53,827 nucleotides of DNA from Spirogloea muscicola (Eukaryota > Streptophyta > Zygnematophyceae > Spirogloeales > Spirogloeaceae). The stretch spans positions 462,597 through 516,423 of the forward strand of contig WELB01000011.1 in assembly GCA_009602725.1 (NCBI GenBank), written 5' to 3'. Positions 1 through 53,827 of the stretch are shown here, one piece after another (the first letter of the stretch is position 1; the number at the start of each line of letters is the position of its first letter). Position numbers and translations under genes: made by a program. Below the pieces are notes generated by a model, which worked only from the letters and a program-made list of their open reading frames with translations, searched no databases and was not told where the DNA came from.

Positions 1-1458
1 CCCCGGCAGTGGCCGCCGTCGGCGGCCAGCGCAGAGGAGGCGGCGGCGGCGATCACGCCGCCGGGGGCCGGCTGTCCCCCGCCTGGCGGCACGCGCCGCG
101 AGGCCTCGCCACTGCTTCTGCTAGCGCGCAGAGTCAGCCTCCTCCGGCTTCACCTTACGTCGTTAGCCGAACTGCGGCGGAGCTCGAATCGCTCGGGATG
201 CTCAACATCGCCTCAGCAAGCCCGCAGCTCTTGGAACCGCTTCGATCTGACCTGGTCGGCAGCACAGCGCTGTGCAGGCACGGAGCTGATGGAGAAGTTT
301 GAGCACGCCACCGGGCTCGAGAGGGAAGAGCTGGAGGCCGAACTGGAGGCATGCAGCCCACTGACACGTCAATGGGCCCACTGAGAAGTCAATGATGCAA
401 AAGCTGATCACAGCTTCTAAGACTGTTCGCACTACAGAGCAATTTCGAAACCTCACTGTTTTCGTCAAGTTTGCGTTAAGTATGTGACAGAGTGTGTTCT
501 GCTTGCGGCCCAGGGCACCTCGCGCTTCGAAACAGCCCCACCCAGGGGGCCCTTCGGCACAGAGGTGTCCTTCAAGCCCTTTGCTTTGCCCTGACGTGAA
601 CAGCACTTGTCAGTCAAGTTACCAAGAATATGGTTCTGAACAACTGCAGTATGCCCTCTCAATTCCATCTATAGTGATGCATTATCAAGACTGCTTGTTG
701 GACTGAAAATGAATCCACGATGTTCGTTATAGGATGCTCCTGCCCATGTTGAATCTCAATATGATGAGCGAATAGTGGGCTGCTCAGGTGGCATTGCTGG
801 TATGTGTGCACCTGCTTATAATGAGCTCCTACAAAGCATGCGTGATCAGTGTCCACAATAGAAGAGCTCCGTGACTTGTAGGGTGGTGGCTCCTATTTCC
901 CCAAGCTTTATGCTTCGACACTGTGGCCGTGTACTCAGTCCACCTCGATACAACCGAGCACACTACTCTGTGCATGTTGCAATTTCTGATTGACAGCGTG
1001 CAATGCTTACTAAATTCACTTACTTTGCACGCTCCTTCGGCAGATGACGAACACGATGTAAAATGGTTTCATTTGAAAAAGGGAGTCCGCCACGAATGCC
1101 CCGTTTGCACTCAGGTCTTTGAGGTTCGGATTCACAATCCACTTGTTCGCTTACAGCAATCATACACCGCCTTCGTAGTCGATCTGTTGATCTAACGTTG
1201 TTAGAGGAGGGTGTTTGCAGTAGGATATGGCAGTTGCCCGTGGTAAAGCTTGGATATGAGCAAGAGATGCTTAGTGCAAGTCTGCTGCTTAGGCAGCAGA
1301 CTTGCACAGGAGTGGTTGCACGCTAATCCTTACCTAAGGTAACCCACTGTTAATAAAGGCACCAACAATGCTGGGCTGCACTGCTTTTTGAAGGGTTGCT
1401 TGTCATGCTGCAGCTCAGAGTTGTGGGAGAAGGGGGCCAACCAGTGGCTCACCACTGA
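1..1458 (+). CDS. COX5B: Cytochrome c oxidase subunit 5b-like protein (5' incomplete)
   Basis: Nuclear-encoded zinc-binding subunit of mitochondrial respiratory complex IV, on the matrix side. Resolved exons are 278-348, 514-564, 733-799, 1044-1123 and 1414-1458, and their phases join without a stop. They give, in order, EHATGLEREELEAELE, RGPFGTEDAPAHVESQYDER with IVGCSGG, DDEHDVKWFHLKKG, the zinc-finger motif ECPVCTQVFE, and a short tail LRVVGEGGQPVAHH before TGA at 1456-1458. Order and spacing match plant COX5b, and the GLERE motif is also shared with animal COX5B. The first exon, upstream of 278, should hold the mitochondrial targeting sequence. It is Arg/Gly/Ala-rich but its start codon and donor are not resolved, and the ATG may lie left of the window. 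The intron after 348 seems to begin GC rather than GT. Identity is confident; the 5' end is not. Confidence 0.92.
1274..1307. repeat. Perfect 15-bp hairpin in the last COX5B intron
   Basis: Arms 1274-1288 and 1293-1307 are exact reverse complements around the 4-nt loop TTAG. The hairpin lies inside the intron 1124-1413. No coding or known RNA function is evident. Confidence 0.85.
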
Positions 1459-2900
1459 AAATCGCCATCAGCATGCCGAGCTAATACTTTGGTGTTCCAT
1501 ACTTCAAGTTGCGCTACTAAGTAGCTTCAGTGTAGGGGGGCTGTTTTTCAATTGTATGCAGAGCGTCTCACGATTGAGGGGGCATGTTGTCAAGCTCCAC
1601 CACAGTGTTCCCCTAGATAGTACACCTCAAGCAGAGCTAACAGATTTCCTGCATCGTCTCGATAGTTATCTCCGCGCACACCTGCAATTCACCTATTAGA
1701 AGCGTGGTCTGAAGCATCGGAGACACTGGAGGGACGACAGAAATCCTTCATGATTACGATTGGTAATGAGGGACTCCCTTCGATTTCTTTACCTGTGCTT
1801 ATATTTAGTTTCAGTGTAAAACCAGCGAATTCCAGAATTTGCTGACAGTTAAAGGGCTTACTCCTTAAGCCTAGACAATGGCAAGCCATCAGCACGAACG
1901 AGTGAAAAGCATATGCGGAGGCCGCATAGCGAGCGTGAGTATTATGAGTATCGAAGTCATAGATGCAGTTAGTGGCACACAAGCTCATATGGAGTTACTC
2001 TTGACACCTTCAGCTGATTGTCACATGCTGCTGTGGTCTTGGCACACGCTGCTGTGGTCAGTGTTGTTAGCGGGTCATGGCTAAAGGTTATCACAAACTA
2101 TTACATTCATTTGAGGAGCTGCCATGTCTGAGCTTCCACTTGAATGAGGAACAAAAGCGCACATCATAAGCGCACAGATCAGTCTCGCAGTATGATTTAA
2201 AAAGCATAACATCGAAAGCAACTCCATTGAGTGGCACTCAGAGACTGAGCAGATTAGAGCTCGACGGGCGGGGGGCTGTGTTTAACAGTTGGTAATGCAC
2301 CTCTCAATCATGTTTGCGTTTTGCAAGGCCTAAACCTGAGCTCTTCACTGGAGGTCTACAGGGAAGCACCTCGACCCTCCAACAAGGAAAGCATTCCACC
2401 CTGCCTGGCAGAGAACAGTAACAAGAGCATTTTCTTGTCCAAGGACTACTTTGGGACGGCACACATGTGTTTGTGTTGATAGCACCAGTGTACTGTGTCA
2501 ATTGAACAGGGCAACACTGGCAAGGAATGTTCCTGGAAGCGGTGCTTATTGATGGCGAGCTCAGATATTTGGGAGGTAGCAATTTGTGCCTCACAGCAGT
2601 CTTGAAGTTGTTGACCAGGTGATTAATAAGTGGCTCTCGTTAGAAGCTGAGTACCCAACTGTTATAGTGAGTAAGTTGAAATTTTCTGAGTGTTGGGATA
2701 TGTTCCCGGTGAATCTTGTACAATCGGTGGACTGGCTATGCCTGGCCACCAGTTCCTTCTGGGTGGTTAAGGGGTGTTCTTGACAGAGAGCTTTGCCAAA
2801 CGGGAGCGAGGCTGTAACAGGCCAACATAGAGTATCAAATGAGAAGCAAGCTCTCTAAGGGGGGCGAGGACTGTGAAAAGTGGCTCTCCCAACGGGGGCA
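1459..2900. other. Intergenic stretch without recognised genes
   Basis: About 1.4 kb of moderate GC after the COX5B stop. Only short open frames occur on either strand and none resembles a known family. The 3' untranslated region of COX5B presumably lies at its start. From about 2820 it grades into the dispersed hairpin repeat seen elsewhere. Confidence 0.5.
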
Positions 2901-2901
2901 A

Positions 2902-2945
2902 GGGGCTGTGAAAAGCCAGCCCCGAAAGAATGGACAAGGCTAAGG
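2902..2945 (+). repeat. Dispersed hairpin repeat, short copy
   Basis: Contains GGGGCTGTGAAAAGCCAGCC followed by GAAAGAATGGACAAGG. It belongs to the recurrent hairpin family and ends in the same way as the copies near 17.6 and 19.8 kb. Confidence 0.7.
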
Positions 2946-2965
2946 GGAAAATGTTAGGTGCACAT

Positions 2966-3117
2966 TAAAAGGGCCAATTTAAGCCAATACACTGTTCAGG
3001 CAGAAGCTAGGCTAATGTCACCCTCTTACCTTAGGCACCTTAGTTTAGGTCTCCGTATTTTTAGCCTTGTTTTGCACGAGACTCTGCCTGGACACTGTAT
3101 TGGCTTAAATTGGCCCC
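2966..3117. mobile_element. MITE-like inverted repeat element
   Basis: The left arm, about 2966-3002, and the right arm, about 3083-3117, are near-identical reverse complements carrying GGCCAATTTAAGCCAATACA and a GTTCAGGCAGA-like end. They flank an AT-richer centre of about 80 bp. No coding capacity is present. Partial single-arm copies recur near 20085-20120 (+), 35288-35300 and 38265-38305, so this is probably a terminal module of a dispersed non-autonomous element. Confidence 0.6.
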
Positions 3118-3134
3118 CCTTCTTGTACTTAGTT

Positions 3135-3185
3135 CATCTTTTCTGGGCTGGCTTTTCCAGCTCTTATCCTCTTATCCTCAATGGC
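3135..3185 (-). repeat. Dispersed hairpin repeat, reverse copy
   Basis: Reads TTCTGGGCTGGCTTTTCCAG on the plus strand. It directly follows the inverted-repeat element and precedes a LINE tail. Confidence 0.6.
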
Positions 3186-3248
3186 CGAGCACTAGTCCTT
3201 CCATTTCATGCGCTCCGCGCGCGCGCCTTCTCTCTCTTTTCACCCCAC

Positions 3249-3650
3249 AAGCCGGCGGGCCACATCTTATCCTGGACGTGGTGACCACAGACGCCTACGA
3301 CCTCTCACACCCAGCCCAATGTGCCATCAAGGCTGGCTATGCGGTCGCCTGCGCCGCCCGCGCTAAAGAGCTCAAATGTGCCGAACATCCGCAGAACGAC
3401 AAGTTCTTCCCGCTGGCGATTGACACGCATGGGGCGTTGGGCGCTCGGTGGCTCGAGTTGCTCACCCGCCACGCCATCGCCCGCCACTTCCGTGGGGAGC
3501 CGGTGGACTTTTTTGCAGCCGGGTCGCTAGCGCAGGTGTACCGGATGCGCCTGGCCGTCTCGCTGCAGCGATCGAATGCCCGCGCGCTGCACCTGCGGGC
3601 CGGCAGAGCCCTCGCTGCTGCCTCCGGCTCTGGCCAGGCAAAACGTGTGT
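3249..3650 (+). pseudogene. LINE-type retrotransposon tail, C-terminal nuclease-like domain (subfamily A)
   Basis: An open fragment of about 130 codons with no start of its own. It contains LILDVVTTDAYDLSHPAQ, then a Lys-containing helix (AARAKELKCAEH), then FFPLAIDTHGALGARW, and ends in VYRMRLAVSLQRSNARALHL plus RAGRALAA. The D..V..D, K and FxPLAxDxxGxxG pattern is what I associate with the C-terminal endonuclease-like region of algal and plant LINE-like reverse transcriptases. No reverse transcriptase core lies upstream, so this is a 5'-truncated insertion. The same tail occurs, more decayed, near 15.3, 20.7 and 45.1 kb. Confidence 0.7.
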
Positions 3651-3772
3651 ATAAAGAGGAAGCGCGGCCAGATTGACTGGTGGCTGGGAAAGGCCAGCCC
3701 AAAAGAATGGACAAAGGCTGAGGGAGCCTGAGTGCGAACGACTAGGACTAAGACATCAGCCAGGGAACGTGT
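3650..3772 (+). repeat. Dispersed repeat module A
   Basis: A roughly 120-bp module starting near GCGCGGCCAGATTGACTGGT, with the hairpin GGCTGGGAAAGGCCAGCC and a GACTAGGACTAAGACATCAG end. It directly follows the LINE tail, so it could be the LINE 3' untranslated region. Close copies occur at 15537-15652 (+), 21113-21240 (-), 35340-35465 (-), 38765-38840 (-) and 39508-39560 (+). Confidence 0.75.
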
Positions 3773-3794
3773 ATAAAGAGATGGGGAGGCCATT

Positions 3795-3940
3795 TGTAGC
3801 TGCTTTCTTTCTTTGTGTGCTTTGGTTTCTTAGCGCTTCCTCTGGCTTCCTCTGGCCCCCTTCTCGTTCTTTGTTCATTCTTTTTTGGGCTGGCTTGTCC
3901 AGCCCCTATCCTCAATGGGCGAGCCCTTTCTCTATGTGTG
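3795..3940 (-). repeat. Dispersed repeat module B
   Basis: A T/C-rich stretch ending in GGGCTGGCTTGTCCAGCCCC followed by TATCCTCAATGGGCGAGC. Close copies occur at 21537-21660 and 44003-44130, with an inverse copy at 15715-15775. Confidence 0.7.
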
Positions 3941-4397
3941 GCCAAGTACGAAGGCAAGCACATTGACAAATGCACGTTACCTGCTGCTAAGCCGACCCGC
4001 TCAGTAACCACGAGTCAGCACATAGAGGTCGCTAACTGATGCTCGAATACCGGATGGCAATCGACAAGCTCTCGCACTACCAGCCAGCCAGGGGACCCAC
4101 TTCCAGGCGCCTAGCGTCTCTGACCTAAGGCTGCTTATTTAGCAAGTGTTACTGAGTGATCCGTAGCTGCTTTGTTTCTTTTTGGGGCTTCCTCCCAGGC
4201 ACTTGCTACTCTGCCGGGCAGGTCCACCTCAGCCACCGGGGCCACTGCGGAGGAGCACCTTTATCCAAACGCGGAAAGAAGAGCTTCCCTTTCTTGATCG
4301 TGGGCGGGGCGCGCCGTCAGCGGTGGACGGCCCCGCGCGGAGCCCCTCCCGCCACGCGTCGGCCTGGTGGCGTTTGCGCTGCCCGCTTCCAGAAGCC

Positions 4398-4633
4398 CAC
4401 GTGCTGAGCGCTGGCAGCCAGGTCGCGGGCATCCAGGAGCGGGTGTCGCAGAGCACGTGCCGCAGGACAGGCACGTGGTCCCTTGCAACGAATCGCCGGC
4501 TCGGCGCAAGCTTGCGCCGCGTGGCGGGCGGCAGGCGCACGTGCAGCAACCGCGGCGCCACGTGGCGGGTGGGAGNGAGGAGGGAGGTGGGGGGGGGGGG
4601 CCGGGCCGCCGGCGCGCGTGGCTGGTGACGTCA
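4398..4633. promoter_or_regulatory. Cluster of five G-boxes and a TGACGTCA site upstream of pectinesterase 1
   Basis: CACGTG occurs at 4398-4403, 4454-4459, 4472-4477, 4538-4543 and 4559-4564, and TGACGTCA at 4626-4633. The cluster lies about 340-580 bp before the pectinesterase ATG in a GC-rich island. In plants CACGTG is bound by bZIP and bHLH factors and TGACGTCA by bZIP (TGA-type) factors. The density suggests regulation by such factors. Chance enrichment in GC-rich DNA is possible. A single ambiguous base lies at 4576. Confidence 0.5.
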
Positions 4634-4975
4634 AAGCCCGCGGCCGCCGGCGCGCGCCAGATCAGCCGTCCGGGCCCGGGGGGATTTCATCGGCCTCCCG
4701 ACGGTTTGGGCGTTGACCCGGGCCGGCGGCGGGCGGCTTCCTCTGCCGGCGCCGTCGGTGGGCCGCTCCTTGCGCCTTGCGCTTCCGCCGTTCCGGCGGT
4801 CCCATCGGCCGCTTCTTGGCTTCCGCCGTTCCAGCCGTCACATCAGTCGCGGGGGCCCGCGCCCGTCGCCCACCATTTACCCCTCTAGGCCAAGGAGGAC
4901 TTCCCCCGGAAGAACACCCCCCCCCGCCCAACTAGAAGTGCGGGGCCTTGCGCCACCTTCAGGCCGCCGCCCGCC

Positions 4976-7434
4976 ATGGCACTGCCCCGCGCCGCCGCCC
5001 TCGCCGCCGTTAGCGTGGTCTTGCTGCTGCCAGCCACCTTCTGGCCCGTCGCCGCGGTTGTGAGGTCCGGGCGCACCGCCGTCCCAGCCGGCTGGGGCGA
5101 CGCCTTCGGGAGCACCACCGGCCCGGCCTTCGTCGTCGCCGAGGACGGCAGCGGTAACTTCACGACCGTGCAGGCGGCCGTGGACGCGGTGCCCAAGAAG
5201 AACACCAAGCGGGTCGTCATCTTCATCAAGCCCGGCACGTACAGGTGCTGGCCTCCCCACGAGCACGTCTACACGCTAAGCCTTTCTGTGAGGCGCTCTG
5301 GATGAGCTCCTGAGGGGTACCCGTTGCACTCAAGCTTGTGTGCCGTACGGCGCCCTTGGGAAACTGCGTATATGCATTGACGCACCTTTCCACCAATACC
5401 GTGTTGCAGGGAGAAGGTGACAATTGCCAAGGGCAAGTCGTTCATAACGCTGCAGGGCCTCGACGCGTTGATCACCAAGATTGTGTGGAACGACTGGGCT
5501 GGCCGCAAGGTCGATGGCGAGGAGCTCTCGACCATCGGCTCCTGCACGCTGTGCGTCAGCGGCTACAACCTGATCGTCAACCATCTCACTATCGAGGTCC
5601 GGACCCCTTCCTTGTCCCTCCTCTCTCAGTTCTTGAGACCTCGTTTACTTACTTCCATGACACAGACGTGCCTCTTATTCCTCCGATGCTATTCTTACCC
5701 TTCATGCTTCAGTGAGTGAAGGCCTGCTTTATCATCAGCTCAAGCTGCACCTGCAGTTGCCGCAAGGAATTTTTCTACTGCCTCTTCCTGCAGTCTCCTG
5801 AAAAAGCACCTACCACTGCCTCTGCTGTCTTGCCGGCTGGCCACAGAACGACCACCCCAAGCCGAGCGCAGGCAGCACCACAGACCAAGCGGTGGCCCTG
5901 AGGATTACTGGAGACATGGCTGCTTTCTACAACTCCCGCTTCATCGGGTGGCAGGACACACTGTATGACCACAAGGTGCAGACTACGCTGTGCTCAGTAC
6001 TCATCCATTCTCACATTGTCCCATTGCTTCCCTCAGCATCCAGTCATTAGCACCGAAGTACTGTTCAGTCTCTCTTTTGTCGCAGAATTACATGCGAGGA
6101 TCAGCCGGCAGCAACCATGATTTAGCCTGCAGCTGCGTGCTGCCTGCTTAGAGTCTCCAGAAGTAACCAGCTAATAGCTTTTTGTTGCGGTAAATGATCC
6201 TCGAACAGAATAGGCATTTCTTCAAGGCCTGTTATATTGAGGGGTCGTGGGACTTCGTATTTGGATACGGCCAGAGCATCTATGAGGTGAGAAGCTCGGC
6301 TGCCCAGTGCTAGTGCTCATAGCAAAAGAGATAGACTAGATTGGAAGGCCAGTTGGAAGGACAGTCACTAACCATTGGGCTATTAGCAAGCCCAGCAAAG
6401 ATAGAATTAAAATCTGGTTACTTGCAACAAGAACAGCAACAACATTCTATACCACGTCACCCAAGTCATGGCTCAAGACCAGCCCAATCAAGTTGTGCAC
6501 GTCGCACTTGCAGGGCTGCACCCTTTTTGCCAAAGACTGGGGCTCGTACACTGCCCAGAAGCGCATGTCGACCAGCGAGACGAGCGGATTCGTTTTTCTC
6601 CGCTCCAACATTACAGGCTCTGGGAAGGTGACGACCTCGCCACCTGATACTGTGCAGTATCTTGTTGCACAAAATCAAATTTCAGGATCTGGAGCTGCCC
6701 ACAGGCTTAGATTACTGCAGGTCCTATGCAAAACATGTATGCGGATATGTGAGAGTGCTGCTGCCACAGTGAAAGCCATATTCTGTGAGGAAAATTTGGT
6801 GCAAACCCCCAGAACAGTGTTTTGACTCATTCTTCATTGCAGTCAAAAGGTGCTATATGCTTGCATGCAGGCTTTACTGGGCCGCGCATGGGGACTGGCA
6901 GCTAGGACTATATATGCCTTCTCCTTTCTGGATAAGGGCGTGGACCCGTCAGGCTGGGGCTCCATCAAGGACTTCGACTCAGACAAGTCAATCTTCTTCG
7001 CACTGGTGATTCGGCCTGAATCTACTGCCCGCCAAAACATCCATGAGATAGTTTACATGTTTCTGTGCTTACATGCTGCCAGACACGCTTGTAGCAGTCT
7101 CATAAGGTGCCGAGCACAGTATATTGTTATTATTCCTCAGCTAGAATAGCGAGCTAGGTGAAGCTTCTACCAGTGCTGTTTTGATCCTGTCGTGATCAAT
7201 TTCTGGTTGACACTGCTGCAGCACAAGTGCTGGGGTCCTGGTTACAGCGCCGCAGCGCGCAGCAAGTACAGTCGTACCTTGAGCTCCAAGCAAGCGGCCC
7301 AGTTCACGTACTACAGCTTCATTGGCGCATCCGACTGGCTTGGTCCAGATCCTGCAGGCCCTATGTGGAGCTACTCGTTTCCCACCACGAGCACTTACAG
7401 ACCCTCCAGATTCAACATACCCGATGCGCCTTGA
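4976..7434 (+). CDS. Pectinesterase (pectin methylesterase), secreted, no PRO domain
   Basis: Removes methyl esters from homogalacturonan in the cell wall (carbohydrate esterase family 8). Seven exons: 4976-5244, 5410-5596, 5847-5975, 6209-6286, 6514-6627, 6871-7005 and 7222-7434. They join in frame to 374 residues. The ATG has CCGCC before it and opens a hydrophobic signal peptide (about residues 1-28). The mature enzyme begins at [20 protein letters not shown] and carries GTYR. Catalytic elements are present: QAVALR (Gln166), QDTLYDH (Asp189), DFVFG (Asp210) and LGRAW (Arg264, Trp266; plants usually have LGRPW). No N-terminal inhibitor-like PRO region is seen, so it resembles the short type. 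It is convergent with the HAD gene, whose stop is about 435 bp away. The G-box cluster upstream may regulate it. Confidence 0.97.
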
Positions 7435-7869
7435 CGATTTTGACAACAGATCCTAGCTGTGCAGCAACGGCAGCCACGTCAGACCAGGCGACAACAGCAT
7501 CCAGGGAGCTTACCAGGATGAACCCGCTAGCTTACCACCACCCTTATTCATTGACTTAGTTTCATTGTCTGTACATTCATTTTTTCATTGATTTATCCTC
7601 GGGCTCCCTGCCATTCACTTGGAGATGAAAGAGCACATGAGTGTGCATAGGCTCATTCTAGCAAGTTGCACAACATTGCACTCGAGCTCACCATGATGTA
7701 CATAACAGTGAGACACAGCATGTGCTTAGCAATCACTAATTTTAGGCAAGCCTACCATATTTATGCAACCTGCAGTGCTGACATTATAATTGCTCATTTG
7801 CTCATTTCCTGCAGAGACAATCCCCTTTTCCTGCTTGCCAGACGTAGTAAATAAGTTACAAGAATGAGC

Positions 7870-9724
7870 TTATTTCAGCTTGCTGCAGAAGTCCGGCAGG
7901 TCAATGACATGAATTCTTGATATCTTGTTTGCCTCCTCTCTTTCTGAAGGCGTGTTGTAACCCCAAGTGCCTATGTGGAGATAAAAGTTGGTGTCAGTCC
8001 GATAGAGTGTGATGATAGAAATCATGCTCCGTGCCTCTCATACTCAACGATTTATGCAGAACAGCAATGCAGGAGGTGAGTATTGGCACAATCAAGTCAA
8101 GCAAGGAAGTGCATTACCCAAGTAGAGGTGCCACTTGTCGAGCTCGGGGCGCTTGATAACGTTCTTCAGCGTCGCCAGCCGGTCCTCCACAAAGCTGGGG
8201 AAAAGGGGAGAACAAGTGGGGCAACAAGGTCCACAAATGCTGCAACAAGGTTCACAGCTTGTAATCCTATACCAGTGAGAGGCTCAAAGAACTACATGAG
8301 ATAGCAGCTGTGGAAAGTGGCAAGCTGAGTATAATTGCTACATTGTTAGGCTTACTGCAAACTGCAGTCGGGATGAGCCGCCTGCAGCTTCTGCAGGACC
8401 TCCACCTTGGGCCTGCAGCGGAGATGGACCCCCCAGCAGCTCTTAGGGAGCGGCTAACAAGCACTATGCAACAGAGCGACAAGTACAATTAGCAGGCGCT
8501 CTGTGATTCGTCAGGAATGAGGTGCATTGCTCACTCAGCCTGGAGCTTGCATGCTTCCTCTCACCCGGAGCCGAGGCCATAGATGTTGTCCTCTGAGAAC
8601 GTGACGCCCGCTAGCTCCTTAAGGAGGGCCTGGGTGAACCGTGCCTGCCCAAGCACAGGTCCGCCAAACATTGCTCTGGAGTCCTCATCGGCGACTCTTC
8701 TGATGGTGATCAAAGTAAGCTCTGAGACAGATCGAAGCTACGTCTGCAGACGGAGATGCAGACGCATCCATGATCACGCACCGCTGCATTGGCAGCAGCA
8801 GAGATGACAGAGGCAGGGCTGCCAAGCCATAGTACCTGCTTCGTCGTCACTATGTACAAGGTGGACGATGCAAAGCGCAGGGCATCGGCCGTGCCTGGGT
8901 AGAATCTGCGAGTGCCGTGTCAAGGGCGGTCTGAACGGCGCCGGTCGGCGATGAGCCCACACGGCCCGACACGAATGCCGTCAACGTGGGATCAGGAGAA
9001 GGCAGCCGGCGAGGCGGCTGGCGCACCGGTTGGCGCCGATCCAGCCAGCGAGGTCGGTCTCCAGCCAGTGGTCGCGGTAGGACCCGAAGGCGTGGACGAG
9101 CGACTGAGTGTCGGTCTCACCCCACTCCTCCTGGACGCGCGGCTTGATCTGCGCCTCCCACTCCTTCAGGATGTCGTCCACCGACAGGCCCTCCGAGGCC
9201 TGTGCCGCCGCAGCAATGCTAGCTGCTGTGATGGTCGTCAAGCCATCAGTTCACGATAGGTAAGGTTTAGAATGGTCTGAGTTATGAAGAGTTATTGCGA
9301 TAAATGGGTCTTTAGATACTTAGTCACACTTGCAGTGGGGCTCCAAGGTGAGACACACGAGGCGCGCACCTTGCAGCGGCGGGGCGTGGCGGGGACGCGC
9401 ATCTCCAGCAGCAGGCGCACGAGGAGCAGGTTCTCGTACCCCGTCTCGACCACCGGCCGCACCGTGCGCATGGTGGCCAGGATCCAGTCCTCGTCGGCGG
9501 GCGTGGCGGCGTCCCAGAGGTCCGGCCACCGCAGCTTGGCGGCCTGCCACGGCCCGGATCGTCGTCTCAGCGCAGGACATGGAACGGCAGGGCGGCGGCA
9601 GGCGCGGCGGCGGCGGCGGCGGCGGCGGCGGGGCGGGAACCTTGAGGGCGGAGAGGGAGCTCTCGCCGGCGCTGTCGCAGAGGACGCCATCGAAGTCCAG
9701 CGCGTACAGAGCAAGCGCGGGCAT
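7870..9724 (-). CDS. HAD-superfamily hydrolase, plant type
   Basis: Haloacid dehalogenase-like phosphohydrolase, probably soluble; the substrate is not known to me. Eight exons: 9724-9641, 9543-9370, 9199-9027, 8905-8836, 8644-8565, 8412-8356, 8194-8118 and 7970-7870. They give 271 residues, about the length of the Arabidopsis homologue I recall (At2g45990). Motif I is LDFDGVLCD (Asp10, Asp12). The motif II region is IVTTKQ (Thr164-165). A conserved Lys occurs in GLGSGPKVEVL (Lys196), and the acidic motif IV is FVEDRLATLKNV (Glu216, Asp217). VRPVVETGYENLLLVRLLLE and WIGANRFYPG are diagnostic of this plant subfamily. Intron 1 is only 97 nt and full of CCG repeats. The gene is divergent from the membrane protein gene starting near 10383. 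Confidence 0.95.
9603..9632. repeat. CGG/GGC trinucleotide tract in HAD intron 1
   Basis: A GGC-type microsatellite on the plus strand inside the first intron of the HAD gene. It opens long but meaningless frames rich in Gly, Arg or Ala. Confidence 0.8.
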
Positions 9725-9726
9725 GG

Positions 9727-9781
9727 CCGCCGCGGCCGCGGCGGCGGCGGAGGCGGCGGCGGCGGCGGCGGCGGCGGCGGG
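9727..9781. repeat. GGC trinucleotide tract in the HAD 5' leader
   Basis: A second GGC-type tract immediately upstream of the HAD start codon at 9724. It is transcribed as CCG/GCC on the minus strand and probably lies in the 5' untranslated region. Confidence 0.8.
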
Positions 9782-10382
9782 ACAGGAGGACGGGGAGTGC
9801 CAGACCAGCCGGGGGGCCTTGCGGAGGCGGACGAGCTGGGGTCCCGTTCACATGCGGCTTGTCATTCCAACGAGTCACTTGCTGACCGGAGGTTGTTTAT
9901 GCCCTTAGCCAACTCATCACCACGTTACCAGGACATCTGTAAGGCTAAAATAAGCCTCCCTTTCAACTCCATGCGCACCGCGCGCCTTCCTCTCCATTGA
10001 GCGCCCACTCGCTAGACTCAGGCTCAGGCTGCTGTCTGTCTGCCTCAAAAGTCTCGACGGAGCAACTTACACTTTCTGTTTAGCTGCCTGCGTTGCAATA
10101 TCTGGCCCTTTTGGGCCATCCTATTGGCATTTTGGGCCACTCGAGTCGCTGTGCGCTATAGCACTTTTCTGGCCCCTTCGGACTATGTTACATACTTTTT
10201 CTGGGCTGGTCACTCATAGCCATCGCGCTCTTTGTCCGGCTGCTCTTACTGAGCAGCCAAATCATAGAGCTCCATGTGACTGACTACTCTCCCTTCTTGT
10301 GTAACTTGCTACCAAGCCTCCTTCATAAGTGCTCTTTGCATTCAGCAGTGGACTACCTCGTCAATGTGACGAGAACTCAANG
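9782..10382. other. Divergent intergenic region with repeat fragments and an ambiguous base
   Basis: Separates the HAD gene from the divergent membrane protein gene. It holds an arm-like fragment (CATGCGCACCGCGCGCCTTC near 9970) and a weak copy of the hairpin repeat near 10195-10220. A single N lies at 10381, within the expected first exon of the next gene, so sequence may be missing there. Confidence 0.5.
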
Positions 10383-12058
10383 CTGGCGGCCCATGTGGCC
10401 GCCGCGCCGCCGCTGCCCTCTAGCGCCGCCCTCGGCCCCACCGCCGGCGGCGCGGCGCTCGCTGTCCTGGCCTTCGTTGCGTGCGCCGTGAGTACACCTG
10501 TCAGCTCGCGTTGGGCTCGCAGCGGCCCAGCGTGCGCCCAGCAAGCCCTTGTTGGGGTGGTGTGACACCTCCAAGGCTTAAGGCCGCCGCCACCTTCATG
10601 GGAAGCCGCTGCGCTCGCTCGCCGTGCACACCTGAGCCGTGAGCTGCGCTGCAGCGCAGGCCACCGGCGCGCTCTCGGCGCTGCTTCTCACGGCCATCCC
10701 CACACTCCGGGTGAGCCCCCGACAGCCCCTTGTTGCCCAACGATTAGAGCTTGTCATTTGCTCCCAGCAAAGGGCCATTGGTCGCATCACTAGCACATGT
10801 TGCTAACGGGAGTGCAGTGTCGTTCTGAGAAGCGCCAGGCGACGGATCGCGGCAAGAAAGCATTTCAATCTTGCCCGCATCATCATATGCTTTATTGCAT
10901 TCAAGTGTTTGGTACCTGGCGTGCTGACACCGCGGCACTCTTGGCGCCCTGCAGGCGATTCGGCGGGCCGCGCAGTCTGTGGAAAAGCTGGCTGACACAG
11001 CGAGGGCAGAACTCCCTGGTACCATGGCGGCCGTGCGCCTCTCGGGCATGGAGATCAGCGACCTGACAATGGAACTCAGCGACCTCAGGTGAGTGCTCTA
11101 AGGGCACTCTTTCAAATTCCAGGCGCGCACTCACACAACGTTCATCTTCGTAGCACAACAGCGGCTCATGCGTCCCGTTCTCGTTGGTTGCTGTATAGAA
11201 TACTGTACAGGCTTAAGGCTTTGTGCCCTGAGCTTGAAGACTATCCTAGACATTTACTCCTGAACTCAAGTCCTTGCATCTTCACCGCTTCCTCCTGCGA
11301 TCTTGGCCGCCAGTAAGAGGTTAGCTCATGCTGTGCCAGCCAAGAACACAAGGTGAAATCCTTATCCCTAGAATGGAGTGCAGTGGCAGTGCCCCACTTC
11401 CAGCATCTGACATCAGCCGTGCATGGGGGCCCATGGCAGCCAGGACATTGCAGAGGGCGTGAAGGGCTCAGCCCGCGCAGTGCAGGCTGCAGAGGACGGT
11501 CTGCGGCGAATGGGCAACTTTGCCGCCTCTCAGACCGTCGGTACGGCAGCTTTCCACAGTGCTCTGAGGCTCCTGCTAGCAGGGGCTCCTTGGCACTTCG
11601 TCTCTGGCACTTCAGGCTGCTCTGCTGCTTGTGCCAGGCTGCTCATGACCCAGCTTAGGACCGAGGATTTGAGTAGTCAACGGTGTCAGATGTCACAAGT
11701 CAGCATATGAGCTTTCTCTCTTCTTCAGCGTGACAGTGCTTGTTTTGACTCATGGTGGACATGGGTCTTTAGCTCTCCTCGTTATCATCTCTGTATGGAT
11801 GCTCCTGCTCAAGCTAGCGCCTGACTGGGACACAAGCGCCGCCGCTGATGGGCAGCCATGCTGCGGGAGCGGGCGAGCGCGCCGGCGGGCGCGGTGAAAC
11901 CAGCGGTGGCGAGTGCCGCAGCTGGCACGCGGCAGGTGGTGGCGGAGGCGCGCCGCGTGATGCACGATCTCGTGCAGGTGCAGCGCTTGTCCAAGTGGCT
12001 CGGCAGGGTGCGGCGGCAGCCCCGCAAGGCCAAGGCCACAGAGTCACCCGGTGGTTAG
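10383..12058 (+). CDS. Predicted plastid membrane protein of unknown function (N-terminus incomplete)
   Basis: Exons 10383-10487, 10660-10710, 10955-11088, 11440-11540 and 11856-12058 join in frame and end at TAG 12056-12058. The first two encode hydrophobic segments (AALAVLAFVACA and GALSALLLTAIPTL). Next come QSVEKLADTARAELPGTMAA, VRLSGMEISDLTMELSDL, QDIAEGVKGSARAVQAAEDG and a basic C-terminus. The SGMEISDLTMELSDL block with its flanking helices is conserved in land-plant proteins predicted to be plastid membrane proteins. The helical part recalls DUF948-type bacterial proteins, but that link is weak. No function is assigned. The 5' exon is cut by the N at 10381, so the start and any transit peptide are missing. 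Confidence 0.78.
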
Positions 12059-12920
12059 AGGCTGTGAATAAGTTGCAGCGTGGACTCTCGGCCGCCTGGT
12101 GTGTTTTGGGGCGTAAGGATGTACCCTCGCAGGCTCTGCTATTGCCAGGGCTTGTCGCTATTGCGACAATGTGCAGCTCCTTCAGATGTAAATCAATTTA
12201 AACAAAGGATGCATTCCATCAAATTGACGGATGACGCGGCTTGGTCACGATGCCGCAACACATGCCATGTGTGTAGGTCTATTGCTAAGAGATGTATGTA
12301 CAGTCCTCAAGGTGTAGGAGTATACGGTGGATCTAAAAGACCGCAGAGCACCCTAAGGTTGACGGATTTGGAACTGACAAAACTTTGGAACTTACGGAAC
12401 GGAACTTACACTGCCAAAGGATAATTACAGGCACGAAAGCATGAAGCATTTGGAGACCGGTGCACTTTACGGCAGCGTGTGAGTGCCATCTTTTGGGTAG
12501 CAGAAGCAAGGTTTATTCCGTAATTAACTACAGAAGGTCCTGCCGTAGAGCTACATATAGGAAGGAGCCTGCCCCTTGCTGTGCACCAGCTCTAAAAGAT
12601 AGGTTGTAAGTCTCAGTGTTGGTCCTAGGGTCGCTCAGCACCCAGTCTGAGAGAGTGCCGGCAAGAATGATGTGAACTTCTTCGTTACTCTTGGCGCTCG
12701 CAGTCTACCAGGTGGCAATGGAGCCGGCGATGATGCATTGAGACGTTCCCATCTAGGGAGGTCAATTTTCTCTGATTTCTCGAAGTGGCAATGTCCAGCC
12801 TGGGCGGGGGCCCAGCTCAGAAGCACCAGCCTCCGACATTGCAAAAACGAGCTATGGATACCTAAATTGAACTCTGCGAGGACCGTGGTGTGGCGGCGCT
12901 GCCTTCTCCAAGCCAGCCAC
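12059..12920. other. Intergenic stretch without recognised genes
   Basis: I see no coding region or known RNA here. Open frames on both strands between 12635 and 13219 are low-confidence readings through repeat sequence. The stretch ends at a hairpin repeat copy near 12935-12985, where GGCGTGGAAAAGCCAGCCC occurs. Confidence 0.5.
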
Positions 12921-13215
12921 GCACGGCCAGTGAAAGAAGAAAGGGGCGTGGAAAAGCCAGCCCAAGAAAGAAGGACGAGAAGGGGGCCAGTGAAAGCCCC
13001 ATTGCATTGTCGCGTTAATCGAGGCCCGCTCCGTCCGACATGCCGCGCGATCGGTGCAACATAAACATGGGGAGGTGGGTTTCGAAGGTGGGTGCCGCGC
13101 ACCTTCTCTCTCGAAGGAGGCATATTCGTGTACTTGAAAGAAACGAAGGACAAATGGCCAAATACAAAGGCAAGCGCATCTGAAGACCTACATGACCTAC
13201 AGCAGATTGACCCGC

Positions 13216-13482
13216 TCAATAACCACGGGTGAAAACATGAAGGTCGCTAATCGATGCCTGAATACTAGATGGCAAATACGAAGCGCTTCTGCCACAAACT
13301 AGAGCTCGCCCAGCTTTCTGGTGCAAAGCATTAGCCTGAGCACGCTGCAAATAGGCCGAAACGCGTCGTCGCAAGAACGACAAGTATGCAGCTGGCAGGC
13401 CCATCTCAGCCATCTCGAAGAAAAGAGATCGTGTATTAGAAAGAAATGTAGGCCAAATGGCCAGGTACAAAGGCAAGCACAT
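13216..13482 (-). pseudogene. Truncated LINE tail (subfamily B)
   Basis: Minus-strand fragment with EMGLPAAYLSFLRRRVSAYL and QANALHQKAGRAL followed by the shared 3' sequence. It is a shorter, direct-repeat copy of the 13519-14082 element, and the two tails lie head to tail. No reverse transcriptase core is present. Confidence 0.65.
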
Positions 13483-13518
13483 CTAAAAATCTACATAACC
13501 TACAGCAGATTGACCCGC

Positions 13519-14100
13519 TCAATAACCACGGGTCAAAACATAAAGGTCACTACTCGATGCATGAATACTAGATGCCGGGAACGGAGCCCTTCTGCCACCT
13601 ACTAGAGCTCGCCCAGCTTTCTGGTGCAAGGCACTAGCCTGAGCACGCTGCAAACAGGCCGAAACTCGACGTCGCAAGAGCGACAGATATGCAGCTGGCA
13701 AGCCCATCTCAGCCGGAAACACATCTGCGCGTCGAGTGTAGCCTAGATTGGCAATGTTTTGAAGCAGAGTGTGGAAGCGAGGACCCAGACAGCCAAAGAT
13801 GTCGATTGCAGCTGGCAGGAGTTGATCGCATTGGGGGTAATCGGAGTAATGCCGCAGTTTTCTTTGCTCTGCTCCGCCCACTGCGTGCCCAGCAATGTGT
13901 GTTGATGCTGGGCCTTTATATGCCTCTGTAACAACAACGTCGACCAGGGCCCGTGGTCCTCCACCAGGTTGCACGCCCACAATGTCAAGTGTGCGGCGAT
14001 GATGACGTCCCTGGGCGTCCGTGGTGATAGGCATGATATTGTTGACTTCCACGACCGCACGGTAGCCGGCGTCGCGCATCAAGCCCGCCAGGAAGGAGGG
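13519..14100 (-). pseudogene. LINE-type retrotransposon tail (subfamily B), longest intact copy
   Basis: About 185 codons open on the minus strand: GYRAVVEVNNIMPITTDAQG, RRTLDIVGVQPGGGPRALVD with VVVTEAYKGP, then QLLPAAIDIFGCLGPRFHTL, FPAEMGLPAAYLSLLRRRVS and QKAGRALVGG. The layout matches the endonuclease-like C-terminal domain of LINE-type reverse transcriptases and parallels the subfamily A copy at 3249. The break at about 14100 adjoins unrelated GC-rich sequence, so the copy is 5'-truncated. Confidence 0.7.
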
Positions 14101-14204
14101 AGGTGGCGTCCGAGGGGGGAGCCATGAAGGGAGGCCCCTTCTTCCCCTCGTTCACCCTTCCCCCGATTCTTTAACATCAGCAGCCGCTTGCTTTTTCCCC
14201 CGCG

Positions 14205-14600
14205 TTGTACTATTCCGACTATCCCCAATGCGATCAGCTCCTGCCAGCTGCAGTTGACATCTTTGGCTGTATAGGTCCTCGTTTCCACACTCTTCTCCAG
14301 AGTATTGCCAATCTAGGCTATGCACGACGTGCAGATGTGTTTCCGGCTGAGATGGGCCTGCCAGCTGCATATCTGTCGTTCTTGCGACAACGCGTTTCGG
14401 CCTGTTTGCAGCGTGCTCAGGCTAATGCTTTGCACCAGAAAGCTGGGCGAGCTCTAGTTGGTGGCAGAAGGGCTTCGTATCTGCTACTAGAATTCAGGCA
14501 TCGATAGGCGACCTTTATGTTTTGACCCATTACTGAGCGGGTCAATCTGCTGTAGGTGATGTGCGCCTCTAGATGTGCTTGCCTTCGTACTAGGCCATTT
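14205..14600 (+). pseudogene. LINE tail (subfamily B), plus-strand copy
   Basis: Encodes QLLPAAVDIFGCIGPRFHTL, FPAEMGLPAAYLSFLRQRVS and QKAGRALVGGRRA on the plus strand, then the same 3' sequence ending near 14600. It is inverted relative to the 13519 copy about 100 bp away, giving a large imperfect inverted repeat. Confidence 0.7.
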
Positions 14601-15284
14601 GGCCTTTGTTTTTCCCAAATACACGGAAATGTTCCGGGTAGTGAACCCGGCGGCCCACGGTGTTGCTGTTAGCTGAAACAATTGGCCTGTGTTAGCTGTA
14701 ACAAGCGGCCGGTGGTCGCTTCTAGGTAAAGCAGAAGGAACAGCTTCGGAAAGCGTGAGAAGAGAAGGCGCGGTGCGCATAAATATGAGGGGGGTAAACC
14801 ACGCCAGTATACTGTGTGAAGAAGAACAAGGCAACGTCACAGGGCAAAGGGTACAGAACAGAAAATACCACTGAAGGAAGCTTTGGTACCTGCCAGTGAG
14901 CACATACATCTGACAAGATAATCTGGGGCGCCGGAGCACCACCACGCAAGCCAGTGGCCTGGCTTGGTGCGCGACCATCACGCTGATGTATGGCTAGAGA
15001 CTGGAAATGCAAAACTAAGGAAGAGCTGCATAACGTAAGGAGCAATTAGTGCTTGCAGGACTCTGGTACGTCCCAACAACCTGGTTGAATCACGGCGGCG
15101 TCTCAACCAGGTGAGCTAGGCTAAGAAGAAAGAGCTCTTGCTATATGAGGCGATGGCTGTGAGAAAGAAAGAAAGTTGCTCTTTCATAAGGGGGCAAAGG
15201 CAGTGAACAGCCAGCCCGAGAAGAATCGACAAGGTCCGAAGGGGCCAACAGCGCTTTCTCAAAGCTCGCCCGGTAGGAATCACT
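14601..15284. other. Intergenic, repeat fragments only
   Basis: Holds an element-end fragment near 14763 (GAAGGCGCGGTGCGCATAAA), a 10-bp inverted repeat ACCTGGTTGA/TCAACCAGGT at 15079-15112, and a hairpin repeat copy near 15190-15245. No gene is seen. Confidence 0.5.
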
Positions 15285-15500
15285 TTAACCTCGTGTGAGG
15301 AGCCGCAAATCAGAAAGACTAGCAGCCGGAAAGCAATTCCTCTGACGAAAGCCAGAGGCTGCAGCTAGAGCACGGCCAGGACGCAGATGCAAGGCGTGGG
15401 CCTTGGACCGCTGGACTGAAGTAAATAGGCGCATGCGGAAGACCCGAGCTAGCGAGCCAGCGGCGTTTAAGTCGGCCTGCTCACCTCGCCTGCGGGACAC
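15285..15500 (-). pseudogene. Short LINE tail fragment (subfamily A)
   Basis: The minus strand reads AAGSLARVFRMRLFTSVQRS, then HALHLRPGRALAAASG. It corresponds to the last 60 or so residues of the 3249 element and carries no upstream domain. Confidence 0.6.
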
Positions 15501-15536
15501 CTGTGCAAGAAAGGAAGTGCTCGCTCATTAAGGATA

Positions 15537-15652
15537 TTGAAGCGCGGCCAGATTGACTGGTGGCTGGGAAAGGCCAGCCCGAAGGAATGGACAAGGTCTG
15601 AAGGAGCCGGAGTACGAAAGACTAGGACTAAGACATCAGCCAGGGAACGCTT
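15537..15652 (+). repeat. Dispersed repeat module A
   Basis: Near-identical to 3650-3772: GCGCGGCCAGATTGACTGGT, GGCTGGGAAAGGCCAGCC, then GACTAGGACTAAGACATCAG. Confidence 0.8.
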
Positions 15653-15714
15653 ATAATCTCTAGTCAGGAGATGCAAGTCTGAGTAACTAGCCGGCGGAAA
15701 GATGTCGCCCTGAC

Positions 15715-15775
15715 AAGGATAGGGGCTGGAAAAGCCAGCCCAATTATAAATGAACAGAGTACGAGAAGGGGGCCA
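15715..15775 (+). repeat. Dispersed repeat module B, inverse copy
   Basis: Reads AGGGGCTGGAAAAGCCAGCC and then GAGTACGAGAAGGGGGCCAG. It is the reverse complement of the copies at 21.6 and 44.1 kb. Confidence 0.65.
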
Positions 15776-16142
15776 GGCAATCCCGTGTATTAGAAACAAA
15801 TGTAGGCCGAATATCCAAGTACAAAGGCAAGCACATCTGAAGATCAACATAACTGTAAGGCGGCGGGCGGAGGCCCGGGGCCTTAGGACGCGGAGCTGGA
15901 CTGCAAGCGAGGATCAAGAGACTGGAAGCACGATGCACAAGGCGTCTTGGATTACTGGAGGGGCAAGAGTACAGAGTGCTCGAGAGGTGAGCAGGCAGGA
16001 TACAGATTGCTGGAGATGGGGGCCCAAGAGGGGGCCCCCCTCCTTACATAGCCTAGCCTCACTAGGGCCTCTGTAAAGATCTAGAAGTTGCAGGAGGACG
16101 TTCCCATGCCCGGGGTCCCTCGGGAACCCTCTAGAGGAGCCC

Positions 16143-16156
16143 AGATTAGGGTTAGG
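16143..16156. repeat. Two telomere-like units
   Basis: TTAGGGTTAGGG with nearby degenerate TTTAGG and TTAGGG words. It is too short to call an interstitial telomeric tract. Confidence 0.3.
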
Positions 16157-16212
16157 GCTGACTAGGCTGGATTTAGGCTTAGGGCGCGGGGCGCCGGCTC
16201 GAGCTCGGGCTA

Positions 16213-17185
16213 GGGCGCGATTCATGACAATAACCTACAGCAGATTGACGCGCTCAATAACCACGGGTCAAAAAATAACGGTCACTAATCGATGCATGAA
16301 TACTAGATGCCAGAAGCGGAGCCCTTCTGCCACCAACTAGAGCTCGCCCAGCTTTCTGGTGCAAGGCACTAGCCTGAGCACGCTTAAACAGGCCGAAACT
16401 CGTTGTCGCAAGAGCGACCGATATGCAGCTGGCAAGCGCATCTCAGCCGGAAACACATCTGCATGTCGAGAGTAGCCTAGATTGGCAGTGTCTTGAAGGA
16501 GAGTGTGGAAACGAGGACCCAGACAGCCAAATATATGTCGATTGCGGCTGGCAGGAGCTGATCGCATTGGGGCTAATCGGAGTTGTGCCGCAGTTTTCTT
16601 TGTTCTGCACCGCTCACTGTGTGCCCAGCGATGTGTGTCGATGCTGGGCCTTTATATGCCTCCGTAACAACAACGTCGTCCAGGGCCCGTGGTCCTCCAC
16701 CAGGTTGCACGCCCACAATGTCAAGGGTGCGGCGATGATGACGTCCCTGGGCGTCCGTGGTTATAGGCATGATACTGTTGACTTCCACGACCGCACGGTA
16801 GCCGGCGTCGCACATCAAGCCCGCAAGGGCATCGCGGAGGAGGTTGTAAATGCCCACCACTTCTGGTCCAGTGAGCCATCTCAGCATGTGAGTGGCGAGC
16901 TCAGCACCCTCTGCACGGAAGCCGCACTCGCACTGGCGCACCCAAATCAGGCACTTAGGTGGGAGGCCGAGGAAGAGTTGAAGTGACGTCCGAAAGGCCT
17001 TGGAGCTGATGCTGAAGGCGTTGGCGACGGGGGAGAGGTGATCCAGTCAGTGGCACCAGGTGTGGCCAGAGAAGTAACTCTTGCCAAGCTCCTTGGATTG
17101 TTCTGAAACTCTGGCAGCCTTCTCAACCCTCTGCGGCGTTCGTCTTCCACTGCCGTAACCAGTCTGGATTGTGCCCCTCTATCAG
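16213..17185 (-). pseudogene. LINE tail (subfamily B), longest 5' extent, frameshifted
   Basis: Reading down the minus strand: LVTAVEDERRRGLRRLPEFQ and a SLATPGATDWI block, then after a frame change FRTSLQLFLGLPPKCLIWVR, CECGFRAEGAELATHMLRWL, the GYRAVVEVNSI and VVVTEAYKGP nuclease-like region, and the shared 3' end. The SL..PGA..W...P and F+..L+L.LGLP blocks with C.CG usually lie between reverse transcriptase and the C-terminal domain in these elements. At least one frameshift near 17040, and another break near 16560 separating IDIFGCLG from the upstream part, make it non-functional. Confidence 0.7.
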
Positions 17186-17339
17186 AAGCTTGGGCGAGGG
17201 CTGAGAATGACGTGAGTAGGGTTTGGAGAGAGGGGAAAGAGCTGATGGCTGAGTCGCGGATGCTCCTCAGATCCGCTTGGGATGGGAAGGAGCCTTCCTC
17301 CAAATTGCGTACAGGGTCGTGGAGGCAAGGGAAGCGCAT

Positions 17340-17640
17340 GGGGAGCAGGGAGGCGATCAGGGGAAGCGCTAAGAAAACCAAGCACACTGTGCAAGCCGGG
17401 CCAACAGGTCGAGCCACTGAGACCCGAACGAGAGAGAGCTCGCCCATAATAGAGAGGGGCTGGCAGAAGCCAGCCGAAAGCCCCGTGCACATCGACGGCC
17501 AGCGGGACGAAGTCGTCCCCTGCCGGGTAGTACGCATACTTGAAAGAAGTGGCACTCTCAATGGGGACAAGGGCTGCGAAAAGCCAGCCCGAAAAGAATT
17601 GACAAAGGTTCGAAGGGGCAAGGGGCCAAAAGCCGCGCAT
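17340..17640 (-). pseudogene. Short LINE C-terminal fragment, third variant
   Basis: The minus strand contains FKYAYYPAGDDFVPLAVDVH followed by GAFG, the same FxPLAxDxxGxxG motif as the other tails but from a more diverged family. Hairpin repeat copies lie at 17453-17482 and about 17565-17630. Confidence 0.55.
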
Positions 17641-17699
17641 ACTTTGCCGCTTTGTCACCAGCGGCGCTTGCTGCTACGTGTCCAGCATTCAACGCAGAG

Positions 17700-19880
17700 A
17701 GCCCCAGATTGGAGTTGTGAGACGTCAGCCCAGAATTGAATAAAAGGCAAAGCGATGGAGGAGGATCACTCAATACTATAGCCGCCACAAATTTCATAGA
17801 GCACGAAATTCAGTGGTATTCCAGATGGGTCTGTTGAGCAGGCGAGCTCCACACCTTAGCAGCTCGCTGGCGCAGGTCAACCGCACTCAGCTGTGTCGTG
17901 TCTTTGCTCTCTTGATGCCTTGGGGCTTTTGCCTTGCTTAACTGCTAACTTGGCCAGACTTGCTGGGCTGGCTTTTCACAGCCCCTGGCCCCTTCGGTAG
18001 TGCTCGTTTCTTCTTATGCTTAGTCATACTGTGCCGCCCTCCTGCTGGCGCCCTCTTCCGCAGAAAGTCATTGACACGTCGATTTGGCCATCTTCCATTA
18101 ACATTGCCCCTTCTGCGGACTCTCATGTGCACTTTCCAGCACACGGGCACCTTCAGATCTTCAGCTCTTCAGCTTGTCCGAGGGGCTCTCACTCTGCACT
18201 AAGGCTGCTGCAACTGGATCTGCGCTTGCCATGAGCTCAGCTACACACGATACATGATGCATGCTCCAAGGTGGCCCTCACTGACCCTCCTCACTTCGTC
18301 ATTGTGATTCTCTGCTTCTTCGGCTGATCATGAAGTGATGACCTGTGGTCGACTGTCCCTGAAGAGCAGCACTGCTTCTCTGTCTGGGAAAGTCCAACCT
18401 CCCTCTGGCTGACCCTCCATTTCGCGCATTAGGCAGCACATCCACCTCCACTCGCACTGTAGGCAAGAGCTTATACAACCTGGTAGAATCTCATCACTTT
18501 GGCGGAGTTTGCTTAGGGAGGCATAAGATTAGATGGTCAAAACTTTCAGGCGTGCAGATGCGACTCGGGCCAGAACATAGAAGTTGCCATTAGAATCACA
18601 AGTGCCACTAACAGCCAAATGCAGACAACTTGCAAGTTCTCATTGGCATGCACCCCGTCTTGGCTCCCGTCCAGCATACCTTGTCCTGTACAAAAGACTT
18701 GTAGCACACAGTTGCCTGTCATGCCACCATACATCAATGCCACGGTTGGCTTCCCGACAGGATCTGGTTTTAGTCGATAACGTTGTTCCTTTACTGGTAG
18801 CTTTCTCTCCCGAGCTCCACTCTACAGCTGAAGTCGTCCACTGACTTTGCCAGTTGTCTTCAGACACACTTCTCGGTGTAACCACATGCGCTTCTCTTAC
18901 ACTGGGCAATTAGTTGGAGGGTTGACTCTATTCTGCAACGAAAACATCAAGACGGTTTCAGCTCCAGCAGCAGTCATTGGTGCAGCAGCAGCAGCACGAA
19001 CACCAGGAGGAGCAGCAGCAGGCACATAAACGGGAGGAGCTCCATTATCGATGTTCTCTTCTCCCGGGTGCTGAAGCTGCTCTCATGTGCGCTGAGTCAC
19101 GGCGAGAAGCATTTCCTTCACCGACAGGTGACAATGGTCGAGACGATGGCAGAGTGGGAACCGCAAGGCTCCCGCGGGATACGTCCTCTTCATCCGCGCC
19201 AGTCCGCAAGATATCTTGCACGTACTCTTGCCCTAGTGGAGCATTGGCCAGTCCTGCACTTGCTGCAGCTCCGGCACTGCTGCTACCAAAGCACAGCACA
19301 AGCAAGCCAAGCAAGCTCCTACAGCAACCTCGAAAGCACACAGACAGTCGGCCGTAGGCTGGCTGACACACACATGCAGACAGCACACCAGCTTGCAAGG
19401 GCTGTTGCACCTAAGGTGGCAGTGACGCACGAACCTCTTGGTGATTTTGTTCAATAGATGGCTTGCAGGTCTATCGCGAACTGGCCGCTGGCAGTGTGAC
19501 TCCGTGCACAGAGGGAATGGAGGTTGCTTGATCAGTCCACCAGATTCCTTCTACCAACATATTACTCGGCAGTGTTGTCGGTTGCAGGGCTTCTGTGGTA
19601 CACTCGAGTCTGCCGATTAGATCAATGTTCAGTCCTCAACGCAGGAGCAGGGACAAGCAAACAAAAAGCATCAATGATAAGTAACACAAAGTTGGCTTTG
19701 AGCACAAATTCAACTTCCACTTCTAGACTGCTGCCGGGCCTTGATTACATGCTAACATGCACAGTCCACCGAAAAAAGATGATACTCAATTGGTCAGGCA
19801 ATTCTAACGTAAGCTCATCCAAAGGGAGTGAGGGCTGTGAAAAGCCAGTCAGAAAAGAATGGACAGGCAAAAGCTGCCGT
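17700..19880. other. Gene-poor stretch with hairpin repeat copies and a CAG-rich tract
   Basis: No family is recognised on either strand. Hairpin repeat copies occur at about 17955-17990 (reverse) and 19820-19870 (forward). A CAG/GCA-rich tract at 18965-19030 would encode Gln runs on plus or Ala/Pro-rich sequence on minus. A minus-strand gene near 18930-19410 cannot be excluded, but I could not connect exons. Confidence 0.4.
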
Positions 19881-19917
19881 CACATCGTCACGTGATGTCA
19901 TCACATGTGACGTCACC
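19880..19917. other. Compound palindromic ACGT/CATG cluster
   Basis: Within 38 bp occur GTCACAT and ATGTGAC arms enclosing TCACGTGA and GTGATGTCATCAC, followed by TGACGTCA. It could bind bZIP-type factors, but no gene start is visible next to it. Confidence 0.35.
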
Positions 19918-20284
19918 ACCTGCTAGTGGTGCCTCAGTGTAAGACTTCGGTGCGCTGTGTTCGATGGCGCTACATTGTGTAGGAGGTTTACCCCTTACTT
20001 TCCCAACCGAAGCCAATAAGGACGCTCTGACCCTTGACTGTGTGTACAGAGAGAGAAGGCGCGCGGTGCGCATGAACTTGAAGCGAGGCCAATTCAAGCC
20101 AATACATTGTTCAGGCAGAAAATGCAGAAAGTGCAAAGAATGCAGCGCAAAGAATGTGGCTACATGAAATGACGCCCTATACTGTACAGGGGTATGATCG
20201 TTTCGCTTCAAACGCAAGTCAAGAGCCGGAAGTCGAGATGCTACTAGCAGCTGCATCACAGTCCTCCTATACGAAAGTACTGCG

Positions 20285-20590
20285 GCCTCCTCCGCTGCAA
20301 CGACCACCTACAGGCCGCAGTCGACATCTTTGGGTGCATAGGTCCTCAGTCTCATACTCTACTCAAACTTAACTGCTATTCTAAAGCATGCACGCCGTGA
20401 GGCTGCGCTTCTGGGTAGAGGGTGGGCTTGCCGGCAGCACATTTGTTGTACTTGCGCTCTCGTGTGTCAGCCTGTTTGCAGCGAGCTCTGGCTCAGGCTT
20501 TGCACTAGACAGCTGGACAAAGTATGGATGGTGGCAGAAGGGTCTGGAATGTGCTGTCCGGTATTCAGACAGAATTATGTGAACTATACC
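20285..20590 (+). pseudogene. Decayed LINE tail (subfamily B)
   Basis: The plus strand retains LQAAVDIFGCIG and matches to the VSACLQRAQASAL region, but is interrupted by stops and frame changes. It continues into a 3' sequence similar to the other B copies. Confidence 0.55.
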
Positions 20591-20664
20591 TGCTGACCCG
20601 TCGTAACAGAGCGGGTCGGCTTAGCAGCAGGTGATGCACACCTGTAGATGTGCTTGCCCCTGTA

Positions 20665-20810
20665 CTCAGCCCCTTAGGGCCTCCATCTCTTGTACACGCA
20701 TTTCTCTGCCGATAGGCGGAGGCGGCAGCCAGGACACGGCTAGCACGCAGATGCAAGGTGTGAGCCAAAGTAAGACTGCCGGAAAGATTGAGGGCCGCAT
20801 GCGGCACATC
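20665..20810 (-). pseudogene. Decayed LINE tail fragment (subfamily A)
   Basis: The minus strand reads LTLAHTLHLRASRVLAAASA, matching the RALHLRAGRALAA end of subfamily A. It is very short. Confidence 0.5.
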
Positions 20811-21014
20811 AGGGTCACAGTGCCCGTTTTTTTCAGGTCAGCCTGCGTCCCTTGCGGCCAGCAAGAATTAACGGCTCTTTGGACCTTTTTCATTATTTGG
20901 TTTTCATTACTCTCATTGTCGCGAGTTACTCCGACTTGCTGCTGCTAAGTCAGGGTTAGTAAGCTCCACTCCGCAGTAGTCTCGTGCATAGCTGTGCGCG
21001 TTAGGCGGCTCTCG

Positions 21015-21300
21015 GCTCTTTGAGCCTTGTCCATTCTTCCTGGGCTGGCCTTTCACGCCCACTGCCTTTTATTCGGCCAGCTAGCTACTCGGACTTGCAT
21101 CTCCTGACTAGAGGGAACTGAGCGTTCCCTGGCTGATGTCTTAGTCCTAGTCGTTCGCACTCAGGCTCCCTCAGACCTTGTCCATTCCTTTGGGCTGGCC
21201 TTTCCCAGCCACCAGTCAATCTGGCCGCGCTTCTTCTTACATTGGACCTTGTCATTCTTTTTGGGCTGGCCTTTCCCAGCCCCCACCCTCTGTGGGCGAG
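21015..21300 (-). repeat. Cluster of hairpin repeats including module A
   Basis: Three hairpins in a row: about 21030-21060, 21180-21215 within a module A copy (21113-21240, reverse), and 21255-21290. Each is preceded by CTTGTCCATTC- or CTTGTCATTC-like sequence. Their adjacency suggests nested or tandem insertion. Confidence 0.7.
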
Positions 21301-21536
21301 CAATTTCTCTTGTATGGGAAGAGCTGTTGTTAACGCGACCACAAGCCGGTGCAATTCGAGCCACCGAGCCCCCAAGTTATTCAAGAGCTCGCATATCACG
21401 AGATTTGTCCATCTCAACTGGCCTTAACAGCTGCTGCTGGCGCCGCTTCTCGTCTTCCTCGCTCCTGACGGCTTAGCTTCCACGAGCCTAGCATCTCCGA
21501 CCTACGGCTGCTTACCAGAGGATACTGAGTGATTCG

Positions 21537-21660
21537 TAGCTGCTTTGTTTCTCTGTGTGCCTTTTTTTCTTAGCGCTTCCCCTGGCCCCTTCTCGTACTC
21601 TGTTCTTTTTTGGGCTGGCTTTTCCAGCCCCTATTCTCAATGGGCGAGCACTTTCTTCTT
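21537..21660 (-). repeat. Dispersed repeat module B
   Basis: T-rich lead, CCCCTGGCCCCTTCTCGTAC, the hairpin GGGCTGGCTTTTCCAGCCCC and CAATGGGCGAGCACTTTCT. Nearly identical to 44003-44130. Confidence 0.75.
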
Positions 21661-22221
21661 AGCTGGCCATTTGGCCTTCTCCACAGGACCAGCAGACTGC
21701 CTCCGTCTTGACTGGATTCTAGAATCTGGCCACAGAGGAGAAAGGTATACACCCGACTTGCAGCCTTACTTGCAGCCGCCACCTTGGGGTCCTGCTTGTC
21801 CAGCTCCACTCCACTATGAAGTTTCATGGTGGCCACATGATGAAATCCGGCAAGGTGCGACACTTCATTTGCTGCTGTATATTAGTGTGCATGTAACTTG
21901 CTTCAAGTATGACATAAAGTTCTTAATATCTGCAACTGCACAAGTCGACGGGAAACTTCGGTGGGCAGATAAGTCAAAAATGACAAACATGAACAGAAGT
22001 CTTGCACCCTATGCAGATCTGCAAAATGACCTCACCATCTATATGCCACTTTCTTATTCTATGGCTGATACTAATGACGACAATCTGCATATGCCTCCAG
22101 GCGACTGTTATTTGCATTACACTCTGCTAGAGTATGGAGGTTCCCAGCACCTTGTTTTGCTTAGACTCCTACTAATATTCTTGCAGCTTCATGTAGGCGA
22201 GCACGTAGAGAAGAAACAGAT

Positions 22222-25200
22222 TCAACGCAGGGTACGAGTCCTTTGTGAGCGTAAGGCAGTTCGCTTTCGCCAGATACGCCAAGCCTGCTTTGTCCCCTTG
22301 TAGAACAAGTAGGCCGCAAGTATGACCACCATGCCAGAGGAAAAGATCATGAAGTGGTATATCTCTTCGTCATGACCTCCTTCTTTGAGGCCACTCATAT
22401 CCAGATTGTCCCGTGTGAGCAACCGCATCATCAAGCTGGGCTTTTGTAGGGTGGCACAATCTGCACCTTGGAAGAACTTATCGCAGATGCATTTGTTGGT
22501 GAGCCCGTTACAGACTCCGTGGCCACTGCACCAGTCACAGCAGTAGGACACGGGCAGCCACTCTTAACGCTCTGCGCAGGCATGTGATATCCGCAAGACG
22601 CCATAAAAGGAGCAGGGCTTAGAAGCAATGAAAGAAATGCCTAATTGTATTATCCTCTAATGCAAGTGCTCGCAGCCAGCTTGAGTTGTAAGGAAGGAAC
22701 CTCGACCTGCAGCCGTGGGGGCAGAGATAAGGTACAAGGAACAGTCTGCTCGTTGGAGGAGAGCTTGGACGAGTCTGCATAGGCACTATCCAAAACTGGC
22801 CGCCTGGGGCAAGGCCCATGACCTCTGGTTGGCCTTTGACAGATGCCTGGCATGGTGGAAGCGAAAAATGGCCAACGGTGGTGGCTAATACCTTGTAGCT
22901 GTATGTGTATGTGCCTGCCTTGAGAAAGCCACTAGACACTCGAACTGCAGACATAGTCTTCTGCTGCTCGTCATACCATGGCTCAGTGAATCCCCTGCAT
23001 AAGCTTGACGTATGAGCTTGAGCTTGCTTATAGCATACCCCGTTGATTGAGTGCTCAGAAGCTCGTGAATGTAGGTACCTATCGGATCGCTGTATGAAGT
23101 GAAGACATCCATCTGGCACGCTGGAAAGAAAATGCTCTACAAAATCTGTTAAGAGCGACTTCCACATCTGCTGCGGATTTAAGTAGGACATGTGTGCACT
23201 TACTTAGCATAGGAACCAGAAAGGAGGTCTGGTGCGTCAGAGGCACCATAATAGGAAAGAGGTTCACAACCTCCAGGCAGCTTATCGACCAGCTGCAGAC
23301 CTTCGATATCATCGAGGGTAGTCATTTGAAGAGTGACTTGTAGAACTGAGCCAACCTCCACCTGCAGTCATGAACAATTTGGTGGTCGATGCATTGCTAT
23401 CAGGGCGGATACCTGAGGAGAAGCAGCGCATCTTGGGTGTCTGACAACTTGAGCCGCCTCAAAGAAGCCGCCTTAAGCATGACTACAATAACAACAAGGA
23501 TGAAATGTTTTCAGAGCATCTTGGAGAGTTGCTGCTACTTCACCCACCCAGGTAAGATCCTCCAAATTGTTTTCACCTGTTGAGATATCTATCTTTTGAA
23601 TTACCCGTCTTACATCCAGCCCACGGAAAAGAGGGAAGGTAATGAGTTTCAACGGCACATAGCTAACTGTGGTTGTGACATATACCTGCACGCACAGTAG
23701 GCATGAATGATGCTGACTCTGCAGGGGCTTAAAAGGTGGCATGACGACGTCAGCTTGAAGACGTCATTAGTAATAAGGAAGCGGCACAACGACTTCATAC
23801 CTCTCCCTTGCCATGGGCCTGATATTTTATGCTTGGCCTGGCTGAGCCAACCTCCTGAAAGGAGAAAGATCTGTGTACCAGAGATGAGCTCCCTCCAAGC
23901 CTGAAGGAGGCCGTCAACAACTTCTTCTTCCCAACAGCAGCCTCAAGCTGAAGATCAGTGCTCACACTGCCCTTCCATCGATCGTACTGTGCAAGTGCTA
24001 TAATGGGCAAGGCAGCCTCCCTAGGGCTGACGCTGTAGATTCCCAGGTTTTGGCCTCCCAAGGAGCTATATGCAGAGAGGTAATTCGCAATTTTCTCTTC
24101 TATGACTCCCGTGCCATTGAGCTGCAGCAAAAGAGTGTTCGTTAGCTGGCTCTCACCTTGAGCAGTCATTCTGAGCCAGGATCAAACTCTTCCATAGGAA
24201 TCAAAGTAAGATTGAATTCCAACAAAAATGCACAGGACTTCTTGAGTAAGCAATCACTGAATTCACAACATCACAGACGCTGCTCAGAGACCCTGATCAC
24301 AGAGAGCAGCACTAAGCAGCTACGCAAGGATGCTTCGAACTTGGTGGCTTCAGTGCATGACTTCAACATGCACGGAGCTCGAAGCACAAATGACAACTTT
24401 GCCTTGGTGAAAAGTAGTAGCGCCATGGCATTAGCAGATCTGGAAGCAGGCTGGTTGGACCCCTCGGTGATGTACGCAGTGCTGCCTTGGATTCTCACAG
24501 CAGCTCGCAATGATGTGATGATATTTGCTAGCTCTGAAGCCCAAAATGACGAGTAGAAGTCGTCCAAGGAAGCTGACAAAGTAAGACCAAGTGCTGCTTT
24601 GTGAAAGTTTGAGAGCTGGGACACATGCTGTAGAAGACGGCTCATGCCAAGATCTCTACGGAGGCTTCTGTCTCTGCGCCTCTTGGACACCCAGGATGTG
24701 CCAAGGGCGAGACGCGCCTCCGCTAGGAGCGGTATCCGCATGGTACCTTGACCTTTGTAACAGGTTTCTAAACTCTTGACGAGACCCTTGTGCCACGTCC
24801 GTTGCAGGTACTCATTGAGCGACGGGCTCAGCAAGGGGCAGTTCAGATGTTCCAACAGCCTCAGCAAGAAGAGGGCAACAGCTTGAAAGCCCAAATCACA
24901 AGGACTGGAGCTCCAGCAGAGCGACCCTGGACAGAGGGAGCCATTTGCAGCACTTAAAGCAAGTAACATGCTTGCCAGAAAGGGTTGTGACCATTCCAGC
25001 CAAGTTGCTGCAACTCTTGGATCGCAGGACGATACTCATCACAACCAAGTTCTGGCTGTTACAACAAGAAGGCTTGTAAGTATGTACCACTTGCAACCAA
25101 GTCACTGAGGTTGCTGGATGTTTCTTCAGGTACATCAAGCTGAAGCAGAGAACTTCCTTGCAGGTACTCCGATGTTGACAGTGAAGCTGCCAGCTTAGCA

Positions 25201-28200
25201 ATGAGCCACTCATGGGAGATGCAATTTTGAACAGGGGCGTGTAAATCCAACATCTGGGCGATTGCGTCTATGGCTGGCTGCCTCCCAATCCTGAAGGAAA
25301 AGAGGTTGTCAGCTCAACATGATTATGCTGCTGTAATGCATTCTCATCGAAATATGGAGTACACCAAAGCATACACCTAATTGAACTCCTCATTTGCGTC
25401 TCAAGTCAGGTGGTATTTGGATCATTTGAAGACTACCCTGCTCGGATAATCATCCTTCCACTGTCTGGAAGAGCTGGTGGGATCTCCAAATCTTCTTGCC
25501 GTTCCTTGCCGGCTGACATTACAAAGCTGGAAAAGAGCATGACATTCTCATGCAAAGCTTCCACCTGCACTATTGTTTCGACTTGATCCTCGACCTCGTG
25601 CCCCACAACAGCCTTGAAGTGTAAAACAGCGACACCAACAGCACGTGCGGAGAGATGGAACACGGCCTGCATGAGGAAGCCAATGGTTGTCATTGTAGAG
25701 GACTGAAGTGATGAGTAGCTAGCTAGCTCTGCAGGCATGGGCTTCTCAACACAACTGTTGAAGCCTTGCTCTGAGTTTCATATTCACATGAAACAGTCTC
25801 TACGTGTCAACTACATTGCATGTGATAAGATGGTGAGGAGATACAAAAAGCATTTGTGCTTTCCGAGCAACTTTGAATGGGGTTGTGCACCTGTAAAGCA
25901 CTGCAACTAATTACCTCTCCTGTTGCTGGCCCCAGGATGTACTTAAATATAGTAGTATCACCCACAGTGCTTACCCCGCTCGTTGTCAACACTATTGTGA
26001 CGTTAACACCCTTCTGTGGTGTATGATTGTCCAATCTAACATTCACTCCTGCCTCAAATACGTCTCCAAGCCTGACCAGTTTGGGGGCAGAAGCTCGAAG
26101 TGCGATTGATCTTCTCACTACCATCTGTGCCTCTGCAGAAGCAAACCTGTGGTCTTCGGTAGCTGCATAGGCATGAATAGCTATCGAACGCACATTGGCA
26201 GGTAGCTGGAAGGTGACAGCCACCTGCAATTAAAGAGTGAGCTATATATAGGTTATTGATTGCCAGATCGTTGATTTGTTTGTGCCTTCCAGAGCAATTG
26301 CTAGACCACATGTGAGCAGCAAATTGACTAACGCTGGAATATTGGTCATGCCTTGCTTACCTTGCCAAGCTTGTCAGAAACGACCTGGGTTGCAAATAGT
26401 ATCGTGGAATTGAAGTGTGTTCTCCTTCTGAAGAGGACATCATCATTCTCGTCCTGAATGAGTGTGATGCCATCGTTGAAATGATACATCTTCTCATCTG
26501 CCCACTTGGCAGAATTTCCACGGTTGAAAATTGCATCAGCTACACCAAAAGCATCGCGGCTCCTCGTCAAGTCAGCTGCTCATATTGAAACAAGGCAAGG
26601 TTGAGCTTTTGGTGACAGGTGTCTACAACTCTGTCCTTCAAGCCATACCCGTCATGTGCTGAAAGTCAAAGCTATGGTGGCAGCCACTTACATTAGCCCA
26701 GGCATGCCAATCCAGCGCAGATTCGGCGATTTTAGAATTCAGTTTAGACCAAACCTGTCTCACCAGAAAGGCTGGAAGTAAATTGCATCAAGGCCTCGTT
26801 TACATCCATGTCAATGACTCTCTTGTGGCAGAAATCAGCTCTGAAGGGCTCCAACAGATTGTTTCCGCGGCAGAGGTCTTGAACACTGTGAAAGACAAGT
26901 CCAAGTCTCAAGTGAAGTTAGTATCAATTGCTCCTTCCTGTAAGCCTTCTTTCATTGAGCACAGCTAGGTCCCCAGCATCAGCAGGTTTCGATGGTTACT
27001 TCAGAGTAGACACAAATCATCTGCAATCTCACGCAGTAGTAGGCCCTATTTGACGAGGTAACAAGCTGTGCACATACACAAGCCCAGGTTCAAGATTCTT
27101 CAGCTGCTCAAATTTCTTGACGACAGTCTGGAGGTACTTAGGCGCCAGCAGGTGTTCCTGTGTTGACACCACTAGCGCTTCATACATTCTGCCATTGCTG
27201 ACACTTGCTGTGTCAAGTCTTTCCTGAAGTGGTGATTGTGCCGTTCCTAAAGTGGCTTTGTCCACAGCGACGACCGTCAGTTCAACATCAGATTCTGGTA
27301 GGCCACGGCAAGATATGCCAATGTCCACTGTCACTTCAGTGTCCGGCAGAAGTTCTCCTTCAGGAACAGACTGCGCATGCTTGCACAAAAAAGCTACCGG
27401 CTGATTATCTGAGATATTTCTGCAGTTTGGAACAAGGACTTGTTCACCGGAGAGAAGATATCATGCTTCTCATTTTGTATCAAACCATGCCTGTGCAATA
27501 TGACCAGAGTCACAGGGACTAACCAAGTCGACATCCAACGCTCCATCTATCTGCCGGATGGGTAGTATCAAGAACATGCTGTGGGTGGTGGGAGCATTGA
27601 TGTCAAATGTTGCACTTGAAGGGATAGTTGCTAATCTGTTGGATAATAGTGTGGATTTTTGTCGAGGAACTGCTACAAGCTACCACACACAGGAGCAAGC
27701 ACAGCTTAGCAGAGATCATGTCATCTTCAAGCCAGAGGTCAGGCAAGCCCGTTTATGCAACTTAGCAACCGATAGAAGACTGCCAGAACTTACAATCTGC
27801 AGTGCACAGCCTTCTCTGCACTCATCTCCAATTGTGATAGAAATCGAGGTTCTTGGGAATCCATGCAGCTGGAAGGTCTTCATCTGTTGTCCATGCGTTG
27901 GTCCCCACATTGCCAGGGCCCAAGCATTTATGTATGGTGTATCGAAGGAGACCACCGCTGTGTCTCCCATACTGTATTCCTCTTTGTCCAGTGTGCTTAT
28001 GAAACGGCCATGCCTGGACAAAGGGCAGTCTTTCCATTGCTGCAATAGAAAGGATGTGTGACTGTAAGTGCTGCAGCTAGTAAGCCAGATCATATCCTTT
28101 TATGTCAATGTCAAGGTGTAATAGTATCTATGCAAGACTACCCACCCACTCGTTACCATGTATTCACCTGCTTGGAAGACCCTAGTTGAAGGGCACTGCA

Positions 28201-31200
28201 TATCTCCACGCCAGATGCATCATTGAGGCAACCTCTCAGAAGATACTGGGCCATCTTGCGCATCTGGAAGCTGCACAGGGAACCTGCATGATGATGACCA
28301 GATTCCTGTAGCCTGCTAAGTGGATCCAGAGTCGTCGCATTGGTGAGGCAAGTAGAGACTTCCTTCAGTTGCGACATGCCATTCTTGCCTGTCCGGTTGA
28401 CCAGCAATGTCATTGTAACCACTGGTGAGTATGCATCTTCAACCAAAAGGGATCGATTCGTCAACGCTCTTTCCAAAAGCACTTGAACACCTGCACGGAA
28501 GGTAGTGAGTGAGCAATGCTGGTGAGTGTGGCATCCTTGGTGTCATTCCCGCAACATACATGCATTGAAAGTCCAGACGCTCTGCGTATTCATGTGATTC
28601 CATATCATGGATTGCACCTTCTGCCTCCCTCTAAGTCATGAGCAGCGGATATAGCTTGTGTTCTCACCAAAGTGTTGCCCAGGCAAAGGGAAACTCTGTG
28701 TGAGCAGTAGTGTGAGACTGAGCTTGCTCTTGGCTATGGGTATGTACAGGTTCCTGACAACCATCTCCCCGCTAGGGCCCACAACTGTTGCTGTCAGCCA
28801 AAGAGATTGTTGTGTGAGCTCTTGGCTAGCTATGTGCAGCCTGAAGACGGCCAAGCCCTCTGCCGTGGAAGCCATGGAGGCTGAGCCAGAGTTGGTTGAG
28901 GTCTTGTTGTCACTTTCCTTAGCAGCACAATCCCCTTCCATGAAAGTGATCAAAGGCCTGTCCTCCATTGCAGTGTCTTGTTGGGAGCTAGGAGCTATTG
29001 TCACTTCCCAATCAACTTGGATCATTGCACCCGCCACAGGTGCACCTGTGTAGGTCCTTATCTTTGCAGTAAAATTCAGACACTCTCCAGGTATTGCCAC
29101 TACTTGATCCGCAACGAGGTCAAGCATCACAACAGGTGCTTGCTCTCCAAGTACATGGAAAACAGTTGAGGTCAGTCTCACCAATAAATGGTCATCAAGA
29201 ATGCTTGAGTCTTGCCCTGCCTGCAGCTCTGCTGTTGCTCCTGTCGTGTTGCCCATGCGCTGCTCATATGCTGCAGTACGCCAGTTAAGCCTGTCATCTT
29301 CCTGAGAATCACTACCCCTCATCTCTTCTTCAACATCTTCACGTGAATATTGTGGCTCTTGCCACGTTGCAGGCTGCATGGAGGGCTCCATGGCCGTTGC
29401 CTCGGGTGTCCTAACAAGCTCCATAACGTATGAGCCAGGCGTGGTGCCAGCTGGTATGTGGAACTCCTCCGAGAAGCTTCCATAAACTGGATCAAGTACA
29501 ACTGGATGCCATTTGAAGGTGGTTGATGGCCTCACTCCAACATAGAAATTGGCCGTCAAGGATGAAAGCTGCAGCTGAGGATCACAACACAGACACGTAA
29601 AAGCTCACTTGCAAAATCGCTCAGTCAAGTCGACTCCGCCGCATAGTACAATTTGATAGGGTGCCTAGCCACAAATCTCATGGACGCTGACTTACACCTC
29701 TATCCTGCAATTGCGGATGCAAGATGCCATTAGACTACTGCAGACAAAATCAATTGATGTACAGGGCCTGCTCATGCGTAATCAGAGGGTATTGCAATCG
29801 CACCTCAGAATGCTTCACTTGGTGCACATACCCTTTCACCATTAAGCTCTCATTCGCATAGTACATAAGTCGATCCAGTATCAGAACGGCTGTATGACGG
29901 TCTGTTTCGCCATGCTGGTCAAGACACTGGTATGGCATTGGTAGGTGGATTGATAGGGTGATGGCCTTCATATCATGCAGAATGTAAGCACAATAACTCG
30001 ACTCGGAGCACTCCGGTAGCTTGAAGGTTGCCAGCCCCTCCTCATCTGTGCTCCTTCTGGACATGTTCTGTCCTCTGTTGTACTCCCACGAATTGTGCTG
30101 CAACTGTGATGAACCCATGAAACCATCACTATGCTTTATGTAGGTAGGTTGCATGTTAGAATGACAAGCTTAGGAATAAGCACTACCTGCTCATCTGCAC
30201 TCCTTGGCGCATGTCTGTATGATCAAGAGAGCAGTTGACTATTTGCTGGTCATTTGGGCTCACACAATGTGGAATCAATGATTGACGGCATCCTCTAGGT
30301 ATGCATAGTCGTGGCTATAGCCTATTCTCAAGTTGGGTCATACATGCTACAGCATAGTGACATGGTAATTACGTGGCAGAGCAGACAGCATTAAGGGTAA
30401 AGAGGCACCGAGGCTTGGATGTGTAAGGCAGCTATTGACCTTTATTAAGTGGACTTGCGCTCCCCTAATGGGGCTCCCTGTCTTGAGATCAACCACCCAA
30501 AAGTGAACGTCCCGGTCATCGAAGAAGTATGAAGCCCCAAGGCCTGTCTCCCCTATTGTGTGAAGTCTGTTATCTACTACATTCTCCTCCACTATGTCCT
30601 GCTCTAGCATTTGCAGTGTGAAAAGCCTGCACTTGGCAACTGTGAGAACAGTCATGACATGCTTTATCCATCCTCCTTATGATGCATCTGTAATGTGGAG
30701 AGCCTGCCCAAGTATGGTGTGACTTGATTCAGTTAAATGCCCTGTAGTTACTGCTCAGATGATTTTGGGGCCTGTGCTTTGTAGTCCCTTCGAAGTCCTG
30801 CATTGGTGACATCTTGCAGCACGGGTGTTGTGAAATAGTTTCTATGAAGTTGCACAATGGTAGCAGCAGTAGTTGGAGGAAGAGAAGGCACCCTGAAGTC
30901 CTGAGGAGCCTACTAGCATTGACAGGTGCAATCTGCATTGCCTCCTCAGACATAAGGTCAACCTGCCAAAAGACAAACAGCCACTGTAAGACATTTCCAG
31001 AGGCATTCTGTAAAGAAAGGCGCAGATTCATATAAAACGTGACCTTATGTTGAATGCTTGAGGGTGTATTACCCCTGAAAGAAAAGCAAAATTAAGATGC
31101 TTAACAAGAAGAGGCTCACAGACAGGTCAGGAGGATGTCTTGAGGCTCCCATCGTGTGCCACTCATGGAGGCCAGGATCTAGGCTCCACTTCCTTAGTGT

Positions 31201-34200
31201 GCTTATGTTACTCTCAATATTCCAAGCTCTCACAGACAGCAAGCTGAGATATGTGTCAGATGGTAGCTGCTCCTTGATGCTGCTGCAAAATCTTCAGTCC
31301 AAGAAGTGCTCTAAAGGTTTCTGCATAGACTCTGTGAAGGCAGAGTAGCAGCAACAGCGCAGCTCCTAGTGGCATGAAGAGACCTTGTTGCACGAAACTC
31401 TTCAGGCCTTTGGGTGCAGATGGGCCAAGTACCATCCCAACCTGTTCCCTCCTCCAATAAAGCTCCATGTTCTGCCACTGCAAATGTACATCACGTCAGG
31501 ACTCTTTGGGTTCTGACAGCAGCCTGCCAACATCTGATGACACTATACTGGCTTGTGTAAGGAGGGGCAATCTGGTGCTCTGACAGCAGAACAAAGATGA
31601 CTTGTCATACCGTAACCGCCCCAGGAGAACTGCGGATTGTTTCCAGCATCTTTGAAGAGCAGAGATGCATTGCCCATGTTGAAGATGATACTTGAACTCT
31701 CCAGAGGTTGCCCGTATCCATCTGTCACAAGGCTCGTGTTTCGGACGAAGAGTTTCTGTCATGCAGATCAAAGATCAGCTAGTATGCAATAGCAGTAGTA
31801 TGATGAGTTTGATTAAGATGCAACATTGATCAATGACACTGGTGTGGCAGACACACTGGTGTGACATACGCTCAATGGTGATGACGCCTTAGACAGGAGT
31901 AATGGACAAAGACAAGCTCTTGGGATCAATCAGACAATTCATGCTCACATATTTGCGCCCGCATTCCAATGGAGTGTAAATACAGAGGGAGCCTGCTGAT
32001 AAGCGTGACACATTGATAGGCAGTGGCATGCCATGAGTCCCCTTTCCTGTCACCTCTTGCACAACAAAAGCTTCCCTCAATGCCCTCCTTGTCACAGCTG
32101 TCCCTAGTCCATGTGGGAGGTTGAGCACAAGGCGACGATAGCTGATGCACTCACAATAGCAAAATCAGAAAATCAGCAAATCAACCCCGATGCTGACTAC
32201 CATGTCAGCGAACGTTCCCCTAACTGATGACATGCCGTGCCACACTCAGTATAAGATGCAAGTTGACATAGAAATTGCAACAGTTTGAGGTAACCCTTAC
32301 AAGACTGTGTTGTAATAGCTCAGACGTCGTCGCATCTTCCTTGAAAACGAGTAACGGCCGCTGATATCTCTGAGCTGCCTTGTCTCCTTTGAAAGTGGGA
32401 TAAAGAATCTGCAGAGTCCTGTGATCTTGACAGTGAAGGGGGTGCTCATTGGTCCTCCGAGTGGGTGAAGCCTTGCACCCTCTGCAAAGGTCAGATTGTA
32501 CTCTGACCCCCACTGTAATGCACCTTCTACAGAGCTTGATGTCAGCTACACAATCACAACCAATTGTTCATATTGATGGGGCCTATGGTCCTGAGAGGAC
32601 CACCCATAACGGTTTTCTCTCTGCATCATGCTGTATGGCTTCCATGGCGAAGCTAGCCAATCTGGCGGATCTTGCCACTTTGTGATGTTGATCACAAATT
32701 GATTCGTAGCAGCCCCAGAAGTGGGCAATATCTGGCAAGAACGCAGTGGTAACATTGCTGCAAATCAGAGATAGGTGGGGTCCTTCCAGAGCAACTATTG
32801 TTATGTGGGTTACCAGACCTGCACCACCTAGCAGCTCCGATTATGTCATTGGAGGTGGAAGCTAGACGCCACACTTCTTGGCTGAGGGCGGAACCCATAC
32901 CCTTAAGGCCTCTTGCACCCGTCCAATGTTGACAGCGCTTGAGAATGTGAGGACAATTCTGCACCAAAGCAGCCATTCGCTTAATTATAAAGACAGGGGA
33001 ACACTGGAGAACAGCCAGACCAATTGCAACCTCTTGAGTATGGGAGATGGACACAGACTTGATCCTTGTGAACTCAAGGGATGTTGCCGTAAGAGGGCTG
33101 CGCTTGCAGTGAAGAGGCAGGATGATACGATACCTTCCATCAGGGGGTACTTCATGAGTGCCTGACAGTTCCTCATGACGGCCGTTGTAGCAATGCTGGC
33201 TTGACCACATGCCACCCTGCAAAAGTAGCATGTTACAGCATGTTGCACACAATCGAGTTGCAGCTTGGTGCACGGAGGTTGAGGCCATATGTCATGCATA
33301 TTACACGTATGTATGTCATACAAATCAGTATGTCACCCAAATTAAATCTTCATGCTTTACGTACTGTGAAGTTGGTAGCACTGGTGGATAGAACGGTGGC
33401 CACACTGATTTTCAAGGGCCTTGTGTGAAGTATCAGCTTGTGGTCCCACAACCCGACAGTATCCAGCCTGCAGTCACATGTTGCCTGACCATTCAGTTGC
33501 TATCACACATAAGCTGGATCAGGTGAGTCATGCCTAAGTATTCAAAATTTTCAGCAACGTGAATCCGAGGCCTGAGCAGTTCAATCACTCAGAACCGTCG
33601 AAAGAGGTGTAGTTACGACAAAGATTCAGTGCGACGGTCAAATCAGGAGGCCAGGTTTCATCAGGGTCAAATCTGTATACTGAGGTAGAGACCCTGCATC
33701 AAGCGGGTGAAGTGTTTCTGAGGAGTGGACAAAGAGATGACATTCAGTCACGCAAGGTTGAAAAAGTGGCCTCAATGGTACATGGGAATCTGACAATCTG
33801 AAGCTTCTAGGTCAGCAGCAACATACGTGCACCACACGAAGACATATGTGGACCCAGCACTGATGCTGCAAGTTGGGAGGGATGTGGCTGACCAGTGGAA
33901 TTTGCCAGCAATTGGCTCAGAAAGATGAAAAGGTTGTTGACCTCCGCTACTGCTATGGTCGGCACCCAGTGCTAGGGCAGCCTTTGTGAAGGTCATCTGC
34001 ACTCATTGCGACTGAGTTGGCTGCAGGTATTCGAAACGGAGCGGTTACTACGCATCTGTTTGCTGCAAACAGATGCCCTGATGCAAATCTGTCAGCTCAA
34101 CCATTGAGCTGAGAGTACTGGAGAACTCCTGCTTGACATGAGAATATGGCCATCTCATCATAAGAGCCTCAGCAAGATACACCACCCTTCCAGGATAGAT

Positions 34201-34299
34201 TGTGTGAAACACGTGCAATGACTCACGGTAATCGGTGTCAACCCATCCAGTTTAGGTCGTGACATGTCGTTCGTTGGTGTTGGCTCAATTGACAGTATC
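22222..34299 (-). CDS. Alpha-2-macroglobulin family protein, bacterial (YfhM-like) architecture with EGF-like and transmembrane C-terminus
   Basis: A large protein, roughly 1,800 residues, related to protease-trapping A2Ms. Resolved minus-strand exons include 34299-34227, 33996-33827, 33672-33589, 33467-33365, 33216-33134, 32958-32868, 32408-32301, 31755-31611, 31477-31331, 31226-31120, 30626-30440, 30097-29804, 29574-28668, 28490-28168, 28039-27794, 26885-26764, 26575-26361, 26223-25915, 25666-25437 and 25290-25088. Signature blocks in order: an N-terminal FTKAALALG...PFHL domain; macroglobulin repeats (IVLTFSSAVN, VTDGYGQPL, FWVVDLKTGSPIRGAQVHL, LMYYANESLMVKGYV, YGSFSEEFHIPAGTTPGSY, YTGAPVAGAMIQVDWEV, LDKEEYSMGDTAVVSF); THFNSTILFATQVVSDKLGK and VAVTFQLP; a helical thioester-like domain (25290 to about 24270); DLTWVGEV and LPPCQASVKGQPEVMG. 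The last exon holds an EGF-like module (CSGHGVCNG...GADC) and one transmembrane helix. Exons near 32700, 32100, 30800, 27600, 27300 and 24900-22600 have uncertain edges. The start and signal peptide are unresolved. Confidence 0.85.
34052..34076. repeat. Perfect 11-bp hairpin in an A2M-like intron
   Basis: GCATCTGTTTG and CAAACAGATGC pair exactly around CTG, inside the intron 33997-34226. Confidence 0.85.
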
Positions 34300-35174
34300 C
34301 TGAAAGGGAGCAAGCCTGTAGCAGCAGGCAGGAGGCAGGGGGACATACTTGAGAACAGGCTGAAACAGATGCAGGTGCTTCAGCTGAGCAAAGTAGCAGC
34401 ACAGTCTGTCTGTAAATCAGCGTGCATGGGTTGGCATATCCTATGCCCTTGCTTCATCTCAGCAGCTCAGAAGGGCAGGTGACTCTGCAGCACCACGGCA
34501 CGCTCAGTTAAGCTACACGGCAATCTGCTGATGACGCAGAGCCCCTTGGGTCACTGCGTTACCAGCTCCAGGACGAGTGCAGCTGACAACAATCAGAAAG
34601 TACAGGCCTGCAGTAGCAGCGCCACCAGCCCCTGCACGGCCCGAGAGAAGTTAGGAGAAGCTCAATTGCCAACTTAAGCACTCGGCGGAAAAGGACTGAC
34701 GTCGCGGCTCTATGGCGGCAATACACCAAGCAGCGGCTACAGCAAGTGCGCAACAGCGAGTGTGCTGTCACTGTGGAGCGTCGGTGTTCACAGTGGCATT
34801 CGCTTCGCTCCTCGCTCTAAGCTCCAACGGTATTTCAATGACGATGCAGCAGGCGACTGGAGCGCAGCTGCAGTCCGGCTGCTTGCGCAACGGAGCTGGC
34901 CTCCCGGGCCCAAGGCGACACCAGCATTCTCAAGCGGCAGGCCGCACTCGGCTGCGAGGCTCACCCGGCCAGCCGGTGGGAGAACGACGGCGCGACGACA
35001 TGGTCGCAGCGGCGCCCCGAGCTGCCCGCGGCGGCGAGCTCGCCGCCGCCGAGGCCGTGGCGGGGCGGGACAGCCACCACGATCAGGAGGCAGGCAGAGG
35101 CCGGGTCGATCTGTATCGTGGGAGTGGGCGAGGGGCTCTTGCCTTTTTCCACGACGGGCCTGGCGCGGAACGGG

Positions 35175-35465
35175 CATTGAGGACCTTGGTCCGTTCTTTT
35201 GGGACTGGCTTTTCAAGGCCCTCCGCCCTTTTAGCGTGGTGCTTCCTCGAGTGCAGTGCGCTAGATGCTGTCTGTCACGACGTGTTACCTTGAATTGGCC
35301 TCCCTTTCACTTCATGCGCACCGCGCACGCCTTTGACTAGAGGTTACTGAGCGTTCCCTGGCTGATGTTTTAGTCCAAGTCCTTCGCACTCCGGCTCCTC
35401 CAGACCTTGTCCATTCCTTTGGGCTGGCCTTTCCCAGCCACCAGTCAATCTGGCCGCGCTCTCTT
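35175..35465 (-). repeat. Hairpin repeat plus module A (reverse)
   Basis: A diverged hairpin (TTTTGGGACTGGCTTTTCAA) at about 35195-35220. An element-arm fragment follows (GAATTGGCCTCCCTTTCACT) at about 35291, then a clear module A copy at 35340-35465 ending AGTCAATCTGGCCGCGC. Confidence 0.7.
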
Positions 35466-35540
35466 CTTGCACGCCTTCTCTCGCCTTTGGGGATTACAAA
35501 TGGCGGGGGCCTGGGCACGGGAGCCCGGACGGGGGGGCTG

Positions 35541-35632
35541 GCTAACCGGGTGCACCCCGCCCCGTCTTACCCTGTTAGCCGGGTCCAGCCCGGGTGCACC
35601 CCCCCCATTTGACCCCGTAGCCGGGTCCAGCC
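35541..35632. repeat. Degenerate GC-rich tandem repeat, two units
   Basis: Two units of about 45 bp, each with CCGGGTGCACCCC, a GTCTTACCCTGTTAG- or ATTTGACCCCGTAG-like middle, and GCCGGGTCCAGCC. A weaker third partial unit may follow. Confidence 0.6.
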
Positions 35633-36441
35633 GGAGGCGGCCGGGTGGATATTCCCCACCAGCGTGTAGTGGCGGGCTGCGGCCCCGCGTGCGGGCTGGG
35701 TCGCGACCCCGTTGACTCCCTCCACCTCGCCCACTGACGGTGGATCCCCATCCCGCCGACTCTGGTTGCCCCAGGTCGCCACCAACCGTTGGCCGCCTCC
35801 CTGGCAATCGCCGCTTACTTGGCTCGATCGAGTCGGCTCTTCCGCCCATCGACGACACCTCGCGCCGTTTCGCTTGTCATAGCAGATACCTTCGCTTCTG
35901 ACAACCTTGAGCCGGCTGCGCCGCGCCGCCCACCCTGCTCCCCCTCCCCACCCCCCCCCCCCTCCCCCACTTGAGGTCACTGAGGTCCTTGTCCGAAGGT
36001 ACCTTGTCAAGTGCACCATCTACCTATGTCCACCCACTTGGCTAGCCTTCACAACCGTTTTGCCCAACATAGTAAGCGCTTGTTCTTACTCTCTGACACC
36101 TACGGCAAATCACACTACCAAGCTGTCATGCTCAGCTGTGTGCATATCTTTAAGTGTTGACTTCTTTATGCATCATATGATGCTGAAGTTGCAGACTGTA
36201 GGTTCGATTTGGAGGGTTGCCCAGATGAGCGGTACAGATTGCAGCACCTTTGCCATATGCAGTAAAGGTGCTGGCTTCATGAGCCGCTTGACCAAAAAAT
36301 TCTCTACATTCCAATACAGTTCCTCAAAGAATGTGCGCAGAAGTCATGGCTTGTGGTGCCTGTGCAGCAAACGTTTGTGTAGGATGTTCCATTCCACTGA
36401 CCCTCAGCTGACCACCATCAAAAGGCTGTGTTAGCTTTTGC

Positions 36442-37770
36442 TTAGGCAGCAGCATTGTCTTGCTGAGGATTAAAGTCAGGTGCTCCGCTGCTGCTGGCAC
36501 TGGGGTTGGTGCCAGGTAAGTGCAACCACCCAGATAAACCACGGCCCTTCAAGGAGGTCTCGATGGCCTCCATGCGCTGCTTCAATATCTCCACCTGCTG
36601 CTCCAGCTCTGCATCCTTGGCTTTCAATGCCTGCATTTGAGAGATGCAATGAAGTTGCTTCTCAAATCACTGAATATGTGGTAGTGTGTTCTGTGTCATG
36701 GTGGAAAGTGTTTCTTAGTCAGGACTGGGACCTATTGTAACCACTGTTCTTCCATTGCGGCCTTTTACGAAACTTGAACTTGCCACATGATTGCGCACAC
36801 CTCGCGCTCTTGTCGGCGAGCCTCCTCTTTTCTTGACTCAGAGATGGCACTTCTTGAGACTTCAAATATGACCACGCTTGTCCCCACCTGTGAGTGCACG
36901 CCAAAGTGCAGATATGTGCAGACATATTGAGAACGCACTGTGCAGAGAGGCTAGCGAGTGTGCTATCCTCCTAGGTCAATGTTGCTTGCCCACTCCAACG
37001 TGTTGCCCTAGCTCTCAGCAATCTGTAACCTGAAGCCCTTTGAATTTTACACACCTGCTTAAGCAAAGATGCTCTGCCACTTTTGCAATGTGAACCTTGC
37101 TGGGCATGGTGCAATACCGAGAAGATGATTAGCTCTCCAACTAGGTCTGCGGCAGTGGACACAGCCGCCTCCTCATTCATGGGCTTGACTGCTATGTCGG
37201 ATGTCACGCCATAGAGCTGCCTTTGCAAGCTGACATTAAGCTTGTGATACCCCTGCAGGTGCACGACACATCATCTTACTGGAACATTAGGGCAATCAAC
37301 TGTACGCAGTTGTGCAGTTGCCTAGACTTGAGCAGAAAATCACCATGCCACAAGAGGATCTATGTTGGTGCCTAGTACGCAGATACCATGACGAGACAGT
37401 ATGGACGCAGTTACTGATCAGTGGTGCCATGGCTCAAATACAAGCCAATACACAAGCAGTCAAGAGGCGCTGCAGGCCCATCGAATGTGGCCCTCTGTAC
37501 AGCACTTTCCCTTGGTGCTTTGATTCGGCTTATTCAAACAATGAGGTGCCAGGCCTGAATCGAGTTGCCAACTTGCAAAGTCGCATGGCTGTAGTACTGA
37601 AGACGAGTGGGAGCAAGCCAAGGGGAGGGGCCTTGACGTGCCTGCGCGAAGTTGACGATGGCTTCCCGGAACTTGGGGTGGCTAGCAGCGCGGCGCTTCA
37701 CCTGCGTGGCCAGCGGCTTGCTCAAGGTTCGCAGTAACAGTGTCCCAAGCTTCGCAAAGGGCAGAATCAT
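36442..37770 (-). CDS. OPA3-like protein
   Basis: A mitochondria-associated OPA3 family protein, implicated in animals in mitochondrial morphology; its plant role is not established. Four exons, 37770-37642, 37252-37118, 36887-36801 and 36630-36442, give 179 residues, typical of plant OPA3-like proteins. It begins MILPFAKLGTLLLRTLSKPL (a membrane- or mitochondrion-directed N-terminus), then ASHPKFREAIVNFAQ and VKPMNEEAAVSTAADLVGEL. The hydrophobic signature GTSVVIFEVSRSAISESRKE follows, and a C-terminal coiled coil (about residues 105-150, with AELEQQVEILKQRMEAIE). Intron 1 begins GCACGT, not GT. Alignment with plant homologues needs exactly this junction (FAQ followed by GYHKLN). It lies on the same strand as the A2M-like gene, upstream of it. 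Confidence 0.95.
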
Positions 37771-38760
37771 TGTGTCGACTTCGGGGCCGTCGCTGTAGCC
37801 GCCGACGCCGCCACTGCCACCGCCGGTGGCCCTGCTCTCATGCTCCCCTTGCTGCGTCTCTTGCAAGTGCCCCTCACTTGCGCCCAGGCCTCTCTGCTCG
37901 ACGGCCACCTGAGTACCGTGCGCTCGCACAAGCCGGACCTACGCGGACAGCGCCGCCGCAGCCATCGCAGGCTGCAAGTGCTGCCGCCGCAGGCGGGTTT
38001 TTCAACCGAGGTGCCGCGAGAGGGCCAAAGCTCAGTGCTCCGCCGAGCCAACGAGGGCAGAAGCGGCCCAGCGCCAACCGTGTGAGCGACGACGAGGCGT
38101 CGCGCCGCCGAGCCTCAGAAGCACGTCGCAGGGCGTCGGGCCCGCGAGCGGCGGCGGCGGCGGCGTCGGCGGCGGCGGCGGCGGCAACGGGTTGCGAGGC
38201 GGGGGAGCGGCTGACCAGGCAGCTGGTAACACGAACGAGACGGCGCGCGGTGCGCTTGAAATGGTAAGGGAGGCCGAGCCGATGCCACTACGCACTGTTC
38301 AGGCCCAAGTGGGGGCCAAAAGTGGAGGAAGTGCGCGCCCATAGAGAGGAGGGCTGGCAAAGCCAGCTAAAAAACGTGTAGATTGAAGATCTGGGCTCAG
38401 AGGGGCAAAACACCGCTAGTATCAGTCGTTTGCCACTGGGCGCGGGCAGGCTCTGGAGACGGGAGGGATAGGCATAGGGCCATCGCCCCTGGCTCTGGGA
38501 GACGGGGTCTCCCCGTTCGAAGCGAGACGTCCGCTTGCGCAACGGGCACGTCAAGGCAGCTGCTTCACCCAGCTGGCTGGTATGACCACCCCACGGCTTC
38601 CCGCCCATTCTTTCCCGGTGGCGCCCTCCGCACGGCACCCGCCTCGCAAGGCAGACAGACGGCCGCCTCACCTTCGGCAGCTTCGTTGTGCCCCACGACC
38701 TCCATTATTAGAGTGTTCCCCAGTGCTTGCCTCTAGGACACCACTGTACCAAAAGTTTCC
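37771..38760. other. GC-rich OPA3 upstream region and repeats
   Basis: Includes the OPA3 5' leader and probably its promoter. A GGC/GCG-rich tract at about 38145-38185 generates spurious Ala/Arg frames. An element-end fragment lies near 38240-38310 (GACGGCGCGCGGTGCGCTTG), and a weak hairpin repeat (GAGGGCTGGCAAAGCCAGC) at about 38348-38372. Confidence 0.5.
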
Positions 38761-38764
38761 CTCA

Positions 38765-38840
38765 GTTTCCCTCAGACTTTGTCCATTCTTTTGGGCTGGC
38801 CTTTCACAGCCACCAGTCAATCTGGCCGCGCTTCCTCATC
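38765..38840 (-). repeat. Dispersed repeat module A (partial, reverse)
   Basis: TTGTCCATTCTTTTGGGCTG, then GGCCTTTCACAGCCACCAGT and CAATCTGGCCGCGCTTCCTC. Confidence 0.75.
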
Positions 38841-39094
38841 AAAATGGGGGCGGATCGCCAAGCCCAGCATTGGGATGGGGTCTGCAACAGTCGGTCATTA
38901 AGCAACGAATCTGCAGGAGCAATTGCCAGGGGTCCGAGGTGGGTGATAAAGGGCCACCCTTGTCATCTCATCTCCCCGAGGGCCACTTTACGCATGGTCG
39001 GTCGGTCGCGCCGAGGGGTACGTGTCGCGCCGTGAATTGGAATGACCGGCTTTACAACCTTGCGCGCCCGGTCGTGGTCACCCGCCACGGGGGC

Positions 39095-39212
39095 GCCACA
39101 TCGGGCGCTGACTAGGACGTCTCTCGACCCCGCTAAGGAGGAAGAACGCGCCGTTTGCACATCTGGCGCTGACGATGACGCTCTTATTCCCCGTTAAGGA
39201 TGAAACGGCGCC
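39095..39212. repeat. Diverged tandem duplication of about 60 bp
   Basis: Units 39095-39152 and 39155-39212 share CACATC-GGCGCTGAC, a CCCCG-TAAGGA centre and CGGCGCC/ACGCGCC ends. They sit in a GC-rich stretch with no recognised gene. Confidence 0.55.
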
Positions 39213-39507
39213 GTGTGCCACGAGGGAAGTCAAGTTCCCGGCCCTTCTCCCCGAGGAGGGCCGAGTTTTCGACCACCCCCCACCTCCCGCTCCCTACGTG
39301 CAGGCGGCCTCGGCCTCCGTGGCGGCGACCCACCCCCTGACCCGGCGGTCAGCAAGTGCGTGACCGACCAAGTATAATGTGGCCCTCAGACTCCCCCTTA
39401 TAGTCCGACAGGTCATGACAGGTCGTTGACGGGAAGCTGTCTGTGCCATACATCCCACACGGCCAGTAAGGCAAGAATGCGGGAGACCTGCAGTCTTCGG
39501 TCTATAT

Positions 39508-39560
39508 GGGAAGCGCGGCCAGATTGACTGGTGGCTGGGAAAGGCCAGCCCAAAGGAATG
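39508..39560 (+). repeat. Dispersed repeat module A (partial)
   Basis: GGAAGCGCGGCCAGATTGAC followed by TGGTGGCTGGGAAAGGCCAG and CCCAAAGGAATGG, the first half of the module only. Confidence 0.75.
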
Positions 39561-40200
39561 GAATGGGCTAAAAACGGTCTATTAGTGACATTTCATCGGT
39601 CGGCCGCCTCCAACATACGGACGTTCACCCGTTGAAAACCAATCAATGCCCGTCAAAAGCAACAACGAGCCTTGTCCAGCCAGTGTTGTCATCAGTCCTG
39701 AATTACTTGCAAGAGGTGGCCCCCGTCCTCAGTACTACAAACATGGTCTACTCTGGTCAGGTACATACCCCGTCTCTTTGACAGTAAAGCCAACGGCTCT
39801 TGCCGAGCCTGCAATTGGAGTAGTCTACTCAACCTTCCTCGAAGGCCACGACTACAATAGTTGACAAAATGCGAGATCATCTCTTAGATCACCTCTTACG
39901 AGCATGCAGGCAGGCGGCACAATACAGTGCTGTTTTGCAGGCAGGAGGGTGCCATTCTCAGACAACGTCATTCTGCCATCATCCACTTGCTCAGACGATG
40001 TTTACTACATAGTAGCCAATGTAAGCAAACATATGTAAGTGAGAAGTCAATGCGCGTGAACATGTAAGAACGACAAGCAAAAGTTGATGAGAATGAGTTC
40101 TTTACTCTAGTAGGAATACCCAATCAAATAATGACCTGATGAAAGCCCCAGTAAATAACTGTATCATGCATTGTGTCCTTTGACAGGAGGAGCGGGCTAG
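39561..40200. other. Intergenic, downstream of pectinesterase 2
   Basis: I see no coding region here. It presumably includes the 3' untranslated region of the minus-strand pectinesterase. Confidence 0.45.
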
Positions 40201-43080
40201 CTAGATGCCCATAGACACGGGAGCAAGGGGAACCTGTAAAGACGCTGGAGGCCTTGTGTAGTTGGTTGATGGTGGCAATGGGTAGGCATTTTTGGCGCCA
40301 CTGCTTGTGTTAAAGGTGAGCCAAAGCGAGGCATCAATGAAAGAATAAGAAATCAAGTTACTAAGTTCTGCAGGTTTCTGATATTTTCCGATCATATTGT
40401 CCACATTGACAGCTCCAGGCCCCCAGCACGCATGCTGCGTGCCAATGAGAGGAGAAGGGGATCAGCAGTGGCCTGTTTCTCAACTTGCAAACAGCTGTAA
40501 GGCTGAAATTAACGCAGCACTGCTAAGATGACCAGACTTGCACATAGTACAGGCAACACCAGTGCTTGACTATATGAATACCTGGAAAGCTGGACGCATG
40601 CTTAATAGTGACAGCCAATACTACTGCTGCCTCAGCACCGTAGTGTAGAATTACCAAACCTTAATCATCGTCGACGACTTCGCCTGTTTGACTCGCAAAC
40701 CAACTGTTCCCCAGGTTCCTGAGGCAATTGTGTCGTCTAAAAACGAGTAGGCAAAAATAATACGTGCTGCAGCACCCCATGCCCTCCCAAGAAGTGCCTG
40801 CAAGTAGAGCAAGCATGGTCCACACTGAGTCCAATTTCATGCAACAATGACAGGCATGGCAGATGATTATCAGATCCCTAAGGAAGACCTTGATCGCACA
40901 GCTTCTCAGCACGCTATGATCCCCTCACCATGTGTGGCGCCTTGCCTGTTGCTGTCTGCTTGCTGGCTTGTTTACGTGCAAAATCAGACCTTCTGTTTAA
41001 ACAACAGCAGGGACATGAAATCTTTGAACAGTCATGATGGAACCTGCGAGACTCCTGTGACATTGCAGCGGAGGAAGACGAAGCCGGTCGCTTGCAAGAG
41101 GGCACTCCGAGCTTGAGCAGTGTAGGCACCCTGTGCTCGGGCATACAGCGAGCATTCCTGCATGATGTACTGCACACACTCCTGAGTGAAGGCAGAATCA
41201 CACATGTAGTGCACACATGCCTGACTTAATGCAGAAGCATGCAATTTCGCTCAGTATTGTGTTCTGTAGAGGGCCTTCGGATTTTCTCTGCAACTGTCTA
41301 TGTACGCGCTACAACCTTCATTGCATTCTCAAGTGAGGCCTGTTAGGCGGCCAAATCATCACCATCACGGTGCAGCCATTCGATGGAGTGAGCTAGTAGT
41401 AGTGCAACTTGGCATTAGACAGATGCACTTAGCGGATGAAAACCTACTCAGGTGCGGCATAAGAGCAGCCCCCAGCTAAGAACGCCAAAGTGGCTCTAGA
41501 AGACTTACTGTTGCCTACTCAAAGGCAACCAACTTAAGTCCATGAAATCAGCAGTAACAGCAGAGCACCTCAAGCTTGTTGGCTGTTCACATGGCATATT
41601 CGAACCTCGTATATACTCGTGCCATTTCCGAAGATGAAGTCGACAGAGCCGGCGAAGTAACAATATCGGAAGTAATGACGCCCCTGGTCTCCAGGATGAC
41701 ACCAATGCATCCGTAAGCTAGATCATTGTCAAGCAGCTAAGAGTAGATAGAAGGGACACGGCCTATTGTGCGCCTGATGCAGGTACTATCAAACAGAAGA
41801 TACATCTTCCTGTCATGCAATTCACTATCGATTGGAGGTCTTGAGATTGTCCCATCAGAGGGTACACGTGATCAGGCAGGAGGCCACCTTCTGTTCTTGG
41901 CATGCATCCTTTCCTTCTGTAGAATCTTGTCAAACTCAGAATAGCAATACTACTTTCTACCCACTAACGCTCTTACAAGTGGTCCGCAAGTCGACACATA
42001 CTTGATGATCACTGAGAGTGTCTTGCCATCCCAGGAAACGGCAATTGTAGAAAGCAGCCAAATCTCCACTGATGCGAAAAGCCAATGCTTGATGAGTCTT
42101 ATCAGAGGGCGGTGCTGGACGGTGATCGTTCTTCATCAATATCAAAAACACATGAAAGTCTCAGTACCCTGTTATATTCTGTAAGACGAAAATGAAGCGG
42201 TACTGAGCACTAGTGACTAAGTGAAGCACTATTCCTGATACTGTAGCCATGCCAACAACGGTGAAGCTGTTGCGATAGCTTGCTTTGATCTACAAATTGT
42301 TGAGTGAGAGTAAATCCTCCTCAGGCCAAACCTGAAATGTTATTTGATGAGCAGTAAAATGAGCTGCATCAACACACACTGAACAGGACAAAAATGTCCC
42401 AAGTACTTTGCCACTTGCGATGGGCATTCCAGCCCAGTCACTGTAGATGATAGTGGTGGTAAAAGCGTCCGATCCCCGCAGTGTTATGAAAGGCTTACTA
42501 CTAGGTATGTGCACCTTCTCGCTGCGGAGCAAAGCCAAACCGTTAGCCAGGTGCTGCATGTAACTTACACATGCTGCGACCTGGAGAACAGCCACTTCGG
42601 AGAATTCTCGTCAAGGACACATCGTGCACGAATTCGAAGTCGAAGATCAGGCAAACCTTTCCATTGTGCATTTCATGCGAGGTCTGGAGATGCTGCATTG
42701 ATGCTGCACGTGCCCTCCGTGAACTATTCGTCAATTTGTACTCACCGGTACGTGCCTGGCTTGATGACGATCATCACCTCCCAGGGGCTGTTGGCAGGGA
42801 CTGCATTGACGGCTTCTTGCACGCTTGTGTGTGTTCCTGATCCGTCCTTCGCCACTACGTACTGTGCACCGGTACTGACTGCATGTGTAGGTTGTCTTCT
42901 GTGATGTCGATCAGCTTCCACCTTGGGAGGGTGGTGGCCCCTCATCACCGCATCGGCGCCGCCAGCGGCAGCAAAGAGTACGTAGAGTATAATGAGCAAG
43001 CTGCTCTTGCAGCTGGTGAAGCAGCGGTTGCTATATACGTCCTTGCTGAATGTCGCAGACGAGCCCAAATGCATGTTCAT
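40201..43080 (-). CDS. Pectinesterase (pectin methylesterase), second copy
   Basis: Same reaction as the 4976 gene: de-esterification of cell-wall homogalacturonan. Seven exons, 43080-42746, 42521-42332, 42130-42002, 41683-41606, 41157-41044, 40797-40660 and 40434-40201, join to 405 residues. A longer N-terminus carries a hydrophobic segment ([15 protein letters not shown], about residues 27-42) that could be a signal peptide or anchor. Then come [20 protein letters not shown] and GTYR. Catalytic elements: QALAFR (Gln189), QDTLSDH (Asp212), DFIFG (Asp233) and LGRAW (Arg287, Trp289). The last block CWGPG is also shared. Exons 3, 4 and 5 are exactly as long as in copy 1 (129, 78 and 114 nt) with the same phases, so both derive from one ancestral gene. 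Confidence 0.97.
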
Positions 43081-44002
43081 GCTAGAGAAGCTGGTCCAAT
43101 CACAAGCAGGCCCCAGACCACCACAACGCTTCCACCTTCAGCATTCGGATCGAGCAACCACGGCTGGCGACAGCTGCGCCGGTTCACCAGAAGCGGCTTT
43201 CACGTTGATAAGACGTCAATATCCACTCCACAATGACAGCCCGCGAGGCGAGAGCAAAGGCCTCGTGGGCCAGCGCCGTGCGCGCGGTGATGCCTCAGGC
43301 GCAGCTCTGGAGGGCGACGTGCGGCGGCAGTGAGAAGTGAGCTCTTTCAAAGGGGGCGGGGGGCTGCGAGAAGCCAGCCCAAAGAAACCGAACGAGGTCC
43401 AAAGGGCCAGAAGGCGCCATGATCAGTGGAGTCTCCGCCGTGATGAGCCGTCTTGGCGCTGCCCCCCGTCTTCCCCTGGCTCCCGATAGGCCGGCCCCAA
43501 TCGGGCCCGGGCCAGACAAGCTGTTGCAGGCGGGTACTTTGACTGACTGTCTGACTTTGGACCAAGCGCAACCCTGGTCCGTACTGGCTGACTCGTGACG
43601 GCCCCGCCAGCGTTGACCGTAGCGGCACCATGTGGGCGCTTCGGTGGCCGACGCTGCTGCCGCCACGCGGCACCGCCAGACTCAGCAGGCGGCTTGGGCC
43701 CACAGCGAAGCTCCCCCCGCCGTGCACATGAACGGGTGCACCCTGGCGCGTGCCACCTCATGGCCCAACCGAAGTCGCCTCTTGAGGTCGCGAGGGGTGC
43801 CTATGAGTTGCGTGGTTTCACATCAAGTTAGCAGCTGGGCTCGTTCTATGGCGACGACGCGCGTCAAGCAGTCGGGTCAGATGCCGGACGAGGGAGGACA
43901 CTTTCATACCGTAGCCACAAAAAGTCTCCCTCCCGACTTCAAACTTCGGAATTTGTTCATCCCTTATTCTGGGCTGGCCATTCAGAGCCACCCTCTACTC
44001 AA
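43081..44002. other. GC-rich region upstream of pectinesterase 2
   Basis: Probably holds the pectinesterase promoter near 43100. A hairpin repeat copy lies at 43355-43412 (GGGGGCTGCGAGAAGCCAGC), and a diverged one at about 43965-43995. Long frames between 43300 and 43830 on both strands reflect GC content, and no family is recognised. Confidence 0.45.
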
Positions 44003-44130
44003 GGGTTTGTTTCTCTGTGTGCTTGTTTTTTTTAGCGCTTCCCCTGGCCCCCTTCTCGTACTCTATTTATTCTTTGTTGGGCTGGCTTTTCTAGCCCCTA
44101 TTCTCAATGGGCGAGCACTTTCTACTGAAG
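44003..44130 (-). repeat. Dispersed repeat module B
   Basis: Nearly identical to 21537-21660, including CCCCTTCTCGTACTCT, the hairpin GGGCTGGCTTTTCTAGCCCC and CAATGGGCGAGCACTTTCT. Confidence 0.75.
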
Positions 44131-44992
44131 AATCCTTCCTCTTTCTTTGAGCTGTAAATCACGGTTATGTTGGCAGGCTCTGCCCTTGTGCGTGTTGATG
44201 TCAGGACCAACTCTGCCAGGGGCATGCCCAGCAGGAAGCTGGGTTTGGTCAACCAAATGCAGCTCCTTGTAAATCTCCTCAGCCTCAAGTGTATTCGAGA
44301 GATGCGATCTAGCTAATGAACGAGGAGTCGGACGCGAGTGCTGGCGGCTCGTTGGCATTTGCATCCAATCATGATAGACAACGATTTCTCTGAGTTCGTG
44401 CTCAGTGACCAACATCAGAGTGACCGTCTGAAGATAGGTTGCTAGTCAGTCGGGACGCAGGTTTCGAATAAGCCCAACTTCGTAGCTAAGTTTTGGCGTC
44501 GCAAGCAACAAAGGCAAGAGCGTAGACTCATGCAATGATGCAGTGCCCTCGCTCACAAGACAACGACGTTGGTGCATAATCAGCGACTTTCTGACAAGAA
44601 GTCCGACATATCAGGCCTCAGACCACAGCCTTGACCAACTGAATCTGAAGGTTGCTATTCTGGGTTAGTCTTTGGTTCTATGGGGTGTGACTTACAACAT
44701 GCAGCATTACAATGCTCACGGCAAATCCTCACGATTTTTCACGCGGAGCCAGCGAAGGTTCACTAACAGCTGCTCCTGCCCAAGGCTTAACGCCCCTTCC
44801 AAGCGTGGCGCTGGCGCAGGGTGGATCTCAGCAAGATGACGAAACTTGCCAAGCGGACTGCTGGAAGTGTCATGGAGCTTCTAGTAGAGGGCGGTGGCTG
44901 TGAGAGGCCAGCCCAGAAATAAGAATGAACAAAGTTCGAAGGGGCCAGAGAAAGCTCTAAAGCCCACAGTGAACCAAGTAGCCACGAATCAC
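44131..44992. other. Intergenic stretch
   Basis: No recognised gene. A hairpin repeat copy at about 44890-44950 (GGTGGCTGTGAGAGGCCAGC then GAATGAACAAAG) leads into the next LINE tail. Confidence 0.45.
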
Positions 44993-45238
44993 TCAGTAGA
45001 TTCTATTGAGCGGCCGCAGGTCGGAGAAAGTAGTCTCCCGGTAGCGGCCCTGGCCAGAGCTATTGGCTGCAGCCAATGTGCGACCGGCACGCAGATGCAA
45101 CACACGTGCCATTGACCGCTGCAGCGAGACTGACAGGCGCATGCGATACACCTGAGCGAGAAATCCTGCTGCGTTGAAGTCAGCCTGCTCCCCGTGGACT
45201 GCTTGGCTTGGGCCCCTTTCCTCCTTAGTGCCCGTCAC
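44993..45238 (-). pseudogene. LINE tail fragment (subfamily A)
   Basis: The minus strand encodes QADFNAAGFLAQVYRMRLSV, then RVLHLRAGRTLAAANSSGQ, matching the end of the 3249 element. A hairpin repeat lies directly at its 3' side, the same arrangement as at 3650. Confidence 0.65.
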
Positions 45239-45266
45239 AGCGATATTTGAAGTTGTTAGTCAGGCA

Positions 45267-45625
45267 AGGATTCAGCCGACAGCTGAGCTGATTGGCCTTC
45301 TCTGGACTAATTAATACACCCACGAATCTATACGACGATGAAACATAGGCTCCAGCGGTTTGTTCTGCAGTCGCCTGGCCACCGCTTCTGCTGCCGCCCG
45401 TCTCCTGGGTGGTCGAGTTGGAGTTTCTGATGGGCTTTCCTCGTTGCACGTAGAATGGCTGTAGGCGTTGTGCACGGGCCAGGATTCACCTAACGGTCAA
45501 GCTGATAGGCCCTTCTCAGGGACCACCTACGTTAGTGTTCAATCCAACCATGGCGTTGGCTCCAGCATTTATTCTGAGGTCGCCATCACACCGCTCCCGT
45601 TGCGCCCCCCCCAATAGTTAAAAAC
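45267..45625. repeat. Diverged tandem duplication of about 205 bp
   Basis: The half from 45267 (AGGATTCAGCCGACAGCTGA, GGCCTTCTCTGGAC) is echoed from 45480 (AGGATTCACCTAACGGTCAA, GGCCCTTCTCAGGGAC). Both then have GGCTCCAGC and a GTCGCC-rich end. Confidence 0.45.
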
Positions 45626-46081
45626 ATAGGTGGTAACAGTAGCCTTTTTCTGATCTAATCCCTCCTTGCGCATATCAAGATTTTCGAAGTGTAGGCATTT
45701 CGTATGAGTGTTGGCCCTTGTTTACGTTTTCCTGGCCGAAGTAAGACGGTTTTGTTGAGCGCTTCAATATAAATCTGAGCAGAAAAAGGTTTCCCATAGC
45801 TCACCTCAATCACGCCACAGAACTATGAATCATGAAAGTGTTGAATATTGTAATATGTTGAATCGGCGGGTCGGGGTGGATGACCATCCCGACCGTCTCA
45901 TTGGGCCCTTAGAGTCTCCCTTGGATAAGGGAGGCCTCGGGCACCGGTCGGAAAACTCTGAACATCTGAGGCCACGCGGTCACGCGCCCGTGCGCCCTAG
46001 CCCTGGCTGCCACCCACCTTGGGTGAGGGCGGAGCCTGTGCCGTCTGACTGTCTGTCTGAGATCTGAATCTGTTTGCCGCC

Positions 46082-46680
46082 ATGAGCACATCTGCATCTG
46101 AGCCGCTGCGACGAGGTCGCTCTGCTGGGCCGCCGTCTCAACGAGGGCGATCTGCTGGACCTGGAGGACGTCCAATGGAGGAACATGACTGGAGGAATCC
46201 AGACTCTGACAACGCTGTGTACAACCCACAGGGACAGGTACAGGAGCAAGCACATGAGCACACAGCCCAGGAACTTTTTCAGAAAGATCATGCAGGCAAC
46301 GAGCTCAACCTTAATAGTCAAATCGACATCAATAAGCCACCGGCAGAGTATAGCACTGACAGTCCCTTGGGCTTTAGTCTCACTCTGTACACATGCAGCA
46401 TGCTGACAGCCCCATACTTTTAGGCTCACTGAGATCCAGCTTCTGTGAGCTTGATGTGGCTACGTACGTTAAGTGCATAGATGGTGCTTCCTGCCACATA
46501 GCGCGTGGCCAGAAGCTGGGCCACGTTGTGCGTGCGTACTGGCACGTGAGTGTGCCAACATACTCACGTGCTGTAAAAGTATTCCATGTGTACACTCCTG
46601 CTGCCACATTGACAATGTCTGCTGCTCTTCTCCCTAGCCGACGATGTTCTGATCAGCGAAAGACTGTGGCCACATTTTAG
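46082..46680 (+). CDS. Unrecognised small gene candidate
   Basis: The ATG at 46082 has a good context (TTGCCGCC before it). It opens an exon to about 46219 encoding a repeated RGRSAGP motif (RRGRSAGPPSQRGRSAGPGG) and MEEHDWRNPDSDNAVYNPQG before a GT donor. A second likely exon, about 46431-46548, reads SSFCELDVATYVKCIDGASC and then ARGQKLGHVVRAYWH, ending exactly at GTGAGT. The last exon may begin after CTCCCTAG near 46649. How these join is not resolved and I recognise no family. It converges on SEC10, whose stop is at 46906. Confidence 0.35.
46542..46571. promoter_or_regulatory. Inverted pair of G-boxes
   Basis: GCACGTGAGT at 46542-46551 and ACTCACGTGC at 46562-46571 are exact reverse complements with a 10-nt spacer. 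The left one overlaps the putative GTGAGT splice donor of the candidate gene. Confidence 0.3.
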
Positions 46681-46905
46681 TCATTACTCAAGATGTACTA
46701 GCACCAAATCACGTTCTTGTTGGCTGACAATTTGGTATAGACTTGAAGGGACGTTATCAATGCTTGAAGAGCATTCGGCATGACATCATGCAATTTAGGC
46801 CAGCCATTTACTCGACACGCCTCATACTGCGCCGATGCCCTGACGCAAGCAGCAGAAATGTGAGATGGCATGAAAACAGAGTGATTATTATGAGCCACTT
46901 GACAT

Positions 46906-49900
46906 TTATTCAGCAATTAAGGCTGCAAATAGATTCGCAATTTTGGCACTTTTGTAGTCCTCCCTGAGTGGCATATACCTGCACATGATAAGATTGGTAG
47001 TCTCAAAGAGCTGAGGCAAGCAAGGGCAAAAAGTAATACATTCCTGCAATCTGAGATGTACAATACCAACAATATGCAGCAAGGACACTACCTGAGGCGA
47101 AACATACATGCGGGACAAAAGAGCCATCATTGTTTAGGAAATACTAACTAGTCCTTTAGTTTTACCGAGCAGCATCCTTAGGGTCGATGCGGCTTCCTTC
47201 AAGGAGCATGGGCAAGCTTTCAGGGGCCACGATGAACAAGTTCACGAGCCTGCAACTCTTATGTGATCTATTAGTAAAGCACCAAAACGTACTTGATCAC
47301 TAAACCTAAAAGCAGCAAAGGGAAGGACTCTAGACATCTCCTGGAGATAGTCACGACCAGACCAAGCAGAGAGTCTGCCAGGCTTTACATGGGTACTCCC
47401 TGATGATATCAACATGGGTACTCTTGGACAAAATAGCAGCAGGTGCTCATAATGGACTTAGACCTACTGTGATTGCCTTTGAAGGATCATTCTTCATATG
47501 TTGATCGTGAATTGCGAGGTAAGATGCCCTCAAGGAGATACAAAACACCAAGTGTATGTAGTACGTACTGGCCAAGGGTTTCTAATTTCTCGTCAATTTG
47601 GGGGGCCTTGAATGACCGCACAAGCTCCGTGTACTCTGTCACATCTCTCTTGAGTCTCAAACCTCCACTGCAGAAAGAGCAAGCACTGATGCTGAAGAAC
47701 AGGACATACATGTGCCATAGTTGCAAACCTCTTTCATAGCACAATGTAAACTACACTTCCAGAGATCCTATCTGAAGTTGAATCTCTAGCAAAACTTAAC
47801 CCTCATCAAGCAGCACAGTATCCTCTCACACCCTTGACATCATCAATTACTGGAGGTGTGCAGGCATGCTCATATTTGACACTTGTCAACAGGTCAAGAC
47901 AGGAGATATACCTTGGGCTTAATGTAAATCGCTGGATATGTACGATGATGCATTTGTGTAATCGATCACCCTGAAATGCAGGACAGACGGCAGAGAGGTG
48001 GAGAAACTTAGCTTCATGCACAAGCTAAGAAAGAAAACAAACAGCAAATCATTAGACTAGCAACAAAGAGAGAGTCCTGGCTTCATCTACAGACATTCAC
48101 TCGGACAACAAAAACGTTGATGAAGGAGGCCGTCTGCTAGATGACTGTGCGACCAGGTGTGATATGGCAAGTCCAAAAATGACAATACCACTTCTGCCAT
48201 GAAGGCTAGCTTGTTAGGCCCCTCAAGTGATCCCTGGCCAACATCCAAAGTTCTTCCCACATAAGCAACAACTCTGCAGTGGAACATGACTTGACCATCT
48301 GTCAGCCCAGATTGTGATTGACAAGAGGATAACAATTACCAAAAAGTATGACAAGACTCTCAAAGCAACGAGATTTTCCAGTACCTCAAAGAGCTCAAGG
48401 AACAACAATTCATTACATTACAAGATCAGAAAAAGCGGGTAATAGCACCAGCAGCAGCTTGTCAATCTGAACTCTGCTATGCAGAAACCCGACAGATCAC
48501 TGCACCAAAAGGAGCAATCCAGCACGGCTTGTATACTGACGCTGAGCAGGCCTTAGTGGGACGATGATCAGGTATGTTCCCATCCTCAGGGGGTTTGAAG
48601 TCGGCCACTTTTTGCTCAGTCTGTAGTAGTCTGTCCACCTGAAACCCCCTAGATTGAGAGGCTGATTGTCAAGAAATTGCACCATGAAATCATGATTTAG
48701 GTGTGTAACATTCTGAAGGGTAAAGCTGTGTACATCTCCTAGCTCTTAATGTGACAAGCTCAGAAAACCAGCGTGAGTTTGATCTCAGTGACATTTTGTA
48801 GTGAACATGGAGCTAGGCTGAAGTTTTCACCTCGGCAACAATTGTATCAACACAGAGCTGCAGGCCCCTTAGAGCACCCTGCTCAGCATCAGCCATGCTT
48901 AGCCCCATCTCTTCAATGCAAGTGGCATGTGCTCCTGGTTTGGCGATGAGATGCCTCGCTATCGTGTTCGTAAAGTGCTGATCATGCAAAGAGGGATGTA
49001 AATGCTTTCAATACATGTCAATGCAACCCATAATGACGTAGTATTAGAGACTTACCACTTGCTGACTTATTTCAGCAAGTGGTAATTAGAGTGGTAATAG
49101 CAGTACTGCACAGAATAGTGATATTCAATGAGCTTCAGTTATTTGCCATCAATGCGAAGATGAAGCATGAACTTCGACTTCATGATGCACAGCAATGTTG
49201 TGTATGCAAAGTAGACCAAAAGCAATCTGTAAGGACAATTCGCCAATGACCGAAAAGCAAAGCAAGGTCCCCTCAGCAATATGTTGCAAGAGCAGAAGAA
49301 CCAACCTGCTGTACCATGCTCATGATGGTAGTGGCTCGGTGGACGGCCATCATGAATGCTCGAACACTGTTCTCTCCAGCCGCTGCAGCACCTTCAGCCT
49401 GTTACAGAACGCATGGACGAGCAGATCATTCATGTTACTGACAGAGTCATGCACAACAGGAGGCACGAGTAAGTTCCCTAACAGCCTGGGCCCACTGCAG
49501 AGACAACAGCGTGTATTGGCAGCGCATTCTCGCCTGCCAATACACCTTTGCTCAGCTAAAGCCAGGCAAGTGTCACAGTCTTGCTGTCTCAACCTATGAC
49601 AACCCCACCTGGGTTGAGTACCAGCCAGTCCTAGGTAGCTTAATACACATTGACAAGGTGCACTGTAAGTACTCCTGTGACGATTTGAGTGAGCAGTCGA
49701 TTGTCAATTGATGTCATGCAAGTACGGGCATGACCGCGGCAATAGCTGCTGCCTGCACTCGCCAACTGACGCTCGTTCCCAGAGTAAACTTGTCCCTCTG
49801 GATTGCTGCTTGGTGAAGCTCTTGTTCAGCAGCCTGCAGGCCAGCCGTAGCGTACTCCCTCACCTAAGCTTGAGGAGAGAAAGCCACATTCTGTCAGTAA

Positions 49901-52900
49901 GTGAGACAGGGCGAAGCAAGACCCCTGCCAGGCTCATGGCAAGAAAGGCCACGCAGTTTGCACATCATAACACCATATTCAAGCAGTAAAAAGTTGGTAG
50001 CTAGGACTCTTCATGCAGCAAATGCCTTCACGGAGCTGCATCAGTCTGATTCTATGGCTTTCACAAAGGGCAGTCCTGTGAACGTGAGGTACATCCAAGC
50101 ACTGCAAAGGCTGCAGTCCTCACCTGATCAAGGACCGTGCCAAAGACTATCTCTACACTGTCTGCCAGGGCAGTAGGCTGTACAAAGAGACAAATGTAAG
50201 GCTGGTGTTCAAATACAGTCACCAGCATAATGCCTCAAGGTAAGCCTCAAGGTGAGAGATGCTGATAGCCTTCACATGTCAATATGATAGCAGACTACGG
50301 CGCTTGCTCAACGTGCTGCCAGGCTCCTGCCTAATGATCCTAAGGGGGGGCATCAACCTCGTGTATGAGCAGTAGGCTCCTTGCAACAGCCTCCTCGTTC
50401 CACCTCACAAACTCGCTCACAACTCCCACCGACAGAGCGGGCTGCGCTCCCGAGCTCAGGCCGGCAGGGCCTAGGCCACCCCTTGCCCTGGCTCCCCTGA
50501 TCAGGCTTCCGCCGTGCAGCGCTTCGGCCTTCAGTTCGATGTTCTGCTTTCACAGTAGCACGATCAACAAGAGGACCTTACAACAACGTCAACTAGTTAT
50601 TACAATCAAACCCTTATGCAATCTTGACTACTGCTTACAAAGTGAATACATGCTGGCACGTTCATGACAGCCTGGCCAACAATGAGGTAGTACATGGTCT
50701 CATACCTTTAAATCAAACAGCTGCTGCAAGGAGTTGAGTTCTCGTTGATGATAGGTCTTCAGGTGGCTTGAGAATAAGGACTCGGCAAGACCTTCACATG
50801 TTGAACGAGAGCCCCCTTTGGCCATGTCAGTTATCTACTTTCTAAGAATGTACCACAAAGTCCAACCATGAGGGCATGCAAGTAAGGACCTTCTACGTCC
50901 AGCTCGCCGCATCCAAGGCTCTTCAGCTCCCTAGCCAACTCCTGAGTCCTCTCATAAGCAGCTGCAAGTGTTCGCAGGTACTGCATAACAGAAATACAAC
51001 AAAACACCAGTCATGCCAGGGAGCTTGCATGCTGTTGCTCGCCACAACAATTTTTACCCCGGTACCAACAGCGTGACATATTCAGTAACACTAATCAGTA
51101 CAAACCACTCTACGTCAAGGTAATGAAATTCAATACAATCCAACCCAACCCATCGCAACTCATTCCAATCTAACCAAACCCCATCAAGTAGACGTTTGAA
51201 ATGCATGTGACATATTGCTTCTTGACCACCGCCTAACTCAATGCATGAGATCCCCCTCAGTGCCACTCAATGGATTCACAGCAAGGGCACTAGCTTTGAC
51301 ACTCACTGTCAGGAAATCAAAGCCCTGCGCCTCCTGCTGTTGATAGTCAGGGAGCATCTTGTCCAAGACATTGTATATTCTCTGCTCCAGAATACGTGAG
51401 ACGAGCAGGGACATGACAATATCTGGTGATGGGAATACTGCAGCAACTGTAGTTGCTTCCTTTTTCACCGTTTCTGCACAAACATCAGAAGCTTTGAGAG
51501 CTTAAGAATTACCCTACTAAAAACATGGAGTACAAGGAAACCCAAACACGGAACCCTGTCCTGAACACCTCTTCACCAACTTCTGTGGTCAAGATGACCC
51601 AATTTTCCTGCTCACCTACAATCTCTTTGTACAAGGTTGACAAGCCCCTGGCAGGATTGTGAAAGCCAGCATTTGCCGCTCCTACTGTATCTCCAATGGC
51701 CATTCGATAGTCACTGTTGACGATGTCAAAGTCCATGAACATCGGCCTGGAAGCTACATATCTATGCATAGCACTGGTTCCTCTATTGAACTGCACTTCA
51801 GAAAGAATGCAAGCAAATCTTTACTCAAAATCCAGTGAACCTGGACGCTGTTGCACCCAAAGTGAGCTGCATTGCAGTGTGCACAGTGCAAGGTGAGTGA
51901 ATTCGCCATGGCAGACACTATGAGCACTTCTCCATGATGCCTGCTCATACTGGAGACAGCTAGCCGACCTGGTTCAGGATCTTGGCACACTGTGCCATTG
52001 TGGCCAATTCCCGCCTCTGTGAGGCAGCATCAAACTTCGCGAGCAACCGGTTCTCCAACTCTGCAGGTTGCCGTGAATATTTCATCATGAGCCTCTTGAC
52101 ACTGACTATGATTGCTAATTCAGAAGGAGTCCAAGGGGATGGAAGCAGGACCCTCCTTGCAAGAAAGAATCTTTCCAGAAACGGTACAGACCACATCGAC
52201 TAGCAACAGAGCTTACCATTGCAGTAGTCCTGCAAGTTTCCCACTGCAACTTCCAAGCCTGGGCTGGCTACTGCAACACCCTTCACTCGCCCTTCCCCAG
52301 CCAGCTGTAGACTTGTTGAATCCTCTTCGGCAAAAGATCCTGGATGAAGAATGACACCCAATCTAAGTGTGCATCCCAAAGTTGCAGCTTGAGAAAACGC
52401 AGCTTATATGACATGCACAAATCCAAGGGCTGGAGGCACATGGCAAAGTACTGAGTTTTTGAGAAAGTGCTGCCGCCTCTGCAACTCGCTTGTCGTCAGA
52501 AAATACTGGTGCCAACCGGAGGAGGTCGCCAGGGCTGTTGTTGAAGTCCATGAGATACTGAGACAAAGAGCAGTGCCAAGTGTAGCGTGTGCAGGAGTTA
52601 TAGGTACGCAAGTCGTGCAGAAGAATGGCATCCTAGTGGCAATAGCAAAACAGAGGTCACTGGCAGAGCAGGAGCAGAATAACACATTGTAATCTGGGGG
52701 CGAGCTGCTACTGCAGAGAAAGCTGCCTGCTCAAAGAGAAATGCCAGTCACACCAGTGGCGTACCTTGATGGACTCAATCAGCTGGCATGCTGCCTCCCT
52801 CTCAGAATCAGCACTCTGGAACATCGAATCAGACCCATACTTAAGCAATCTGCTTGTCAAGCCTCAGTGCAGGCTCCTTGCACGCAAGCACTTCTTGCTT

Positions 52901-53827
52901 GAACTACCTCTGCAGGCCGAGCTCAATCTTCAGCAGTTGACTAGCATTCCCTCTGTTTGGAGACTTGTTGCACATCAAATGGTACGACATTGCACCTGCA
53001 AGTGATCCCCGATGCGGGCAGCTGTTTGGCTGACCCCAGAGATGCGCGTGTCCAGGCGCCCAAAGTTGTGAAAGAGGACGTCCACGCCCTTTTCAAGCTG
53101 CACACATCCTCACAAATCCACGTACTGCCAGTAAAGAATTGGAGATAAAGATTGGGCATAGCAGCAAACATGCCGGGAGTCTGGCAAAGGGCGCGACAAA
53201 GCGTGGACGGGCACCTCAGTCAGCGTCTTCTTGTGCTCGTAGTCCTGCGCCGACACCTCGCTCTGCAGCTTCGATAGGCTGTGGTCCACCTGCATGTGCC
53301 ACGCGCTGCGTCGCCAATGTGAGCGTCACTCTGCGCAAGACCTGCCACCCAACTTCTGGTGGATAGGCGCCCCGCGCGTCGTTTCGACAGCAGGCCAACA
53401 GGTCAAGCGCTCAGGCATCAGTCGGCGTCTCACATTCAGCCCCGCGGACCCCAGTGCTCCTGTCTGTCGCATTCTAGGGTTTAAGGACGACAGATGGCCA
53501 GAAACGGTTGTGGTTTGTGTAGACTGTAGAGCGCTTCGGCCGTTTGGTTACGATGCCGGCATTGTGTGCCGCCGCTGCGGCCGCCGTCTGCTGCAGGCCG
53601 CTACCGGCCTGCTCGGCCCGAATAGTGGGCCGGCGACGTTCGTTCGCTCGTCACGACCAGGACCGGCTTCGGGGCTCCCCGGGGGCTCCCGCGGCTCTCA
53701 CCTGCTCGCCGATGCGCAGCAAGTCGCGCCGGACGTCCCTGAAGACGGGGAGCAGGCGCTCCACCTCGGCGAAGGACGGGCCCGGCAGGCCGGCCCAGCC
53801 GCCGGCGGCGGCGGCGCCGCCGCCGCC
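46906..53827 (-). CDS. SEC10: Exocyst complex subunit SEC10 (N-terminus outside window)
   Basis: A subunit of the octameric exocyst, which tethers secretory vesicles to the plasma membrane. There are 22 exons here: 53827-53702, 53289-53215, 53097-52996, 52815-52765, 52557-52452, 52339-52217, 52060-51969, 51790-51616, 51473-51307, 50980-50890, 50791-50706, 50543-50358, 50177-50124, 49863-49726, 49398-49306, 48977-48831, 48638-48541, 48273-48189, 47970-47912, 47667-47569, 47249-47166 and 46978-46906. All phases join, giving 769 residues. Diagnostic blocks: FAEVERLLPVFRD, GRLDTRISGVSQTAARIGDH, MDFNNSPGDLLRLAPVFSDD, FDAASQRRELATMAQCAKIL, VAAVFPSPD, VVSEFVRWNEEAVARSLLL, SGGLRLKRDVTEYTELVRSF and the C-terminal LREDYKSAKIANLFAALIAE. 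Plant SEC10 is about 830 residues, so roughly the first 60-70 lie beyond the right edge. The small, numerous exons are plant-like. Confidence 0.97.
49053..49084. repeat. Perfect 13-bp hairpin in a SEC10 intron
   Basis: TACCACTTGCTGA and TCAGCAAGTGGTA pair exactly around CTTATT, inside the intron 48978-49305. Confidence 0.85.

What the first reader, a model, noticed from the sequence alone, without database searches (positions are those of the whole stretch)
22222..34299. Alpha-2-macroglobulin-like gene of bacterial architecture in a green-lineage nuclear genome
Seen: one minus-strand series of at least 25 spliced exons encodes, in order, a YfhM-like N-terminal domain, a string of macroglobulin repeats, a helical thioester-like domain and the final PP..A....PEV.G block. 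Established: A2Ms are well known in animals and bacteria, and the bacterial type has just these extra N-terminal domains. Inference: a bacterial-type A2M was acquired and then became intron-rich, which would imply an old transfer or deep ancestry. I do not know of a characterised plant or algal member. A surface-anchored protease trap would be a plausible immune role.
Basis: partly seen in the sequence, partly recalled or inferred. Interest (0 to 1): 0.88.

Follow-up and report, generated by a model that had tools for sequence, protein, structure and literature searches.

The report
Bacterial-type protease-trap gene in an alga
A plant-lineage alga carries an intron-rich gene for a giant, apparently membrane-anchored protein built like the protease traps of bacteria, lacking their usual chemical hook, with a bait stretch that changes fast between gene copies, which would be a kind of protease defence not expected in plants.

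Summary
The gene is real. Of 1,186 open frames in the window, the six that match a bacterial A2M profile at E up to 1 all lie on the minus strand at 22622-30676, in the profile's order. Eighteen core exons (30639-22222) splice in phase into 1,728 residues; seven more (33693-31433) are tentative. Joined exons match Pfam bMG10 (6.4e-16), A2M (7.9e-8) and EGF_2 over cut-off, and bMG3, MG2 and A2M_BRD below it, in bacterial order. The genome has four copies in a triplicated region. Distinct core indels keep frame in 9 of 10 exon and 6 of 62 intron cases; dN/dS is 0.42-0.64. The thioester motif CxEQ is lost in 4 of 4 copies. The bait segment is the most variable stretch, the thioester-type domain the most constrained. 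An EGF module, a membrane helix and a basic tail end the protein. Best reading: a surface-anchored, thioester-free, bait-triggered protease trap or sensor; a new variant of a known kind. Bacterial transfer is plausible but unresolved (tree support 62/63). No RNA or function was tested.

The parts
31433..33693 (-). Tentative 5' exons 1-7 (33693-33589, 33467-33361, 33161-33059, 32958-32875, 32534-32301, 32141-31936, 31477-31433); start codon and signal peptide not settled
   Evidence: Phase-compatible, no stop in the window copy; 0 indels in 884 exon nt against 60 (counted pair by pair) in the 2,170 nt of introns. Doubtful: exon 2's donor (GT in the window, GC in the other three), exon 5's AAG acceptor, weak donors of exons 3, 6 and 7. 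Copy c26 has a stop in exon 2. No similarity to bacterial N-terminal domains.
30440..30639 (-). Core exon 8: bMG3-type strands (VHFWVVDLKTGSPIRGAQVHLIK)
   Evidence: The single frame matches the bacterial profile at 4.9e-4; Pfam bMG3 0.0038 (window) and 1.8e-5 (c18b), both below cut-off.
29804..30097 (-). Core exon 9: end of bMG3-like part, start of MG2-type domain
   Evidence: In-phase exon; Pfam MG2 2.2e-6 in c18b, below cut-off.
28668..29568 (-). Core exon 10: MG2-type end, long acidic insert, next macroglobulin domain
   Evidence: The single frame matches the bacterial profile at 1.3e-7; hhalign shows an insert at the acidic stretch.
28168..28490 (-). Core exon 11: macroglobulin domain
   Evidence: Inside the collinear segment, profile 477-894.
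27794..28039 (-). Core exon 12: start of A2M_BRD-type domain (DKEEYSMGDTAVVSFDTPYINAWAL)
   Evidence: Single frame 0.0059 with the bacterial profile; Pfam A2M_BRD 2.2e-4, 22.0 bits against cut-off 22.7.
27524..27679 (-). Core exon 13: A2M_BRD-type domain, middle
   Evidence: splice sites in 4 of 4 copies.
27078..27370 (-). Core exon 14: A2M_BRD-type end and start of the bait-side linker
   Evidence: Donor 27078 replaced 27033, whose GT is missing in two of four copies.
26755..26885 (-). Core exon 15: linker before the bait segment
   Evidence: In-phase; copy c18a has a nonsense codon here.
26361..26575 (-). Core exon 16: bait segment (26555-26430, placed by its position before the A2M domain) and start of the A2M domain
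   Evidence: Holds the most variable 30-codon window of the core: 20 of 30 positions, and gaps from an 11-codon deletion in c18b (33-nt indel).
25975..26223 (-). Core exon 17: A2M domain PF00207
   Evidence: Pfam A2M 7.9e-8, over cut-off; single frame 8.6e-12 with the bacterial profile; genome hit C11:488625-488822.
25437..25666 (-). Core exon 18: strands between the A2M domain and TED
   Evidence: Aligned with Gemmatirosa; weak donor GTAGTC; copy c18a has a nonsense codon near its end.
25088..25290 (-). Core exon 19: start of the TED-type domain; lost thioester site CISHEW at about 25223-25206
   Evidence: No CxEQ in 4 of 4 copies;'s consensus the Cys is kept and TEQ deleted. pN/pS 0.20.
24388..24926 (-). 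Core exon 20: helical TED-type domain (its 3' end may lie up to 24275)
   Evidence: pN/pS 0.24; two 30-codon windows with no amino-acid change among the copies; donor ambiguity.
23801..24121 (-). Core exon 21: end of the TED-type domain and following strands
   Evidence: Partly inside the tblastn match to Gemmatirosa and aligned.
23548..23685 (-). Core exon 22: strands before bMG10
   Evidence: Donor GTGGGT in the window, GTGAGT in the three other copies.
23204..23361 (-). Core exon 23: bMG10, first half
   Evidence: Pfam bMG10 6.4e-16, profile 1-131 of 131; single frame 0.0016 with the bacterial profile.
22707..22994 (-). Core exon 24: bMG10, second half, and first cysteines of the EGF module
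   Evidence: Single-frame Pfam bMG10 1.1e-6; bacterial profile 7.8e-5. Donor GTCGAG is unusual and was chosen because it completes the EGF pattern.
22222..22525 (-). Core exon 25: EGF module, membrane helix (about 22362-22306), basic tail, stop
   Evidence: Pfam EGF_2 1.1e-4, over cut-off, in one frame and joined; hydropathy 1.51-1.92 over 19 residues, the top window in 4 of 4 copies; 10 K/R and 0 D/E in the last 29 residues of the window copy.

Best explanation
This is a single-pass membrane protein of a streptophyte green alga whose ectodomain is a bacterial-type alpha-2-macroglobulin. SHOWN by sequence: the collinear bacterial A2M core (bMG3-, MG2-, A2M_BRD-, A2M-, TED-type and bMG10 parts), absence of the CxEQ thioester, an EGF module plus hydrophobic helix and basic tail, selection that keeps frame and protein, a hypervariable bait segment and a strongly constrained TED-type domain. 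INFERRED: the ectodomain faces outward. A protease that cuts the bait segment triggers an A2M-type collapse, so that the protease is caged or the cut is reported at the membrane without a covalent thioester bond, as reported for the thioester-less bacterial A2M MagD (PMC5764988, abstract read). Changing bait sequences would tune which foreign proteases are met, and the constrained TED would act as a structural switch or binding surface rather than as a chemical hook. Origin by transfer from bacteria, followed by intron gain and by fusion to EGF and a membrane anchor, is the likelier history but is not shown.
For: Model-free: six of 1,186 frames match the bacterial profile at E up to 1, all on the minus strand and in order. 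Pfam on joined exons; bacterial profile on the joined core 1.7e-54 with four collinear segments, 0 of 120 shuffled or reversed sequences; hhalign 99.9%, E 1.8e-31, 1,282 columns. Nearest hit Gemmatirosa A2M, 29% over 234 residues. Distinct indels: 9 of 10 core-exon against 6 of 62 core-intron cases are multiples of three. dN/dS 0.42-0.64 in 6 of 6 pairs, dS close to intron divergence. Bait segment most variable, TED most constrained. CxEQ absent in 4 of 4 copies. Helix and tail. Green-lineage genome.
Against: No RNA, protein or activity data. The 5' end is unsolved: no start codon or signal peptide is established, so secretion and outward orientation are inferred. Exons 1-7 match nothing in Pfam or NCBIfam; the core matches no NCBIfam model either. 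The single sequence hits no solved A2M at E up to 1 and a profile of two algal copies hits none at E up to 10. Structure models were useless (pLDDT 39 and 38). One copy of four has two nonsense codons in core exons, and dN/dS near 0.5 also fits partly relaxed constraint. Loss of the thioester may mean loss of trapping. Frames, splice sites and indel penalties used A2M likeness and conservation, so the joined-model statistics are partly circular; one search's frame search is not.
Confidence: 0.6

Rival explanations
1. A2M-derived adhesion or cell-wall/matrix receptor: the macroglobulin scaffold, EGF module and membrane anchor serve cell-surface binding, and protease trapping has been lost together with the thioester.
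For: Thioester lost in 4 of 4 copies; EGF module, whose only PDB match at E up to 1 is in Reelin (4e-4); membrane helix.
Against: The bait position is the most variable stretch and the TED-type domain the most constrained, which fits a bait-and-switch better than a passive adhesin; MagD is reported to trap without a thioester (PMC5764988, abstract).
Confidence: 0.25
2. A decaying gene family: relics of an old transfer, drifting after genome triplication.
For: One copy with two nonsense codons in core exons; dN/dS up to 0.64.
Against: Two copies (window, c18b) have intact cores; 9 of 10 distinct core-exon indels keep frame; pN/pS 0.20-0.24 in the first two TED exons.
Confidence: 0.1
3. An old eukaryotic or animal-type A2M inherited or transferred within eukaryotes, not bacterial-type.
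For: A2Ms of supposed animal origin are reported in three green algae (Micromonas, Pycnococcus, Bathycoccus; PMC9156758, passages read).
Against: bMG10 and bMG3 are the matching models and no animal-specific model was listed; the bacterial profile matches the core at 1.7e-54. The algal sequences of that paper, and animal A2Ms, were not compared here.
Confidence: 0.08
4. Contamination or assembly artefact: a bacterial gene in an algal assembly.
For: Bacterial-type sequence.
Against: 17 core introns with GT-AG ends in 4 of 4 copies; colinear neighbours on three contigs; GRAS genes on the same contigs C11 and C18.
Confidence: 0.01

Closest known systems
Type I bacterial A2M (YfhM of E. coli, SaA2M; here the Gemmatirosa kalamazoonensis A2M, L012:1979-7765, next to a PBP1C-like ORF)
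   Same: Domain order bMG3, MG2, A2M_BRD, A2M, TED, bMG10; hhalign of the four copies to an 11-sequence bacterial profile, 99.9% over 1,282 columns.
   Different: Spliced gene; no CxEQ thioester; no detected counterpart of the Big_5-type N-terminal domains of Gemmatirosa; C-terminal EGF, membrane helix and tail; no match to the PBP1C C-terminal family in the genome.
Type II bacterial A2M (MagD of P. aeruginosa, YfaS of E. coli)
   Same: No thioester; MagD is reported to trap a protease without one (PMC5764988, abstract).
   Different: YfaS reading-frame pieces give no match to the algal copies at E up to 10, so the thioester was probably lost independently (inference). The operon partners have no meaning for a spliced eukaryotic gene. 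MagD itself was not compared.
Animal A2M/TEP/CD109 and complement
   Same: General macroglobulin plan with bait, A2M and TED-type regions; CD109 is also surface-anchored (recalled).
   Different: bMG10 at the C-terminal end; no animal-specific Pfam model listed; EGF plus membrane helix.
A2M genes of green algae Micromonas, Pycnococcus and Bathycoccus (PMC9156758, passages read)
   Same: A2M family in green algae.
CAGE complex (PMC12485934, abstract and passages read)
   Same: Very large protein in green algae and Gram-negatives, discussed as a possible protease trap.
   Different: Those authors found no Pfam domains in it; this protein has A2M-family domains. The sequences were not compared.

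Membership tests
Bacterial-type alpha-2-macroglobulin | bMG10 C-terminal domain | tested here: met
   1.1e-6 in a single frame; 6.4e-16, profile 1-131, joined; 5.2e-17 in c18b.
Bacterial-type alpha-2-macroglobulin | A2M domain PF00207 | tested here: met
   4.3e-7 in a single frame; 7.9e-8, 32.5 bits against cut-off 21, joined.
Bacterial-type alpha-2-macroglobulin | bMG3 and MG2 domains ahead of the bait-region domain | tested here: inconclusive
   Right place and order but below Pfam's cut-offs: bMG3 17.6 of 34.9 bits, MG2 18.8 of 32.8; 25.0 and 28.4 in c18b.
Bacterial-type alpha-2-macroglobulin | Bait-region domain A2M_BRD | tested here: inconclusive
   2.2e-4, 22.0 bits against 22.7; 19.8 bits in c18b.
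Bacterial-type alpha-2-macroglobulin | bMG5 and bMG6 domains | tested here: not met
   Not among the families listed for the window or c18b; both are listed for the two bacterial controls, though bMG6 in Gemmatirosa and bMG5 in Fusobacterium fall below cut-off there too.
Bacterial-type alpha-2-macroglobulin | Full-length collinearity with bacterial A2Ms | tested here: met
   Six single frames in order; four collinear segments, 1.7e-54; hhalign 1,282 columns, 99.9%. The TED stretch, profile 1057-1396, is not covered by the window's HMMER segments.
Bacterial-type alpha-2-macroglobulin | N-terminal bMG1/bMG2 or Big_5-like domains | tested here: not met
   Exons 1-7 score -1.8 bits with the bacterial N-terminal profile, below the best of 500 shuffles; the exons themselves are tentative.
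Type I (thioester) A2M | CxEQ thioester motif in TED | tested here: not met
   Absent in 4 of 4 copies; present in 8 of 11 bacterial A2Ms compared.
Type I (thioester) A2M | Neighbouring or co-occurring PBP1C | tested here: not met
   PBP1C C-terminal family PF06832: 0 matches in the genome; a miss there is not proof of absence.
Type II (thioester-less) A2M | Sequence kinship with YfaS/MagD | tested here: not met
   No match to two YfaS pieces at E up to 10; MagD was not compared.
A2M protease inhibitors (function) | Conformational trapping of a protease after bait cleavage | not testable with these tools
   Needs protein.
Animal-type A2M/TEP/complement | A2M receptor-binding or complement-specific domains | tested here: not met
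   None among the 10 families listed at E up to 10 (HMMER filters drop most weak matches).
CAGE complex | Protein without known Pfam domains | tested here: not met
   A2M-family Pfam domains present; description of CAGE from PMC12485934.

The most novel reading that the evidence does not exclude
The streptophyte line holds its own A2M-based surface defence, separate from that of animals: a bacterial A2M taken into the nucleus, stripped of its thioester, fused to an EGF module and a membrane anchor, multiplied by genome triplication and now diversifying its bait between copies while keeping the TED-type switch fixed, so that each copy senses or traps a different set of microbial proteases.
Probability: 0.3. 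Interest if true: 0.85.

Novelty: new variant of a known kind. Interest (0 to 1): 0.62.

Why it matters
A2Ms are known as animal immune proteins and as bacterial protease traps. A 2022 study that searched green plants with an animal query found no support for them in land plants and accepted three green-algal sequences (PMC9156758, passages read). A bacterial-type member in a streptophyte alga with a membrane anchor would give relatives of the land plants a class of protease defence not described for them, and four copies with different baits make the bait-diversity idea directly testable. I found no report of it. These cover open-licence PubMed Central only; accepted papers holding only some of their terms and showed only their top 5 to 15, so the full test is (2, 0, 1 and 10 papers, all listed).

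Tried and rejected
Gene-model programs of my own with several penalties skipped or misread the fast-changing exons; an anchored version (anchors being window peptides that I picked by eye) and hand correction against four copies gave the model used. Splice choices 27033, 30387, 30074 and 22701 were dropped for 27078, 30440, 30097 and 22707. The 3' end of exon 20 stays open between 24388 and 24275, and a small exon between 25975 and 25666 may be missing. The first indel count (15 of 16 and 8 of 87) counted shared events once per copy; one search recounts distinct events (9 of 10 and 6 of 62).

The search for related loci on genome contigs found nothing with a bMG10 query or with an algal/Gemmatirosa alignment, the peptide patterns being poor. 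So bacteria were sampled from plasmid records only, and the tree of 15 rows (11 bacterial, 4 algal) cannot place the origin. Plasmid searches with the A2M-TED part gave only matches of E 1 or more; with the C-terminal part, Gemmatirosa (4e-9) and a BatD protein at 0.1. AlphaFold without an alignment gave pLDDT 39 and 38, not interpreted. PDB: only a Reelin EGF matched the window protein; two algal copies together matched nothing; the profile that reached YfhM at 2e-29 held two bacterial sequences and so proves little. NCBIfam: nothing. CAGE was considered and rejected on its description.

The name Spirogloea muscicola for this genome is recalled from its published triplication and was not tested; one search lists 8 of the 11 papers that hold both terms, none opened.
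Full report
WHAT WAS CLAIMED.

THE GENOME. The window is G000:C11:462597-516423 of a 153-Mb genome in 471 contigs. Chlorophyll a/b-binding proteins (68 matches) and GRAS proteins (92 matches, exon by exon) mark it as photosynthetic and, by the recalled spread of GRAS, as a streptophyte; GRAS matches lie also on C11 and C18, contigs that carry A2M copies. The surrounding DNA is colinear on C11, C18 and C26, in pieces mostly 82-92% identical, the pattern of a genome triplication. From memory this fits the zygnematophyte Spirogloea muscicola; that name was not tested.

FOUR COPIES. PF00207 has four matches in the genome: C11 (window), C18 twice, C26. A TED-domain query returns the same four loci and no other (12 exon matches). 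I call the others c18a, c18b and c26. Over 13.5 kb they are 88-92% identical to one another.

A MODEL-FREE CHECK. All 1,186 stop-to-stop frames of at least 30 residues on both strands of the window were searched with a profile of 11 bacterial A2Ms. Six matched at E up to 1: frames ending at 30350, 28639, 27719, 25810, 23203 and 22622, with E 4.9e-4, 1.3e-7, 0.0059, 8.6e-12, 0.0016 and 7.8e-5. All are on the minus strand and follow the order of the profile (281-321, 477-617, 753-780, 974-1056, 1500-1537, 1555-1620). Pfam on single frames had already given bMG10 1.1e-6, A2M 4.3e-7 and EGF_2 1.1e-4.

GENE MODEL. Using the four copies together, 25 exons were chained in phase without a stop in the window copy; exons 8, 9 and 14 were then changed, giving a core of exons 8-25 with 5,189 nt and 1,728 residues. 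Exons 1-7 are tentative. Core acceptors are AG in 72 of 72 cases and donors GT in 68 of 68; the background for intronic GT/AG pairs kept in all four copies is 244 of 381. Since I picked sites with conservation in view, this is partly circular. Distinct indels are multiples of three in 9 of 10 core-exon and 6 of 62 core-intron cases, p = 5e-7; my exon scoring had penalised frame-breaking indels, so this too is not fully independent. The window and c18b copies have intact cores. c18a has two nonsense codons, in exons 15 and 18. c26 has one single-base indel in the last exon and a stop in tentative exon 2.

WHAT IT ENCODES. Pfam on the joined window protein gives, in order, bMG3 (0.0038), MG2 (0.0021), A2M_BRD (2.2e-4), A2M (7.9e-8), bMG10 (6.4e-16) and EGF_2 (1.1e-4); only A2M, bMG10 and EGF_2 pass Pfam's cut-off (on the model). 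c18b gives the same order, with better scores except for A2M_BRD. bMG5 and bMG6, listed for two bacterial controls, are not listed for the alga. The bacterial profile hits the four joined cores at 3.2e-51 to 3.5e-56 in collinear pieces, and 0 of 120 shuffled or reversed sequences. hhalign of the two alignments gives 99.9% probability over 1,282 columns from core residue 26 to 1607. Against that, the two algal copies alone match no solved A2M, and the tentative N-terminal exons match nothing.

NEAREST RELATIVE. Among 72,556 plasmid records the core protein matches one at E up to 0.1: a Gemmatirosa kalamazoonensis A2M, 29% over 234 residues, 7e-8. A Gemmatirosa query finds A2M-like matches in 280 plasmid records at E up to 1e-10, so the single hit is not for want of A2Ms. 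The gene is followed by an ORF that I read by eye as PBP1C; pbpC is annotated beside the A2M in three other loci fetched (Sinorhizobium, Treponema, Fusobacterium). The tree of 15 sequences joins the alga to Gemmatirosa with support 62/63 and a branch of 2.62: no origin can be claimed. The PBP1C C-terminal family was not found in the algal genome.

THE THIOESTER IS GONE. In 8 of 11 bacterial A2Ms the TED has C-x-E-Q; Azospirillum, D. radiodurans and Anaerotruncus lack it. The four algal copies read N/D-CISHEW. In one alignment the Cys is kept and TEQ deleted (consensus); in others the register differs; none gives the Gln. YfaS, a thioester-less E. coli protein, is not close.

SELECTION. dN/dS is 0.42-0.64 over 6 of 6 pairs, with dS (0.10-0.18) close to intron divergence (0.10-0.16). 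By exon, pN/pS runs from 0.20 and 0.24 in the first two TED exons to 0.86 in the bait exon. The most variable 30-codon window of the core lies in the bait segment (20 of 30 positions); a 42-codon segment there is equalled or passed by 7 of 1,687 windows, which may overlap one another and include itself; the coldest windows (0 of 30) lie in the TED-type domain. The bait exon also holds the longest core-exon indel, 33 nt, in c18b. c18a, the copy with nonsense codons, is in these counts.

MEMBRANE END. After bMG10 come an EGF module (CPHGCSGHGVCNGLTNKCICDKFFQGADC; its splice was chosen to complete the EGF pattern), a hydrophobic stretch that is the top hydropathy window in 4 of 4 copies (1.51-1.92 over 19 residues), and in the window copy a tail with 10 Lys/Arg and no acidic residue. 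A signal peptide was not established.

HOW IT MOST LIKELY WORKS. Shown: scaffold, bait variability, constrained TED, missing thioester, membrane end. Inferred: bait cleavage by a foreign protease collapses the ring around it, or reports the cut, at the cell surface and without a covalent bond. The precedent is MagD, a thioester-less bacterial A2M reported to trap a protease (PMC5764988, abstract read). A pure adhesion receptor is the main rival.

KNOWN OR NEW. The family is known; this form, with bacterial-type core, lost thioester, EGF and membrane anchor in a streptophyte, was not found in my literature searches (limits under Why it matters). A 2022 study searched green plants with an animal query, accepted three green-algal A2Ms as authentic and probably of animal origin, and found no support in land plants (PMC9156758, passages read). 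The CAGE protein of algae and bacteria is described as without Pfam domains and so is a different thing.

Noticed in passing
window 45837-46282 (query 7838-8283 of window:38000-47000): A repeat of about 445 bases with many copies, up to 100% identical, on other contigs, set inside DNA that is otherwise mostly shared by C11, C18 and C26: looks like a recently active short mobile element.
   Followed up: no
C18:398000-415400 and C18:419000-434900 (L005, L006, L008, L009, L011): Two A2M copies about 20 kb apart on one of the three colinear contigs; the second (c18b) is closer to the window copy (92.2%) than to its neighbour c18a (89.0%), so it is not a simple recent tandem duplicate.
   Followed up: partly
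window 24388-24275: About 100 bases after the chosen end of exon 20 are open in frame in the window and look unusually conserved for an intron (a 12-base deletion in c26 keeps frame); the exon may be longer or alternatively spliced.
   Followed up: partly
L012:1979-7765 and 7519-10125: On the unannotated Gemmatirosa plasmid record the A2M gene and the next, PBP1C-like ORF overlap as listed from first possible start codons; the true start may be later.
   Followed up: no
window 28668-29568 (exon 10): A long acidic, Ser/Thr-rich insert (about residues 235-300 of the core), missing from the bacterial profile in the hhalign alignment, sits between two macroglobulin parts; the exon changes fast between copies (pN/pS 0.80).
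   Followed up: no
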